Positions 1 to 64,000 of a DNA stretch of 64,000 nt are shown here, one piece after another. The stretch spans positions 372,001 to 436,000 of the forward strand of contig NZ_CP023860.1 of assembly GCF_003326015.1 (NCBI RefSeq). The letters run 5' to 3'. The notes beneath the pieces were generated by a model that searched no databases, had not been told where the DNA came from, and worked only from the letters and a program-made list of their open reading frames with translations. The translations under genes and the position numbers were made by a program. The stretch comes from Candidatus Thioglobus sp. NP1. GTDB lineage: Bacteria; Pseudomonadota; Gammaproteobacteria; PS1; Pseudothioglobaceae. Position 1 is the first letter of the stretch. Every line of letters starts with the position of its first letter.

Positions 1-1
1 T

Positions 2-1495
2 CAATCTGAGGTCATTATTAAGAGTTATAAAGCTGCCTCAGATCTTGGAAAAAGAATTAATATTGATATACTCCCATCAAAAACAAATCAAAATTTAAAT
101 GATACTTCTACATCATTACTGGTGAAATTTCAAAAATTCTCAGATGCTTCTGCCTATAATTTAACTATCACTAGTGATGTTATTGAGCTAACTGCTGGAG
201 ATGAAAGTGGTTTCTACTATGGCCTTGTATCACTCCTCCAGTTGCATCAAACGTATCATAAGTTAATTCCTTGCGGCTTGATTAATGATAAGCCTCGTTT
301 TAGTTGGAGAGGTCAGCATCTTGATACAGTCAGACATTTTTATTCCGTTAAAAGTCTTTTAAGATTACTGGACTTAATGAGCTTATTTAAACTTAATAAG
401 TTTCATTGGCATGGAACTGATGATGAGGCATTTCGTTTCAATCTTGATAATAACTATGAGCTTGCTAATGCAACAGCACAAAGAGGTAATAATCTTCTTG
501 TACCACCTGTTTTTGGCTCTGGCCCAAATCCTACTGGAGGGAGTTATGATAAAGTTGATATCCAGAAAGTTACAGAACGGGCTGCAGCAAATTATATTGA
601 TGTTATGCCTGAATTCGATCTACCAGGCCATAATATGGCTCTAATTAACTTCTGCCCTTCTGTTCGAGATTCACAAGATAAAAGTAATGAGGTTTCAGTC
701 CAAGGCTACTCAGAAAATACACTTAACCCAGCAATGCCAGAAACATTTACTCTCATTGAGTCTTTAATTGATGATTTGTGTGACGCTTTTCCAGGTGATT
801 ATATTCATTTGGGCGGTGATGAAGTTGCTCCAGAATCGTGGACAAAATCTCCTGCAATTGATGAATTGAAATTAAAGCATGAGCTCGATAATGGTAAAGA
901 TATTGCTTCTTGGTTTATTAACAAGCTTTCTCAAAGAGTAGAGCAGAATAACAAAAAAACGGCTTCTTGGCAGGAGGCCGAAGATGGTAATCATAAAGAT
1001 ACAAAGACAGAAAAACTATTATTTTCTTGGCAAAATCTTGAGTCTGGTTATAAATTAGCTAGAGATGGATTCAAGGTTGTTTTATGTCCAGCAGAGCATA
1101 TTTATTTTGATATGGCTCAAAGCAACAATTATAGTGATCGAGGTCTTAATTGGGCTGCAATTGTAGAATTTGAAGATACCGTTGACTGGCAAATTATTCC
1201 TGAAGATGAACCAGAACTTGAGACAAATATTGAGGGTATTCAAGGCCATTTATGGTCTGAAACTATTCTTGAGGACAGCGATATGGAGGCTATGCTTTGT
1301 CCTAGAATTATTGGTTTAGCAGAGGGTGCCTGGTCGAGTGCGGCTAGTAAAAGAAATGGCAGTGAGTTAAGTACTTTAATTCTTAATAGTTTTAAAGATT
1401 TATTCAATCATATTGGATGGAGTTGCTATCAGAGTCAAAATTTTGATATCATGTCCGATCCATTAACGAATAAGGAGGCTTTGGTAAGTGAGTAG
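2..1495 (+). CDS. GH20 beta-N-acetylhexosaminidase, 5' partial
   Basis: The reading frame is open to the first base of the window, so the N-terminus lies outside; a GTG at 122 is only an internal codon. About 497 residues are visible. The GH20 signature HLGGDEV is read near nt 806-826, and its adjacent Asp-Glu are the substrate-assisted catalytic pair of this family. Upstream, SWRGQHLDTVRHFY and KFHWHGTDDEAFR match the start of the GH20 barrel. It should release terminal GlcNAc or GalNAc from oligosaccharides. The stop codon overlaps the start of an ABC permease, which suggests the products are imported or used by this operon. I see no signal peptide because that end is missing, so the cellular location is unknown. 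Confidence 0.9.
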   Translation, partial: QSEVIIKSYKAASDLGKRINIDILPSKTNQNLNDTSTSLLVKFQKFSDASAYNLTITSDVIELTAGDESGFYYGLVSLLQLHQTYHKLIPCGLINDKPRFSWRGQHLDTVRHFYSVKSLLRLLDLMSLFKLNKFHWHGTDDEAFRFNLDNNYELANATAQRGNNLLVPPVFGSGPNPTGGSYDKVDIQKVTERAAANYIDVMPEFDLPGHNMALINFCPSVRDSQDKSNEVSVQGYSENTLNPAMPETFTLIESLIDDLCDAFPGDYIHLGGDEVAPESWTKSPAIDELKLKHELDNGKDIASWFINKLSQRVEQNNKKTASWQEAEDGNHKDTKTEKLLFSWQNLESGYKLARDGFKVVLCPAEHIYFDMAQSNNYSDRGLNWAAIVEFEDTVDWQIIPEDEPELETNIEGIQGHLWSETILEDSDMEAMLCPRIIGLAEGAWSSAASKRNGSELSTLILNSFKDLFNHIGWSCYQSQNFDIMSDPLTNKEALVSE

Positions 1496-2429
1496 TTTTA
1501 TACAAATGCTTAAACCAAAAACTAAATCACAAACAACAACAATGTTTGCTTGGGCTTTGATTGCGCCTGCTGCACTGGTTATGTTTTGGATTGTCCTTTG
1601 GCCTCTTTACGAAACCTTCCGCCTTTCTTTCACTAACTCAAATCTTGGAACTCTTATGGGGGGTGCTGATTTTATTGGCTGGGAGAATTATGAAAAAGCC
1701 ATAGGTGGTAGGAAATTTCCTGCCATTGTCACGCGAACCTTTTACTGGATGTTTCTTTCAGTTGGTTTTAAGATGATTTTAGGTTTGATTGGTGCTACGC
1801 TCTTAGCAAGTAATATAAAGGGTCGTGGTATTATGCGCGCTCTGGTAATGCCACCATGGATTGTACCAATAGCTATTGGTTGTTTTGGTTGGGTATGGCT
1901 TTATAATGGTCATTTTGGCTTACTCTCAAACTTTATTGAGATGGTCGGTATCACTAATGGGCCCTTTAGTTTCTTAGCCTATAAGCAGAGCGCTTTTTAT
2001 TCAGCAGTTGTAACAGACGTCTGGATTGGAACACCAATGGTAACCTTATTCTTCCTAGCGGCAATGCAAGGGGTTCCAAAAGATTTATATGAGGCTGCCT
2101 ATGTTGACGGCGCATCAAGGTGGTATCGTTTTAGAAGAATTACTTTGCCACAAATTATGCCTACTATTGTTTCTATGGCATTATTATCTGCAATCTGGAC
2201 TTTTAACTCATTTGAAATTATATGGATTCTGACAGAGGGTGGCCCTCGTGGTGCAACTACTACATTAATTATTGACACTTTTAAGACGGCAATTTTCAGT
2301 TATAAATTTGGTGCTGGAGCAACTAGAGCCGTTCTTGTTGTTTTAATATTAGGTGTATTTTCAGTAATATATTTAAGTGTTTTAAGCAGATTAAGCAAAA
2401 GGTATGACTATGGGGGTGTTCAGAAATGA
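1488..2429 (+). CDS. Carbohydrate ABC transporter permease (MalF/UgpA type)
   Basis: This 313-residue inner-membrane protein has about six hydrophobic helices and the EAA loop of binding-protein-dependent permeases, read as YEAAYVDGASRWYRFRRITLPQ near residues 203-224. The GTG start at 1488 is set by a strong AAGGAGG at 1472-1478 inside the end of the hexosaminidase gene, so the two are translationally coupled. It pairs with the next permease (ATGA overlap) to form the transmembrane channel of a sugar importer. The exact substrate is not readable from the sequence; the GH20 neighbour suggests amino-sugar oligosaccharides, which is inference. Confidence 0.9.
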   Translation: MSSFIQMLKPKTKSQTTTMFAWALIAPAALVMFWIVLWPLYETFRLSFTNSNLGTLMGGADFIGWENYEKAIGGRKFPAIVTRTFYWMFLSVGFKMILGLIGATLLASNIKGRGIMRALVMPPWIVPIAIGCFGWVWLYNGHFGLLSNFIEMVGITNGPFSFLAYKQSAFYSAVVTDVWIGTPMVTLFFLAAMQGVPKDLYEAAYVDGASRWYRFRRITLPQIMPTIVSMALLSAIWTFNSFEIIWILTEGGPRGATTTLIIDTFKTAIFSYKFGAGATRAVLVVLILGVFSVIYLSVLSRLSKRYDYGGVQK

Positions 2430-3310
2430 TGGATAAATACTCATTACTGCATAAAATTGGAATTTATGCCTCTTTGGCATTATTCATATTGTTTATGCTA
2501 TTGCCATTTGTTGAAATGTTCATAGCATCCCTTAGACCAATAACTCATTTGTTTACGCGTCCGGATATAGCACTAGGAGAAACTATGAGTTTTGGTGATT
2601 TTATGAGTCGATTCTGGTCGGATACTATGAGTTTTCAGGCTTATAGAGATATGTGGGTTACCGTCCCTCAATTACCACGCTATATATTTAATAGCGTATT
2701 CATAGCATCAGCGGTTACTCTTTTATCAATGTGCTTTATTGTTCCGGCTGCTTATGCCTATGCACGTTTTAACTTTCGAGGAAAAACAACCAGTCTTACC
2801 CTCTTTTTAGCAGTAAATATGTTTTCTGGAGCGGTTCTTTTAATACCTTTATATAAATTATTACGCTCTTATGGTTTATTAAATACTTATTGGGCAATGA
2901 TTATCCCTGGTGTGGCATTCCTTATACCAACTGGAATATGGCTACTTAAATCTTTTTTAGAAAAGATTCCTTATGAGCTAGAGGAGGCAGCATTTGTTGA
3001 TGGCGCATCTCGCCTTTATACTCTAAGACGTGTTATCCTTCCCCTAGCGGTCCCAGGTTTAATTGTTGTAGGTGTTGCAATGTTTATTGGTGCTTATGCA
3101 CAACAATTTTTATTTGCAATTACCTTTAATCAAAATAGAGATTACATGCCACTACCGGCTGGTATTTTTGAGTTTATTGGCTACCAGACTGTACTTTGGA
3201 ATGAAATGATGGCAGCAAGTCTTGTTGGAGTTCTGCCCGTGTTGTTAATTTTCCTGTTTATGCAGAAACATCTCATATCAGGATTAACTTCAGGGGCGGT
3301 AAAGGAGTGA
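2426..3310 (+). CDS. Carbohydrate ABC transporter permease (MalG/UgpE type)
   Basis: This 294-residue second permease of the importer has six predicted membrane helices and the EAA motif LEEAAFVDGASRLYTLRRV near residues 186-204, which contacts the ATPase. It starts with ATGATG overlapping the stop of the preceding permease by four bases, typical of coupled translation of a heterodimer. It is followed after 78 bases by the solute-binding protein gene, an arrangement normal for CUT1-family sugar importers. Either of the two adjacent ATG codons could initiate. Confidence 0.9.
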   Translation: MMDKYSLLHKIGIYASLALFILFMLLPFVEMFIASLRPITHLFTRPDIALGETMSFGDFMSRFWSDTMSFQAYRDMWVTVPQLPRYIFNSVFIASAVTLLSMCFIVPAAYAYARFNFRGKTTSLTLFLAVNMFSGAVLLIPLYKLLRSYGLLNTYWAMIIPGVAFLIPTGIWLLKSFLEKIPYELEEAAFVDGASRLYTLRRVILPLAVPGLIVVGVAMFIGAYAQQFLFAITFNQNRDYMPLPAGIFEFIGYQTVLWNEMMAASLVGVLPVLLIFLFMQKHLISGLTSGAVKE

Positions 3311-3388
3311 GAGTTAAAAGTCTCACATAAAGTGTTACTAGGATAATTTAATTTTAGTAATTTGATGTAAATAGAAAAGGAGAAGTAA

Positions 3389-4594
3389 ATGAAAAATATA
3401 CAAAAAGCACTCTTCTTGGCTGTAATGAGCGCCGGTTTAATGGCTCCAGTACAAGCTGAAGAAGTACATATGATTATGTGTGGCGGTGAAATCCGTGAAG
3501 CTGATCAAGTAGTAATTTCTGCTTTTGAAGCTAAATACTCAGGCGTTACTGTTAACGCTGAAGCAGTTCCTTGGGGAACATGCCAGGACAAATCAATGAC
3601 ACTAGCAGCAGCTGGTGACCCAGCTGGTTTGGCTTATATGGGCTCACGTACTCTTAAGCAACTTGCTCGTAGTGGTCTGATTATCCCAGTAGATATTGCT
3701 GATGATCAGAAGGAAATGTATCAGCCAGGTATTCTTAATACCGTATCTGATGGTGGAAAAACTTGGGGCTTCCCTCACGCTTTCTCTACTAAAGCTCTAT
3801 TCATTAACTGTGGTTTAGTTGAAGAAGCGGGTATGGCTTGTGTTGCTCCAAAGACATGGACAGGTATGTATGCAATGGCTAAAGCTATCAATGATAATAC
3901 TTCAGCTGCAGGTATTGGCATAACTGGAAAAGACTTTGATAACACTATGCACCAATTCTTAAATTACTTATACAGTAATGGCGGAACTGTAAATGATGCA
4001 GATACTGGAGAGATAACTTTTAATAGTCCTGAGACTATCGAGACTCTTGAGTTCTATGGTAAGTTAGCTGGTGTTGCACAGGAAGGCCCAATGGGCTATG
4101 AGCGTGGACAGTTGACCCAGTTGTATAACGATGGCCTTATTGGAATGTACATTAATGGTCCATGGGGTGCTGGTCAGCATAATGACAATATTGCTGAAAT
4201 AGTTGTCCCTATTCCTGCTGGTCCTAGTGGTTCAAGTGGAACATTATTAATTACTGACTCAATTGCAGTGTTTAAGGGTTCTGCTAACGAAGCTTTAGCA
4301 ATGGAGTTAGCTTCTATGCTTTCATCTGGTGAAGCACAGTATGACCTAGATAAGAGCTGGGGTTTAACACCAATCATGCAGTATGAGAAGATGATGGATG
4401 ATGTTTACTATACTACTGACTACTGGCAGACATTTGTTGCGCCAATTGGTAGTGGTGGTCCAGAGCCAATGTTTGAAGACTTTAAAGCATTGCAAGCTGG
4501 CATCAATGGTGCTATCCAAGGCATGATCTTGGGTGAAGGTTCTGCTGCTGATCTAGTTGCAGAAGCTGCTGAAATTCTAGCAGAAGGTAATTAA
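3389..4594 (+). CDS. Extracellular solute-binding protein, sugar ABC transporter
   Basis: This 401-residue periplasmic binding protein of family 1 captures the substrate and delivers it to the two permeases encoded just upstream. A clear signal peptide covers residues 1-23 (Lys-rich start, hydrophobic core, cleavage after VQA), with no lipobox Cys at the junction, so it is probably soluble in the periplasm. The start is supported by AAGGAG about 8 bases before the ATG. Four Cys in the mature part (near residues 29, 46, 143 and 153) could form disulfides. A strong terminator follows the gene, so its mRNA may be more abundant than that of the ATPase downstream. The ligand is unknown. Confidence 0.88.
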   Translation: MKNIQKALFLAVMSAGLMAPVQAEEVHMIMCGGEIREADQVVISAFEAKYSGVTVNAEAVPWGTCQDKSMTLAAAGDPAGLAYMGSRTLKQLARSGLIIPVDIADDQKEMYQPGILNTVSDGGKTWGFPHAFSTKALFINCGLVEEAGMACVAPKTWTGMYAMAKAINDNTSAAGIGITGKDFDNTMHQFLNYLYSNGGTVNDADTGEITFNSPETIETLEFYGKLAGVAQEGPMGYERGQLTQLYNDGLIGMYINGPWGAGQHNDNIAEIVVPIPAGPSGSSGTLLITDSIAVFKGSANEALAMELASMLSSGEAQYDLDKSWGLTPIMQYEKMMDDVYYTTDYWQTFVAPIGSGGPEPMFEDFKALQAGINGAIQGMILGEGSAADLVAEAAEILAEGN

Positions 4595-4611
4595 GTCAAT
4601 CAGTTGACTAT

Positions 4612-4648
4612 TTCAGGGGTAGCTAATTGTTACCCCTGAATTTTTTTT
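4612..4648 (+). terminator. Rho-independent terminator after binding-protein gene
   Basis: A perfect 10-bp stem, TTCAGGGGTA (4612-4621) with TACCCCTGAA (4631-4640), encloses a 9-base loop and is followed by eight T. It begins 17 bases after the stop of the binding protein. Placed inside the importer cluster, it would limit read-through into the ATPase gene and favour high binding-protein levels. Confidence 0.9.
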
Positions 4649-4726
4649 AAGGCTTACTTCAAAAAGAGGCTTACCAAAACCCCCTTTTGAAGATTGCTTT
4701 TAGAAGATGAAATAGATAATTTAAAT

Positions 4727-4751
4727 GCGCACTAAGCATGCGCTTTTTTTT
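4727..4751 (+). terminator. Short hairpin with T-tract before ATPase gene
   Basis: GCGCA (4727-4731) pairs with TGCGC (4739-4743) and is followed by eight T. It lies directly before the ribosome site of the ATPase. The short stem makes it weaker than the first terminator; it could be an attenuator or a second terminator in tandem. Confidence 0.55.
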
Positions 4752-4763
4752 AAGGAAGAAAGA

Positions 4764-5858
4764 ATGGCAACAGTAAAACTTGAAAATATTTATAAAAGTT
4801 TTGATGAAACAGAAGTTTTGTTTGATATTAATTTAGAAATAAAGGACAAAGAATTTGTTGTTTTTGTAGGACCATCAGGTTGTGGAAAAACAACTTTATT
4901 AAGAATCATTTCAGGGTTAGAAGAAGCTTCCACAGGAAGTGTCATTATTGATGACAAAGATGTCTCTAATGAACCTCCAGTTGAGAGAGGAATTGCAATG
5001 GTTTTTCAATCTTATGCCCTCTATCCACATCTGTCAGTTTTTGAAAATATAGCGTTTCCGCTTAGAGTCGCAAAAATTAATGAGAAGGAACTGGAAGAAA
5101 AAGTATTTAAGGCTGCTGATATTCTTCAGTTAAGAGATCGTTTAGATTTTAAGCCAGGTCAGTTATCAGGAGGTCAGCGCCAAAGGGTTGCAATTGGCCG
5201 CTCTATTGTAAGGGATCCAAAAGTATTTCTTTTTGATGAGCCTCTATCCAATCTAGATGCTGCTCTTAGAGGAGATATGAGGGTTGAACTGGCAAAGCTC
5301 CATCAAAATTTAAAGACTACAATGATTTATGTGACGCATGATCAGATTGAAGCTATGACTATGGCTGATAAGATTGTGGTTTTGCGTGATGGCGTTATTG
5401 AGCAAGTAGGCTCTCCAATGGATTTATATCATAATCCTAAAACAAAGTTTGTTGCAGGTTTTATTGGTCAGCCAAACATGAATTTCCTTAAAACAACTGA
5501 TACAGATATTAAAAATAAAAAACTATCTGTAAATATTGGTGACTTGACTTTGGACTTGGATGTTGATGTCTCAAGTGCAAAAGCAGGTGATGAAATAGAT
5601 ATTGGAATAAGACCAGAGGATTTGGTAGTTTCTTCATCAAAAGGAGGTATCCCAATGAGTGTTGAAGTTGTTGAACATATTGGAGCAACAGTTATCTTGT
5701 ATGGGTCTGTTTTGGGTAATAGTAATTTCTGTGCTGTTCTTCCAAGTGACTCAATCATTAAACCAGGTGAAACTGTTAACCTAGTTTTTGATTCTTCCAA
5801 GTGTCACGCTTTTAATTCAGCAGGGCAAGCGCTTAAGAAAACATATAAAAAGAAATAA
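4764..5858 (+). CDS. Sugar ABC transporter ATP-binding protein (MalK/UgpC/MsmX family)
   Basis: This 364-residue cytoplasmic ATPase energises the sugar importer. Walker A is GPSGCGKTT (about residues 36-44), the signature is LSGGQRQRVAIGRS, Walker B is VFLFDEPLSNLD and the H-loop is YVTHDQIEAM. A C-terminal TOBE/OB regulatory region follows (about 240-364), as in MalK-like proteins. I chose the ATG at 4764 because AAGGAAGAAAG lies just upstream and MATVKLENIYKSF is the family N-terminus. An earlier in-frame ATG at 4725 lies within a terminator-like hairpin and would add 13 residues unlike the family. Confidence 0.92.
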   Translation: MATVKLENIYKSFDETEVLFDINLEIKDKEFVVFVGPSGCGKTTLLRIISGLEEASTGSVIIDDKDVSNEPPVERGIAMVFQSYALYPHLSVFENIAFPLRVAKINEKELEEKVFKAADILQLRDRLDFKPGQLSGGQRQRVAIGRSIVRDPKVFLFDEPLSNLDAALRGDMRVELAKLHQNLKTTMIYVTHDQIEAMTMADKIVVLRDGVIEQVGSPMDLYHNPKTKFVAGFIGQPNMNFLKTTDTDIKNKKLSVNIGDLTLDLDVDVSSAKAGDEIDIGIRPEDLVVSSSKGGIPMSVEVVEHIGATVILYGSVLGNSNFCAVLPSDSIIKPGETVNLVFDSSKCHAFNSAGQALKKTYKKK

Positions 5859-5868
5859 GAGAGTAATC

Positions 5869-7023
5869 ATGAAAACTGGAATTGTTGGTTTAGGTTTAAG
5901 AGCTGCAAACGTTCTAAAAATGCTTATAGAGGATTTACCAGAGTTAGATTTAGTTGGCTATGTTGATCCTGATCCATGTGGTTTATCTTTACTTGATAAT
6001 GTCCCACATAATTTAATAAGATTTAATAGCCTTGAGGAGATGATTGAAAAATGCAATCTTGATCTTCTGTGGGTTGCATCTCCAAACCATCTTCATCTTG
6101 AGCATATAAAATCTGGTCTTGAGGCTGGCTTAAAGGTATTCTCAGAGAAGCCAATTGTGACGACAAAAGAAGACAGTTTTAGCTTAGCAAAACTAATAAA
6201 AAAATATGGCGAAAGCCAATTAATTGTGGGTCTTGTTTTGCGTTACTCAGTCCATATGCGAGAACTAAGGCGAATTCTAGATGCAGGAACCCTAGGAAAT
6301 ATTACTTCACTTGAAGCTAATGAGCATATAGCACCATTTCATGGATCATTTTTTATGAGAGATTGGCGCCGACTGGAAAAATATTCAGGTGGTTTTATGT
6401 TAGAAAAATGTTGCCATGATATTGATTTATATAATAGTATTGTTGGTGATAGGCCATCGAGAGTTATTAGCTTTGGTGGGCGAAATAATTTTATTCCTTC
6501 AGAGGCACCTGCTGGAGATGAGCATGATGATGTTTACCAAATTAAAAAATCCTATTGGGAGAGTGCGGATGATCCATTCAGAAGTGACGCTGACATAATT
6601 GATCATCAGAATGCATTATTAGAATACCCTGGAAATGTAAGCTTTTCGTTTCATACGAGTATTAATGTCCCTGATGAACAAAGACGTTTTTGTATTATTG
6701 GCAGTCGAGGAATGGCTGAGGGAGATTTTGGAAGAGGTGGGCTTAAGATTACAGATGCGCGAACGGGAGAGTGCCTAGAGGATCATGACTTTACAGTTTC
6801 TATAGCCCCTGGTGAGGTAAATTACCCAGCCCATTATGGTGCAGATAAATTAATGTGTGAAGATATTGCAAGTTTTCTGAAGGGTGATTTAAAGTCCCTT
6901 CCTGTTGGACCTAAAGAAGCTATTACTGCGGGTCTTGTTGCTTTGGCAATTGATGAAAGTATGGTATCGGGACAAGTTGTTGATATGACTGAAACTTGGA
7001 AAGAATTAGATTCATTGTATTAA
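5869..7023 (+). CDS. Gfo/Idh/MocA family oxidoreductase
   Basis: This is a 384-residue NAD(P)-dependent dehydrogenase. An N-terminal Rossmann fold begins GIVGLGLRAANVL, followed by the family core SEKPIVTTKED (about residues 89-99), whose EKP lysine is the usual catalytic and cofactor-contacting residue. A C-terminal alpha/beta substrate domain follows. The start at ATG 5869 leaves 10 bases after the ATPase stop and places the Rossmann glycines at the extreme N-terminus; a longer frame from 5788 overlaps the ATPase gene and is rejected. Family members oxidise or epimerise sugars, inositols and aminosugar derivatives. The substrate here is unknown, but operon position implies the imported sugar. 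Confidence 0.85.
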   Translation: MKTGIVGLGLRAANVLKMLIEDLPELDLVGYVDPDPCGLSLLDNVPHNLIRFNSLEEMIEKCNLDLLWVASPNHLHLEHIKSGLEAGLKVFSEKPIVTTKEDSFSLAKLIKKYGESQLIVGLVLRYSVHMRELRRILDAGTLGNITSLEANEHIAPFHGSFFMRDWRRLEKYSGGFMLEKCCHDIDLYNSIVGDRPSRVISFGGRNNFIPSEAPAGDEHDDVYQIKKSYWESADDPFRSDADIIDHQNALLEYPGNVSFSFHTSINVPDEQRRFCIIGSRGMAEGDFGRGGLKITDARTGECLEDHDFTVSIAPGEVNYPAHYGADKLMCEDIASFLKGDLKSLPVGPKEAITAGLVALAIDESMVSGQVVDMTETWKELDSLY

Positions 7024-7035
7024 AGGAGTAGGGTT

Positions 7036-7881
7036 TTGATTAAAGGCATAAGTTATCTTTCTTTTGAAAATGGACTAGCAAATACTGAGTCAATAGAATC
7101 TGCATTAGCGCAAACAAAAAAATTTGGTTTCGATGCACTTGAGCTTGGTATATCCACAGAGGGTATCTTAACCACCAATACCTCAAAAGCTGAATGTTTA
7201 AAGATACGACAAACTATTGATGACTCAGGTGTTTTTGTAGATAGTATGGGTACAGGAATAAGTTGGGGTATTAGTCCAACCAGTAATGATGAGGCTATTC
7301 GAAAAAACTCAATAAAGCTTCATGAGGATGCACTGAAAGTTGCTGGCAATCTTGGATGTAAGGCATTATTAATTGTACCTGGAGTCGTTAAAAGCCCAAT
7401 TTCTAGTGATATCGTTCGTTATGATAGAGCTCTTGATCGCCTAAGAGATGCGCTCAATCATCTGCTGCCAATTGCTGAAGATCTAGATGTTGATTTATGT
7501 ATGGAGAATGTGTGGAATGGTTTCTTTTATTCACCCATTGAGCTTAGGGATTTTGTAGACTCTTTTACTTCAGATAAATTAGGTATTTATTTAGATATAG
7601 GTAATCTTATTGGTTATCAGCAGTATCCTCCCCATTGGATTGAGTTGCTTAATTCTAGAATAAAAAGAGTTCAAGTAAAGGACTTCCAAGAAAATTTTGA
7701 CTGGACTGGTAGTTTTAGTTTTTGTGATCTCGGAGCTGGTGATGTTCCTTGGAAAGAGACAATAGATGCACTTAAAGTAATTAATTATCAAAATACAATA
7801 ATTGCAGAAATGCTTCCTTGGGATGAAACTATTTTGTCTCGTACATCTGCAGCAATGGATCAATTATTTGATTTTAAATAG
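7036..7881 (+). CDS. Sugar phosphate isomerase/epimerase-like TIM-barrel protein
   Basis: This 281-residue protein of the xylose isomerase-like/AP endonuclease 2 superfamily is usually a metal-dependent isomerase or epimerase of sugars or keto-sugars. Metal-ligand candidates are Glu in CMENVWNGF (about residue 156), Asp/Asn in YLDIGNLIGY, His in PPHWIELL and the late Glu in IIAEMLPWDE. The start is TTG at 7036, supported by AAAGGAG 6-13 bases upstream; there is no nearby ATG or GTG. It lies between two Gfo/Idh/MocA genes, a common pairing in sugar or inositol catabolic clusters. Confidence 0.82.
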   Translation: MIKGISYLSFENGLANTESIESALAQTKKFGFDALELGISTEGILTTNTSKAECLKIRQTIDDSGVFVDSMGTGISWGISPTSNDEAIRKNSIKLHEDALKVAGNLGCKALLIVPGVVKSPISSDIVRYDRALDRLRDALNHLLPIAEDLDVDLCMENVWNGFFYSPIELRDFVDSFTSDKLGIYLDIGNLIGYQQYPPHWIELLNSRIKRVQVKDFQENFDWTGSFSFCDLGAGDVPWKETIDALKVINYQNTIIAEMLPWDETILSRTSAAMDQLFDFK

Positions 7882-7889
7882 TTATTAAT

Positions 7890-8921
7890 ATGACAAAAAA
7901 AGTAAAAATTGGCTTAATTGGCTTAGGAAGTATGGGGTCAACACACCTAGATATTTATTCCAAATTAAATGATGTTGAAGTAATTGCTATTGCCGATTCA
8001 ATCCAGAGTAGACTGGATGGATCAAGCAAAGCTGAGGGGAATATTAGCGGTCAGGCTGAAGGGGGAGTTGTTGGTCTTAATGTAAAAAAATATCTTGATG
8101 GTATGGATCTTATCAATAACCCAGATATTGATGCAGTTGATATATGTGTTGGAACAGATCTTCATTTTATTTTTGTTGAGGCAGCACTTGCAAAGAATAA
8201 ACATGTTCTCGTTGAAAAACCATTAGCTAGAACTTATGATGATGCAAAAAAAATCATTCAATTGGCTAAACAGCAATCTTCATGCCATGTCATGTCAGCT
8301 ATGTGTTTAAGGTATTGGCCAGCATGGGTTTTTCTTAAAGAAGCAATCGAAAATAATACTTATGGAAAATGTTTGTCTCTTAATTTTAAGAGACAGACAA
8401 GTTTTCCTGGCGGTGCTTTTTATTCTGATGGTAATCAGTGTGGAGGCGCACTTTTAGATCTTCATGTTCATGATACTGATTTCATTAATTATTGTTTAGG
8501 ATCACCAGATGCGGTCTTTAGCCAAGGTTATAAGGGCCCCAGTGGTGATTTTGATCATGTTGTTACAAATTATATTTTTAATAATAATTCACCCCTGGTG
8601 AGTTCTGAGGGTTCGTGGACAATGCAGGAGGGTTACGGATTTAATATGTCATATACTGCTAATTTCGAAAACGGAACTCTTAGCTATCTTTTAGATGAAG
8701 GTGAAACATTAAAACTATTTGTTGCAGGGTCTGATCCTGAAGTTATAAATTTAAAAGAAGGGATGGGATATGAGTTTGAAATTCGTACCTTTATCACTGA
8801 GATTTTAGCTGGAAATAAGACAAACTTTGGCTTGTTGCAGCAAGCTGCAAAAACAATTGCTATTATTGAGGCTGAGAGAAAAAGTATTGAGAAATGCTCA
8901 ATTGAACCTGTAAAAAACTAA
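7890..8921 (+). CDS. Gfo/Idh/MocA family oxidoreductase
   Basis: This is a second, distinct 343-residue NAD(P)-dependent dehydrogenase. The Rossmann motif is GLIGLGSMGSTHLDIY and the core is VLVEKPLARTYDDAKK (EKP lysine about residue 108). The C-terminal domain contains LLDLHVHDTDFINY, resembling the HDID/H catalytic region of inositol dehydrogenase-type enzymes. It starts 8 bases after the preceding isomerase gene and is the last gene of the cluster, which meets the next gene head-on. Two oxidoreductases with an isomerase suggest an oxidation-isomerisation-reduction route for one sugar; that is inference. Confidence 0.85.
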   Translation: MTKKVKIGLIGLGSMGSTHLDIYSKLNDVEVIAIADSIQSRLDGSSKAEGNISGQAEGGVVGLNVKKYLDGMDLINNPDIDAVDICVGTDLHFIFVEAALAKNKHVLVEKPLARTYDDAKKIIQLAKQQSSCHVMSAMCLRYWPAWVFLKEAIENNTYGKCLSLNFKRQTSFPGGAFYSDGNQCGGALLDLHVHDTDFINYCLGSPDAVFSQGYKGPSGDFDHVVTNYIFNNNSPLVSSEGSWTMQEGYGFNMSYTANFENGTLSYLLDEGETLKLFVAGSDPEVINLKEGMGYEFEIRTFITEILAGNKTNFGLLQQAAKTIAIIEAERKSIEKCSIEPVKN

Positions 8922-8934
8922 CTCAATACTTAGG

Positions 8935-9471
8935 CTAGTAAGTTCCCAGTTTGTACTCATCCCAAACTTGTTGTGCAAGCGCACCAATATATTCATCAGA
9001 ATTCTCTAGAGCCTGTTTAATCCAAAACCTAGCCTCTAAGGTATTTTTAGCATCCCCTTTGCCAAGTAAGTACATCCTTCCAAGGTTATACTGAGACGGG
9101 GCATCACCCTGCTCTGCAGCTTTCATAAACCAACTGAAAGCAAGCTTATCATTTTGTGCAGCACCTTGCCCCCTGAGATAAAGATTGGCTAGGTTATATT
9201 GAGCATTAACATTGTCCTGTTCAGCAGATTTTTTATACCACTCAATTGCCATCTTAAAATCTTGGGCTGTTCCTTTACCATTTGCATGCATCCATCCAAG
9301 GTTATATTGTGCTCTGGCATTTCCATCTCCAGCCACTAAAGTCCATTCAAGAACAGCATTTTCATAGTCACCACTAGCATATGCTCTCTGCCCATCTATG
9401 TAATCAGCAAAGGCAGAAGTAAATAATGATATTGATAGAAGAAAAGCAACAAGAATTTTATTTTTTGACAT
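8935..9471 (-). CDS. Sel1-repeat (TPR-like) periplasmic protein
   Basis: The 178-residue protein has a signal peptide at residues 1-22 (ends SAFA) followed by four Sel1-like repeats of about 36 residues. Three carry the core AQYNLG or SQYNLG and a GKG/GQG turn (around residues 55-70, 91-106 and 127-142); the fourth is degenerate. Sel1 repeats form alpha-alpha superhelices that bind proteins, so this is probably a periplasmic scaffold of unknown partner. It is transcribed toward the sugar cluster and away from modA, and shares an upstream region with modA. Confidence 0.85.
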   Translation of the reverse strand: MSKNKILVAFLLSISLFTSAFADYIDGQRAYASGDYENAVLEWTLVAGDGNARAQYNLGWMHANGKGTAQDFKMAIEWYKKSAEQDNVNAQYNLANLYLRGQGAAQNDKLAFSWFMKAAEQGDAPSQYNLGRMYLLGKGDAKNTLEARFWIKQALENSDEYIGALAQQVWDEYKLGTY

Positions 9472-9518
9472 ATTTTTCCTTTAATTATTTTGTATAACAA
9501 TATTAGAGTTATATTTAT

Positions 9519-9551
9519 GCGATATATTAACATACTTGGTGTTAAATATGC
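9519..9551. promoter_or_regulatory. Candidate operator palindrome upstream of modA
   Basis: GCGATATATTAACA (9519-9532) and TGTTAAATATGC (9540-9551) form a near-perfect inverted repeat around a 7-base spacer. Its size and position recall ModE-type operators of molybdate transport operons, but it lies about 105 bases before modA in the gap shared with the Sel1 gene, and the match to the ModE consensus is only approximate. It may instead serve the divergent gene. A weak promoter (TTGATT 9587, TAATAA 9609) lies between it and modA. Confidence 0.4.
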
Positions 9552-9656
9552 AGGTTTGAAAAGACCTTGATTTATTAATTATTAGCTTGATTCACTATAG
9601 AATAGATTTAATAAATTTAATGTAAATTTTTTTTATTTTTTTATTTTTTATATGCC

Positions 9657-10436
9657 ATGTTAGAAATAAAAAACAAAATTCTTACTCTATTAATTATCTT
9701 ATTTGGTTTTTCTGGATTTGGATCGACTCAAGTTTTTGCAGAGGAACTTCGAGTTGCAGTAGCTAGTAACTTTTATCCAACAATGAAAAAAATTATAGAT
9801 CTTTATGAGTTAAAAAAAACTAATTCAAACAATTCTCATAAAGTCATACTTATTTCTGGGTCATCAGGTAAACATTTTGCACAGATTATAAATGGCGCCC
9901 CTTTTGATATATTTTTTTCTGCTGATGAAGAGAAACCAAGATTGCTAGAAAAACAAGGAAAGGTAGAGCCTGATTCAAGATTTACATATGCAAAAGGCAA
10001 GTTAGTACTTTGGAGTCCAAGGAATGACTTTGTCGATTCAAGTGGTGAGATTCTTAAGCAAGATGATTTTAAATTTTTGGCTATTGCTAATCCAAAAATT
10101 GCACCTTATGGAAAATCTGCAGAAGAAACTTTGAAATCGCTAAAGCTTTGGAAAAAAATGCAAAAAAAGATAGTAAGAGGTGAAAATATTGGTCAGACTT
10201 TTCAGTTTGTTAGAAGTGGTAACGCCCAACTAGGCTTTGTTGCCTATTCGCAGATTATAGGATCTGATAATATTATTGATGGTTCATTTTGGGAGATCCC
10301 GGAGTCTATTTATACTCCAATCAATCAGCAAGCAGTCTTACTAAAAGCGAGCAATGCTGGTAAAGATTTTTTATCATTTATTCAAAGTGATGAATCTTTA
10401 AGTATTATTTTAAAATCAGGTTATGCTTTACCATAA
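9657..10436 (+). CDS. modA: Molybdate ABC transporter substrate-binding protein
   Basis: This 259-residue periplasmic binding protein captures molybdate (and usually tungstate). The signal peptide spans about residues 1-28 (ends VFAEE). The mature start LRVAVASNFYPTMKKI, the ligand-loop GSSGKHFAQIINGAPFDIFFSADE and the late GFVAYSQI follow the ModA pattern, with Ser/Thr and backbone NH donors rather than charged ligands. It is the first gene of modABC with no gaps between genes. The molybdenum user in this window is the formate dehydrogenase about 16 kb downstream. The start ATG has only a weak ribosome site in a T-rich leader. Confidence 0.9.
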   Translation: MLEIKNKILTLLIILFGFSGFGSTQVFAEELRVAVASNFYPTMKKIIDLYELKKTNSNNSHKVILISGSSGKHFAQIINGAPFDIFFSADEEKPRLLEKQGKVEPDSRFTYAKGKLVLWSPRNDFVDSSGEILKQDDFKFLAIANPKIAPYGKSAEETLKSLKLWKKMQKKIVRGENIGQTFQFVRSGNAQLGFVAYSQIIGSDNIIDGSFWEIPESIYTPINQQAVLLKASNAGKDFLSFIQSDESLSIILKSGYALP

Positions 10437-11122
10437 TGTTAAATGAAGTTGATCTAAATGCTATTTTAGTTACCATTAAATTGGCAACTATAAGTACCCT
10501 AATTCTCTTACTGATAGGTACGCCAATTGCCTGGTGGCTGTCAAAAACTAAGTTTAAATTTAAAGCAGTATTTGAGGCAATAATAGCTCTACCATTGGTT
10601 TTGCCTCCAACAGTTTTAGGTTTTTATCTTTTAATTACTCTCGGTTCAAATGGACCTGTTGGGAAGTTTTTAGAATCTATCGGGGGCTCTTCCTTGGCTT
10701 TTACTTTTAGTGGCCTTGTTATTGGATCAGTAATTTACTCGATGCCTTTTGTAGTTCAACCACTTCAAAATTCTTTTAGTTCTATTGGTAGAAGGCCTTT
10801 GGAGATTGCAGCCACTTTAGGCGCATCCCCTATAGATCGTTTTTTTACTGTTGCAGTTCCACTAGCTCGCTCTGGTTTCATAACTGCAGGTGTTTTAGGA
10901 TTTGCTCATACAGTTGGAGAGTTTGGCGTTGTTTTAATGATTGGTGGAAATATTCCAGGAGAAACAGGGGTAATTTCTATAGCAATATATGATCATGTAG
11001 AGGCTATGGAGTATGGTCAAGCACATTGGTTAGCAGGTGGTTTATTGATACTTTCTTTTCTAATGTTGATGATGGTTTATATTTTTAATCGCCGTTTTTC
11101 AATTATGAGGAATAGTGATTAG
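10436..11122 (+). CDS. modB: Molybdate ABC transporter permease
   Basis: This 228-residue inner-membrane protein has about five hydrophobic helices. The permease EAA-like loop is read as LEIAATLGASPIDRFFTVAVP (split by the family Gly), followed by HTVGEFGVVLMIGGNIPGET, a stretch strongly typical of ModB. It overlaps modA by one base (TAATG) and modC by one base (TAGTG), showing translational coupling of the three subunits. Two copies would form the channel. Confidence 0.93.
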   Translation: MLNEVDLNAILVTIKLATISTLILLLIGTPIAWWLSKTKFKFKAVFEAIIALPLVLPPTVLGFYLLITLGSNGPVGKFLESIGGSSLAFTFSGLVIGSVIYSMPFVVQPLQNSFSSIGRRPLEIAATLGASPIDRFFTVAVPLARSGFITAGVLGFAHTVGEFGVVLMIGGNIPGETGVISIAIYDHVEAMEYGQAHWLAGGLLILSFLMLMMVYIFNRRFSIMRNSD

Positions 11123-12183
11123 TGATTGAATGTAATCTGAATATTAGATTAGGTAACTTTATGCTGGATACTAATTTTAGTATTCCAGATAAAGGCATTA
11201 CTGTCATTTTTGGAGCATCAGGTTCGGGAAAGACAACGCTTCTAAGGACCATAGCTGGGTTAGAGAAGACTGTAAGTGGATTTCTTAAAATTGGTGATGA
11301 AGTCTGGCAAGATGGAGTAGACTTTGTTCCTCCTCATCAACGATCAGTTGGTTATGTTTTTCAGGAGCAGGGTCTTTTTAATCATCTTGATGTAAGGGGT
11401 AATCTTGATTATGGGATTAAACGTTCATCAGCTGTTGATGATGTTTTTAGAGACTCAATATTAAATTTATTAGATATCAAACCTTTATTTAATAGAGCTA
11501 TTGAAGAACTTTCAGGTGGCGAGAAGCAACGGGTTTCAATTGCAAGAGCCCTTCTAATTAAACCTAATATTCTACTAATGGATGAACCTCTTTCCTCACT
11601 TGATTTAAAACGTAAAGAAGAAATCTTGCCTTACCTTGATGCACTTCATGATGAGTTGGATATCCCACTAATATATGTAACACACTCTCCTGATGAGGTA
11701 TCCAGATTAGCTGATTATCTTATTCTTATTGATAATGGTAAGGTTATTGGATCAGGCAAAATTGAAGATATATTAACAAGATTTGATTTACCAATTTCAC
11801 ATGGAGTAGGGGCTACTTCAATCATTGAGGCTAACATTGTTGGTCGAGATGAGAATTACGAGTTAATGCATCTTGATTTCTCAGGGGAGATATTTGTAGT
11901 TGCAGATAACCGCTCTGAAATTGGTCAAACAATTCGACTAAGGATTTCAGCTCGTGATGTAAGTCTTACAAAAGAAAGGCAAAGTAATACTAGTATATTA
12001 AATATATTTAAGGCAGTAGTTGATGATGTTGTGCCTGAAGGTAAATCTCAGGTTATGATTAGACTCAAAATAAAAGACAGTATTATTCTATCTTGTATTA
12101 CTCTTAAGTCAGCTGAAATGCTTAATATTAAAATTGGTTCAAAAGTTTATGCTCAAATAAAGAGTGTAGCTTTATTGTCTTAA
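11122..12183 (+). CDS. modC: Molybdate ABC transporter ATP-binding protein
   Basis: This is a 353-residue ATPase of the molybdate importer. Walker A is GASGSGKTT (about residues 31-39), the signature is LSGGEKQRVSIARALL, Walker B is ILLMDEPLSSLD and the switch His is in YVTHSPDEV. A C-terminal molybdate-type TOBE domain of about 65 residues (from about 285) matches the ModC length. The start is GTG at 11122, overlapping the modB stop. It ends facing an MFS transporter gene on the other strand. Confidence 0.93.
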   Translation: MIECNLNIRLGNFMLDTNFSIPDKGITVIFGASGSGKTTLLRTIAGLEKTVSGFLKIGDEVWQDGVDFVPPHQRSVGYVFQEQGLFNHLDVRGNLDYGIKRSSAVDDVFRDSILNLLDIKPLFNRAIEELSGGEKQRVSIARALLIKPNILLMDEPLSSLDLKRKEEILPYLDALHDELDIPLIYVTHSPDEVSRLADYLILIDNGKVIGSGKIEDILTRFDLPISHGVGATSIIEANIVGRDENYELMHLDFSGEIFVVADNRSEIGQTIRLRISARDVSLTKERQSNTSILNIFKAVVDDVVPEGKSQVMIRLKIKDSIILSCITLKSAEMLNIKIGSKVYAQIKSVALLS

Positions 12184-12200
12184 GATTTTTTTTTGAGCTT

Positions 12201-13421
12201 TTAATGCACTTCAGTGGCCATTCTTAATCTTTTTATTGGACGCTCATCGATAAAGACATGAATTATTGCAGTAATAGCTGCAATAATAGCTGCCCACCAC
12301 CATACTTGATTATATGATCCGGTTGTATCAAAAAGGTATCCTCCAAGCCATACACCAGTAAATGATCCTATCTGATGATTAAGAAATACAATACCATAAA
12401 GGGTCCCCATAAACCTTAAGCCGAACATCTGAGCTACTAATCCTGAGGTAGGTGGAACTGTAGCAAGCCAGAGTAATCCAGTTGCAAAAGAGAATGCATA
12501 AATTGTTAGTGTTGAGATTGGAATAATAAGAAATAAAACTATAACAATGGACCTAGCTGCATAAATAAACGTAAGTATCCATTTTTTTGAGTAAATACCA
12601 GAAAGATGACCAGAAACTAAAGATCCTACAATATTACATAGACCAATAATTGATAAGCTTATCGCTGCAATAGAACTATCAAAGCCTTTATCTGCTAGGT
12701 AAGAGGGCATGTGAACAGTAATAAATGCTAGTTGAAATCCACAAACAAAGAATCCTGCAATTAGAAGCCAGTAATGAATATGGTTTGATGCTTCACTTAG
12801 TGCTTCTTTAAGGTTTTGAGCTGGTTCATTGTCAATATTAATATTACTTTTAGCGTCACCCCTAAATACAGGAGCAAAAAGAATCATTGATAGAGCACCA
12901 ACCGCCATAATTATAAGTGCAATTTGCCAGCCATAAGCAACAAGAAATTCCCTGGCTACAGGTATAAAAAAGAATTGTCCAGCAGAACCAGCAGCAGTTC
13001 CAACACCAAGAGCAAAGGCTCTTCTTTCAGGCCTAACCATTCTTGCCATAGCTGGAAGAACAACACCTAATCCTGTACCTGCAATTCCCATCCCTATTAG
13101 TATTCCAGCTCCTATGTGAAGACTGATGAAGCTATCAGCAGTAGCTGTAACATAAAGTCCTAGAGAATAGAGAATAGAACCAACAACTATAACTCTTGTA
13201 GTCCCAAACTTATCTGCAAAGGCTCCAGCCAATGGTTGAGATAATCCCCACAATAGATTTTGAAGTGCCAAAGAGAATGCAAAAATTTCCCGTCCATATC
13301 CAAATGTTTCTGAAACAGGTTTTAAGAATAGACCAAGTGAAGATCTAAATCCAAAATTAATAGCTAGAAGAACGCAAGCTAGAATGATAGCAATACTGAA
13401 TAATTTTCTATATTGTTGCAT
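12201..13421 (-). CDS. MFS transporter
   Basis: This is a 406-residue major facilitator with about 12 hydrophobic helices. The loop 2-3 motif is read as GAFADKFGTTRVIVVG (about residues 66-81), a clear MFS motif A, and the N-terminus FGFRSSLGLFLKPVSETFGYGREIFAF resembles MFS carriers of monocarboxylates and other small organic acids. It is convergent with modC and divergent from the glutamine amidotransferase gene, so it is likely transcribed alone. Substrate and direction of transport cannot be read from the sequence. Confidence 0.82.
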   Translation of the reverse strand: MQQYRKLFSIAIILACVLLAINFGFRSSLGLFLKPVSETFGYGREIFAFSLALQNLLWGLSQPLAGAFADKFGTTRVIVVGSILYSLGLYVTATADSFISLHIGAGILIGMGIAGTGLGVVLPAMARMVRPERRAFALGVGTAAGSAGQFFFIPVAREFLVAYGWQIALIIMAVGALSMILFAPVFRGDAKSNINIDNEPAQNLKEALSEASNHIHYWLLIAGFFVCGFQLAFITVHMPSYLADKGFDSSIAAISLSIIGLCNIVGSLVSGHLSGIYSKKWILTFIYAARSIVIVLFLIIPISTLTIYAFSFATGLLWLATVPPTSGLVAQMFGLRFMGTLYGIVFLNHQIGSFTGVWLGGYLFDTTGSYNQVWWWAAIIAAITAIIHVFIDERPIKRLRMATEVH

Positions 13422-13465
13422 TTTTATATTAACTTTAAAACTATCGACAGTATAACCATAATTAT

Positions 13466-13494
13466 TTGACGGGCTCCTATATTAGTATTAATAT
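13466..13494 (+). promoter_or_regulatory. Sigma-70-like promoter for amidotransferase gene
   Basis: TTGACG (13466-13471), a 17-base spacer and TAATAT (13489-13494) give good core-promoter spacing, with the start of transcription expected near 13501 and the GTG start codon at 13533. Confidence 0.6.
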
Positions 13495-13532
13495 AACCTT
13501 ATAAATGTTAATATTAAGTTAGGAGTTAAGAG

Positions 13533-14246
13533 GTGCGAATACTTGTTTTTCAACACGTTGATTGTGAACATCCAGGCTCACTCAGAAAGTTCTTGGCTGA
13601 TGATGGGGTTGAGTGGGATGCTATTTATTTGCATCGAGGTGATAAGATTCCTAGTTTCGATAATTATGATGCACTCTGGGTTATGGGAGGCCCAATGGAT
13701 GTTTGGGATGTTGAGGAGTATCCATGGCTTATTGATGAAAAAGCAGCAATTAGAGAATGGGTAAGTGATCTAAGAAAACCATACTTAGGTCTTTGTCTTG
13801 GCCACCAGTTACTTGCAGATGCCCTTGGGGGTACATGTGGACCCCAGAAAATACCAGAAATTGGTGTACTTGAAATTGAACTTACTGAAGCAGGAAAACA
13901 AGATCCACTTCTTAAAGGAACAGCCCATTCTCAGAAGTGCCTTCAGTGGCACTCAGTAAAAGTTGCTCAGGCTCCAGAGGGAGCAGTTATCTTAGCTAAG
14001 TCAGATGTATGCTCAGTTCAGGCAATGAGAATTGGAGAAAATGCTTGGTCAATGCAATATCATGTTGAGATTGAGCCAGATACAGTAGATAATTGGGGGG
14101 CAATTCCCGAGTATGCTGAGGCACTTACAAATACACTAGGAAATGATGCATTATTAGGTCTTAAAAAAAATACAGATAAAAATATGAATCAATGTCTGAG
14201 TTGTGCCAAACAAATTTATGAAAACTTTATGCATTCTTTCGTTTAA
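13533..14246 (+). CDS. Class I glutamine amidotransferase (GMP synthase-like domain)
   Basis: This 237-residue stand-alone GATase1 protein has the nucleophile elbow GLCLGHQLL (Cys about residue 87) and a catalytic His-Glu in QYHVEIEPD (about residues 174-181), so the triad looks complete. Such proteins hydrolyse glutamine or gamma-glutamyl compounds; some act on gamma-glutamylated amines. The start is GTG at 13533 behind AGGAGTTAAGAGG. It is a single gene between an MFS transporter and the corrinoid operon, with its own promoter. A role with amine catabolism next door is possible but unsupported. Confidence 0.82.
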   Translation: MRILVFQHVDCEHPGSLRKFLADDGVEWDAIYLHRGDKIPSFDNYDALWVMGGPMDVWDVEEYPWLIDEKAAIREWVSDLRKPYLGLCLGHQLLADALGGTCGPQKIPEIGVLEIELTEAGKQDPLLKGTAHSQKCLQWHSVKVAQAPEGAVILAKSDVCSVQAMRIGENAWSMQYHVEIEPDTVDNWGAIPEYAEALTNTLGNDALLGLKKNTDKNMNQCLSCAKQIYENFMHSFV

Positions 14247-14340
14247 TTGCCTATAAAGGTTTTGTTATTTATGCCATTTTTTTAAAAAATATATAGCTCT
14301 AAACACCATTACTCTAAAGGGAAATCGGTTCTAAAAAGTC

Positions 14341-14353
14341 ATACAAATTGTAT
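14341..14353. promoter_or_regulatory. Perfect short palindrome upstream of corrinoid operon
   Basis: ATACAA-A-TTGTAT is a perfect 6-1-6 inverted repeat, 27 bases before the -35 box of the predicted promoter. Position and symmetry fit a dimeric regulator site, but in AT-rich DNA a repeat this short can arise by chance. Confidence 0.3.
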
Positions 14354-14380
14354 AAATTTTTTCAAATGTAAATTTAATGA

Positions 14381-14409
14381 TTGACACCGAAAATAAATCA
14401 AGGTATCTT
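14381..14409 (+). promoter_or_regulatory. Sigma-70-like promoter of the corrinoid/methyltransferase operon
   Basis: A perfect TTGACA (14381-14386), a 17-base spacer and TATCTT (14404-14409) lie 48 bases before the corrinoid-protein start. The same bases also include a terminator-like pairing, CCGAAA (14387-14392) with TTTCGG (14408-14413) before five T, which could instead end transcripts coming from upstream. Confidence 0.6.
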
Positions 14410-14456
14410 TCGGGTTTTTAGTAGCCTAAATTACAAATTTTTTTGAAGGAATTATC

Positions 14457-15161
14457 ATGAGTGAAGAAGAAGATTTTGATTTAAATGATTTAGATGATAA
14501 AGAGCTTGTAGAACAAATTCAAGATGACCTTTATGATGGTCTAGATGCAGAGGTTACTGAAGGCACTAATATACTCCTTAATCGTGGTTGGGATGCAAAT
14601 GATGTATTGGGTGAGGCACTAGTTGGTGGTATGAAAATCGTAGGTGTGGATTTCCGTGATGGTATTTTATTCGTCCCAGAGGTTTTGAAGTGTGCTGGCG
14701 CGATGAAGGGTGGTATGAAAATCTTAAGACCTATTCTGGCTGAATCAGCTGAAGACACTTCTTTAGGTAAGTTTGTAATTGGAACTGTTAAAGGTGACAT
14801 TCATGATATTGGTAAAAACCTAGTTGCAATGATGTGTGAAGGTGCAGGTTTTGAGGTTATTAATTTAGGTATTAATAATCCAGTTGAAAACTATCTTGAA
14901 GCTATTGATGAGCATGAACCTGTTATTGTGGGTATGTCTGCACTTTTAACGACAACTATGCCTTATATGGGTGTTGTTGTTGAAGAGATGGAAAAAAGAG
15001 GTATGCGTAAAGATACACATATAATGTGTGGAGGTGCTCCTCTGAATCAAGAATTTGCAGATTCAATTGGTGTTCCTGCCTATGGACGTGACGCTGCTCG
15101 AAGTGCTGAAATGGCTGAAGAGTACGTACGTGGTATGGATAAAAAGCGTGGTCATCGATAA
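14457..15161 (+). CDS. Corrinoid (B12-binding) protein, MttC/MtbC family
   Basis: This 234-residue methyl carrier has an N-terminal helical cap (about 15-100) and a Rossmann-like B12 domain with the base-off signature GDIHDIGKNL (about 113-122), where His116 is the expected lower cobalt ligand, followed by GMSALLTTTMPYM and a final GGAPL. It would accept a methyl group from the MttB-family enzyme encoded by the operon's last gene and pass it to tetrahydrofolate. The N-terminus is strikingly acidic (about half of the first 27 residues are Asp or Glu). It is first in the operon, with GAAGGAA before the ATG. Confidence 0.92.
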   Translation: MSEEEDFDLNDLDDKELVEQIQDDLYDGLDAEVTEGTNILLNRGWDANDVLGEALVGGMKIVGVDFRDGILFVPEVLKCAGAMKGGMKILRPILAESAEDTSLGKFVIGTVKGDIHDIGKNLVAMMCEGAGFEVINLGINNPVENYLEAIDEHEPVIVGMSALLTTTMPYMGVVVEEMEKRGMRKDTHIMCGGAPLNQEFADSIGVPAYGRDAARSAEMAEEYVRGMDKKRGHR

Positions 15162-15780
15162 GAAAAATTCAGATAAAGCTAAAAAAAGATTAGTTTTAGG
15201 CTGCGGTGCACTAGTATATGACCTTCTTAGATTAATAAAACAAAACCCCACTTTATCAGAAAAAGTTAATTTGCAGTGTTTACCAGCAAGTTGGCATAAC
15301 TCACCCCAATTAATAGCACCAGGAGTTGAAGATTACTTATCTGAGAATGCACATCTTTATGAGGATATTTATATCGCCTATGCTGATTGTGGAACAGGGG
15401 GTGCTCTTGATAGAGTGATAGAGAAATATGACGCAAAGCGAATTGATGGAGCTCATTGCTACGAATTTTTTGCTGGCTCTGAGGTTTTTGAACAGTTATC
15501 AGAAGAAGAGTTAGGGACTTTTTATTTAACAGATTATCTAGTTAAAAACTTTCATAGAATTATGATTAAAGGTCTAGGTCTTGATAAACATCCTGAGCTT
15601 TTTGAAGTTTACTTTGAGCATTATAAAAAACTGGTATATTTAGCGCAAACTGAAAATGAGCAATGGCAAAAAGACGCTAAGCAGTATGCCAAGGATTTTG
15701 GTTTTGATTATGAATATAGACTTGTAGGAACAGGGGATCTAAATTCAGTTTTTGATGAAATAGATATTCAATCTTTATAA
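15148..15780 (+). CDS. DUF1638 family protein
   Basis: This is a roughly 210-residue protein of the DUF1638 family, which often accompanies corrinoid-dependent methylamine or betaine methyltransferases and has no firmly established function. The family-like start is KKRLVLGCGALVYDLLRL; Cys residues lie in GCGAL, LQCLPA, YADCGTGGA and GAHCYEFFAG and could bind metal or a corrinoid. I choose GTG 15148 (GTG 15130 is an alternative) because the conserved region starts shortly after it and both overlap the end of the corrinoid gene; a longer frame from 15055 would overlap by over 100 bases. The position suggests a chaperone or accessory to the corrinoid protein. Confidence 0.75.
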   Translation: MVIDKKNSDKAKKRLVLGCGALVYDLLRLIKQNPTLSEKVNLQCLPASWHNSPQLIAPGVEDYLSENAHLYEDIYIAYADCGTGGALDRVIEKYDAKRIDGAHCYEFFAGSEVFEQLSEEELGTFYLTDYLVKNFHRIMIKGLGLDKHPELFEVYFEHYKKLVYLAQTENEQWQKDAKQYAKDFGFDYEYRLVGTGDLNSVFDEIDIQSL

Positions 15781-15856
15781 ATTTAATAATAGATTAAAAG
15801 TAAAAATATGTTCAAAATATTTATTAAAAAAATAGCAACTTATTGGAACTAAAGAA

Positions 15857-16759
15857 ATGTCATTACTAAACCCATTTGCAGCAGCTAAAGAAGATACAAA
15901 AGTTAGTAATGAACTTAAGGATTTTCTGACTGATTTTTCCATTGAAGTTATGCCTCGCACCTCTGCAAAAATTGAAAGCTTTACAGAAATTCTTCCAAAA
16001 AATACCAGAGTATATATTGCCCACATTGAGGGTGTACCAATTGAAGAGATGGTGCAAACAGCGAAACGAATAAGTAGTGAAGGATTTGCAGTAATGCCTC
16101 ATTTTCCAGCTCGTATAATCAAAAATAAAAATATCCTAGAACAGTGGATAAAAATGTATCAAGATGAGGCAGGAGTTGATCAAGCTTTACTTTTGGCAGG
16201 AGGAGTAGTCTCACCTCATGGAGATTTTAAAAATTCGATGCAGTTGGTTGAAACAGAACTTTTTGAAAAATATAATTTTAAAAACCTTCACTTTGCTGGT
16301 CATCCTGAGGGTAATAAAGATATTGATTATGACGGCTCAACTAAAAATATTGATGAAGCTTTGATATGGAAACAAAGTTATAGTGAGCGCTCTGATATTG
16401 ATCTAGCAATAACAACACAGTTTTGTTTTGAGGCAGATCCAGTAATTCAGTGGGCGAATTCGCTGATCGAAAATGGCATTAATATTCCTATACACATTGG
16501 AGTAGCTGGACCTGCAAAACTGCAAACTTTAATAAAGTTTTCAATTGCTTGTGGAGTTGGCCCTTCTTTAAGAGTTCTCCAAAAAAGAGCAAAAGATATA
16601 AAAAAATTATTATTACCGTTTGAACCAAATGACTTTTTAGAAACTTTAGCGCTACATAAAAAAACAAATCCAAGCTTTAATATAACTAATATTCACTTTT
16701 TTCCTTTAGGTGGAATAAATACCAATGCGACTTGGATTAATAATGCAAAAAATAATTAA
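15857..16759 (+). CDS. Methylenetetrahydrofolate reductase-like protein
   Basis: This 300-residue protein resembles a divergent MetF (MTHFR) flavoprotein barrel. FSIEVMPRTSAKIESF matches the SxEFFPP strand at the MTHFR start, LLLAGG the usual LRGD/LxGD stretch, FAGHPEGNKD the AGYPEGH motif, ITTQFCFEADPV the TQLFFD motif and IHFFPLGG the late HFYTLN region. In this operon it would run in the oxidative direction, methyl-THF to methylene-THF, after methyl transfer from the corrinoid protein. The altered motifs suggest a subfamily distinct from biosynthetic MetF. A 76-base gap and a weak ribosome site precede the ATG. Confidence 0.78.
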   Translation: MSLLNPFAAAKEDTKVSNELKDFLTDFSIEVMPRTSAKIESFTEILPKNTRVYIAHIEGVPIEEMVQTAKRISSEGFAVMPHFPARIIKNKNILEQWIKMYQDEAGVDQALLLAGGVVSPHGDFKNSMQLVETELFEKYNFKNLHFAGHPEGNKDIDYDGSTKNIDEALIWKQSYSERSDIDLAITTQFCFEADPVIQWANSLIENGINIPIHIGVAGPAKLQTLIKFSIACGVGPSLRVLQKRAKDIKKLLLPFEPNDFLETLALHKKTNPSFNITNIHFFPLGGINTNATWINNAKNN

Positions 16760-16776
16760 CAATAGGAGTAAGTAAA

Positions 16777-17673
16777 TTGGCAACAACAACATTATCATCT
16801 GCAACTAAAGAGGTAACAATTGGTTTTGGCCATCCTTTCGTAATGATTGGTGAGAGAATAAATCCAACTGGAAGAAAAATTTTGGCTGCAGAAATGAAAG
16901 AAGGCGATTATTCAAGAGTTATAGCAGATGCTATTGCCCAAGTTGCTGCTGGTGCACAAATGTTAGATATTAATGCAGGAATCCCTTTAGCAGATGAGCC
17001 AGCGATATTAGCTGAATCTATAAGGCGAGTTCAAGAAGTCGTTGATGTGCCAATTTCAATCGACTCTTCAATTATAGAGGCCCTTGCATCTGGACTTGCT
17101 GCATATCAGGGAAGAGCGCTAGTGAATTCTGTCACGGGTGAAACTGAAGTTTTAGAAAGGGTACTGCCATTAGTGAAAAAGTATGATGCTGCTGTTGTAG
17201 CAATTTCCAACGATGAAACTGGAATTAGTGAGGATCCTAATGAGAGATTTAAGGTTGCAAAAAAAATCGTTGAGCATGCTGCGGATTATGGCATCAAGCC
17301 ACAAGATGTTGTTGTAGATCCTTTGGTTATGCCAATTGGAGCGATTTCTCAAGCTGGTAACCAAGTTTTTGAGCTTGTAAGAAAACTTCGTAATGAGTTA
17401 AAAGTTAATACAACCTGTGGAGCATCAAATGTTAGTTTTGGATTACCGCAACGAAACGGTATTAATAATGCTTTTTTACCTATGCTTATTGCAGCAGGAA
17501 TGACTTCTGCTATTGTAAATCCATTGCATCCAGAATTGGTCCAAGCAATTCGAGCTGGAGATGTGCTTACTGGCGTTGATGATGGATGTACTACTTGGAT
17601 AAGTTCCTATAGAGAGCCTGCAGCCGAAGGAAGTAATCCCAAAGAGGAAAGGCGCAGAAGAAGACGCGCATAG
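16777..17673 (+). CDS. Methyltetrahydrofolate:corrinoid methyltransferase (pterin-binding, MtgA-like)
   Basis: This 298-residue DHPS-like TIM barrel begins VMIGERINPTGRK (about residues 21-33), the pterin-binding signature shared with MetH, AcsE and MtgA; MLDINAGIP, PISIDSS and TTCGASNVSFGLP complete the fold. It would move the methyl group between the corrinoid protein and tetrahydrofolate. The start is TTG at 16777 behind AGGAG. The C-terminus ends in six arginines and an alanine (ERRRRRRA), outside the conserved barrel, echoing basic tails on two other proteins of the operon. Confidence 0.87.
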   Translation: MATTTLSSATKEVTIGFGHPFVMIGERINPTGRKILAAEMKEGDYSRVIADAIAQVAAGAQMLDINAGIPLADEPAILAESIRRVQEVVDVPISIDSSIIEALASGLAAYQGRALVNSVTGETEVLERVLPLVKKYDAAVVAISNDETGISEDPNERFKVAKKIVEHAADYGIKPQDVVVDPLVMPIGAISQAGNQVFELVRKLRNELKVNTTCGASNVSFGLPQRNGINNAFLPMLIAAGMTSAIVNPLHPELVQAIRAGDVLTGVDDGCTTWISSYREPAAEGSNPKEERRRRRRA

Positions 17674-17676
17674 CTT

Positions 17677-18087
17677 ATGTCTGGCATTGAGTATAAGGGA
17701 TCTTGTGTTTGTGGATTGACTTCTTATATAGCTTTTGATTTGAATGACATATCATATTGCCATTGTGTGCAGTGTCGAAAGATGACAGGACACTTCATGG
17801 CTGCATCTCAAGTAAGTAGAGAGAATATTAAAATCAAGGGTAAGATAAAATGGTTTTATACTCATGAAGGTTCAAGGCACGGTTTTTGTGATAATTGTGG
17901 AGCGAATATGTTTTGGCAAAATGATAATAAGCCTACTATAAGCGTTACAGCAGGAAGTATCGAAGATTCTAAAGAACTGGGTACCTGCCACCATATATTT
18001 ACTGATGAAAAAGGATGTTATTATAATATTAACTCTGATGAGCCTCAAAGTGAAGGCTATGATGATATGGTAGGGAGTTCGGAGTAG
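17677..18087 (+). CDS. GFA family zinc protein (CENP-V/GFA domain)
   Basis: This 136-residue protein has the glutathione-dependent formaldehyde-activating enzyme fold. Zinc ligands are visible as CVCG (about residues 10-13), CHCVQCRKMTG (about 28-38) and FCDNCGANMFW (about 71-81). The family name comes from Gfa, proposed to aid formation of S-hydroxymethylglutathione from formaldehyde, but many members have no known role. Its place three bases after the methyl-THF transferase gene suggests handling of formaldehyde released from methylene-THF; this is inference. Confidence 0.85.
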   Translation: MSGIEYKGSCVCGLTSYIAFDLNDISYCHCVQCRKMTGHFMAASQVSRENIKIKGKIKWFYTHEGSRHGFCDNCGANMFWQNDNKPTISVTAGSIEDSKELGTCHHIFTDEKGCYYNINSDEPQSEGYDDMVGSSE

Positions 18088-18091
18088 TATT

Positions 18092-20032
18092 ATGGAAGAT
18101 GTCCAGCAAGTTTGTTTTACCCCGTCAGGTCGCCAATATAAAGGCGAAGCTGGAGATACTTTGTTGCAAGTTGCCCAAGATGCTGGCGTTGCTATTCGTT
18201 CATTGTGTGGTGGTTATGGTCAGTGCCATCAATGCTGGATTGAAGTTTCAGAAGGCTCACACCCTAAATTTGGAGTTGATTGCAAGCCTGAAAATGTTAG
18301 TGGTATCACGAGTCTTGAAAGGCAATTAATCATTGATAATCCAAGTTATAAAGGTAAGCGATTAGCTTGCCAAACATGTATTCAAGGTGACTTAGTAATT
18401 GACGTACCTGAAGATAGTCAAGAGCACAAAGCTTATATAAGCAAAAAAAATTCGAAACAAGATTACTCTATTTCAAGCTCAATAACTCTTATAGATTGCA
18501 CTCTTGAAGAATCAACGCTAGATGAAAATCCTTCAGCCTCTGAAAACCTATTGGCTCAGCTTGAAAAACAGGGTATTAATGCAACAATTGACTTTAATCT
18601 ATTGAGGGGACTGCAGCCACTTATTCATGAAACAAAGGGAAGTCTCACAGTTGCCGTTCGGGATAAAAATCAAATTGTTGCGGCCTATCCTCCAGGGAAT
18701 CACAAGGTATTTGGTGGTGCAATAGATATTGGCTCTACAACTTTAGCTCTCTATGTATATGATTTAAAAGATGGTGAATTAGTATTTGAATCTTCCTCAA
18801 TGAATCCACAAATTCGTTTTGGTGAGGATTTAATGAGCAGAGTTTCTTATGTCATGATGAATAAGGGGGGTGATGAAAAACTAACTACTGCTGTAAGAAC
18901 CAAAATCACTGAGATGCTCCATGAGGCTTGTGAAAATCTAGAAATTGAGTGGGATAAACTATTAGAGGTTGTTTTGGTTGGTAACCCAATTATGCATCAT
19001 ATATTTTTTGGTATTTCACCTGTTGAACTTGGTCAAGCTCCATTCACATTATCAATACGCAGCTGGCTTGATGTTGATGCAAAAGATTTAGATTTTGATT
19101 TACATCCTAAAACTAGATTATCATTTTTACCCCTTATTGCAGGGCATGTTGGGGCAGATACTGCTGCAGCTTACCTTAGTCAAATGGATACAATGCATTC
19201 CGAAACAACTTTGTTGGTTGATATTGGTACAAATGCAGAAATTATGCTCGCAAAAGAAGGTCAGGTGTATGCTACCTCTTCTCCAACAGGTCCAGCTTTT
19301 GAAGGAGCTGAAATTAGTTCAGGAGTTAGAGCAACTTATGGAGCTATCGAACGAGTAAGAATAGATAAAGATACTCTAAAGGTTAGATTTAAGGTGATCG
19401 GTTGTGATGCTTGGTCAGATGAGCCAGATTATGAAATGCTTAAAATGCATGCTGTTGGTATATGTGGAAGTGGGATTATAGAGGCAATTGTTGCTTTTGC
19501 TGAGGCAGGGATTATTGATCAAACTGGGCTTTTTGTAGAATCAATTGCTCCAGAACTTTTTTCAAAAAAAGGCAATACCTCTCGCTTTTTATTAGTTGAT
19601 CAAGGTGAGAAATCAATTTATGTCGAGCAAGTAGATATTCGTTCCATTCAATTAGCAAAGGCCGCTTTGTCTGCAGGCGTATCAATCTTAATGGATTATC
19701 TAAAGTGCAATGAGTTTGATAAAGTATTGTTAGCTGGAGCTTTTGGTGCTCATTTAGATGCTAGGTATGTCGCTCTTTTGGATATTATTCCAACTTCAAC
19801 TGCAGAAAAAATTATTTCTGTTGGTAATGCTGCTGGTGTTGGAGCAAGTGCAGCATTATTAGATGTAAATAAACGTAAAATAATAATTGATGCAGTTGAT
19901 AAAGTTGTAAAAATTGAGACTGCAACTGAACCAAAATTTCAAGAGTATTTTGTTGATGCTATGAAGTTTAGTGTGTCACCTATCAAACAACAAGAAACCA
20001 AAAAAGTTAGACGCCGAAAAAGAGTGTCTTAG
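18092..20032 (+). CDS. Corrinoid activation protein (RACE/RamA-like, 2Fe-2S plus ASKHA domain, DUF4445)
   Basis: This 646-residue ATP-dependent reductase would return oxidised Co(II) corrinoid to the active Co(I) state. An N-terminal ferredoxin-type 2Fe-2S site has Cys39, Cys45, Cys48 and Cys93 (SLCGGYGQCHQCW, LACQTC). ASKHA ATPase phosphate loops follow in FGGAIDIGSTTLALYV (about 207-222), LLVDIGTNAEIML and GICGSGIIEAIVA. The C-terminus is basic, KKVRRRKRVS. Such activators matter because Co(I) is easily oxidised, especially in oxygen-exposed cells. It precedes the MttB-family gene in the same operon. Confidence 0.9.
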   Translation: MEDVQQVCFTPSGRQYKGEAGDTLLQVAQDAGVAIRSLCGGYGQCHQCWIEVSEGSHPKFGVDCKPENVSGITSLERQLIIDNPSYKGKRLACQTCIQGDLVIDVPEDSQEHKAYISKKNSKQDYSISSSITLIDCTLEESTLDENPSASENLLAQLEKQGINATIDFNLLRGLQPLIHETKGSLTVAVRDKNQIVAAYPPGNHKVFGGAIDIGSTTLALYVYDLKDGELVFESSSMNPQIRFGEDLMSRVSYVMMNKGGDEKLTTAVRTKITEMLHEACENLEIEWDKLLEVVLVGNPIMHHIFFGISPVELGQAPFTLSIRSWLDVDAKDLDFDLHPKTRLSFLPLIAGHVGADTAAAYLSQMDTMHSETTLLVDIGTNAEIMLAKEGQVYATSSPTGPAFEGAEISSGVRATYGAIERVRIDKDTLKVRFKVIGCDAWSDEPDYEMLKMHAVGICGSGIIEAIVAFAEAGIIDQTGLFVESIAPELFSKKGNTSRFLLVDQGEKSIYVEQVDIRSIQLAKAALSAGVSILMDYLKCNEFDKVLLAGAFGAHLDARYVALLDIIPTSTAEKIISVGNAAGVGASAALLDVNKRKIIIDAVDKVVKIETATEPKFQEYFVDAMKFSVSPIKQQETKKVRRRKRVS

Positions 20033-20052
20033 GTTTATTAAGGAGAAGTTTA

Positions 20053-21600
20053 ATGGCAAGAGAAAGAAGAAGACGTAGGGGTGGATCAGCTGATGGATCT
20101 GAAGCGCAGGGTGTTCCTAAAGCGCCAGCTTACATTAAACGAAAAATACCACACTATAGTATTCTAAGTGATGAAGATCTTAGTATTATTGAAGAAAATG
20201 CCGATACGATATTAGAAGAGATTGGTATTATTTTTTCTGAAGACCAAGAAGCTCTTGATATACTTGAAAAAGCTGGTGCTAGTATTGATGGAGAGAGAGT
20301 TAGATTTCCAAAAGGAATGTGCCGTAAACTAATTCAAGACAATGCCCCAAGACAGTTTACTCAATATGCTCGTAATCCTGAGAGAAACGTTGAAATTGGG
20401 GGTGACAATATGGTTTTAGTCCCTGCTTATGGCCCGCCATTTGTTCATGATCTTGATGAGGGACGACGTTATGCAACTATAGAAGACTTTAGGAATTTTA
20501 TAAAACTTGCTTATATGTCAGATAATATCCATCATTCTGGTGGAACTATTTGTGAACCAGTAGATATTCCAGTAAATAAGCGCCATTTTGATATGGTTTA
20601 TAGTCATATCAAATACTCAGATAAAGCTTTCATGGGGTCTGTTACAGCAGCTGAAAGAGCTCAGGATACAGTTGATATGGTTAAAATAGTATTTGGTGAT
20701 GAATTTGTTGATAAAAATTGCGTATTAATCAGTTTGATTAATGCTAGCTCTCCAATGTCATTTGATGCCACAATGCTTGGTGCCCTTAAAGTGTATGCAC
20801 GAAATAACCAGGCAACAATTGTAACGCCTTTTATTGTAGCAGGCGCTATGGCACCAACAACTGCTGTAGGTGTTGCAGCGCAGAGTCTTGCAGAGGGTAT
20901 GGCGGGTATGGCATTTGCCCAAATTCTAAGGCCTGGTACACCAGTTATTTATGGTAATTTTGTAACTGCAATGTCTATGAAATCGGGTGCTCCTACATTT
21001 GGAACCCCTGAGGCAGCACACATGATGAATATTTCTGGAGCACTAGCAAGAAGATTGGGTGTTCCATTTAGAAGTGGTGGTGGTTTTAATGGTGCAAAGA
21101 TGCCTGATGCTCAAGCAGGCTATGAGGCTGCTAATACTATGCAAGCAACCTTAAATGCAAGTGTTAATTTTAATCTACATACTGCTGGATGGTTAGAAGG
21201 TGGGCTCTGTATGAGTTATGAGAAATTCATAATGGATGCTGATCAAGCAGGGATGATGAGAGTTTCTGCAGAAGGCATTGATATGACTGAAAATGGCCAA
21301 GCAATGGACGCGATTCGTGAAATTGGCAGTTTTCCAGACGATACACCTAAGCATTTTTTAGGCTGTGAGCATACTAAGAAGAATTTCAAGACTGCTTTTT
21401 ACATGTCAGATGTTCTTGATGATAATAGTTTTGAAAAATGGGTTCAGGATGGCTCAAAGGATACAGCAATGATTGCAAATGAAATATATAAAAAAATGCT
21501 TTCAGAATATGAGCTTCCTCCACTTGATCCAGCTGTAGATGAGGCTTTATTGGCTTATATCAAAGATCGTAAAGATAGTTTTGAAGATTCTAATATCTAA
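20053..21600 (+). CDS. MttB-family methylamine/betaine:corrinoid methyltransferase (non-pyrrolysine)
   Basis: This 515-residue TIM-barrel protein is of the trimethylamine methyltransferase (MttB) superfamily, which moves a methyl group from a quaternary or tertiary amine to the corrinoid protein. There is no in-frame TAG, so it lacks pyrrolysine and belongs with homologues such as the glycine betaine enzyme MtgB, although the substrate could be another betaine or carnitine. Conserved-looking segments are IIEENADTILEEIGI, the Gly-rich SGGGFNGAKMPDAQAGYEA and NLHTAGWLEGGLCMSYEK. The N-terminus is very basic (five consecutive Arg in the first nine residues). AAGGAG precedes the ATG. It is the last gene of the operon. 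Confidence 0.9.
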   Translation: MARERRRRRGGSADGSEAQGVPKAPAYIKRKIPHYSILSDEDLSIIEENADTILEEIGIIFSEDQEALDILEKAGASIDGERVRFPKGMCRKLIQDNAPRQFTQYARNPERNVEIGGDNMVLVPAYGPPFVHDLDEGRRYATIEDFRNFIKLAYMSDNIHHSGGTICEPVDIPVNKRHFDMVYSHIKYSDKAFMGSVTAAERAQDTVDMVKIVFGDEFVDKNCVLISLINASSPMSFDATMLGALKVYARNNQATIVTPFIVAGAMAPTTAVGVAAQSLAEGMAGMAFAQILRPGTPVIYGNFVTAMSMKSGAPTFGTPEAAHMMNISGALARRLGVPFRSGGGFNGAKMPDAQAGYEAANTMQATLNASVNFNLHTAGWLEGGLCMSYEKFIMDADQAGMMRVSAEGIDMTENGQAMDAIREIGSFPDDTPKHFLGCEHTKKNFKTAFYMSDVLDDNSFEKWVQDGSKDTAMIANEIYKKMLSEYELPPLDPAVDEALLAYIKDRKDSFEDSNI

Positions 21601-21690
21601 AAAAAACTAAATTTGGTATTTAGTATAATTCAAGATTTAACGAATTTAATTATCAATATTTAATTGAATTTGTTAGATAATGTTGCCGAC

Positions 21691-21696
21691 TATAAT
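21691..21696 (+). promoter_or_regulatory. TATAAT -10 box upstream of fhs
   Basis: A consensus TATAAT lies about 100 bases before the formate-THF ligase start, with TTGTTA at 21670-21675 as a poorly spaced -35 (15 bases). A transcript from here would include the whole folded leader described next, so the formate branch can be expressed separately from the corrinoid operon. Confidence 0.45.
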
Positions 21697-21725
21697 TTAT
21701 AGATTGAATTTGATAGTTTTTTCTC

Positions 21726-21771
21726 CACTTGAATAAACAGTTTTCAAGTGTTGAAAACCTATTCACTTTTT
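21726..21771 (+). promoter_or_regulatory. Attenuator-like leader with two competing hairpins before fhs
   Basis: Hairpin A pairs TGAATA (21730-21735) plus GTTTTCA (21740-21746) with TGAAAAC (21752-21758) plus TATTCA (21760-21765) and runs straight into CTTTTT, as an intrinsic terminator would. Hairpin B pairs CACTTGAA (21726-21733) with TTCAAGTG (21743-21750) and cannot form together with A. This is the layout of an attenuator or small riboswitch. The stems are AT-rich and no leader peptide is obvious. Confidence 0.45.
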
Positions 21772-21799
21772 ATAATTTTATGCATATTTAGGAGAAAAA

Positions 21800-23479
21800 A
21801 TGAGTGAGTATAAGACAGATATTGATATTGCTAGAGGTGTTACGGGTGAGCATATCAATGAAATAGGAGCTAAGCTTAAAATTAATAAGGATGATTTAGT
21901 TCCTTTTGGTCACGATAAGGCCAAGATCTCTTGGAATGCTATTGATGGTGTTCAAAAGAATAGTGATGGAAAGCTTATTTTAGTAACTGCAGTTACTCCT
22001 ACGCCAGCTGGGGAAGGTAAAACAACTACCTCTGTTGGGCTAACTGATGGGCTGAATAAGATTGGTAGGCAGACTACAGTTTGTTTGCGTGAGCCAAGTT
22101 TAGGGCCATGTTTTGGTATGAAGGGTGGAGCTGCTGGTGGCGGTTTTGCTCAGGTTATTCCAATGGAAGACATTAATCTACATTTCACTGGTGATTTTCA
22201 TGCTATTACATCTGCCCATAGTCTGCTATCTGCGATGATTGATAATCATATTTATTGGGGCAATTCTACTAATATTGATAGTAGAAAAGTTACATTTCGA
22301 AGAGTGGTCGATATGAATGATAGGTCACTTCGTACAATTACCTCCTCACTTGGTGGCTCCACAAATGGCTACCCTCGTGAGGATGGATTCGACATAACAG
22401 TTGCTTCAGAGGTAATGGCTATATTTTGCTTATCTCAAGATTTGAAAGAGCTGGAGGAAAGACTTGGCAATATCATTATTGCTTATACTCGAGATAAGAC
22501 GCCAGTTCGAGCAAAACAAATCAATGCCCACCAAGCAATGACAGTTCTCCTCAAAGATGCTTTTAGACCCAATCTGGTTCAAACTTTAGAGGGTAATCCT
22601 GCCTTAATTCATGGCGGACCTTTTGCAAATATCGCCCATGGTTGTAACTCTGTAATTGCAACTAAAACTGCTCTTAAACTATCAGACTATGTGGTTACAG
22701 AAGCTGGTTTTGGTGCTGACTTAGGTGCTGAAAAATTCTTTGATATTAAATGTCGCAAAGCAGGCCTTGCTCCTGATGCAGTTGTTTTGGTAGCCACTGT
22801 TCGAGCCCTTAAACATCAAGGAGGTGTCGCCAAAGCTGACTTAAATAAGGAAAATACCAAAGCGCTTGCTGCAGGCTGTATAAACCTGGGCAGACACATT
22901 CGCAATCTTAGTCAATTTGGTGTACCACTTGTTGTTGGTATAAATAAATTTGTTACTGATACTGATGCAGAATTCCAGGTCATTAGAGACTATTGTGAAG
23001 AATTCAATGTTGAAGTAAGTGTTACAAGTCACTGGGAACACGGTGGTGATGGCGCTATTGATCTTGCAGAGAAAGTTGTTAAACTTGCTGACTCAGGCGC
23101 TTCTCAATTTAAAACGTTGTATGATGATGAGATGCCACTTTTAGAAAAAGTTGAAACAGTAGCCAAAAACCTCTATCACGCTGATGAAGTTCTAGCGGAT
23201 AAGACAGTTCGGGATCAACTTAATTGGTATCAAGATAATGGCTTCGGCCATCTTCCAGTTTGTATCGCTAAAACTCAATACAGTTTTTCAACGGATCCTC
23301 AATTATTAGGCGCACCTTCTGGCCACTCTATGTCAATCAGAGAAGTAAGGCTTTCGGCGGGCGCTGAATTTGTAGTTGTTGTATGTGGTGCAATTATGAC
23401 CATGCCTGGATTGCCAAGAGTTCCTGCTGCAGATAAAATTAAGTTGGATGAGAATGGCTTAGTACAAGGACTTTTTTAA
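21800..23479 (+). CDS. fhs: Formate--tetrahydrofolate ligase
   Basis: This 559-residue cytoplasmic enzyme interconverts formate, ATP and THF with 10-formyl-THF. The nucleotide loop is [16 protein letters not shown] (about residues 66-81), followed by [19 protein letters not shown] and the C-terminal [15 protein letters not shown], all typical, and the length is standard. With corrinoid methyl-transfer genes upstream and formate dehydrogenase downstream, the likely physiological direction is release of formate with ATP gain. AGGAG precedes the ATG. No folD is in the window. Confidence 0.97.
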
Positions 23480-23482
23480 AAT

Positions 23483-24328
23483 ATGTCAGTTATCGAAACA
23501 GTTAACTATGAGATTCATAAGGTGGAAGATTTGAACCTTCTAGAATCTAGTGATTGTATCGCAATTGAAGAGCCACTTGAAATAGCTATTCGATATTACA
23601 AGGGGCGTGAATGGATACTAGAGCCACTTATGGTAACAATGAGAACTCCTGGCGATGATGAATCTTTGGTTAGTGGTCTCCTGTTTTCTGAGGGAATTAT
23701 TCAGGATAAGGAAGCAATTGATAAGATTGAAGTAAATGGTGAGAATAAAGGAAAATATGATGTAAATAACTCTTTAATTGTTACTCTAAAAAAAGGTAAT
23801 CAATTGGATCTAAAAAATCTGCAGCGGCATTTTATGGTTAATTCAAGTTGTGGCGTTTGTGGAAAAGGAACTTTAAATGCTATTGAAATTGCTTATGAGC
23901 CAGATATTGATAAAAAAGGTCCATTGGTTGATAGAGCGCTGATTACGGAGTTACCAAATTTATTAAGAGAGAGACAGGAACAGTTTGCAAACACTGGTGG
24001 AGTCCATGCAAGTGCATTAGTAGGTATGAGTGGAGAGGTTTTTCATTTAGCTGAGGATGTAGGAAGGCATAATGCGCTTGATAAATTAATTGGTTATGTA
24101 AGGTGTAATGATATGTTGAACCCTCTTGAGCAATTTATAATGTGCTCAGGTCGTCTGGGTTTTGATATTATCCAAAAAGCATTAATGTCTAGGGTAGGAA
24201 TGATAGTGGGTATTGGAGCACCAACCTCACTAGCACTAGATTTAGCAAGAAAATTTGATATTACATTAGTAGGTTTTATCAAAAAAAATAAATATAATAT
24301 ATACACTGGCGCTTGGCGCATTAAGTAG
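23483..24328 (+). CDS. fdhD: Formate dehydrogenase accessory sulfurtransferase
   Basis: This 281-residue protein transfers sulfur to the molybdenum cofactor before its insertion into formate dehydrogenase. The catalytic loop SSCGVCGKG carries the two Cys (C-x2-C, about residues 117-120) needed in FdhD, and GGVHASAL and DVGRHNALDKLIG are the hallmark conserved stretches of the family. It starts 3 bases after the fhs stop and 19 bases before the dehydrogenase beta gene, so the maturation factor is co-expressed with its client. Confidence 0.95.
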   Translation: MSVIETVNYEIHKVEDLNLLESSDCIAIEEPLEIAIRYYKGREWILEPLMVTMRTPGDDESLVSGLLFSEGIIQDKEAIDKIEVNGENKGKYDVNNSLIVTLKKGNQLDLKNLQRHFMVNSSCGVCGKGTLNAIEIAYEPDIDKKGPLVDRALITELPNLLRERQEQFANTGGVHASALVGMSGEVFHLAEDVGRHNALDKLIGYVRCNDMLNPLEQFIMCSGRLGFDIIQKALMSRVGMIVGIGAPTSLALDLARKFDITLVGFIKKNKYNIYTGAWRIK

Positions 24329-24347
24329 AAAGCATTTAGGAGGGTAA

Positions 24348-25988
24348 ATGTCTAGAAATATTAGTTTATTGTCTGGAAAAAAGGACGATAAGAATAGCTT
24401 GTTTGGAAAGATTTCAGTTAGTCCCAATGAGGCTAGTGATTCCGTGCTTGCGGCTGAATATAATTTGGGCGTTTCTACTGTTCATAGTGCCAAGAGTTTC
24501 TATGACTTTCTCAGTGAAGATTTCAAAAGTAAGAAAGCCTACGTTTGTACTGGAAGTGCTTGTATGTGCAGGGGAACCCAAGATGATGTTTCAGATAAGC
24601 TAAACAATAAATTTGGTGAAGGTAATGTTGGGGAAATGATTTGCCTTGGAAGGTGTTATGAAAATAGTGCTTTTTTCTATAATGGTGAAAACTATTCTGG
24701 CGATGATATAAACAAATTAGATCAGATTATTGCTGGAAAACATACCAGTCAAGCTTATGAAATGAAGTCGTTTTCAAAGACACCTTTTTTGGTTGAAGAA
24801 GATGTTCTTTCTACCTATGATCACTTTAAAGACTTACTTCAAACATGTTTTGAAACAAAAAAAGAGGATTTGATTGCTTCATTAAAAGATTCTGGCCTAC
24901 GCGGCAGAGGCGGTGCTGGCTTTCCTACAGGAATGAAGTGGGAGTTTTGTCAGGCTCAGGAGGCTTCTGCTAAATATGTAGTGTGTAATGCTGATGAAGG
25001 CGATCCTGGGGCTTTTTCAGATAGATATCTTTTAGAAGAGCAGCCATTAAAAGTTTTATTTGGAATGGTAATCTGTGCCTATATTATTGGCTCAAGGCAG
25101 GGTTTTTTATATATTAGGGGTGAGTATCCTGAATCAATTACTATTACAAATGATTCTTTAGAAAAATTACGGGAACTAAACCTTTTGGGTGACAATATAT
25201 TAGGAACTGGTTTTGACTTTGATATGAATGTTGTTGAAGGTCAAGGGGCATATATTTGTGGAGAAGAAACTGCGTTAATAGCTTCCATTGAGGGTCGTCG
25301 TGCTGAGGTAGATGTTCGTCCTCCATTTCCTGTAGTTGAGGGTTTATACAAGAAACCAACTGTAGTTAATAATGTTGAAAGCTTAGCGGCAGTTGCAGCA
25401 ATATTTAAACTTGGTAGTGAGTCCTACAAGAATATTGGAAATGGCAGATCCTTAGGAACTAAATTAGTCTCTTTAGATGGTTATTTCAATAATCCTGGTC
25501 TTTATGAAGTAGATTTAGGTACTCCAGTAAGTTATATTATTGATGAAATTGGTGGTGGATTTAATGATGATATTAAGGCTATTCAGATTGGTGGTCCATT
25601 GGGAGGGATTGTTCCAGTAAATATACTGAAGACCTTAACACTAGACTTTGAAGATTTTTCTGAAAAAGGATTTCTTCTTGGGCATGCAAGTTTTGTGTGT
25701 ATTCCTAAGTCATTCTCGGCTGTAGAATACGCAAAACATCTATTCGCATTCACTGCTCATGAATCATGCGGTAAGTGCTTTCCATGTCGATTAGGGTCAA
25801 CTCGAGGCAAAGAAATGTTAGAATCTGCACTTGAGGAAGATATTAAGTTTTCGGAAGAACTTATTCATGATTTATTACAAACAATGGAAGTTGGCTCGCT
25901 ATGTGCTTTAGGTGGAGGACTTCCCCTTGCAATTAAAAATTTACTCGAATATTGTTCTGACGAGTTTAAACCTTTGATGGAGAAATAG
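24348..25988 (+). CDS. NAD-dependent formate dehydrogenase beta subunit, FdsG-FdsB (NuoE-NuoF) fusion
   Basis: The 546-residue diaphorase subunit passes electrons from formate oxidation to NAD+. The N-terminal 130 residues form a thioredoxin-like 2Fe-2S domain (CTGSACMC about 66-73; CLGRC about 101-105), equivalent to the separate gamma subunit in many FDHs. The NuoF-like part holds the FMN/NADH stretch RGRGGAGFPTGMKWEF, NADEGDPGAF, GEETALIASIEG and a 4Fe-4S site ESCGKCFPCRLG with a later Cys in GSLCALGG. The start follows AGGAGG. The alpha gene follows after one base. Confidence 0.9.
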   Translation: MSRNISLLSGKKDDKNSLFGKISVSPNEASDSVLAAEYNLGVSTVHSAKSFYDFLSEDFKSKKAYVCTGSACMCRGTQDDVSDKLNNKFGEGNVGEMICLGRCYENSAFFYNGENYSGDDINKLDQIIAGKHTSQAYEMKSFSKTPFLVEEDVLSTYDHFKDLLQTCFETKKEDLIASLKDSGLRGRGGAGFPTGMKWEFCQAQEASAKYVVCNADEGDPGAFSDRYLLEEQPLKVLFGMVICAYIIGSRQGFLYIRGEYPESITITNDSLEKLRELNLLGDNILGTGFDFDMNVVEGQGAYICGEETALIASIEGRRAEVDVRPPFPVVEGLYKKPTVVNNVESLAAVAAIFKLGSESYKNIGNGRSLGTKLVSLDGYFNNPGLYEVDLGTPVSYIIDEIGGGFNDDIKAIQIGGPLGGIVPVNILKTLTLDFEDFSEKGFLLGHASFVCIPKSFSAVEYAKHLFAFTAHESCGKCFPCRLGSTRGKEMLESALEEDIKFSEELIHDLLQTMEVGSLCALGGGLPLAIKNLLEYCSDEFKPLMEK

Positions 25989-25989
25989 T

Positions 25990-28704
25990 ATGGCAGACAA
26001 GCCACAAGGCGTATTTATTGATAATGTTGAGTTCCCTTTTGATGACTCAAGTTCAATATTAGCATTTACTGATAAGGCCTTAGGAGATAAGATTATTCCG
26101 ACACTCTGTAATGATGATAATTTGCAGCCATACGGTGCTTGTCGAGTTTGTTCAGTTGAAGTTCAACAGTCCGAAGATGGGCCAAAAAGAACAGTTGCAT
26201 CATGCCATACTCCAATTAGTCCAGGTATGCGTATTTTTACAAATTCTGATAGTGTTAAAAAACTTCGTAAGAACATTGTAGAGTTAGTATTAAGTGATCA
26301 CCCACCTGAGTGTCTTACATGTGAAGTAAACGGCAATTGCCAACTCCAAGATGTAGCAGCTAGTGTTGGTGTTAGGAAAATACGATATGCAAAAGGAGAT
26401 AATCATATCGATCGTGAAAAAGATTTATCACATGCCTATATGCGCATGGACCTTTCTAAATGTATTAACTGCTCAAGATGCGTTCGTGCTTGTGATGAGG
26501 TTCAAGGTCAGTTTACCTTAACTATGACTGGTCGTGGTTTTGAGTCTAGAATTACCACTGATAATGATATGTTATTTGGCGATTCTTCATGTGTTTCATG
26601 TGGAGCTTGTGCTCAAACTTGTCCAACATCTGCAATCTCTGATGTGTTCCAATCCAAATCAGTTGAGGCTGATAAAACTGTTAGAACTACCTGTTCATAC
26701 TGTGGTGTAGGCTGTAACTTGGAGGTAGCGGTAAAGAATGATGAGGTTTTATCAATCCGTGCACCGCAAGATGGTGTAAATGCTGGACATACTTGTTTAA
26801 AAGGTCGCTATGCATTTAAATTCTATAATCATGAAGACAGACTGACTTCTCCACTTATCAGAAAAAATGGCGAGCTTACACCTTGTTCTTGGGATGAAGC
26901 TCTAGACTTTATTAAAGATAAATTTGAATCAATTAAGAAAGATCATGGTCCAGATGCAATTGCTGGTATTTCCTCTGCAAGATGTACAAACGAAGAAAAT
27001 TACATGTTTCAGAAGATGATTAGACAATTAGTTGGAACAAATAATATTGATTGTTGTGCTCGTGTTTGTCATTCTCCTACTGCTTGGGGTATGCAGCAGA
27101 GTTTTGGAACTGGAGCTGGAACTAACTCAACTGCTGATATTCCTTTAGCTGACTTAATGATGGTTATTGGTGCAAATCCAACTTCTGCTCATCCTGTAAC
27201 AGGTGCGAAAATTAAACAGCAAGCTATGTCTGGGGCAACACTTATTGTCATTGATCCAGTTCGAACAGAACTGGCTCGTATGGCTGATCATCACTTGCAA
27301 CTTAAGCCAGGAACTAATGTTGCTGTATTAAATATGTTCCAGTACTTCATCGTTGAGGCCGGACTTGTTGATCATGAGTTTATTAAAGAACGTTGTGAAG
27401 GTGGTGAGGATTTTATAGAACAAATAAAAGAGCTGGATGTTGACGCAATGGCTGAGATAAGTGGCTTAGATAGAGAAGATGTAAAAGCTGCAGCTCTTGC
27501 TTATGGATCCGCAAAAAATGCTATGGAATTTCATGGCTTAGGAGTTACAGAGCATTCTCAAGGAACAAAGACTGTTATGCTGATTTCTAATTTAGCAATG
27601 ATGACAGGAAATCTTGGTCGACCAGGCGTTGGAGTTAATCCACTTCGTGGTCAAAATAATGTTCAAGGTGCAGCAGATATGGGTTGTCAGCCACATCATG
27701 GTCCAGGTTACTTATGGATGGATCAAAAAGAAGTGCAAGATTTTTATGAAGATAAGCTTGGGCTTCCAACACCAACGACACCTGGAAGAAAAATTCCTGA
27801 AATGTTTGACGGTGCTGTCGATGGGACTCTTAAAGCTTTATGGATTTTTGCAGAGGATGTTGTTCAGACAGATCCAAATACACACCATGTTGTCAAGGCA
27901 ATGCAAGGACTTGATCTCCTTGTTGTTCAAGAAATCTTCATGAGTGAAACTGCTAAGATGGCAGATGTAGTTCTCCCAGGAACAACTTTTCTTGAAAAGA
28001 GTGGTACCTTTACGAATACTGAGAGACGAATACAGCAGGTTAATGCTGCAGTAAATCCTCTTCCAGGAACAAAAACAGATGGTCAAATAATTGTTGAGAT
28101 GATGCGTAAATTAGGCCTTGATCAACCTGATTTTGATGCTAAGACTGTTTTGAATGAAATATCTAAAGTAGTATCATTTTTCGAGGGTGTAACGTGGGAA
28201 GGTTTGAGAGCTAGTCCGATGGGATTGCAGTGGCCTGTAAATAAAAAAGGTGAAGATACTCAGATACTTCATATTGGAGAGTTCAAGAGAGGTAAGGGTA
28301 AGTTTCATTATCACGATTGGAAAGAAAGTGAAGAGCTAACTAAACATAAGAACGAATACCCCTTTATTCTTACAACTAGCCGTGAACTGCAACACTATAA
28401 CTGTGCAACTATGACTAGGCGAACATCAAACGTTAAAATATTAACTAAGGATGTCATTATGCTAAATCCTAAGGACGCCAAAGCAAAAGATCTCACCTCT
28501 GGTGATCGAGCAACTTTGAAGTCAGACCGTGGAGAGGTTACTCTCGATGTAGAGGTTACAGATAGAGTTAAAAAAGGTGTAGTTAGGACTACTTTCCATT
28601 TTCCTGAAGTGCTAATTAATGAAGTTACTAGTGGCGTTACAGATGAGGAAACAAAGTGTCCAGAATACAAGATTGTTGCAGTTGATGTATTGAAGGCTTC
28701 TTAG
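25990..28704 (+). CDS. NAD-dependent formate dehydrogenase alpha subunit (molybdopterin)
   Basis: The 904-residue catalytic subunit oxidises formate to CO2 at a bis-MGD molybdenum centre. In order: a 2Fe-2S domain (CRVCSV about 51-56), a His-Cys cluster (HPPECLTCEVNGNC), two 4Fe-4S clusters (CINCSRCVRAC, CVSCGACAQTC), the MopB cluster (CSYCGVGC with HTCLKGR) and the active site CARVCHSPTAWG, where Cys takes the place of selenocysteine. The C-terminal domain has MTRRTSNV. Architecture and length match FdsA-type soluble enzymes. It is last in the operon and convergent with the PEP synthase regulator. Confidence 0.93.
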   Translation: MADKPQGVFIDNVEFPFDDSSSILAFTDKALGDKIIPTLCNDDNLQPYGACRVCSVEVQQSEDGPKRTVASCHTPISPGMRIFTNSDSVKKLRKNIVELVLSDHPPECLTCEVNGNCQLQDVAASVGVRKIRYAKGDNHIDREKDLSHAYMRMDLSKCINCSRCVRACDEVQGQFTLTMTGRGFESRITTDNDMLFGDSSCVSCGACAQTCPTSAISDVFQSKSVEADKTVRTTCSYCGVGCNLEVAVKNDEVLSIRAPQDGVNAGHTCLKGRYAFKFYNHEDRLTSPLIRKNGELTPCSWDEALDFIKDKFESIKKDHGPDAIAGISSARCTNEENYMFQKMIRQLVGTNNIDCCARVCHSPTAWGMQQSFGTGAGTNSTADIPLADLMMVIGANPTSAHPVTGAKIKQQAMSGATLIVIDPVRTELARMADHHLQLKPGTNVAVLNMFQYFIVEAGLVDHEFIKERCEGGEDFIEQIKELDVDAMAEISGLDREDVKAAALAYGSAKNAMEFHGLGVTEHSQGTKTVMLISNLAMMTGNLGRPGVGVNPLRGQNNVQGAADMGCQPHHGPGYLWMDQKEVQDFYEDKLGLPTPTTPGRKIPEMFDGAVDGTLKALWIFAEDVVQTDPNTHHVVKAMQGLDLLVVQEIFMSETAKMADVVLPGTTFLEKSGTFTNTERRIQQVNAAVNPLPGTKTDGQIIVEMMRKLGLDQPDFDAKTVLNEISKVVSFFEGVTWEGLRASPMGLQWPVNKKGEDTQILHIGEFKRGKGKFHYHDWKESEELTKHKNEYPFILTTSRELQHYNCATMTRRTSNVKILTKDVIMLNPKDAKAKDLTSGDRATLKSDRGEVTLDVEVTDRVKKGVVRTTFHFPEVLINEVTSGVTDEETKCPEYKIVAVDVLKAS

Positions 28705-28737
28705 AAGATTTCTCGAAGGCTTTTAGTTTTTCAAAAA

Positions 28738-29550
28738 TTAATATCGTCTTTCTAGCTTACTTTTTTGAAGGATACGTCCTGCAATCTCTTCAATTGAAAT
28801 ATGACTGGTATCAATAAATGCAATATCATTTTGAATAAACATATCTTCAGCTCTTCTGACCTCTTTTCGACATTGATCAATTGATGCATAGTTACTATTT
28901 GATCGACGTTCATCACGTATATTTTGCAGGCGAACTGGATTAATACTTAATCCATAAAGCTTGTGCTTACATTTTTGCAAGATACTCGGAAGTTTAACAG
29001 AACTAAGATCTTCTTCTATCAAGGGATAATTAGCAGCATAAATGCCATACTGAAGAGCTAAGAATAAACATGTTGGTGTTTTTCCAGATCGAGATACTCC
29101 CGTTAGAATAATATCGGCATTCTCATAGTTTTTTGTATTAAGCCCATCATCATTATTTAGTGCAAAATTTATACTATCAATTCTTCCTGAGTAAGTATTT
29201 TTGTTTCCAACTCCATGTGATAATCCCATTTCATGAGAAGATTTAGTAGCAAGAGTATTTTCCAACTTTGAAATAAAAGTTTCAAAGAAATCAAAAATGA
29301 TACCACCACTATTTTCAAGTAATTCTCGATATTCATTTGATACTTGGGTGCTAAAAATCAGAGCTGGTAAACCATCATTTTCAGATGCTTTTTGTATAAG
29401 TTTGGCAGCCTCTTTAGCTTTTTTAAGATTATCAATAAATGCTAGATTGATGCGTTTAAATTCTATTTCAGGGAATTGAGTAAGTAAACTATTTCCCAAT
29501 GCTTCAGCTGTAATACCAGTTCTATCTGAAATAAAGAAAACTGTTCTCAT
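28738..29550 (-). CDS. PEP synthase regulatory protein (bifunctional kinase/pyrophosphorylase)
   Basis: This 270-residue DUF299 protein inactivates PEP synthase by ADP-dependent threonine phosphorylation and reactivates it by Pi-dependent dephosphorylation. Its P-loop is GVSRSGKTPTCLFLALQY (about residues 152-169). The start VFFISDRTGITAEALG and the end IDTSHISIEEIAGRIL are typical of the family. It lies 17 bases downstream of its target gene ppsA and is probably co-transcribed with it. Confidence 0.95.
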   Translation of the reverse strand: MRTVFFISDRTGITAEALGNSLLTQFPEIEFKRINLAFIDNLKKAKEAAKLIQKASENDGLPALIFSTQVSNEYRELLENSGGIIFDFFETFISKLENTLATKSSHEMGLSHGVGNKNTYSGRIDSINFALNNDDGLNTKNYENADIILTGVSRSGKTPTCLFLALQYGIYAANYPLIEEDLSSVKLPSILQKCKHKLYGLSINPVRLQNIRDERRSNSNYASIDQCRKEVRRAEDMFIQNDIAFIDTSHISIEEIAGRILQKSKLERRY

Positions 29551-29567
29551 ATTAATATTTATTATTG

Positions 29568-31931
29568 TTAGAGTTCACCAAGCTTATTCCAAGTCTCAAC
29601 TACTGTATCAGGATTTAATGAAATACTAGAGATTTTTTGTTGAAGTAGCCACTCAGCAAAATCAATATGATCAGAAGGCCCCTGGCCACAAATTCCAATA
29701 TACTTTCCTTGACGATGACATGCATCAATTGCCAAAGTGATCATTGTTTTAACAGCATCATTTCTTTCATCAAAGCCATCTGCAATTAAGCCAGAATCTC
29801 TATCCATTCCAAGTGTAAGCTGAGTAAGATCATTTGAACCAATAGAAAAACCATCAAAATACTCTAAGAAATCATCAGCAATAATTGCATTTGATGGAAG
29901 CTCACACATCATTATAATTCTGAGCCCATCTTTGCCTCTTTCTAATCCATTCTCTTTAAGAATTTCTATAACTTTTGAAGCCTCTTTAGTAGTCCGTACA
30001 AAAGGAATCATGATTTCAACATTATAAAATCCCATTTCATTTCTAACTTTTTTTATTGCTCTACACTCCAGCTCAAAGCATTCTCTAAACTCAGAAGAAA
30101 TATATCGAGATGCCCCTCGAAATCCAATCATGGGATTCTCCTCTACTGGTTCGTAAATATCTCCAGCAAAAAGGTTAGAATACTCATTAGATTTGAAATC
30201 AGACATTCTAATAATAACTGGGGAATGAGAAAAACTAGCGGCAATAGTTGAAATACCTTCAGTTAGTTTTTCGACATAAAAATCAACTGGGGATTTATAG
30301 CAAGAGGTGCGTTTTAAAATATTATCTTTGAGTTCTTTTGGTAAATCATCTAACTCTAGCAATGCTTTAGGATGAATTCCAATAGTATTGTTAATAATAA
30401 ACTCAAGTCTTGCTAGACCAACTCCTGCATTAGGAATACTAGCAAAATCATAAGCTCTTGATGGATTACCAACATTCATCATAATTTTTACAGGTATTTC
30501 AGGTAGAGCACTAACCTCAGAAAATGTATGTTCAAATTCCAAGGCACCATTATAGACAACGCCAGTATCACCTTCAGCACAAGAAGCGGTAACAACATCA
30601 ATACTTTTAAGAGCTTCAGTTGCATTACCCGTTCCTACGATAGCAGGAACACCAAGTTCTCTAGCAATAATCGCAGCATGACATGTTCTACCACCTCGAT
30701 TAGTTATTATCGCCGAAGCTAACTTCATTACTGGCTCCCAATCAGGATCTGTCATATCAGTAACCAGGACATCACCTTTGTTGACAAGACTCATTTCAGA
30801 TAAATCATTAATTATTCTAGTTTTACCAGCACCAATTTTCTGACCTATTGCCCTACCTTCTATAAGAATTTGAGAGGTTTCAGTAAGTTTATAACGCTCA
30901 ATTTGCTGAGAATTTTGTCGACTTTTAACTGTTTCAGGCCTAGCCTGGACAATATAGATTTTTCCATCAGAGCCATCCAGAGCCCACTCTATATCCATTG
31001 CTCGTCCATAATGTTCTTCAATCTTGATAGCATATTGGGCAAGTTCTTCAATTTGGCTATCATTTAGACTAAACTTTAGAGATTCTTCTTTATCTACAGC
31101 GATAGTATTGACTGTAGAATTTGATTTGGAATCTGCATAAACCATTTTTATAGACTTAGAGCCAAGGCTTCTAGATAAGATTGCAGGTTTTTTAGATTTA
31201 AGAGTAGCTTTATGAACATAAAATTCATCAGGATTAACAGAGCCTTGAACAACAGTTTCTCCTAAACCATAGGCAGAAGTAATAAATACTACATCATTAA
31301 AACCAGACTCAGTATCAAGAGTAAACATAACACCACTTGAACCAATATCACTTCTAACCATTTGCTGAATTCCAGCTGAAAGAGAAACCATTTCATGTGC
31401 AAAACCCTGGTGAACCCTATAAGAAATAGCCCTATCATTATATAAAGATGCATATACTTTTTTAATTGAGAATAAGATATCCTCAATACCGCATACATTT
31501 AGATAGGTTTCTTGTTGGCCAGCAAAAGAAGCCTCTGGCAAGTCCTCTGCAGTAGCTGATGAACGAACTGCAAAAGTCGCTGCTGATCCATACTGCTCTG
31601 TTAATAGTTCATAACTAGCAACTATTGAGTTTTGAAGTTCTTCTGGAAAAGGTGCTTCTTCAACCCATTGGCGAATTAGTGCACCGGTATCTGTAAGCTT
31701 TTTAATGTCAGTAATATCAAGTGATAAAAGAAGCGTATTTATTTTGTGCTTGAGTTTTGAATGATTTAAAAAGGATTCAAATGCTTCAGCTGTTGTTGCA
31801 AATCCTCCTGGTACTCTTACACCCTGGGAGCTTAGACCACTAATCATTTCTCCAAGAGAGGCATTTTTGCCACCAACCCTTTCTACATCAGATATGCCAA
31901 CATCTTTAAGCCAAACTACATTTTCATTCAT
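29568..31931 (-). CDS. ppsA: Phosphoenolpyruvate synthase
   Basis: This 787-residue enzyme converts pyruvate, ATP and water to PEP, AMP and Pi for gluconeogenesis. The N-terminal ATP-grasp domain starts [25 protein letters not shown]. The central phospho-histidine loop is [18 protein letters not shown], and the C-terminal PEP barrel ends with [20 protein letters not shown] and the active Cys in [10 protein letters not shown] chose ATG 31931 because AAAAGGA lies 6-12 bases upstream and the protein then begins MNENVVWLK; a TTG 21 bases earlier also keeps the frame. The divergent partner is the tkt operon. Confidence 0.96.
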
Positions 31932-32199
31932 TAAAGTCCTTTTGGATAACAATTAACCTTCATATAGCCACAAAATGTAATAATAAGATTTATTATCAAA
32001 AGTATAATTTTAATACATAAAAAATGTAATGATTTATTGATTATTAATGTTTATATTTTTTTTTATCAAATTAATAATTACAACAAAGTGTATATAAATA
32101 TTTTTGCTCATTTTTGCTTATATAGAAGCCTTTTTCAGAAAAAAGAGGCACTAATAAATGTATAATAACCAGTCCAAAAATAAATTCATAGGTTAACTA
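31932..32199. promoter_or_regulatory. Divergent ppsA / tkt intergenic region
   Basis: The 268-base, very AT-rich gap separates the gluconeogenic ppsA from the tkt-gap-pgk-pyk-fba series. I see a consensus TATAAT at 32161-32166 before tkt without a convincing -35 box, a direct repeat TTTTTGCTCA/TTTTTGCTTA at 32101-32120 and an imperfect hairpin (GCCTTTTTC near 32128, paired with AAAAAGAGGC). Activator-dependent control is plausible, but no binding site can be named. Confidence 0.35.
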
Positions 32200-34188
32200 A
32201 TGGCATCTCAACTGGAATTAGCAAACGCCATCCGTGCTTTAAGTATGGATGCTGTTCAAAAAGCAAACTCTGGGCATCCTGGAGCGCCAATGGGTATGGC
32301 TGATATTGCAGAAGTTTTATGGAATAAGCATTTAAAGTTCAATCCATCTAACGCTAATTGGCCTGATAGGGATCGTTTTGTTCTTTCAAATGGACATGGA
32401 TCAATGCTAATATACTCCCTGTTACATCTTACAGGTTTTGATTTAAGTATTGATGAGCTTAAGAATTTTCGTCAACTTCATTCAAAAACTCCAGGCCATC
32501 CTGAGTATGGCTATGCAGAGGGTGTAGAAACAACTACTGGTCCATTGGGTCAGGGTATTGCAAATGCCGTAGGCATGGCTATTGCAGAGAGAACACTTGC
32601 TGCGACATTTAACAAGCCTGGACATTCTATTGTAGACCACTTCACATACGTATTTATGGGGGATGGTTGCCTTATGGAGGGATTGTCTCACGAGTCATGT
32701 GCTATGGCAGGAACTTTAGGGCTGGGAAAATTAATAGCCTTTTGGGATGACAATGATATTTCAATTGATGGCCATATTGGTGATTGGATGGAGAAGGGAG
32801 TTCCTGGTCGCTTTAAGTCATATAACTGGCATGTAATAACAGATGTTGATGGCCATGATCCTGAGGCAATTAATGCAGCTGTTGTAGAAGCTAAAGCCAT
32901 GAATGATAGACCTACTTTAATTTGCACTCGAACTGTAATTGGTTTTGGTTCCCCAAATTTAGCAGGTTCTCATGATTGTCATGGCGCACCATTGGGAGAT
33001 GATGAGATTGCTAAAACAAGAGAACAATTAGGCTGGAGTTTTGCTCCATTTGAGATTCCTCAGGAAATTTATGATGGCTGGGATCATCATCAAGAGGGGG
33101 CTGAATGCGAGGATAATTGGAATGAAAGATTCACAGCCTATAATGCATCTTATCCTAAGGAAGCCGCTGAATTTAAGCGACGTATGTCTGGAAAATTACC
33201 AGATAATTTTGCTAAAAAAATGGATGAGTATATTCTTAAAACTCAACAAGACATGCCTAATATTGCCTCAAGAAAGGCATCACAAAACGCAATTGAAGCT
33301 ATGGGTCCAATTGTTCCAGAATTATTTGGAGGCTCAGCTGATTTAACAGGTTCAAATTTGACTAATTGGTCAGGCAGTGTTGTGGTTAATGCTAATAACG
33401 CTGATGGTAATTATATTTCCTGGGGAGTTCGAGAGTTTGGTATGGCAGCTATGATGAATGGCATGGTTCTTCATGGTGGATTAAAAGTTTATGGCGCTAC
33501 CTTTCTGATGTTTATGGAGTATATGCGCAATGCGCTTCGAATGTCAGCAATGATGAAGATTGGTACAATTTTTGTATATTCGCATGATTCAATAGGCCTT
33601 GGTGAAGATGGACCTACCCATCAAGCTGTTGAACAAATAGCAACAATGCGAGTAATTCCTAACTTTCAAACTTGGAGAGCCTGTGATGCAATTGAGTCTG
33701 CAGTTTCTTGGAAAGTTGCAATGCAAAGATCAGATGCCCCGACAGCCTTAATTTTCTCTAGACAAAATTTGACTCCTATGGAAAGATCTAATGAGCAAAT
33801 TCTTGACATAGAAAAAGGTGGTTATGTTTTAAAAGATTGTGGGGGTTCTCCAGATATTATTCTCATTGCCTCGGGTTCAGAGGTTTCTCTAGCTGTTGAT
33901 TCTGCAAAAGAAATGACTGACAAAAAAATTCGTGTGGTTTCAATGCCATCTACTAATGCCTTTGATGAACAAGAACAAGATTACAAAGACTCTGTTTTAA
34001 TACCTGGCATTAAGCGCGTTGCAATAGAGGCTGGTGTTGCAGAATCCTGGTACAAGTATGTGGGTATTGATGGAGGCATTGTTGCAATGTCATCTTATGG
34101 TGAGTCTGCTCCTGCAGGCGAGCTTTTTAAGCATTTTGGGTTTACTGTTGAGAATGTAGTAGATACTATAAATAAAGTTTTAGATTAA
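32200..34188 (+). CDS. tkt: Transketolase
   Basis: This 662-residue thiamine diphosphate enzyme exchanges two-carbon units between ketose and aldose phosphates. The N-terminus [27 protein letters not shown], the ThDP motif GDGCLMEG, the catalytic His of [19 protein letters not shown] and the length are all standard. It is the first gene of a close-set series tkt-gap-pgk-pyk-fba, an arrangement often tied to the Calvin cycle or gluconeogenesis in proteobacteria; no RuBisCO gene is present here. Confidence 0.97.
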
Positions 34189-34207
34189 TTTTTTTTAGGA
34201 GTAAGTA

Positions 34208-35203
34208 ATGACAATTAAAGTTGGTATTAATGGTTTCGGTCGAATTGGAAGAATGGTTTTTCGGGCAATCGATAAAGACTTTGATAACCTTGAGGTAGTA
34301 GGAATTAATGATCTTCTTGATAATGATTACCTAGCGTATATGCTTCGATATGATTCAGTTCATGGTCGTTTTGGTAAGGAAGTAGCTGTAGAAGGAAATA
34401 ATTTTGTTATTGATGGAAAAAAGATTCGACTAACAGCAGAAAGAAACCCTTCTGATTTAAAGTGGGGGGATGTTGGTGCTGATCTAGTAATTGATTGCAC
34501 TGGATTCTTCTTAACTGAGGAGGGCTGTCAAGCACATATCGATGCAGGTGCAAAAAAGGTAATTCAATCAGCGCCATCTAAAGATACTACTCCTATGTTT
34601 GTTTATGGCGTTAATCATGATTCATATGATGGGCAAGCCATAATTTCAGCTGCTTCCTGCACAACAAACTGTCTGGCTCCTATTGCTAAAGTATTAAATG
34701 ATGAGTGGGGAATTAAGCGAGGATTAATGACTACTGTTCATGCAGCAACTGCAACTCAAAAAACTGTCGATAGCCCTTCTATAAAAGATTGGAGAGGTGG
34801 ACGTGGTATTTTAGAGAATATTATTCCTTCTTCAACGGGTGCTGCGAAAGCTGTTGGTAAAGTCTTGCCTGAACTTGATGGTAAATTAACTGGCATGGCT
34901 TTTAGGGTTCCCACTTCAGATGTTTCAGTTGTTGATCTAACTGTTGAACTTAATAAAGACTCTAGCTATGAGGAAATTTGTGCTGCAATGAAAGTAGCAT
35001 CTGAAGTTTCAATGAAGGGAGTTTTAGGTTATACAGACGAAAAAGTTGTTTCTACAGATTTTGTCGGGAGCACATATGCCTCTACTTTTGATGCGGAGGC
35101 TGGAATGTCAATGGACTCAACCTTTGTCAAATTAGTATCATGGTACGATAATGAATATAGTTATACCTGCAACTTATTGCGTTTAGCTGAGCATATTGCC
35201 TAA
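34208..35203 (+). CDS. gap: Glyceraldehyde-3-phosphate dehydrogenase, type I
   Basis: This is a 331-residue tetrameric enzyme. NAD-binding [17 protein letters not shown] opens the protein, and Asp at the end of the second strand (GINDLLD) suggests a preference for NAD over NADP. The catalytic Cys is in [17 protein letters not shown] (about residues 150-166), with the partner His in TVHAATATQ. It starts 19 bases after tkt behind TTAGGAG. Confidence 0.97.
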
Positions 35204-35241
35204 ATATTATATTTTTGAATCAGTTATGAGGTTGAAATTAC

Positions 35242-36399
35242 ATGCTTAAAATGACTGACCTTGATTTAAGTGGAAAGCGAGTTTTAATTCGCCAAGATTT
35301 AAATGTACCCATTAAGAATGGCGAGGTTGGCAGTGATAAGCGAATTATTGCCTCTTTACCATCTATTCTTTTTGCAATTAATGCTGGTGCTAAAGTAATG
35401 ATCACCTCTCATCTTGGCCGACCTAATGCTGGAGAGTTTGATAAAAATTTTTCACTGGAGCCGGTTGCTAATCATCTCTCGGAACTCCTTGGCCAGTCAG
35501 TTAGACTTGAGTCTAATTGGCTAGATGGAGTTGAAATAGAAGCTGGAGAGGTAATTTTATTTGAAAATGTTAGATTTAACGTTGGTGAAAAAGAAAATGA
35601 TGAAACCTTGTCAATGAAGATGGCAGCGTTGTGTGATATTTGTGTTCAAGACGCATTTGGAACAGCTCATCGTGCCCATGCCTCAACCTATGGAGTGGCT
35701 AAGTATGCACCAATAGCTTGTGCCGGACCATTGCTTATTTCTGAGCTTGAAGCATTGGGTCAAGCCTTAGATAATCCAAAAAGACCTTTAGTTGCAATTG
35801 TTGGTGGATCAAAAGTATCAACCAAATTAACTGTATTAGACGCACTTTCTAAAATTGTTGATCAGTTAGTGGTTGGTGGCGGTATTGCAAATACATTTAT
35901 TGCTGCTCAGGGACATGGGGTTGGGCAGTCTTTGTGTGAGCATGACCTTATACCAACGGCTAAAGCCTTAATGGATAAATGTGATATACCCATTCCAAAA
36001 GATGTAGTTTGTGGGAAAGAGTTTTCAGAATTTGCAAATGCTGAAACTAAAAGCTCAACAAATGTTGCTAGCGATGATATGATTTTTGACCTTGGGCCAA
36101 AATCAATAGATGTATTGTGTGAAATTTTGCAAAATGCTGGAACAATTCTTTGGAATGGACCTGTTGGAGTATTTGAATTTAACCAATTTTCTAAAGGTAC
36201 TGAGAGAATTGCAAATTCTATTGCTGAATCAGAAGCATTTTCTATTGCAGGGGGTGGTGATACTATTGCAGCAATAGATAAATTCAAAATTGAAAATAAA
36301 ATATCCTATATTTCAACGGGTGGTGGAGCATTTTTAGAGTTTTTAGAAGGAAAGCAACTTCCTGTTGTTGAAATATTAGATTCAAGAAATGAGGAGTAA
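35242..36399 (+). CDS. pgk: Phosphoglycerate kinase
   Basis: This 385-residue two-domain kinase has the signature [16 protein letters not shown] (about residues 14-29), HLGRPN and the nucleotide-binding [12 protein letters not shown] and [13 protein letters not shown]. The length matches short bacterial PGKs. Its final codons contain the AGGAG that serves the next gene, pyk, so the two are translationally coupled. Confidence 0.97.
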
Positions 36400-36401
36400 A
36401 T

Positions 36402-37847
36402 ATTAATAGAAGAACTAAAATTTTAGCAACCCTAGGGCCATCAACAGATAGACCTGAAGTCTTGAAAGGAATTCTAGATGGTGGGGTTAATGTAGTTCGT
36501 ATAAACTTTTCACATAATGATGAAAAAGATCATTTAAAACGAATCAAAGCGATAAGACAATACGAAAAAGAAAATGATACTTTTATAGGTATTATGATGG
36601 ATCTTCAAGGTCCTAAAATCCGAATTTCCAGTTTTAAAAATGATAAGGTTAAACTTAGTTTGGGAGATCAATTTATACTTGATGCTGATTTACCTGAAAT
36701 GGAAGGTGATCATCAAGCTGTTGGAATAGCTTACAAAGAATTACCAAATGATTTAAATGCTGGGAATATGCTTTTATTAGATGATGGCAAAATAATTCTC
36801 AAAGTAGATAGAATTAAGAATTCAAAAATTTTTACTACAGTTATACAAGCTGGAACTTTATATAACAATAAGGGAATTAATTTACGTGGTGGAGGGCTTA
36901 GTGCTAGTGCTTTAACGGACAAAGATAGAAGTGATATTTTAATAGCTGCAAAGGCTGATGCTGATTATGTTGCTATATCTTTCCCTATTAATGCCGATGA
37001 TGTTCGTGAAACTAAGAGACTTTTATTAAAGGCAGGGTCCAATGCAAGTGTAATTGCTAAAATTGAGCGCGCTGAAGCGCTTGAAGAAGATATTATTACT
37101 GAAATAATTCAAGAGTCTGCAGGAATAATGGTGGCTCGTGGAGATTTAGGTGTCGAAATTGGGGACCCTCAATTACCCGCCCAGCAAAAGCGACTAATCC
37201 AATTAGCAAGGGCTAATGACAGATTTGTAATAACAGCAACTCAGATGCTGGAGTCAATGATAAGTAGCCCAATTCCTACTAGAGCTGAGGTTTTTGATGT
37301 TGCTAATGCAGTTCTTGATGGAACAGATGCTGTAATGCTCTCGGCAGAAACTGCTATTGGTTCCTACCCAATTGAGGCAGTGAAGACGATGAATGATGTT
37401 TGTCTTGAAGCTGAAAAAAGTCCTACAGCAAAAGTCTCTCATCATAGGTTACATGAGGATTTTGAAGGTATTGATGAAACAATTGCAATGAGTTCAATGT
37501 ATGCAGCTAACCATATAAAGGCAAAGCTTGTGGCCACATTAACACAAACTGGTAAAACTGCTTTATGGATGTCAAGGATTAGTTCTAATATTGCAATCTT
37601 TGCAATGTCAGATAATAATAAAACCTTACAAAAAGTAACTATATATAGGGGTGTTTATCCTTGTTATATAGAAAAAACAAGTGCTGATGACTGGAATGAT
37701 GTTAATAGTCATGTCATTGAAATTCTTCAAAGCAAGGCTGAAGTTGAAGATGGTGATATAGTAGTGCTTACTAAAGGGATGCATAAAGATAAGTCAGGTG
37801 GCACAAATCTGATGAAGATTCTTTGTGTTGGTGACGGAAATTATTAA
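36402..37847 (+). CDS. pyk: Pyruvate kinase, probable ATT start
   Basis: This is a 481-residue enzyme if initiated at ATT 36402. The start of the conserved N-terminus, NRRTKILATLGPSTDRPEVL, directly follows that codon, and AGGAG (36392-36396) lies five bases upstream. There is an in-frame TGA at 36390, and no ATG, GTG or TTG occurs until TTG 36462, which would delete the first beta-strand of the barrel. Core motifs follow: VVRINFSHND, GIMMDLQGPKIR, IAKIERAEAL, MVARGDLGVE and TATQMLESMI. The non-standard start may reflect control by initiation factor 3 or a sequence error in an ATG. Confidence 0.92.
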   Translation: MNRRTKILATLGPSTDRPEVLKGILDGGVNVVRINFSHNDEKDHLKRIKAIRQYEKENDTFIGIMMDLQGPKIRISSFKNDKVKLSLGDQFILDADLPEMEGDHQAVGIAYKELPNDLNAGNMLLLDDGKIILKVDRIKNSKIFTTVIQAGTLYNNKGINLRGGGLSASALTDKDRSDILIAAKADADYVAISFPINADDVRETKRLLLKAGSNASVIAKIERAEALEEDIITEIIQESAGIMVARGDLGVEIGDPQLPAQQKRLIQLARANDRFVITATQMLESMISSPIPTRAEVFDVANAVLDGTDAVMLSAETAIGSYPIEAVKTMNDVCLEAEKSPTAKVSHHRLHEDFEGIDETIAMSSMYAANHIKAKLVATLTQTGKTALWMSRISSNIAIFAMSDNNKTLQKVTIYRGVYPCYIEKTSADDWNDVNSHVIEILQSKAEVEDGDIVVLTKGMHKDKSGGTNLMKILCVGDGNY

Positions 37848-37874
37848 AAGCATAAATATAAAAAGGTAAACAAT

Positions 37875-38936
37875 ATGATGAAATATAAAGAAGAACTTAG
37901 AGAAACAGCAAGCCAACTAGCTGCTCAAGGTAAGGGATTACTTGCAGTTGATGAGTCGACGCCTACGATAGGTAAACGTCTTGCAGGAATTAATATTGAA
38001 AATACTGAGAAAAACCGACAGGCTTATCGTGGAATGCTTTTTACTACAGAGGGCCTTGGTGATTATATTAGTGGGGTAATACTTTTTGAGGAAACACTTT
38101 ATCAAAAACATCTTGATGGAGAAAGCATGGTTTCAAAAATTCATAATTTGGGAGTCATTCCTGGAATTAAAGTTGATAAGGGGCTAAGTCCACTCTCAGG
38201 TGGCCATGAGCTTGAAACCTGGTGCAAAGGATTAGAGGGTCTTGCTGAGAGAACAGCTGAGTATTATGAGCAAGGGGCGCGGTTTGCTAAGTGGCGAGCT
38301 GTTTTACAAATCACGGCAGATGGTTGTCCTACTGATCTGGCAATTAGAGAAAATGCATGGGGATTAGCAAGGTATGCTCGAACTTGTCAAGATTCTGGAC
38401 TAGTTCCAATTATTGAGCCTGAAATTCTAATGGATGGTAATCACTCAATTGAGCGAACAGCTGAAGTTCAAGAAAAAGTTTTGGTAGAAGTATATAGAGC
38501 ATGTGCAGAAAATAATGTGTTCTTAGAGGGTACATTGCTTAAGCCTTCTATGACTGTTCAGGGTGCTGAAAATACTAATAAGGTTAGTTCAGAAGAGGTT
38601 GCGAAAATGACAGTTCGTACAATGAATCGATGCGTTCCAGCGGCAGTTCCGGGGATCATGTTTTTATCAGGTGGACTAACAGAAGAAGATGCCTCTGTTT
38701 ATCTAAATACCATGAATAGCATTGAAAATAAAAGTACGACAAGTTTAACATTTTCTTACGGAAGAGCTCTCCAACAGTCTTGTTTGCAAGCATGGCAAGG
38801 TAAAAATTTGGAGGCAGGACAAAAAGCCTTAATGGCAAGATGTCAGGCTAACTCTGAGGCTTCAATGGGTGATTATGTTTCTGGTTCTCAACCCTCATCG
38901 CAAGATACATTATTTGAAGCTGGTTATAAGTATTAA
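37875..38936 (+). CDS. Fructose-bisphosphate aldolase, class I
   Basis: The 353-residue Schiff-base aldolase starts with TASQLAAQGKGLLAVDESTPTIGKRL split across the family N-terminal motif. The catalytic lysine is expected in LEGTLLKPSMTV (about residues 221-232), with KWRAVLQI supplying the other barrel lysine. Many proteobacteria use class II enzymes, so a eukaryote-like class I enzyme in this operon is worth noting. Two consecutive ATG codons open the frame. A terminator lies about 70 bases downstream. Confidence 0.93.
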   Translation: MMKYKEELRETASQLAAQGKGLLAVDESTPTIGKRLAGINIENTEKNRQAYRGMLFTTEGLGDYISGVILFEETLYQKHLDGESMVSKIHNLGVIPGIKVDKGLSPLSGGHELETWCKGLEGLAERTAEYYEQGARFAKWRAVLQITADGCPTDLAIRENAWGLARYARTCQDSGLVPIIEPEILMDGNHSIERTAEVQEKVLVEVYRACAENNVFLEGTLLKPSMTVQGAENTNKVSSEEVAKMTVRTMNRCVPAAVPGIMFLSGGLTEEDASVYLNTMNSIENKSTTSLTFSYGRALQQSCLQAWQGKNLEAGQKALMARCQANSEASMGDYVSGSQPSSQDTLFEAGYKY

Positions 38937-39004
38937 TATTTATGGTGTTTTTAGCCAATTTAGACTTATTAATTAATTTAAAACATAGAGCGTATAATTA
39001 AAAG

Positions 39005-39027
39005 CCCGAAATATTTCGGGTTTTTTT
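39005..39027 (+). terminator. Rho-independent terminator between fba and mnmG
   Basis: CCCGAA (39005-39010) pairs with TTCGGG (39015-39020) around ATAT, followed by seven T. It ends the central-carbon series. A TATAAT at 38993-38998 lies just before it, so any mnmG transcript started there would carry this hairpin at its 5' end. Confidence 0.85.
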
Positions 39028-39047
39028 ATAGAATAAACTGATTTTAA

Positions 39048-40919
39048 ATGAAGCAAAGTAAATATTATCCTGTAATTGTTGTTGGTGGAGGCCATGCTGG
39101 AACTGAAGCTGCTCTTGCCTCAGCAAGAATGGGCGTTGATACATTACTAATAACTCATAACGTTGAGACCCTTGGTCAAATGAGTTGTAACCCTGCAATT
39201 GGTGGAATTGGTAAAGGGCACCTTGTAAAGGAGATTGATGCATTGGGTGGATTTATGGCAAAAGCCATTGATTCTTCAGGTATTCAGTTTAGGACTTTGA
39301 ATGCATCTAAGGGGCCAGCTGTTAGAGCTACTAGGGCTCAAGCGGACAGAATATTATATAAAGCAGCTGTTAGATATAAAATAGAGAATCAAGAGAATCT
39401 AACGCTATTTCAGCAGCCAGTTGATGATTTGATTATTGAAAATCAAAGGGTTAAGGGTGTCATTACGCAAATGGGACTAGAGTTTTTTGCAGATAAAATA
39501 ATTCTAACTTCGGGTACATTTTTAGGTGGAATCATTCATATAGGTAAACAAAATTATCAGGGCGGAAGGGCTGGTGATGCTCCAGCTAATGTACTATCTG
39601 AAAGACTTCGATCTTATGACTTAGGGGTTGGGAGACTTAAAACAGGAACACCTCCAAGACTTGATGGAAGAACAATTAACTTTGATGTTTTACAAAAACA
39701 AGAGGGCGATACCCCTTTACCAAGTTTTTCTTTTATGGGAAGTTCATTAGACCACCCTAATCAGATACCATGTTATATTACTCATACTAATGCAAAGACT
39801 CATGAGTATATTGTTAATGGTCTAAAAGACTCTCCTCTCTATAGTGGCAAAATTGAAGGCGCTGGGCCACGTTACTGTCCTTCAATTGAGGATAAAGTTG
39901 TACGTTTTGCAGAAAGAGATTCACATCAAATATTTGTTGAACCAGAGGGGCTTACGACTCATGAAGTTTATCCAAATGGTATTTCAACATCCTTACCATA
40001 TGAAGTGCAAGAGGATTTTGTAAACTCGATTAAAGGGTTTGAAGATGCGAAAATTATTCGCCCTGGTTATGCCATTGAGTATGACTTTTTTGATCCACGA
40101 GGTTTAAAACAAACTCTTGAAGTTAAAAAAATAACTGGGCTATTTTTTGCTGGACAAATTAATGGTACTACTGGTTATGAAGAGGCTGCCGCACAAGGAA
40201 TTCTTGCTGGAATCAATGCGGCATTACAGGTCCAAGAAAAAGACCCATGGATTCCTAAAAGAGACGAGTCATACATTGGAGTTATGGTTGATGATTTGAC
40301 AACGAAAGGGGCAACTGAGCCCTATCGCATGTTTACTTCTCGTGCAGAGTATAGATTACTCTTGAGAGAGGATAATGCCGATGAAAGATTAACTCCAAAA
40401 GCCAGAGAGTTAGGACTAATTGATGAATCTCGCTGGCATTCGTTTAATGGAAAATATGAACAAGTAGCATCAGAAAAAAAACGTTTAAAGTCTTTTTGGA
40501 TTCAGGCTGGTGACAAACAAGCTGAAGATGTTTTAGGTATAAAACTTGCTCATGAATATAGTTTAGAGGCTCTTCTCAAAAGACCAAACATAAACTATAA
40601 AACTCTTAGTAATATTGACAAAGCAAAACCATTTTTAGAAGATAAGTCAATTATTGAACAAGTTGAAAATCAAATCAAATATGAAGGTTATATTAAACGT
40701 CAATTAGATGAAATCGAAAAATATCGAAAAAATGAAAATACTAAATTATCTTCTGATATTGACTATAGTGAGATTAAAGCATTATCCAATGAAGTTAGAC
40801 AAAAATTAAATGAGCATAAGCCTGAAACAATAGGGCAGGCCAGCAGAATTCAAGGAGTGACACCAGCTTCAATTTCTATCTTATTGGTTTTTTTGAAGAC
40901 CTATAAAACCTTGACGTGA
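39048..40919 (+). CDS. mnmG: tRNA uridine-5-carboxymethylaminomethyl modification enzyme
   Basis: This 623-residue FAD protein works with MnmE to modify the wobble uridine of tRNAs reading split codon boxes. The FAD dinucleotide loop is [19 protein letters not shown] (about residues 10-28), followed by [22 protein letters not shown], the second signature [16 protein letters not shown] and a C-terminal helical region for MnmE and tRNA contact. Length is typical. It overlaps rsmG by four bases (GTGA), the usual gid operon order. Confidence 0.97.
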
Positions 40920-41527
40920 ACGATAAAGAAAAGTTACTTTGTGACGGTGCTGAATTAATGGATATAGCTTTAACAGAGTTTCAAATCCAGCAATTATTAA
41001 GTTACCATTCACTTATTAGTAAATGGAATAAGGTCTATAACCTAAGTGCTATAAGGGATCCTTTAGAGTCAATTAAAAAGCATTTTTTAGATAGCCTATC
41101 AATAATAAGTTTTATTAAAGATGAGTTATTGCTGGATGTTGGATCTGGAGCTGGATTACCAGGAATTATAATAGCAATAATGAAGCCCAAAACCAAAGTT
41201 TTTGTGATTGATAGCGTTGGTAAAAAGTGCCGGTTTATGCAAACTGCAAAAACTGAGTTGTCACTTACAAACTTAACAGTTATTAATAGTAGGGTTGAAG
41301 ATTTCGTGCCAAAAGAGACTTTTCCACAAATAACTTCAAGGGCTTTTGCAGATACAAATGAAACAATTAATAAAACTCAACATTTGGTGTCAAGTGATGG
41401 AAGATACTTGTTGATGAAAGGAGATAATATTAATGAAGATGATATTAATAATATTAATATTAAGGTTCATTCTTTAAAGGTTCCTTTTGTTTCAGATAAT
41501 AGATCACTTTTAGAAATTAATATATAA
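40916..41527 (+). CDS. rsmG: 16S rRNA (guanine527-N7)-methyltransferase
   Basis: This is a 203-residue SAM-dependent methyltransferase. The SAM loop [17 protein letters not shown] (about residues 74-90) and the start [12 protein letters not shown] are characteristic of RsmG (GidB). The GTG start overlaps the mnmG stop. It is followed 8 bases later by a TatD nuclease gene. Confidence 0.95.
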
Positions 41528-41535
41528 TTTTTGTT

Positions 41536-42306
41536 ATGCAAATTGTTGATTCCCATTGCCATATTGATAGAGTTGATTTAGATGCTTTTGGTGGAAGCAT
41601 AGAGTCAATGCTAGAGCATGCTAGTGAGCTATCAGTTAGTAAATTTTTATGCGTTTGTATTGATTTAGAGCATTTTAATCAGGTACATGATTTGGCATTA
41701 AAGTATCCTAATATTTTTTCATCTGTGGGTGTTCATCCTACAGAGACAAATTGTAAGGATCCGAGTGTTGAAGATTTATTGGGTTATGCCAAGAGTGAAC
41801 GTGTTATTGCAATTGGTGAAACTGGATTAGATTATTTTCATGTAAAGAAAGATGATGCAGATTGGCAAAGAGACCGTTTTCGAAGACATATTAGAGCCTC
41901 TAATGAGTCTGGAAAACCTATGATAATTCATATGAGAGAAGCTAAATCTGATACGATTAATATTCTTTCTGAGGAGAAAGCTCAATCAGGTGTTATGCAT
42001 TGTTTCTCAGAGGACTGGGAGACTGCTGAAGCAGCACTAGATTTAGGATTCTACATTTCTTTTTCAGGAATCTTAACATTCAATAGTGCGCAAACTCTGC
42101 GAGATGTTGCAAAAAAAATACCTGCTGAACGTATATTAGTTGAGACTGACTCGCCCTATCTGACTCCTGTTCCGTATAGGGGAAAACCAAATAGTCCAGC
42201 TTATACATATTATGTAGCAGAAAAGCTTGCTGAAATTCGCAATACTAGTATCGATAATATAGCTAGGGTAACAACGCAGAATTTTAACCAGTTATTTTTT
42301 CCATAA
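41536..42306 (+). CDS. TatD family metal-dependent hydrolase (YcfH type)
   Basis: This 256-residue TIM-barrel amidohydrolase-like nuclease has the metal-binding set VDSHCHIDR (residues 4-12), GETGLDYFH, IIHMREA, VMHCFSEDW and VETDSPYLTPVPYRG, complete for the TatD family. Members act as 3'-5' exonucleases or DNases in repair and may also hydrolyse D-aminoacyl-tRNA. It sits between rsmG and rluC with almost no gaps. Confidence 0.93.
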   Translation: MQIVDSHCHIDRVDLDAFGGSIESMLEHASELSVSKFLCVCIDLEHFNQVHDLALKYPNIFSSVGVHPTETNCKDPSVEDLLGYAKSERVIAIGETGLDYFHVKKDDADWQRDRFRRHIRASNESGKPMIIHMREAKSDTINILSEEKAQSGVMHCFSEDWETAEAALDLGFYISFSGILTFNSAQTLRDVAKKIPAERILVETDSPYLTPVPYRGKPNSPAYTYYVAEKLAEIRNTSIDNIARVTTQNFNQLFFP

Positions 42307-42310
42307 GCTC

Positions 42311-43234
42311 ATGCCAATTCATGATGCTCCAAGACTTATAACAGTTGATGAATTTTCGATTGGACAAAGGTTAGATAATTATTTAGTCAAACAGCTTAAG
42401 GGTGTTCCTAAGTCTCATATTTATAGAATCATCAGAAAGGGTGAGGTACGGGTTAATAAAGGAAGAAAGAAAGCTGACTATAGGCTTATTTCTGAGGATA
42501 TTATCCGCATTCCACCAATAAGAACCTCAATAACTGTGGCTGTAAAACCTTCAGATAATTTGCTGGAGACGCTGAATAATTCAATACTGTTTGAGGATAA
42601 AGGCTTGCTTATTATTAATAAGCCTCATGGAATGGCTGTGCATGGTGGAAGTGGTGTTACTATTGGTATTATTGAAGCTCTTAAGAGTGAATATAAAGAG
42701 CCAATTGAGCTTGTTCATCGACTAGATAGAGCTACTTCTGGCTGTCTAATTCTGGCCAAAAAACGCTCTGTCTTGAAAGCTTTACATGAGCAACTCTTTA
42801 ATCATCAATTAGAGAAGCGATATATTGCCCTTGTTAAAAACAGTTGGAGTAAAAAAAGACATACGGTTGACGCTCCAATTTATCAAAATTCAAGAAATAG
42901 CGTTATAGATTCAAAAGGTAAAGAATCATTAAGTCATTTTCATCCCCTAAAAAATTTTCAAATTGATGACTACAGTGCTTCATTGGTTGATGTAGTTATA
43001 GAGACTGGGAGGACCCATCAAATAAGAGTGCATGCTAAATATGCAGAACATCCGTTAGCACAGGATAATAAATATGGAGACCCTAACTTTGATAAATTGA
43101 TGAAGAAAAAAGGGTTAAATCGACTTTTTTTACATGCTAAAGCAATTACATTTACCAATCCAATGACAAATGAGATCCAAAAAATATCTGCACCATTACC
43201 AGATGATCTTGAGAAGTTCTTAGCCAAATTATGA
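42311..43234 (+). CDS. rluC: 23S rRNA pseudouridine synthase, RluC type
   Basis: This 307-residue RluA-superfamily enzyme has an N-terminal S4 RNA-binding domain (RLDNYLVKQLKGVPKSHIYRIIRKGEVRVN split over residues 20-50) and the catalytic motif LVHRLDRATSGCLILAK, whose Asp (about residue 140) attacks the uridine ring. The S4 domain and length favour RluC, which modifies U955, U2504 and U2580 in E. coli; RluD is the alternative. It overlaps ubiA by four bases. Confidence 0.88.
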   Translation: MPIHDAPRLITVDEFSIGQRLDNYLVKQLKGVPKSHIYRIIRKGEVRVNKGRKKADYRLISEDIIRIPPIRTSITVAVKPSDNLLETLNNSILFEDKGLLIINKPHGMAVHGGSGVTIGIIEALKSEYKEPIELVHRLDRATSGCLILAKKRSVLKALHEQLFNHQLEKRYIALVKNSWSKKRHTVDAPIYQNSRNSVIDSKGKESLSHFHPLKNFQIDDYSASLVDVVIETGRTHQIRVHAKYAEHPLAQDNKYGDPNFDKLMKKKGLNRLFLHAKAITFTNPMTNEIQKISAPLPDDLEKFLAKL

Positions 43235-44073
43235 ATGCATATATAAGCCTTATGCGTTTGAATAAACCTATAGGCATACTCTTACTCTTATGGCCTACCT
43301 ACTGGGCATTATTCTTAAGTGCAAATGGTTGGCCAGATATAGACTTATTAGTGATCTTTACTCTGGGAGTAATTATCATGAGAACTGCAGGATGTATTAT
43401 CAATGATTATGCAGATCGCAATATTGATAAGCATATTGCTCGAACTCAGGACCGTCCATTAACAACAGGGGAGATTTCAACAAAAAAAGCTCTATTACTT
43501 TTTTCATTACTAATAGTTATTGCATTTTGCTTAGTTTTATTAACAAATACATTAACTGTTCAGTTGTCAATTGTAGCTGTTGCTTTAGCAACTATATATC
43601 CCTTTACAAAACGATGGACTCATTTACCCCAGCTAGTTTTAGGGGCGGCATTTGGCATTAGTGTTCCTATGGCATTTAGTGCACAAACAGGCTTAATTCC
43701 TTACTCTGCAGGATTAGTCTTTCTTGCAACAATAGTATGGACATTAATTTATGATACTCTGTATGCCATGGCAGATCGTGATGAGGATTTAAAGATAGGA
43801 GTAAAGTCAACTGCTATTCTTTTTGCAAAATATGATCAAATTGCTATCACTTTATTGCAAATATTGTTAATTATTATCTTTATTGCAATTGGTAAAACAT
43901 TCAATTTAGACTTAATTTATTACTTTTCTTTGATAATTATTACGTTTTTTATGATTTATCATCAGTTCTTAATGAAAAAACGACAAAAAAGTGCGTATTT
44001 TAAGGCTTTTATTAACAATAATTTCATTGGTATCAGTGCCTTCGCAGGTATCTTGTTTTCTGTAATTAGTTAG
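43231..44073 (+). CDS. ubiA: 4-hydroxybenzoate polyprenyltransferase
   Basis: This 280-residue inner-membrane prenyltransferase attaches the polyprenyl tail to 4-hydroxybenzoate in ubiquinone synthesis. The first Asp-rich site is RTAGCIINDYADRNID (about residues 52-67), and ARTQDRPLTTGEIS follows as in UbiA; the second Asp-rich site is DTLYAMADRDED (about 177-188). About eight hydrophobic helices are visible. It overlaps rluC (ATGA). It implies an aerobic or microaerobic respiratory chain using ubiquinone. Confidence 0.93.
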   Translation: MNAYISLMRLNKPIGILLLLWPTYWALFLSANGWPDIDLLVIFTLGVIIMRTAGCIINDYADRNIDKHIARTQDRPLTTGEISTKKALLLFSLLIVIAFCLVLLTNTLTVQLSIVAVALATIYPFTKRWTHLPQLVLGAAFGISVPMAFSAQTGLIPYSAGLVFLATIVWTLIYDTLYAMADRDEDLKIGVKSTAILFAKYDQIAITLLQILLIIIFIAIGKTFNLDLIYYFSLIIITFFMIYHQFLMKKRQKSAYFKAFINNNFIGISAFAGILFSVIS

Positions 44074-44157
44074 CTTACTTAATGTTGAATTTTTGCAACA
44101 TTTAGCTAGATTCTAGTCATTTTTGCTTAATTATTGTCTTTTTTTCATCAAGAAAAC

Positions 44158-44184
44158 TTGACACAGTGATTTTGATACTATAAA
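44158..44184 (+). promoter_or_regulatory. Promoter of small membrane protein copy 1
   Basis: A perfect TTGACA (44158-44163) and TATAAA (44179-44184) are separated by 15 bases; an extended -10 of the form TGnTACTAT overlaps. The block is conserved before all three copies, which supports function. A leader hairpin, AATCAGC (44194-44200) with GCTGGTT (44207-44213), follows. Confidence 0.75.
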
Positions 44185-44239
44185 AAGTCCACCAATCAGC
44201 AAATATGCTGGTTATTTTTAAAATTAATGGAGAGAAAAT

Positions 44240-44458
44240 ATGTTAAGCAATGTAACTGGTTGGATTAAAAAGTTAACTGAAGCAGGTGTCGGTCTTGTAG
44301 CACTTGCAGTAGTTGTTCAAGTAATATTTGGCTCAAGCGCTTCATTCCTACCTGGTGATGTAGTAGCTAGGCTTACAGATATGATTGGCACACTTGGTGG
44401 TGCTGGCTTAGTTGGTTTAATTACAGCAGGATTGTTGTACCAAATCTTTTCTAAGTAA
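44240..44458 (+). CDS. Small two-helix membrane protein, copy 1 of 3 (unknown function)
   Basis: I do not recognise this 72-residue protein. It begins with a short amphipathic stretch (MLSNVTGWIKKLTEAG), followed by a hydrophobic helix at about 17-31, a connecting segment with FLPGDVVARLTDMIG (about 36-50) and a second Gly-rich hydrophobic helix at about 53-70 ending in a basic tail. No signal cleavage site or Cys is present. A consensus promoter, strong ribosome site and terminator of its own suggest a very abundant product. It differs from copy 3 at three residues and from copy 2 at 21. Possible roles include a membrane-organising or pore-forming peptide; nothing in the context decides. Confidence 0.85.
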   Translation: MLSNVTGWIKKLTEAGVGLVALAVVVQVIFGSSASFLPGDVVARLTDMIGTLGGAGLVGLITAGLLYQIFSK

Positions 44459-44480
44459 ACGTTTCATATTAACTCAATAA

Positions 44481-44506
44481 AAAACCCGCCATTAGGCGGG
44501 TTTTTT
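44481..44506 (+). terminator. Terminator of small membrane protein copy 1
   Basis: AAAACCCGCC (44481-44490) pairs with GGCGGGTTTT (44495-44504) around ATTA, with a T-tract continuing to 44506. This is a very strong intrinsic terminator, essentially identical to that of copy 3. Confidence 0.95.
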
Positions 44507-44561
44507 ATTAACTAGACGAAGGGCTATTAAGTAATTTTTAGCAATTCACAACAGAGAAAAC

Positions 44562-44588
44562 TTGACACACTGATTTTGATACTATAAA
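44562..44588 (+). promoter_or_regulatory. Promoter of small membrane protein copy 2
   Basis: TTGACA (44562-44567), 15 bases, TATAAA (44583-44588), differing from copies 1 and 3 by a single base in the spacer. The leader hairpin is kept as AATCAG (44598-44603) with CTGGTT (44612-44617), one pair shorter and with a different loop. Confidence 0.75.
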
Positions 44589-44642
44589 AAGTTTATCAAT
44601 CAGCAGAGAAACTGGTTATCTTAAAATTAATGGAGAGAAAAT

Positions 44643-44861
44643 ATGTTGGATAATGTAATTGGTTGGGTAAAAAAATTAACAGAAGTTGGTGTAAGTATTA
44701 TTGCGCTCGCAGTTGTTGTTCAAATAATTTTTGGTAGTCAAGCTGCATTCCTACCTGGTGATGTAATCGCTAGACTTACAGATATAATTATGGGACTTGG
44801 TTCTGCAAACTTAGTTGGCTTAATTGCTGTTGCTTTGTTATATAAAATCTTTACTAAGTAA
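44643..44861 (+). CDS. Small two-helix membrane protein, copy 2 of 3 (unknown function)
   Basis: This 72-residue paralogue of the flanking genes is identical to copy 1 at about 51 of 72 positions. Changes are mostly conservative (Val/Ile, Ala/Ser), while the invariant parts are the GW-KKLTE start, AVVVQ-IFGS, FLPGDV-ARLTD and LVGLI--LLY-IF. That pattern indicates purifying selection on a real protein rather than a decaying duplicate. The second helix has fewer glycines than in copies 1 and 3 (MGLGSANLVGLIAVALL), so its packing may differ. Its transcription unit is complete. Confidence 0.85.
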   Translation: MLDNVIGWVKKLTEVGVSIIALAVVVQIIFGSQAAFLPGDVIARLTDIIMGLGSANLVGLIAVALLYKIFTK

Positions 44862-44879
44862 TACATATTTACTCAATAA

Positions 44880-44904
44880 AAACCCGCTTTATTGCGGGTT
44901 TTTT
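44880..44904 (+). terminator. Terminator of small membrane protein copy 2
   Basis: AAACCCGC (44880-44887) pairs with GCGGGTTT (44894-44901) around a 6-base loop and is followed by T residues to 44904. The design is the same as in copies 1 and 3 but the loop sequence differs. Confidence 0.93.
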
Positions 44905-44992
44905 ACTATTTAAATGAAATATTATTAATAGCCTTAAACCATATGATATAAGGGTTCAAAGGTATTTTGATGCATTTTTAAGCTTTGAAAAC

Positions 44993-45019
44993 TTGACACA
45001 GTGATTTTGATACTATAAA
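44993..45019 (+). promoter_or_regulatory. Promoter of small membrane protein copy 3
   Basis: TTGACA (44993-44998), 15 bases, TATAAA (45014-45019), with the leader hairpin AATCAGC (45029-45035) with GCTGGTT (45042-45048). The block matches copy 1 almost base for base. Confidence 0.75.
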
Positions 45020-45074
45020 AAGTGCATTAATCAGCAAATATGCTGGTTATTTTTAAAATTAATGGAGAGAAAAT

Positions 45075-45293
45075 ATGTTAAGCAATGTAACTGGTTGGAT
45101 TAAAAAGTTAACTGAAGCAGGTGTCGGTCTTGTAGCACTTGCAGTAGTTGTTCAAGTAATATTTGGCTCAAGCGCTTCATTTCTTCCTGGTGATGTGGTC
45201 GCTAGATTAACGGATATGATTGGTGCCCTTGGTGGTGCTGGCTTAGTTGGTTTAATTACAGCAGGATTGTTGTACCAAATCTTCAAAAGGTAA
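45075..45293 (+). CDS. Small two-helix membrane protein, copy 3 of 3 (unknown function)
   Basis: This 72-residue near-duplicate of copy 1 differs by Thr51 to Ala and a C-terminal Ser-Lys to Lys-Arg. The first 109 bases of the two genes are identical. A central stretch of about 55 bases then carries many mostly synonymous differences, after which identity resumes to the last codons and into the shared 3' region. Such a patchwork points to gene conversion between copies. The start, ribosome site and membrane topology are as for copy 1. Confidence 0.85.
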   Translation: MLSNVTGWIKKLTEAGVGLVALAVVVQVIFGSSASFLPGDVVARLTDMIGALGGAGLVGLITAGLLYQIFKR

Positions 45294-45313
45294 ACGTTTC
45301 ATATTAACTCAAT

Positions 45314-45341
45314 AAAAAACCCGCCATTAGGCGGGTTTTTT
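45314..45341 (+). terminator. Terminator of small membrane protein copy 3
   Basis: AAAAAACCCGCC ending at 45325 pairs with GGCGGGTTTTTT from 45330 around ATTA. Because it is flanked by A and T tracts on both sides it should also stop dapD transcripts coming from the other strand, whose gene ends at 45357. Confidence 0.95.
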
Positions 45342-45356
45342 AATACCTGAATAAAT

Positions 45357-46172
45357 TTAAATGCCTCTTAGCAGCTCATTAATTCCAACCTTAGACCTAG
45401 TTTTAGCATCAACCTGTTTGACTATAACTGCGCAATAGAGTGAGTAGCTTCCATCTGAGGATGGGAGGTTGCCTGATACTACTACGGAACCTGCAGGAAT
45501 TCTGCCATAACTCACCTCACCCGTTAATCGATTGAAAATCTTTGTTGATTGTCCAATATAGACACCCATAGATATGACAGCACCCTCTTCAACGATTACA
45601 CCTTCCACTACCTCTGACCTTGCACCTATAAAACAATTGTCTTCAATAATAGTAGGGTTTGCCTGTAATGGCTCAAGAACACCACCGATTCCAACACCAC
45701 CGGATAGATGAACATCTTTACCAATTTGAGCACAGGAGCCAACAGTAGCCCAGGTATCCACCATTGTTCCAGAATCGACATAAGCACCAATATTTACATA
45801 AGACGGCATTAAAACAGTATTTTTAGCAATATATGATCCACGTCTTGCTGTTGCTGGTGGAACTACTCTAACTCCAGCAGCTTCAAACTCTTCACTAGAA
45901 GTATTAGCAAACTTAGAGGGAACTTTGTCATAATACTGAGTGAATCCTCCAGATAAGGGTGTATTGTCTTCAAGTCTAAAGGACAGTAATACTGCTTTTT
46001 TTAACCACTCATTAACCCGCCAATCTCCTACACCTTGTCTTTCAGCCACTCTAGCTTTCCCAGAGTCAAGTAAGTAAATTGCCTCATTCACAGCATCCTT
46101 AACTTCTTTAGTTGCAGAATCTGGATTCAAATTAGCACGATCTTCGAAAGCTGCTTCAATAATATCTTTCAT
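45357..46172 (-). CDS. dapD: 2,3,4,5-tetrahydropyridine-2,6-dicarboxylate N-succinyltransferase
   Basis: This 271-residue trimeric enzyme belongs to the succinylase route to diaminopimelate and lysine. An N-terminal helical domain ([29 protein letters not shown]) is followed by left-handed beta-helix hexapeptide repeats, including [29 protein letters not shown] and [21 protein letters not shown] (each split here), all typical of DapD. It is a single gene convergent with the small-protein array. Confidence 0.96.
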
Positions 46173-46232
46173 AGTTCTAAGTAAATAAAAAAAAAATTGA
46201 TTATACCAGTCAGAATTTCTGAAAGGCCCCCT

Positions 46233-46952
46233 CTAATGTTCGTGTTGGTGGTTGTGATGATGTTCATATGTAGCCATTAGGTCGTGAATTTGATCTGCAA
46301 ATAAATCGTTAAATTGGTCATCCTTTAGTATAGATTCTGGAAGTCCCTCACAGCATATATGATGGTATAGGCATAGAACTTGAGTTGATTGTTTCATAAC
46401 CCGGTGGAGATCATGAGAGACCATTAAGACTGCACAATTCTGCTTCTGGTGAATATCTTGAATTAATTTGTAAAGTTGTATTTGCGCATCTACATCAAGA
46501 TTTTGCGCTGGTTCATCTAAAATTAAAACATTTGGTTTATTCAAAAGAGCTCTTGTTAGAAGTACTTTTTGTAATTCACCACCTGATAGATTTTTAAGTG
46601 GAAGATTTATTAAATCTTCTATTCCTGTTAGTTTGTATGTCTCTTCCGTAAAATTATTATCCAGTCGTTGGTTTAGGGTTAAAAAATCTATTACTGAGAT
46701 AGGAATGTATGGATTTGCTGAGAAAGATTGTGGGGTATAACCTAACTTAATATGATCATTTCGAATAACCTCACCACTGTCTTGTTTAATAATTCCAAGT
46801 AATACTTTGATAAGAGAGCTTTTACCTGCACCATTTGGCCCAATTAAGGTTATAAATTCTCCAGGATGAAGCTTGAAGCTGACATTATCAAGAATATTTT
46901 TTCCTTCATGACTTAAGCTAATATTGTTAACATTGATGAGGGCGTTTGGCAT
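46233..46952 (-). CDS. znuC: Zinc/metal ABC transporter ATP-binding protein (ZnuC-like)
   Basis: This is a 239-residue ATPase of a metal-chelate-type importer. Walker A is GPNGAGKSSL (about 38-47), the signature LSGGELQKVLLTRALL, Walker B VLILDEPAQNLD, and the switch His is in MVSHDLHRVM. The C-terminus is His-rich (YEHHHNHQHEH), which suggests zinc binding and supports a ZnuC assignment. The partner permease and binding protein are not next to it in this window: dapD lies downstream and polA is divergent upstream. Confidence 0.85.
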   Translation of the reverse strand: MPNALINVNNISLSHEGKNILDNVSFKLHPGEFITLIGPNGAGKSSLIKVLLGIIKQDSGEVIRNDHIKLGYTPQSFSANPYIPISVIDFLTLNQRLDNNFTEETYKLTGIEDLINLPLKNLSGGELQKVLLTRALLNKPNVLILDEPAQNLDVDAQIQLYKLIQDIHQKQNCAVLMVSHDLHRVMKQSTQVLCLYHHICCEGLPESILKDDQFNDLFADQIHDLMATYEHHHNHQHEH

Positions 46953-47063
46953 TGCTATATTTTATCTAACAATTATTGATATGGCTTGAAAATATTACAG
47001 GTATATTGCAATGAGTACTAGAGTAACTAAAAATAAAAGCTTGTTTACAGGTAAAATTACGTC

Positions 47064-49796
47064 ATGACACAGCAACTCATTTTAGTAGACGGATCAGCGT
47101 TCTTGTTTCGTTCTTACTTCTCTACTTTATCTCAAAATTTAACAAATGATGGTGGTTTTCCTACTGGGGCCATGTTTGGGGTAATAAATGCTATTAAGCA
47201 TCTTCAGAGGCAATATAAAGATGCTAAGATTATTATGATTTTTGATGCAAAAGGCTCTAACTTTCGTCACGATATTTTTCCTGAATATAAGGCTAATAGA
47301 GGCCCAGCTGAAGATGATTTAGTTGTCCAAATTGAACCTTTATACGACATAGTAAGAGCTATGGGTTTTCATTTTATTTGTGAGGCTGGTGTAGAGGCAG
47401 ATGATGTTATTGCAACGCTTGCAAAACTCGCAAGTGAAAAAGATATTGAAACTATTATAGCTAGTGGAGATAAGGACCTCTTTCAATTAGTTGGTGGAAA
47501 AATAAAACAACTGGATATGAAGGGTAAGTTATACGCTGAAGAGGATGTTGAAGAAAAAATGGGTGTCATGCCTAAGCAAGTCTTGGATTTACTTGCATTA
47601 AGTGGTGATGCTTCAGATAATATTCCTGGAGTTCCCAGTGTTGGTCCTAAAACTGCTTCAAAGTGGCTTAAACTTTATGATGATGTAGAGGGTGTTAAAG
47701 CGAATGCTAGTCAAATTGGAGGTAAGGTAGGTGAAAAGTTAAGAGAATCATTTGATTTATTAGACCTCTCATACCAATTAGTGAAACTCAAGTTTGATGT
47801 TGAGTTACCGTTTGATATCTTTGAAAAAGAACCTGGAGAGAAAAAGGAAGTTTTAGTAGAGCTTTACAAAGAATATGGTTTTTCAATGTGGCTTAAACAA
47901 CTAGGAGAAATTCAAGAGCCTGAAGTTGTGCAAGAAAAGGAGATAGTTGAAAGTCCAGCTCAAGAAAAAACTACTAATCTTGATATTGATAGCTACTCTC
48001 AAAGTCTTATTCTTAATGAAGATGATTTTTCATTACTGCTAACCAAGCTCTCTAACAGTGAGGTTTTTGTTTTTGACTTGGAGACAAATAGTCTTGATTA
48101 TATGCGAGCAGAGATTGTAGGCCTTGTTTTTCTAATGGAAAAAGAAAGCTATTATGTTCCCATAGGGCATGATTACTTAGATGCTCCAGTGCAACTCTCT
48201 CGTCAAAGAGTATTGGATGCATTGAAACCAATTCTTGAAAATAAAAGTATTGGTAAGATTGGTCAAAACTTAAAATATGATGCACATATTCTAGCAAATA
48301 TTGAAATCAATCTAAACGGTATTAGTGATGACACAATGCTGAAATCTTATTGTTTAAATTCCGTGGCAACCAGACATAACATGGATGATTTATCAGAATA
48401 TTATCTCGGGCATAAAACAATTCATTATGCGGATGTTGCTGGAAGTGGAAAAAAACAATTAACCTTTAATCAGGTGAATATTGATGAAGCGATGCCTTAC
48501 GCGTGTGAGGATGTTATTGTAACTAATGAACTTAATAAATTATTAGATCATAAGCTTGAGCGTTATCCTAAACTAATGGCACTCTATCAAAATATAGAGC
48601 TTCCTTTAATTGAGATAATGCTGAAATTAGAACGAAATGGAGCTCTTGTAGATGAGTTGTCACTATTTAACCAGCAAGTTGAAATTAAAGCTGAAATGAA
48701 TATTATTCAAGCTCAAGCGTTTGAGATTGCTGGCGACGAATTCAATCTTGAGTCTCCTAAGCAAATCCAACAAATCCTTTTTAGTGAAGAGGGGTTTGGA
48801 CTGGAGCCAAAAAAGAAAACAGCAAAAGGTCAGCCATCAACTAATGAAGAGGCGCTCAAGTTATTAGACCACCCTTTGGTTGATTTAATTATGTCTTATC
48901 GCACATTAACAAAATTAAACTCTACTTATTTAGAGGCATTACCTAAACAAATTAACAGAAATACTGGGCGCTTGCATACTTCATATCATCAAGCAGTTAC
49001 AGCAACTGGCAGGCTATCCTCATCAAAGCCAAATTTTCAAAATATTCCAATTAGAACAGAACAAGGGGCTCAGATAAGATCAGCCTTTATTGCAAATAAG
49101 GGTAATGTAATTTTAGCAGCTGACTATTCACAAATTGAATTAAGAATAATGGCCCATATTTCTGAAGATAAAAGTTTAATAGAGTCATTTCGTAATAATG
49201 TTGATGTCCACCGCTCAACTGCTGCACAAGTTTTTAATACAGAGCTTGACAAAGTTACCAAGGACCAACGAAGAAAAGCTAAAGCAATTAATTTCGGTTT
49301 AATTTATGGCATGAGTGCATTCGGTTTAGCAAAACAAATTGATGTCTCTCGAACGGAAGCCAAACAATATATCGATGGTTATTTTGAAAATTATCCTGGT
49401 GTATTAAAGTTTATGGATGAAACTAAAGAAAAGGCAAAGTCACAAGGTTATGTAGAAACTATTTTAGGCAGAAGATTATATCTTCCACAGATTAATGCAA
49501 AAAATAAAATGCTTCAACAGCACGCTCTTAGAACAGCTATCAATGCTCCAATGCAGGGTTCATCTGCTGATATTATAAAAAAAGCAATGTTGGATATTCA
49601 GGCATGGATTGATGCTGAAGATAATGGCATTAAGATGATAATGCAAGTTCATGATGAGCTCGTCTTTGAAGTTCAAGAAGAAAAATCAATTGAGTATGCT
49701 GAGATTATAAGATCTATGATGGCTGAAACATTAAAGTTAAGCATTCCATTAGATGTTGATGTAGGAATAGGATCAAACTGGCAAGAGGCTCATTAG
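47064..49796 (+). CDS. polA: DNA polymerase I
   Basis: The 910-residue repair and primer-removal polymerase has three domains. The 5' nuclease (1 to about 290) contains the Asp-rich EADDVIATLA and SGDASDNIPGVPSVGPKTA. The 3'-5' exonuclease (about 320-500) has the first motif FDLETNSLDYM, so proofreading looks intact. The polymerase (about 510-910) has ADYSQIELRIMAH, KAINFGLIYGMS and QVHDELVFEV. It is divergent from the znuC-like gene and probably monocistronic. Confidence 0.97.
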   Translation: MTQQLILVDGSAFLFRSYFSTLSQNLTNDGGFPTGAMFGVINAIKHLQRQYKDAKIIMIFDAKGSNFRHDIFPEYKANRGPAEDDLVVQIEPLYDIVRAMGFHFICEAGVEADDVIATLAKLASEKDIETIIASGDKDLFQLVGGKIKQLDMKGKLYAEEDVEEKMGVMPKQVLDLLALSGDASDNIPGVPSVGPKTASKWLKLYDDVEGVKANASQIGGKVGEKLRESFDLLDLSYQLVKLKFDVELPFDIFEKEPGEKKEVLVELYKEYGFSMWLKQLGEIQEPEVVQEKEIVESPAQEKTTNLDIDSYSQSLILNEDDFSLLLTKLSNSEVFVFDLETNSLDYMRAEIVGLVFLMEKESYYVPIGHDYLDAPVQLSRQRVLDALKPILENKSIGKIGQNLKYDAHILANIEINLNGISDDTMLKSYCLNSVATRHNMDDLSEYYLGHKTIHYADVAGSGKKQLTFNQVNIDEAMPYACEDVIVTNELNKLLDHKLERYPKLMALYQNIELPLIEIMLKLERNGALVDELSLFNQQVEIKAEMNIIQAQAFEIAGDEFNLESPKQIQQILFSEEGFGLEPKKKTAKGQPSTNEEALKLLDHPLVDLIMSYRTLTKLNSTYLEALPKQINRNTGRLHTSYHQAVTATGRLSSSKPNFQNIPIRTEQGAQIRSAFIANKGNVILAADYSQIELRIMAHISEDKSLIESFRNNVDVHRSTAAQVFNTELDKVTKDQRRKAKAINFGLIYGMSAFGLAKQIDVSRTEAKQYIDGYFENYPGVLKFMDETKEKAKSQGYVETILGRRLYLPQINAKNKMLQQHALRTAINAPMQGSSADIIKKAMLDIQAWIDAEDNGIKMIMQVHDELVFEVQEEKSIEYAEIIRSMMAETLKLSIPLDVDVGIGSNWQEAH

Positions 49797-49921
49797 CGCA
49801 AGACTTTTATGGATTACATATTATCAGATTATTTTTTTAAAGCTAAATTTGAGTAAGAGTTTATTATCGAGTTAAACTAAAATAGCTCCTGGAACCTAAT
49901 TACATTATTAATCAATTAAAA

Positions 49922-51670
49922 ATGAAAGAACAGCTTCAAAATCTCCTCTTTAAATCTATTGCCAAGATAATAGAGCAGGGCTTAATTTCAGATTTACCTG
50001 AAAAGATTAGATTGGATCATACTAAGGATAAAAGTCACGGCGATTATGCAACCAATATTGCTTTGGTATTGGCAAAACAAGCTAAGACAAATCCAAAAGA
50101 ACTAGCTCAAAGCATTATTGAACATCTAGGAGATGTTGATTTCATTAAAAAAACTGAAATAGCTGGACCAGGCTTCATAAATTTTTTTCTATCAGATGAA
50201 TCAAATAGTTCTATCATCAACGAAATTATCAAAATTAAGGAAGATTTTGGTTCTTCAACAATTGGAGAGGGACAAAGTGTTCTATTAGAGTATGTTTCTG
50301 CAAATCCAACAGGGCCATTGCATGTTGGACATGGCAGAGGAGCAGCTTATGGGGCTACTATATCTAATTTATTAAGAAAGGTTGGATTTAAAGTTGATAA
50401 CGAATATTATGTCAATGATGCTGGACGACAGATGGATATTCTGACGGTTAGTATTTTCTTGCGCTATCTGGCTTTGAAGGGAGAAAAACTGAGATTCCCA
50501 GATAATGGATACCAGGGAAAATATATTGAAGATATTGCATGCAAAATTATAGAAAAATATGGCGATAAGTTTCAAAAAAAATCTAATCTTCTATTTGATG
50601 GAATATGTAAAGATGGTCTTGAAGGTGGGGATAAGGAATCTCATATTGATCAGTTAATTGCCAGTTCAAAAGAGATTTTAGGTGCTGGATTCAAATCAAT
50701 ATTTGATGTTGGTATAGAAAGTATCCTTAATGGTATAAAAGATGATTTATCTGAATTTGGAGTTGTTTTTGAAAAGTGGTTTTCAGAGCAATCTTTGATT
50801 GATAATGGCCTTTCAGAAGATAGTATTAAGAAATTACAAGATTCTAATCATGTCTATAACAAGGATGGTGCACTATGGTTCAAGACAACTCAGTATGGAG
50901 ACGAAAAAGATAGGGTGGTAGTTCGAGAGAATGGTAATCATACTTATTTTGCTTCAGATATTGCATATCATCTTGAAAAATTTGAGCGTGGTTATGACAA
51001 AGTCATAAATATATGGGGTGCTGATCATCATGGTTATATTGCAAGGGTTAAAGCATCAATTGCAGCGTTTAATCATGATCCTGAAAAATTAGAAATCCTT
51101 TTGGTTCAATTTGCCAACCTTTACAGGAGTGGTAAAAAAGTTCAAATGTCAACACGAAGTGGCTCATTCGTTACTTTGGAAGAGTTAAGAAATGAGGTTG
51201 GAAATGATGCTGCGCGTTTTTTTTATATTTTGAGAAAATCGGAGCAACATATGGATTTTGACCTTGATCTTGCCAAATCTAAGACAAATGAGAACCCTGT
51301 TTTCTATATTCAATATGCGCATGCCCGAATTTGTTCTGTTTTTAGACAAGTTCAAGAAAAAAGTCTTGTCTTTAATCATGATAAAGTCAACTTAGGACTT
51401 CTTGTTGAGGCAAATGAGAAAACTCTTTTAAGAGAGCTTAGTCGTTACAGGAGCGTAATTGAGTCATCTGCACTTCAATATGAACCCCATCAGCTTGCAT
51501 ACTATTTACGTGATTTAGCGACATATTTTCATAGTTACTATAACGCCTGCCCTTTTATCATGGAGGATCAAGATCTCTCTCAGGCAAGATTATCATTGGT
51601 CCTTGCAACTAAACAAGTTCTTTCGAATGGCTTAAGTATTCTTGGGGTGAGTGCGCCAGAATCGATGTGA
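49922..51670 (+). CDS. argS: Arginyl-tRNA synthetase
   Basis: This 582-residue class I synthetase has an N-terminal Add-1 domain, the HIGH-type motif [15 protein letters not shown] (about residues 129-143), the KMSKS-like loop [10 protein letters not shown] and a C-terminal anticodon-binding helical domain ending [12 protein letters not shown]. As in most ArgRS the KMSKS motif is degenerate. The addA-like gene starts within its last codons. Confidence 0.96.
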
Positions 51671-54600
51671 ATGATCAACAAGAAAGAGGCCAGGCACTAA
51701 ATATAAGTGAGTCTTTTATTGTTCAAGCTCCTGCAGGTTCAGGAAAAACAGAGCTTATTACACAGCGTTATTTAAAACTCCTTGGTTGTGCTGACCAGCC
51801 AGAAAATGTTTTGGTATTGACATTTACTAATAAGGCTGTTGATGAGCTTAAACATCGAATTATTAATGCTCTGAATCAAGTTAAGATGACTGTTCCTACA
51901 GAGCAACATAAGCTAACAACTTTTCAACTTGCAAAGCAAGTTATGGAGCAATCAAGAAAAAATAAGTGGGATTTGCTCAATCATCCCTCTAGAATAAAAA
52001 TAGTAACTTTTGATTCTCTCTCTAGTCTAATTGTTTCAAGATATCCCTCATTAGATCAACTTATCCCCCCAAGAACCATGACCGACAGTTATGAATCTGA
52101 AGAAATATATAAAAAAGTAGCAGAGAATACAATAAAAAATATAGATGATAAGGATTATACAAAATGTATTTCCACAGTTTTTTTATACCTTGATAATAAT
52201 GTTGAAAGATTTTGTAAGCTCATAGTTCACATGCTAAAAAAGCGTGAACAGTGGCTGACCAAACTCTATCGTCAAGGTGTTCTTAATACTAAATCTTTAG
52301 AACAAACTGCTCAGGAAATAATTATTGATCATCTTAAAGTTTTACGCAAAACTGCAAATGAAATATTAAGCCCTAAGTTTTTTAATCTACTTAGGACAAA
52401 TAAAAGAGATGACATTAATAAAATTCTTAAACTTCCTAATTGTAATCTAGAGGATTTGAGTCAGTGGCAAAGTATTGCTGAACTGCTGTTGACAAAAGAT
52501 GGCAATTGGCGAAAAAATGTTGATAAAAAAATTGGCTTTCCGCCAGAACTAAAAGAAGAGAAAGCATATTTAAAAATAATTTTAGAGGAGTTGGGTTCAG
52601 CTAGCTCATTTAAAAAAATACTTAATGATTTAACTAATCTACCAAGTGCTTTTATAGAAAAGTCAACGAGTGTTCATATAAATGATATTGCAAAGGTACT
52701 AAAACTTAGTGTAGCTGAGTTAAATATTATTTTTAAAGAACAAAACGTTCAAGATTATTCAGAGGTCTTGATGCAAGCTATTGCTGCCCTAAATTCACGG
52801 GAAGAGGTTAGTGATATTGCGTTAATGCTCGATTATCAAATTAAACATCTTTTGATTGATGAGTTTCAAGATACCTCATATTCCCAGTTTAATTTAATTG
52901 AAAAATTAGTTGAAAATTGGAGCTTGGATGATGCTAAGACCATATTTCTTGTTGGTGATCCAATGCAATCAATATATAAGTTTCGCGAGTCTCAGGTTGG
53001 GATTTTTCTTCAAGTAATTAAAAATAGCATTGGAAATCTTAAGATTAATTCATTAACTCTCACCTCAAATTTTAGGTCGAATAAGAGTATTGTGGATATA
53101 AACAATAATATTTTTACTCAAGTTTTTCCTAAAGAAAATCAGACTTTATTTGATGCCATTCAATTTTCCAAATCTAGTTCTGCTTCTCAAAAAGAATCTA
53201 TTAATGCTGTCAATTTTTATCCCTTCAATATAGGCCAAGATGTTAGAGAGTCCGAGAAAGTTATTGATATCATTAATGACTCACTTAGAGATGATTCTGA
53301 ACAGGAAATTGCCGTTTTGGTGAGGTCTAGGTCACACCTAAAGGAAATAATTAGATCTCTTCAGTTCCATAGAATTAATTTTGAAGCTATTAAAACTGAG
53401 CCTCTTATAGAAAATCTTTTCACTAAAGACTTAATAAGTTTGGCTAGAGCATTACTCAGCCTATCTGATAAGCTTGCATGGCTTGCACTTCTTCGTTCAC
53501 CTTGGTGTGGCTTATTGTTAAAGGACCTATTAATTATTAGTGAGTCAAAGGAAATAACTATTTTTCATCAATTGCAAAGTAATCAATTAAGTGAAGATGG
53601 AATTAAAAGATCTCAACATCTATATCATGCAATTGAAGAGGTAATTTTAAGTGAAGGTAAGTTTTCTTTTGTTGAGCGTTTTAGTTATGCTTTGAGTAAA
53701 TTATCTGCGGATAATGAATTAAGTGAGCAACAAAGAATTATAAAAGCTCAGTTTCTAAATGTTCTTAATATCTGTGAGGTAAATCAAACTTTAAATATTA
53801 AAGCAATCCAATTAATGCTTCAAGATAAATATGCACCATCTCAGCTAGCTCAAGTAAAACTGATGACTATTCACGAAGCAAAGGGACTTGAATTTGATAC
53901 TGTTATTCTGCCAGGCCTTGGTAAGAGTGGGAAAAGTGATTCACTAGCTTTAATACAATTTCAAGAGATTGCAAACAATAATATTTTGCTTGCGCCAATT
54001 AAATCAGCATCTGAAAAAAATGAAAGCCAAACCTACCTCTACTTACAGTATTTAAAAAAACAACAATCCCATTTCGAATTAATGCGATTGTTATATGTAG
54101 CTATGACTCGCGCTAAAGAAAAACTTTACTTACTAGGAAGCATTAAAAAAACAGGAAAGGTGAATAGTAACTCAATGCTTGCATTTTTAAGTCATTACTA
54201 TGAAAAAAAAATTGAAGATCTTGAAAGTGAATCTGAGGTAATTATAAAAGAATCTAAGGCACCAAAATTATCTCGATATAAAAAACTTACATTAATTTCT
54301 AAAAGAAATATTAATGAAAATCAGTCAAAAAATAATACTAACAATATTGAGCTAATTTATCGAAGTGCACTAGGCTCAATAGTTCATTATTATCTAGAAC
54401 ATAATGAATTTGATCCTTCAATTCGAAGTATTGAAATTAAGTTTGAAGAGTATGGGCTTCCTAAAAAATTAATTAAATCTTATTGCAAAGAAGTTTATGA
54501 TTTACTCCAAAATACAAGCAGTGATGAAGATTTTGATTGGCTATTTAAAAAGAGAGTATCTACTGAAGTTGAAGCTGAATATAGTAGTTTCAATAAAACT

Positions 54601-54825
54601 GTAATTATTGATCGATTATTTATTGAAGATGATGTTTTGTGGATTATTGATTTCAAAACAGCACCCCTTGGAAAAGGAGAATCTATTAGTTCATTTATTG
54701 AGCGTCAAAAAAAATCACATTTAAAGCAAATAATTGAATATCAAGAGATTCTTGAAGATATTTTTAAGCTACCATCAAGACTAGCCATATATTGCCCAGC
54801 TATTAGTCAGTTAATAATTCTTTAG
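51667..54825 (+). CDS. AddA-type UvrD/Rep helicase-nuclease
   Basis: This is a 1052-residue superfamily 1 helicase. Walker A is [19 protein letters not shown] (about residues 18-36), Ia [11 protein letters not shown], Walker [11 protein letters not shown], motif [49 protein letters not shown] and [19 protein letters not shown]. The C-terminal RecB-like nuclease core has IDRLFIEDD and WIIDFKTAP (Asp, Asp, Lys set). This fits AddA, which processes double-strand breaks, but no addB is adjacent, although addB often lies next to it. GTG 51667 overlaps the argS stop. Confidence 0.85.
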
Positions 54826-54848
54826 ACACTATTTAAGTAGAAAATAAC

Positions 54849-54877
54849 TGGACAAAGCTTACAATTCCACCTATGAT
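54849..54877 (+). promoter_or_regulatory. Sigma-70-like promoter for the PLP lyase gene
   Basis: TGGACA (54849-54854), a 17-base spacer and TATGAT (54872-54877) lie 29 bases before the ATG at 54907. Confidence 0.5.
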
Positions 54878-54906
54878 AATTGCCAATTTAGTAAACCTTT
54901 ATTTAT

Positions 54907-56073
54907 ATGACTAAGCAAAATGAGATTGTTGGATGGAATGACTATACTCGTAGTTATGGTGGAAGGGAAATAAGAACTATTAACCCAACTATTCAGAGTG
55001 GCTCTACTGTTTTATTTGAGAATTTTGAGGACATGAAGTTAGCTCTTGAGGGTGATTATCCTGGTGTTGACTATGGGACTCATGGTTTATCAACTCAAAA
55101 GGCCTTTGAAGAAGCAATCTGTAAGCTTGAAAATGGTTATAAATCTTATGCATTCCCCTCTGGAATAAGTGCAATTACAAATACATTAATGGCATTTACT
55201 CAAAGTGGGGATGAGATACTTCTTTGTGACAATGCTTATGGACCAACAGGGAGATTTTGCCATAAAATTCTTGAAAAATACAATGTCAAGACAACTCATA
55301 TCGAGTCAAGTATTGGATCTGAAATTAGTAAGTATATAAATGAAAATACCAAACTGATATTTTTAGAATCACCTGGATCAAATACCTTTGAGATACAGGA
55401 TATTGCTGCAATTGTTAAGGTGGCTAAAAAAGCTGGCATTATGATAATAATGGATAGTACTTGGGCCACTCCACTCTTTTTAAAGCCCTTAGATCATGGG
55501 ATTGATATTGCAATTCAATCTGTAACTAAATATATTTCAGGCTACTCTGATATCTTAATGGGTTGTGCTACTGTAAATGAAAAGTATGCAGATCAATTTG
55601 CTGATTATTTTAATACAGTTGAAAACTACACAAACCCTCAAGATTGTTATGTTGCTCTGAGAGGATTAAGATCTCTAAAAGTTAGATTAGAGGCTCATCA
55701 AAAATCTGCCTATGAAGTTGCAAGATGGTTAGAAGTGCAAGATATTGTTGATTCTGTGATTCATCCAGGATTAGAGTCTCATCCTCAACACTCTTTATGG
55801 AAGAGAGATTTTAGTGGTGCATCTGGGCTATTTTCTTTTACATTTAAGAAAGCATATTCGACGGAACAAATTGGTTTGTTTGTCAATTCACTTGAAATGT
55901 TTGCTCTTGGCTTTAGCTGGGGTGGTTATAAGAGTCTATTAACTGCACGAACCTATAAACGAGATGGAAAGTGGGTTCATGATGGTAAGCATCTTATCCG
56001 CTTGAGTATTGGTCTCGAGGATTCACAACAATTGATTGCAGATCTAAAACAAGGGTTTAGTGTTCTTGATTAG
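54907..56073 (+). CDS. metC: Cystathionine beta-lyase-like PLP enzyme
   Basis: This 388-residue fold-type I enzyme is of the Cys/Met metabolism family. The Schiff-base lysine is in QSVTKYISGYSDILMG (about residues 199-214), the PLP-contacting Tyr-Gly in DYGTHGLSTQKAFEEA and SYAFPSGISAITNTL, and the Asp that holds the pyridine N in IIMDSTWATPL. The end region FSWGGYKSLL is characteristic of beta-lyases of the MetC type, which split cystathionine to homocysteine, pyruvate and ammonia. Specificity within the family cannot be fixed by reading alone. Confidence 0.85.
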   Translation: MTKQNEIVGWNDYTRSYGGREIRTINPTIQSGSTVLFENFEDMKLALEGDYPGVDYGTHGLSTQKAFEEAICKLENGYKSYAFPSGISAITNTLMAFTQSGDEILLCDNAYGPTGRFCHKILEKYNVKTTHIESSIGSEISKYINENTKLIFLESPGSNTFEIQDIAAIVKVAKKAGIMIIMDSTWATPLFLKPLDHGIDIAIQSVTKYISGYSDILMGCATVNEKYADQFADYFNTVENYTNPQDCYVALRGLRSLKVRLEAHQKSAYEVARWLEVQDIVDSVIHPGLESHPQHSLWKRDFSGASGLFSFTFKKAYSTEQIGLFVNSLEMFALGFSWGGYKSLLTARTYKRDGKWVHDGKHLIRLSIGLEDSQQLIADLKQGFSVLD

Positions 56074-56076
56074 TTT

Positions 56077-56907
56077 TTAGGATCTATCTCTTTTATCATT
56101 AATAACTGTAACTCGTTGCATGTGCCTAGATTGAGGCAGATAGTCACAAACTGCATAATGTTGGGTTATTCTATTGTCCCAAATAGCTATAGAATTATTT
56201 TGCCAGTGAAACCTTACTTGAAATTCAGGTTTAGTAATATGTTGGAATAAGAATTGAAGTATAGGATCACTTTTCCCTTGACTATCATTGACAATATTTC
56301 GAGTAAATGATTGGTTTACATTTAAGTATTTTAGGCCTGAAATAGGATGTGTCTCAATCACTTTATGAACTGCTGAGCCAACTTTTTTTAAGGCATTATT
56401 AACAGATTCAATTCCTCCATCTTTATAATAGTCATTTCTGAAAGTACCCATATCATGAATTGCTTCCAAGCCATCTAGGTGTTCTTTCCATCCATCTGAA
56501 AGACTATCATACGCAGCACTCATACTCGCCCAAAGTGTATCGCCACCCACCTTTGGAACATCAACACCATGAAGAATGCTGGCAAATGGTGGGTTATTTT
56601 TGAAGGTCAAATCTTTATGCCAATCATCGGTGTCAGGCCTAGTATTTGCATCATTTTTTAGTAAGACAATACTTTGATAATCTTGAACATGCGGATAAAC
56701 AGGATGACCAGGATCTACTTCACCAAGGCTCTCTGCTAGCTTTAAATGTGTCTCTGGGGATATATCTTGATCTCTAAAAAAGATAACTTGATATTTTATA
56801 AGTGCGTTATATATCTTATCAATAGTTTCACTATTTCTATCTTTACTTAGAGATACTCCTGATATCTCTGCTCCAATTGAAGGGGTAATTGCCTCTACTT
56901 TAAACAT
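56077..56907 (-). CDS. TauD/TfdA family Fe(II)/2-oxoglutarate dioxygenase
   Basis: This 276-residue oxygenase has the iron-binding HxD in DDWHKDLTF (about residues 97-105), a distal His in DNRITQHYAV (about 240-249) and a 2-oxoglutarate Arg in RHMQRVTVIND. It begins ITPSIGAEISGV, as in TauD. Family members hydroxylate taurine, alkylsulfonates, alkyl sulfates or phenoxyacetates, so the substrate is open. The usual TauD WHTD is WHKD here. An MFS transporter gene lies 56 bases upstream on the same strand and may import the substrate. Confidence 0.87.
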   Translation of the reverse strand: MFKVEAITPSIGAEISGVSLSKDRNSETIDKIYNALIKYQVIFFRDQDISPETHLKLAESLGEVDPGHPVYPHVQDYQSIVLLKNDANTRPDTDDWHKDLTFKNNPPFASILHGVDVPKVGGDTLWASMSAAYDSLSDGWKEHLDGLEAIHDMGTFRNDYYKDGGIESVNNALKKVGSAVHKVIETHPISGLKYLNVNQSFTRNIVNDSQGKSDPILQFLFQHITKPEFQVRFHWQNNSIAIWDNRITQHYAVCDYLPQSRHMQRVTVINDKRDRS

Positions 56908-56963
56908 TTTTTAATAATCATAAATTGTTTGAAACATTTTTATTATAAAAAGAAAAACAACGA

Positions 56964-58130
56964 TTAGTTACCTTTCTTCAACCACCATATAAGAATAAAT
57001 AATTGAAAAAATAATAAAGGTATAGTTGAAATAAGAACAACTTCCCAGCCAAAATTAAATACAAACCAGCCCGCAGAAAGTGCTGCAAGGGCTTGAAGGC
57101 CAAAAATTAAAAAATCATTAATGGATTGAACTTGAAATTTTTCATTTTCGTTGTAGGATTTTGGAAGAAGGTTTGTTCCACCAATAAATAAAAAGTTCCA
57201 GCCTAAACCAAGAAGAACTAAAGACCACCAGTAGTAGCTCAGTGCATGGCTACTAAATGCAATAAAAATTGAAGTAAAAAATAATACAACACCAAGTAGC
57301 ATCATTCTAGTGAGTCCTATATATTTGAGTAGAAAGGCGGTAAATAAAGAAGGGAGAAACATTGCAATTACGTGACTCTGCAAAACAACCTTCGTCTGAT
57401 GAAGTGAGAAACCATCCATGACATGCATACTAACTGGAGTAGCAGTCATAATAAAACTCATAACAACATAACCAGTTGTTGCAGCAGAGACTGCAACTAA
57501 AAAAGAGCCTTGTTTGATGATATCAAATAATGATCTTTTGGATTGGCTAGTTTGCTCTTTGAATTTTGCAGCTGGTTTAAAGAAGCTCATTAATATAAAT
57601 GCAATAACAAATAAAAATGCCAGAATAGTAAATGATCCAACAAAATCAGTCTCAAAGTAATTTTTTCCTAAAGTAGCAATCTCAGTCCCAATGAATGCAG
57701 AAATAAGTCCACCAAGAATAACTACAGCAGTTGCTAAAGGCCTTTTTTCAGGGTCAACGCTCTCAATAGCTGCAAATCTAAATTGCATCATTGTTGCAAC
57801 ACTTGCACCAAGACACAAGCTTGAGAAACTAAATAGAAAAAATAACTCGTATATTATTGATAAGATGCTAAGACCTATTATTAAAATAGTATAAATGCAT
57901 ACGCTTAAAAAGACTTTTTTTCGGCCAAATATTGACATTAATTTAATGACTGGAATAACACTAACAGCTGTACCTACAACAATTGTAGCTACAGGTAAAG
58001 TTGATAAGCTTTTTATTGGAGAGAGGCCACTACCAATTATGCCTGCGACAAAAACCATAAAGACACTTAGAGACATGAATAGAGATTGACAAGCAGTCAA
58101 AATCCATACATTTTTTGGAAGATTAAACAT
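56964..58130 (-). CDS. MFS transporter
   Basis: This 388-residue membrane protein has about 12 hydrophobic helices and the MFS-type loop KLMSIFGRKKVFLSV (about residues 63-77). Its N-terminal half is better conserved with the family than the rest. It lies between glmU and the TauD-like dioxygenase, all on the minus strand. Co-transcription with the dioxygenase suggests uptake of an organosulfur or related compound, which is inference. Confidence 0.8.
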   Translation of the reverse strand: MFNLPKNVWILTACQSLFMSLSVFMVFVAGIIGSGLSPIKSLSTLPVATIVVGTAVSVIPVIKLMSIFGRKKVFLSVCIYTILIIGLSILSIIYELFFLFSFSSLCLGASVATMMQFRFAAIESVDPEKRPLATAVVILGGLISAFIGTEIATLGKNYFETDFVGSFTILAFLFVIAFILMSFFKPAAKFKEQTSQSKRSLFDIIKQGSFLVAVSAATTGYVVMSFIMTATPVSMHVMDGFSLHQTKVVLQSHVIAMFLPSLFTAFLLKYIGLTRMMLLGVVLFFTSIFIAFSSHALSYYWWSLVLLGLGWNFLFIGGTNLLPKSYNENEKFQVQSINDFLIFGLQALAALSAGWFVFNFGWEVVLISTIPLLFFQLFILIWWLKKGN

Positions 58131-58157
58131 TTGACTAAGTCCTATGAAGTAGAGAGG

Positions 58158-59513
58158 TTATTTCTTCTTTGGTCGCTTCCATCGAGAAATGGTTGTTTGC
58201 TTGTTCCTACTTAAAGTAAGTTTTTCACTTGGAACATCCATGGTGATTGTTGATCCAGCTCCAATAGTTGCATATTTACCTATTTTAATTGGTGCAACTA
58301 ATTGACTATTTGATCCAATAAAAACACCATCTTCAATAACTGTCTGATGCTTATTGACACCATCATAATTACAAGTTATTACACCAGCACCAATATTGAC
58401 GTCATTGCCTACTGAACTGTCACCAATATAACTCAAATGTGAAACCTTTGAGTTATTGCCAATAGAGGATTTTTTTACCTCAACAAAATTACCAATTTTT
58501 GCATGATTGCCAACATTAGTTCCAGGACGAATGCGAGCAAAAGGTCCAATAGTGCTATGTGTTCCAATTATTGAATCTTCAACAATAGAATTTGACAAGA
58601 TAATAGTATTATCGGAGATTTTAGCGTTTTTTAAGGTACAATTCGAAGAAATTGTGACATTATTGCCAATTTCATTATCACCTTCAAGGATGACATTGGT
58701 ATCAATAATACAGTCATTTCCAAAGGTGAAGTTTCCTCGACAATCAAAACGACTGGGATCTTTAATTGTCAGTCCATTAGACATAAAGCCTTTCACTTGA
58801 CGTAATTGAAAAGCTCTTTCGGCTTCTGCTAAATTATTTTTATCGTTAATACCCATTACTTCAGAAGAATCATCACAAATTAATGAAGTAATATTAACAT
58901 TATCTTCTACTGCTTTTTCAACAATATCAGTAAGGTATAGTTCACCTTGTGAGTTATTTGGCTTAATTTGGTTTAGGTATTTTTTTAACAAACTTCCTCT
59001 TATTGCCATTATGCCAGTATTGATTTCATCAATTTTAAGTTCACTTTCTGAGGCATCTTTGTGTTCAATAATAGATTGAATTAATTGACTTGGTCCACGT
59101 ATTATTCGACCATAACCTGAAGGATCTTTTTGAATAACTGTCAGAATTGAGAAGTCAGAGTTTTTGGCCTGTTCTATTAATATTTTTAGAGTACTAGTTT
59201 TTATAAGTGGCACATCGCCATAAAGAATTACGCAAATGGAGCCATCTTTAATATTAGGTAATGCCTGTTGAACAGCATGTCCTGTTCCAAGTTGATCTTT
59301 TTGATATACCCAATTAATAGTATTATTATTTATTACTTTTTGAATAGAATCAGAGTTATGACCAATAACAATATGAATAGAATCAGTTATTGAATCAGAT
59401 GCATCAATGACGTGCTGAAGCATTACCTTATTACCAACTAAATGAAGAACTTTAGAAACCTTAGAGTTCATGCGCGTGCCTTGCCCAGCAGCTAATATAA
59501 TGGTATTAATCAT
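58158..59513 (-). CDS. glmU: Bifunctional N-acetylglucosamine-1-phosphate uridyltransferase / glucosamine-1-phosphate acetyltransferase
   Basis: This 451-residue enzyme makes UDP-GlcNAc for cell wall and lipopolysaccharide. The N-terminal pyrophosphorylase has IILAAGQGTRMNSKVSKVLH (residues 5-24), QLGTGHAV and ILYGDVPLI. The C-terminal left-handed beta-helix acetyltransferase contains GPFARIRPGTNVGNHAKIGN, HLSYIGDSSVG and NYDGVNKH, with the expected catalytic His nearby. Length is standard. It is divergent from the aquaporin gene. Confidence 0.96.
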   Translation of the reverse strand: MINTIILAAGQGTRMNSKVSKVLHLVGNKVMLQHVIDASDSITDSIHIVIGHNSDSIQKVINNNTINWVYQKDQLGTGHAVQQALPNIKDGSICVILYGDVPLIKTSTLKILIEQAKNSDFSILTVIQKDPSGYGRIIRGPSQLIQSIIEHKDASESELKIDEINTGIMAIRGSLLKKYLNQIKPNNSQGELYLTDIVEKAVEDNVNITSLICDDSSEVMGINDKNNLAEAERAFQLRQVKGFMSNGLTIKDPSRFDCRGNFTFGNDCIIDTNVILEGDNEIGNNVTISSNCTLKNAKISDNTIILSNSIVEDSIIGTHSTIGPFARIRPGTNVGNHAKIGNFVEVKKSSIGNNSKVSHLSYIGDSSVGNDVNIGAGVITCNYDGVNKHQTVIEDGVFIGSNSQLVAPIKIGKYATIGAGSTITMDVPSEKLTLSRNKQTTISRWKRPKKK

Positions 59514-59592
59514 TTTGAATAGGTAATTTCTTGGAATTATATTTATCGATTTTCTTAGTATAATGTTACCCTTTAAATACTCATAAGATCAA

Positions 59593-60258
59593 ATGCGTAA
59601 AAAATTGTTTGCAGAATTAATTGGCACTTTCATTCTTGTTTTTGCGGGAACAGGGGCAATAATGATTAATGATATTGCAGGTGCTATTGGTCATGTTGGT
59701 ATTGCTCTTACCTTTGGATTTGTTATTGTTGCTTTGATATATAGCTTTGCACATGTCTCTGGAGCTCATTTTAATCCAGCAGTAACAATTGCTTTTTGGT
59801 CAATGGGCGAATTTGAACGGAAAAATGTTTTTCCATATATTTTTGCGCAAATATTAGGAGCGGTTATAGCGAGTTCAAGTCTTTATTTATTATTAAATGA
59901 AAATTTTATAAACGTATCTGAAGTGAGTTATCTTGGTGCAACTCTTCCAAGTGGTTCATTAGTTCAAGCTTTTGGTTTTGAGTTAATAATGACTTTTATA
60001 TTAATGATTGTTATCTGTTCATCTGCAGTTCATGGAAAAGCAACTAAAGATTTTGCTGGTTTAGCAATTGGTTTGACAGTTGGATTAGAGTCAATGTTTG
60101 CAGGACCAATAACAGGTGCAAGTATGAACCCTGCTAGGAGTATCGGTCCAGCAATTATAAGTGGTAATCTTGAAAATCTATGGATATATATTATTGCAAC
60201 TATTTTAGGCTCTGTTTTTGCAGCTTTAATATTCTTGAAAGTTTTCCAATCTGATTGA
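59593..60258 (+). CDS. MIP-family channel (aquaporin)
   Basis: The 221-residue inner-membrane channel has six helices and two half-helices carrying the NPA motifs, SGAHFNPAVTIAF (about residues 56-68) and GASMNPARSIGPAI (about 175-188). The selectivity-filter Arg after the second NPA is present. The filter His of AqpZ is not obvious at the matching place (GLESMFAGPITGAS), so small neutral solutes besides water may pass. Short length argues against a GlpF-type glycerol facilitator. It is a single gene. Confidence 0.9.
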   Translation: MRKKLFAELIGTFILVFAGTGAIMINDIAGAIGHVGIALTFGFVIVALIYSFAHVSGAHFNPAVTIAFWSMGEFERKNVFPYIFAQILGAVIASSSLYLLLNENFINVSEVSYLGATLPSGSLVQAFGFELIMTFILMIVICSSAVHGKATKDFAGLAIGLTVGLESMFAGPITGASMNPARSIGPAIISGNLENLWIYIIATILGSVFAALIFLKVFQSD

Positions 60259-60509
60259 TAGTTTCAATTGAAAAATATTCAATGACTTTTAGGATATGAT
60301 AATATTAAAAGCCTTCTAAACAGTAAGGATTTTCAAGTGTTATAATTTAAGTTATTGAATAAATTTAAACTTAAGAAATTTTTTTTAAAAAATTTATCTA
60401 CTTTCAAAAAATAGTAATTATAATGCGCATTTTTTAACATAAATTATTAGAGTTTTTTTGTTTTTTTTGCTATTTTTTAACTACAACTACTAAGGACTAG
60501 ATTAGAAAT
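60259..60509. promoter_or_regulatory. AT-rich intergenic region before the phosphate transport pair
   Basis: The 251-base gap contains several TATAAT-like hexamers (for example 60341-60346) without well-placed -35 boxes, and a 7-bp AT stem, TTAAGTT (60347-60353) with AACTTAA (60368-60374), followed by a run of T that may weakly terminate the aquaporin transcript. I see no clear Pho box and no gene. Confidence 0.35.
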
Positions 60510-61190
60510 ATGACTGGAAAAGATAATATCACAAGCCTATTTGGCAAATCACCAATAAGCCCCTTACAGCAACACATGAAGCAAGTTCATTCGTGTATTA
60601 AGGAATTTGGTGTTTTTGCAAAAGCTGCAAATGTAATGGACTGGGAAAAGGCTCAATTAGCCCAAACTTCAATCAGTAAGAAAGAGAATAAAGCAGATGC
60701 TTTGAAGAAAAAGTTGAGAATGAATTTACCAAGTACATTTATGATGCCTTTTTCTCGTAGAGACCTATTAGATGTTCTATTAATTCAAGATTCAATTGCT
60801 AACATTACTAAAGATTTAGCAGGTTTAATGATGTCTCGTCGTATGGTTTTTCCAAAAGAGTTTGCTGATGATTTTATTGAGTTATCAAAGCTTTGCATTA
60901 AGACCTCAGAAGCTGCTTTAGTTGCAATAAATGAGCTTGATGAGTTACTAGAAACTGCATTTAGTAGCAGAGAGCGCAAAATTGTTGACAAAATGATTAA
61001 AAAAGTAAATGAACTAGAGCATCAAACTGATGTTGCTCAAGAGGTAATTCGCAATAAACTATTTTTGCTTGAATCTTCATTACCCCCAATTGATGTGATG
61101 TTTTATTACCGAGCTATTGAGTGGCTTGGTGAAACTGCGGATGCCGCTCAAAAAGTAGGGTCACGTTTTGAAGTAATGTTAACTAAGTAG
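60510..61190 (+). CDS. DUF47/TIGR00153 family PhoU-like protein
   Basis: This 226-residue all-helical protein of the PhoU-like DUF47 family is almost always encoded beside PiT phosphate transporters and is thought to regulate them. Metal-binding PhoU-type Glu/Asp residues are suggested by KVNELEHQTDVAQEVIRNKLF (about residues 165-185, split) and the late WLGETADAAQKVGSR. It lies 10 bases before the transporter gene, so the pair form one operon. Confidence 0.9.
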   Translation: MTGKDNITSLFGKSPISPLQQHMKQVHSCIKEFGVFAKAANVMDWEKAQLAQTSISKKENKADALKKKLRMNLPSTFMMPFSRRDLLDVLLIQDSIANITKDLAGLMMSRRMVFPKEFADDFIELSKLCIKTSEAALVAINELDELLETAFSSRERKIVDKMIKKVNELEHQTDVAQEVIRNKLFLLESSLPPIDVMFYYRAIEWLGETADAAQKVGSRFEVMLTK

Positions 61191-61200
61191 AGGGCTTAAC

Positions 61201-62484
61201 GTGGAAATCATCTTACAAAACACCGATATTCTTATTATGTTGGCTATTGGCTTTGGCTTATTTATGGCATGGGGTATCGGGGCTAATGATGTAGCAAACG
61301 CAATGGGAACCTCAGTTGGATCTGGAGCTATTACTTTTAAACAAGCTGTAATTATTGCTGTTATTTTTGAATTTGCTGGCGCTGTTTTGGCTGGTGGTGA
61401 GGTTACTGCAACAGTTCGAAAGGGAATTTTGGATGCTGGTGCTTTCACATCTAACCCAGAGTTACTTGTCTACGGTATGCTTGCATCATTATTAGCAGCT
61501 GCAACATGGCTTCTTATAGCTTCATCACTGGGTTGGCCAGTATCCACAACTCATTCAATTGTTGGAGCAATTGTTGGTTTTGGTGCAGTTGGTATAGGGG
61601 TAGAGGCTGTTTCATGGGGTAAGGTATACGCAATAATTGCAAGTTGGGTGATTTCACCTTTAATTGCAGGCACAATGGCAATCATTATATTTAAAAGTCT
61701 TCAGCGCCTTGTTATAGATACTGAGAATCCTCTCGAAAACGCTAAAAAATATCTTCCTTTTTATGTGTTTTTTGTTGGCTTTGTTCTCTCATTAGTGACA
61801 TTATTAAAAGGCCTAAAACATGTTGATTCATTAAAGCATCTTGGTAAGGATCTTCCAACAAGTATGTTGATTGCAGTTGGTGTTGGAATATTGGCGTCTA
61901 TTATTGCAGCAATTATTCTTAGACGTATTAAAACAGATCCTGCAGACGATAGTGATTTCTCATATGCTAATATGGAAAAATTATTTGGTGGGTTGATGGT
62001 TATCACCGCTTGTTCAATGGCCTTTGCACATGGTTCTAATGACGTTGCAAATGCTATTGGCCCCTTGGCTGCTGTCTATAGTATTGTTGCATCGGGAGGT
62101 GAAATTGTTTCCAAAAGCGTACTACCCTCTTGGATTCTTTTAGTTGGTGGTGGAGGAATCGTTTTTGGACTTGCAACCTTTGGCTTTAGAGTAATGAGAA
62201 CTATAGGTAAAAACATTACAGAGCTAACACCAAGCAGGGGCTTTTCTGCTGAACTTGCTGCCGCAACAACTGTTGTATTTGCCTCTTATACGGGTCTTCC
62301 AGTTTCAACAACTCAGGTTCTTGTTGGAGCAGTTTTAGGAGTTGGTATTGCAAGAGGACTTGCCTCACTAAACCTAAGGGTCATTAATAAAATCTTTCTT
62401 TCATGGATTATCACTTTGCCAGCTGGAGCATTAATGTCGATTTTATTTTTCTTTGCACTCAAGGGCTTCTTTGGTTCATCTTAA
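61201..62484 (+). CDS. Low-affinity inorganic phosphate transporter, PiT family
   Basis: This 427-residue inner-membrane carrier has about ten helices and the duplicated PiT signature: GIGANDVANAMGTSVGSGA (about residues 27-45) near the N-terminus and AHGSNDVANAIGPLAAVYS (about 277-295) in the second half, each with the GxNDVANA core, plus a paired WPVSTTHSIVGAIVG and LPVSTTQVLVGAVLG. It imports phosphate, probably as a metal-phosphate complex with protons. The start is GTG at 61201 close behind the PhoU-like gene. Confidence 0.95.
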   Translation: MEIILQNTDILIMLAIGFGLFMAWGIGANDVANAMGTSVGSGAITFKQAVIIAVIFEFAGAVLAGGEVTATVRKGILDAGAFTSNPELLVYGMLASLLAAATWLLIASSLGWPVSTTHSIVGAIVGFGAVGIGVEAVSWGKVYAIIASWVISPLIAGTMAIIIFKSLQRLVIDTENPLENAKKYLPFYVFFVGFVLSLVTLLKGLKHVDSLKHLGKDLPTSMLIAVGVGILASIIAAIILRRIKTDPADDSDFSYANMEKLFGGLMVITACSMAFAHGSNDVANAIGPLAAVYSIVASGGEIVSKSVLPSWILLVGGGGIVFGLATFGFRVMRTIGKNITELTPSRGFSAELAAATTVVFASYTGLPVSTTQVLVGAVLGVGIARGLASLNLRVINKIFLSWIITLPAGALMSILFFFALKGFFGSS

Positions 62485-62540
62485 TTGTTTTAAATTAAGT
62501 AAAATGATTGAATTAACTGGTAATTTATCGGAGGCTTATT

Positions 62541-62768
62541 GTGACATTAGAAGAGGTGCAAAAAAAACTTGAGTCAGGAATTGAGCAGTCTGAAGTTACT
62601 ATGGAGGGTGATGGATGTAACTGCTCAGCAGTAATTGTGTCACCATTATTCGAAGGACTATCACTTTTGCAAAGGCAAAGAGCAGTTCTTGCAGTTGTTA
62701 AAGAAGAAATCAAAAGTGGTGAGCTTCATGCATTGAGTGTCAAAACATTTACCCCTGAAGAGAGATAG
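62541..62768 (+). CDS. BolA family protein, IbaG type
   Basis: The 75-residue protein has the BolA fold: a helix (TLEEVQKKLESGI), strands, and the nucleic-acid-like GLSLLQRQRAVLAVVKEEI helix (about 39-57) with a final ALSVKTFTPEE. It resembles IbaG/YrbA more than BolA because it is short and ends ALSVKTFTPEE. These proteins pair with monothiol glutaredoxins in iron-sulfur or iron homeostasis; a Cys pair in DGCNCSAV could serve as a cluster ligand. The start is GTG with CGGAGG upstream. Confidence 0.87.
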   Translation: MTLEEVQKKLESGIEQSEVTMEGDGCNCSAVIVSPLFEGLSLLQRQRAVLAVVKEEIKSGELHALSVKTFTPEER

Positions 62769-62776
62769 TATATAAT
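62748..62776 (+). promoter_or_regulatory. Promoter of rpmE
   Basis: TTTACC (62748-62753), 17 bases and a consensus TATAAT (62771-62776) place the start of transcription near 62783, 25 bases before the rpmE start. The -35 box lies inside the end of the bolA gene. Confidence 0.6.
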
Positions 62777-62807
62777 TCGATTCCTTTAAATCTTTAAGAT
62801 TATAGTT

Positions 62808-63020
62808 ATGCAAAAAGATATTCATCCAGCTTATGAAAACATTAAAGTAGTTTGTAGTTGCGGTAACACCTTTGAAACTCGTTCAACTTCTGGTAAAGAA
62901 GAGCTTCATCTTGATGTATGTTCAAGTTGCCATCCTTTTTACACAGGTAAACAAAAAATTATGGACACAGCGGGTCGTGTTGAGAAGTTTAAGTCTCGTT
63001 ATGGTGCGTACAAGCGATAA
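62808..63020 (+). CDS. rpmE: 50S ribosomal protein L31
   Basis: This 70-residue ribosomal protein is the zinc-binding (C+) form: CSCG (residues 15-18) and [13 protein letters not shown] (about 36-48) supply the metal ligands, and [18 protein letters not shown] is the usual start. The zinc form suggests a non-zinc paralogue may exist elsewhere for metal limitation. It has its own promoter and terminator. Confidence 0.95.
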
Positions 63021-63040
63021 ATAATAACTTATTTGCTCTT

Positions 63041-63064
63041 AAAGCCACAACTGTGGCTTTTTTT
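63041..63064 (+). terminator. Rho-independent terminator after rpmE
   Basis: AAAGCCAC (63041-63048) pairs with GTGGCTTT (63053-63060) around AACT, with the T-tract running to 63064. It lies 20 bases after the L31 stop. Confidence 0.92.
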
Positions 63065-63132
63065 GTGTCAGAAGTAAACATAAAAAAGACCTTTAAGAAT
63101 GACTATAATCAATCTTTTATAGAGAAAATATA

Positions 63133-64000
63133 ATGGCATTTGACTACATTAATGCGCTTCTAAAAAAAGAAGTGTCAAGAACTCCAATTTGGGTAATGCG
63201 ACAAGCTGGTCGTTACTTGCCAGAGTATCGTGCTACAAGAAAAAGAGCGGGGGATTTTTTAACGTTATGCAAGTCTAGTGATCTAGCTTGTGAGGTTACC
63301 CTTCAGCCCCTTGAGCGATTTGACTTAGATGCGGCAATTCTATTTTCAGATATATTAACTATTCCAGATGCTATGGGTCTTGGTCTTCATTTTGTTGAAG
63401 GAGAAGGACCTAAATTTTCTAAACCGCTTAACACGCTCAGTGATATTGATCATTTATATAAGCCAGATGTTGGAAGTGAGCTCGCATATGTAAGTGATGC
63501 AGTCTCAGTAATAAAGTCAAATCTTAACGGAAAAGTCCCACTTATTGGCTTTACAGGAAGTCCTTGGACTCTTGCAACTTATATGGTTGAAGGTGGAACA
63601 AGTAAAGCATTTTCAAAGGTCAAGGGTCTTCTGTATGAAAATCCAAAGCATATGCATAAACTTCTAGATGTTCTAGCTGACACGATTATCGATTACTTGA
63701 ATTCACAAATTGAGGCAGGAGCAGATTCATTAATGATTTTTGATACTTGGGGTGGCCTTTTAAATAAGAATAGTTATGAAAACTTCTCGCTTAGATATAT
63801 GTCAAAAATTGTTGATGGAATTCATAGGACCTATGAGGGAAAAAGAATTCCAGTAACTCTTTTTACTAAAGGTGGTGCGGCATGGCTTGAACAAATTGCA
63901 GCTACTGGCTGTGATGGTGTTGGTTTAGACTGGACAATTGAAATTGGTGATGCTCAAAGAAGAATTGGTTCAAAGGTATCTCTTCAGGGTAATCTTGATC
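63133..64000 (+). CDS. hemE: Uroporphyrinogen decarboxylase, 3' partial
   Basis: The first 289 or so residues are visible; the frame stays open to the end of the window. [15 protein letters not shown] (about residues 23-37) is the HemE signature, followed by [13 protein letters not shown] with the catalytic Asp, [17 protein letters not shown] and FDTWGGLL. The enzyme removes four carboxyl groups from uroporphyrinogen III on the way to haem. A TATAAT at 63104-63109 may be its -10 box. The C-terminus, usually another 65 or so residues, is missing only because the window ends. Confidence 0.95.

Follow-up and report, generated by a model that had tools for sequence, protein, structure and literature searches.

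A tandem array encoding a predicted two-helix membrane protein in Candidatus Thioglobus sp. NP1 belongs to an undescribed family found in bacteria and marine T4-like phages

Results

Organization of the three units

The window, that is, the whole analysed stretch of 64,000 nucleotides from Candidatus Thioglobus sp. NP1, contains three complete direct-repeat units at positions 44152-45342, with spacings of 403 and 432 nt. Each unit comprises a TTGACA element, a leader hairpin, the ribosome site GGAGAG, a 72-codon ORF and a GC-rich terminator with a T-run, and all elements of the three tandem self-contained units described in the original prediction were thus located. All three genes lie on the forward strand in the ORF list. 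Copy 1 (44240..44458, type 1) encodes a protein of 72 aa which, according to the fold prediction, is a two-helix membrane protein. Copy 2 (44643..44861, 72 aa) is a type 2 paralogue whose protein was 71% identical to that of copy 1, in agreement with the earlier estimate, and copy 3 (45075..45293, 72 aa) was about 97% identical to copy 1. The dS between copies 1 and 3 was low (0.22) compared with that between copies 1 and 2 (0.66), indicating that copy 3 arose by a recent duplication of the whole copy 1 unit. Judged from these distances, copies 1 and 2 are the older pair, and copy 3 is younger and derived from copy 1.

Promoter-like elements precede the genes on the same strand at 44158..44184, 44562..44588 and 44993..45019, and the block of copy 1 (TTGACA, 15 nt, TATAAA) is shared by the three copies and by congeners. 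The spacer of 15 nt in all three units is short, and the promoters were therefore missed by a standard promoter scan with spacers of 16-18 nt. Leader hairpins follow on the forward strand at 44194..44213 (copy 1, succeeded by a U-rich stretch) and 44598..44617 (copy 2), both recognized from the sequence and from covariation, and at 45028..45049 (copy 3), found by the element scan. Among 41 Thioglobaceae leaders, 86% of cells were paired, compared with at most 48% when the partner was slid, and double-sided changes were present in 39 cells against 20 in shuffles; on this covariation, the leader hairpin is real across Thioglobaceae. Together with its U-run, the hairpin scored terminator-like on its own (44194-44213 and 45028-45049), and it may stabilize the 5' end or act in attenuation. 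An Rfam search of the leader gave only matches below the gathering score, which were located on the terminators.

The intrinsic terminators, also on the forward strand, are a 15-bp perfect inverted repeat at 44476..44509 for copy 1 (repeat search), 44878..44905 for copy 2 (repeat search and terminator scan) and 45311..45342 for copy 3 (sequence and repeat search). Only that of copy 2 was reported by the terminator scan; those of copies 1 and 3 were not listed, probably because the T-run pairs within the palindrome. The log-odds of codon usage in the copies leaned towards ribosomal-protein usage (p 0.006-0.06), and the CAI was not raised. From their promoter, leader and terminator signals, the three units may be highly expressed.

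Conservation of the locus in Thioglobaceae

The array is flanked upstream by a gene which we take to encode a UbiA-like prenyltransferase (43231..44073, forward strand) and downstream by one presumably encoding a DapD-like succinyltransferase (45357..46172, reverse strand). These neighbours, recognized from the ORF list and synteny, mark a conserved slot in Thioglobaceae with the order ubiA, one to three copies (usually one or two) and dapD. As far as the stretches reached, ubiA and/or dapD adjoined the gene in 43 of the 43 Thioglobaceae loci read. The nearest named relative was Candidatus Pseudothioglobus aerophilus (97%).

Order-wide, 49 of 83 genomes were positive. Counting array copies in related genomes, as the original prediction had proposed, gave 25 positives among the 29 genomes of the window's genus, with two copies in 20 genomes, one in 4 and three in NP1. 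Three of the four negative genomes were checked, and all three also gave no full dapD match, so that the absence of the gene probably reflects a missing contig (assembly gap). The dN/dS of orthologs was about 0.05-0.25; by this measure they evolve under purifying selection, as the original prediction had held for the protein sequence. Conservation of the slot and the ORF across Thioglobaceae, this dN/dS and the covariation of the leader hairpin show that the units are functional and not chance arrangements. The comparison of loci indicates that the gene is core and vertically inherited in most Thioglobaceae, with a tandem duplication in the genus and one more in NP1.

Two genera of Thioglobaceae were nearly without the gene, with 0 of 12 genomes positive in g2 and 1 of 12 in g4. 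The 12 genomes of g2 are complete or near-complete and small. In the g2 and g4 genomes examined, dapD was present, as was ubiA wherever the stretch reached it, and the slot between them was empty (17 nt in L234) or held other decayed DNA. An apparently degraded unrelated ORF replaces the family gene in the slot of genus g2 at L238:966-1505 and L236:700-1505. These two genera are possibly symbionts, given their small closed genomes; the Bathymodiolus symbiont (L054) retains the gene. Stop-interrupted copies were seen in two genomes of one Thioglobaceae genus (G089:C98:8040-8240 and G093:C208:6764-6949), which may represent ongoing decay.

Protein structure and database searches

AlphaFold2 with 55 diverse relatives (pLDDT 87) predicted helices at residues 2-30, 41-54 (amphipathic) and 57-71, with the motif F-[LI]-[GP]-G-D in the predicted loop between helices; this accords with the 72-residue two-helix membrane protein originally predicted. 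When only close relatives were supplied, the model was poor (pLDDT 66). Residues Q27, F30, F36 and G59 were invariant among 51 diverse members, and the charge pattern is compatible with insertion into the inner membrane as a hairpin of N-in/C-in topology. Residues 4-29 and 44-70 of copy 1 are alike, each being an amphipathic stretch with a helix (hhalign score 16.6, probability 21%). This score exceeded all 100 column permutations (maximum 14.8) and is suggestive only of an internal duplication relating the N-terminal and C-terminal halves of the protein.

No family member passed the curated cut-offs of Pfam or NCBIfam, the family had no match in PHROGs or PADLOC, and the predicted fold of this very short protein found no match with Foldseek in the PDB or BFVD. 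The best PDB profile match was the coat protein of inovirus PH75 (E 0.14), which was lost with a wider profile. Weak matches to TrbL/VirB6 and type IV secretion families were also obtained (0.017 in Pfam and 1.4e-4 in NCBIfam at best); those in Pfam were below the curated cut-offs, and the one in NCBIfam appeared in few members. By these searches the family is undescribed, being missing from every family library tested, and the first reading of the sequence had likewise recognized none.

Relatives in other bacteria

Genome contigs scanned with a profile yielded relatives in Nitrospinaceae, a Nitrospira MAG, Reyranella/Rhodospirillales, Opitutales and others. Most distant bacterial carriers have two diverged copies, usually in tandem, in unrelated gene contexts; the tandem pair is the usual form in Nitrospinaceae, Nitrospira and the Reyranella-like alphaproteobacteria. 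In a sample of the phylum, 1 of 398 genomes was positive, namely that of the window. The bacterial distribution is thus patchy, and the gene, absent from most sampled bacteria and from two sister Thioglobaceae genera, is by its distribution not essential in general.

Relatives in marine viruses

A single-sequence query of IMG/VR gave no match, and neither did tblastn against INPHARED phages and PLSDB plasmids. A wider profile found at least 555 relatives in IMG/VR, the best with 50-57% identity over the full length. The neighbourhoods of 80 contigs or loci out of these at least 555 matches were read, and each of the 80 carried a single copy. Neighbours matched to PHROGs included tail sheath, tail tube, head closure, single-strand DNA-binding protein, terminase and ribonucleotide reductase (NrdB), and a structural, gp32-type or phrog_407 neighbour lay within the stretch read in 56 of the 80; some contexts include nrdA/nrdB. 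From this gene content, most of the 80 viral contigs read are marine T4-like phages.

The position of the gene in phages is variable and includes structural modules, and in some cases the gene and the tail genes lie on different strands. A terminator followed the phage gene in 58% of cases, compared with 10% for other genes of the same contigs (p = 5e-15). A few phage copies have a perfect TTGACA-16-TATAAT promoter; over all phage copies, promoter quality did not exceed that of other genes preceded by long gaps, and the leader hairpin was not clearly stronger than in controls (p = 0.07). The bacterial units and the terminator-bounded phage copies together indicate that the self-contained unit is a family feature in bacteria and in many phages.

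Discussion

In this study, we conclude that the three units represent a real, unnamed family that is widespread in hosts and phages and ordinary in architecture. Its novelty to the libraries, the two helices, the self-contained units and the selection on the protein, all put forward in the original prediction, were borne out by the analysis, but the antimicrobial-like role was not. Beyond that prediction, the third copy stems from a recent duplication that covered a whole unit, the array is a conserved ubiA/dapD locus, and the family is common to distant bacteria and marine T4-like phages.

For the role of the protein, we tentatively favour, at somewhat less than even confidence, an abundant oligomerizing hairpin of the inner membrane that would keep the energized membrane intact, encoded by a core host gene which was acquired by phages, much as hli was by cyanophages. 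On this proposal, the protein would enter the inner membrane as an N-in/C-in hairpin, and the hairpins would assemble at high copy number into homo- or hetero-oligomers, which may stabilize or seal the energized membrane, the least supported step. With a promoter, a leader hairpin and a terminator of its own, each unit would give a strong constitutive dosage, and tandem duplication would make it higher or more diverse. In phages carrying the captured gene, the membrane of the infected cell would stay energized during virion production, comparable with the use of hli and psbA by cyanophages.

Hli/HLIP proteins are small membrane-helix proteins, encoded by multi-copy genes of cyanobacteria and also by T4-like cyanophages, and host function is maintained by them during infection. 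The present family resembles them in being a core host gene that is also carried by lytic-type (T4-like) phages, but neither Pfam nor NCBIfam gave a sequence match to them, and the protein here has two helices. No member had a Pfam match to the chlorophyll-binding LHC-type family, which argues against HLIP membership, and to our knowledge the hosts are non-photosynthetic, so that a chlorophyll role is not expected. The phage copies are also reminiscent of morons, as they form autonomous, often terminator-bounded units in the midst of phage genes, in some cases on the other strand. The family differs from morons, however, in that it also occupies a fixed bacterial chromosomal locus, and only some phage copies clearly have their own strong sigma-70 promoter. 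The variable positions, including structural modules, would be compatible with a moron of any function, which speaks against the favoured role.

The main rival explanation, to which we give a real but clearly minor chance, is superinfection exclusion, in which an inner-membrane protein stops incoming phage DNA; phages would use it against competitors, and marine bacteria would have fixed a constitutive chromosomal version as a barrier. T4 Imm and other membrane proteins of superinfection exclusion are short, have two predicted membrane helices and occur on T4-like phages. The present protein shares all three characters, and small two-helix membrane proteins of T4-like phages resemble Imm in general shape. 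A stand-alone, often terminator-bounded cassette at variable phage positions would fit this role, as would the near absence from genera g2 and g4, where dapD was kept and the slot was empty or decayed. Nevertheless, defence genes are usually strain-variable, and this gene belongs to the core genome, keeps its place and evolves under purifying selection; no Pfam match to an immunity or defence family was obtained at E up to 1, nor any PADLOC match; and the Bathymodiolus symbiont still carries the gene. Its presence as a core bacterial gene further distinguishes the family from T4 Imm. A more specific form, which we consider improbable, is that several unrelated lineages of marine bacteria possess the protein as a constitutive core-genome barrier to phage DNA entry or depolarization, and that it was taken up by T4-like phages for superinfection exclusion. 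If this were true, one weapon would be common to hosts and viruses.

The other explanations are much weaker than either membrane maintenance or exclusion. A lysis protein of the holin or pinholin type that came from phages and was retained in bacteria with a different function would be compatible with the size and the two hydrophobic helices, which resemble those of small holins, and holin-like or terminase genes are close to the family gene in some phages (L196). This is very unlikely, however, as there was no match among PHROG holins, the phage positions are not bound to one lysis cassette, and two to three units with constitutive-looking promoters would kill a free-living cell if they encoded a working holin. 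A filament subunit, whether a pilin of the conjugation type (VirB2/TraA) or a major coat protein of the inovirus type, has been largely refuted. The PH75 profile match and the TrbL/VirB6 and type IV secretion matches amount to a weak hydrophobic-helix similarity, but the former did not persist with a wider profile and the latter stayed under curated cut-offs or were confined to few members. Moreover, no VirB4 was found in the genome, no type IV secretion, Zot or replication genes adjoin the array, inovirus genes are lacking, and the viral carriers are T4-like phages rather than inoviruses. The secreted antimicrobial or bacteriocin-like peptide that was first suggested fits a small helical protein with amphipathic segments but is the least probable of all, given a core, vertically inherited and conserved gene without signs of diversifying selection, no leader peptide and no adjacent exporter, immunity or processing gene, and a family that phages carry too.

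A family with at least 555 viral matches, core in abundant sulfur oxidizers of the ocean and present in Nitrospinaceae, is missing from every family library tested. Whether the protein serves membrane maintenance or phage exclusion, it marks an exchange between hosts and viruses in abundant marine bacteria, and it is a small, testable gene. In a tree of 72 columns, the viral rows needed 4 label changes, with weak support, and one viral group was sister to Nitrospinaceae; a viral origin of the family is possible from this topology.

Two contigs binned with bacteria, L090 (Gammaproteobacteria SP335) and L088 (Rhodobacteraceae Water_Bin34), contain NrdA/NrdB and other phage-type genes; they were rejected as bacterial loci and appear to be T4-like phage contigs inside bacterial MAGs. 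On T4-like phage contigs, permuted (two-piece) tmRNA genes were observed 0.1-0.5 kb downstream of the family gene (L195:5705-5922, L188:5532-5711, L157:5412-5590, L210:5361-5554 and L090:8287-8489), suggesting SAR11 or another alphaproteobacterial host ancestry of these phages. A permuted tmRNA is known from the T4-like marine phage Melnitz and related pelagimyophages (PMC9004378).
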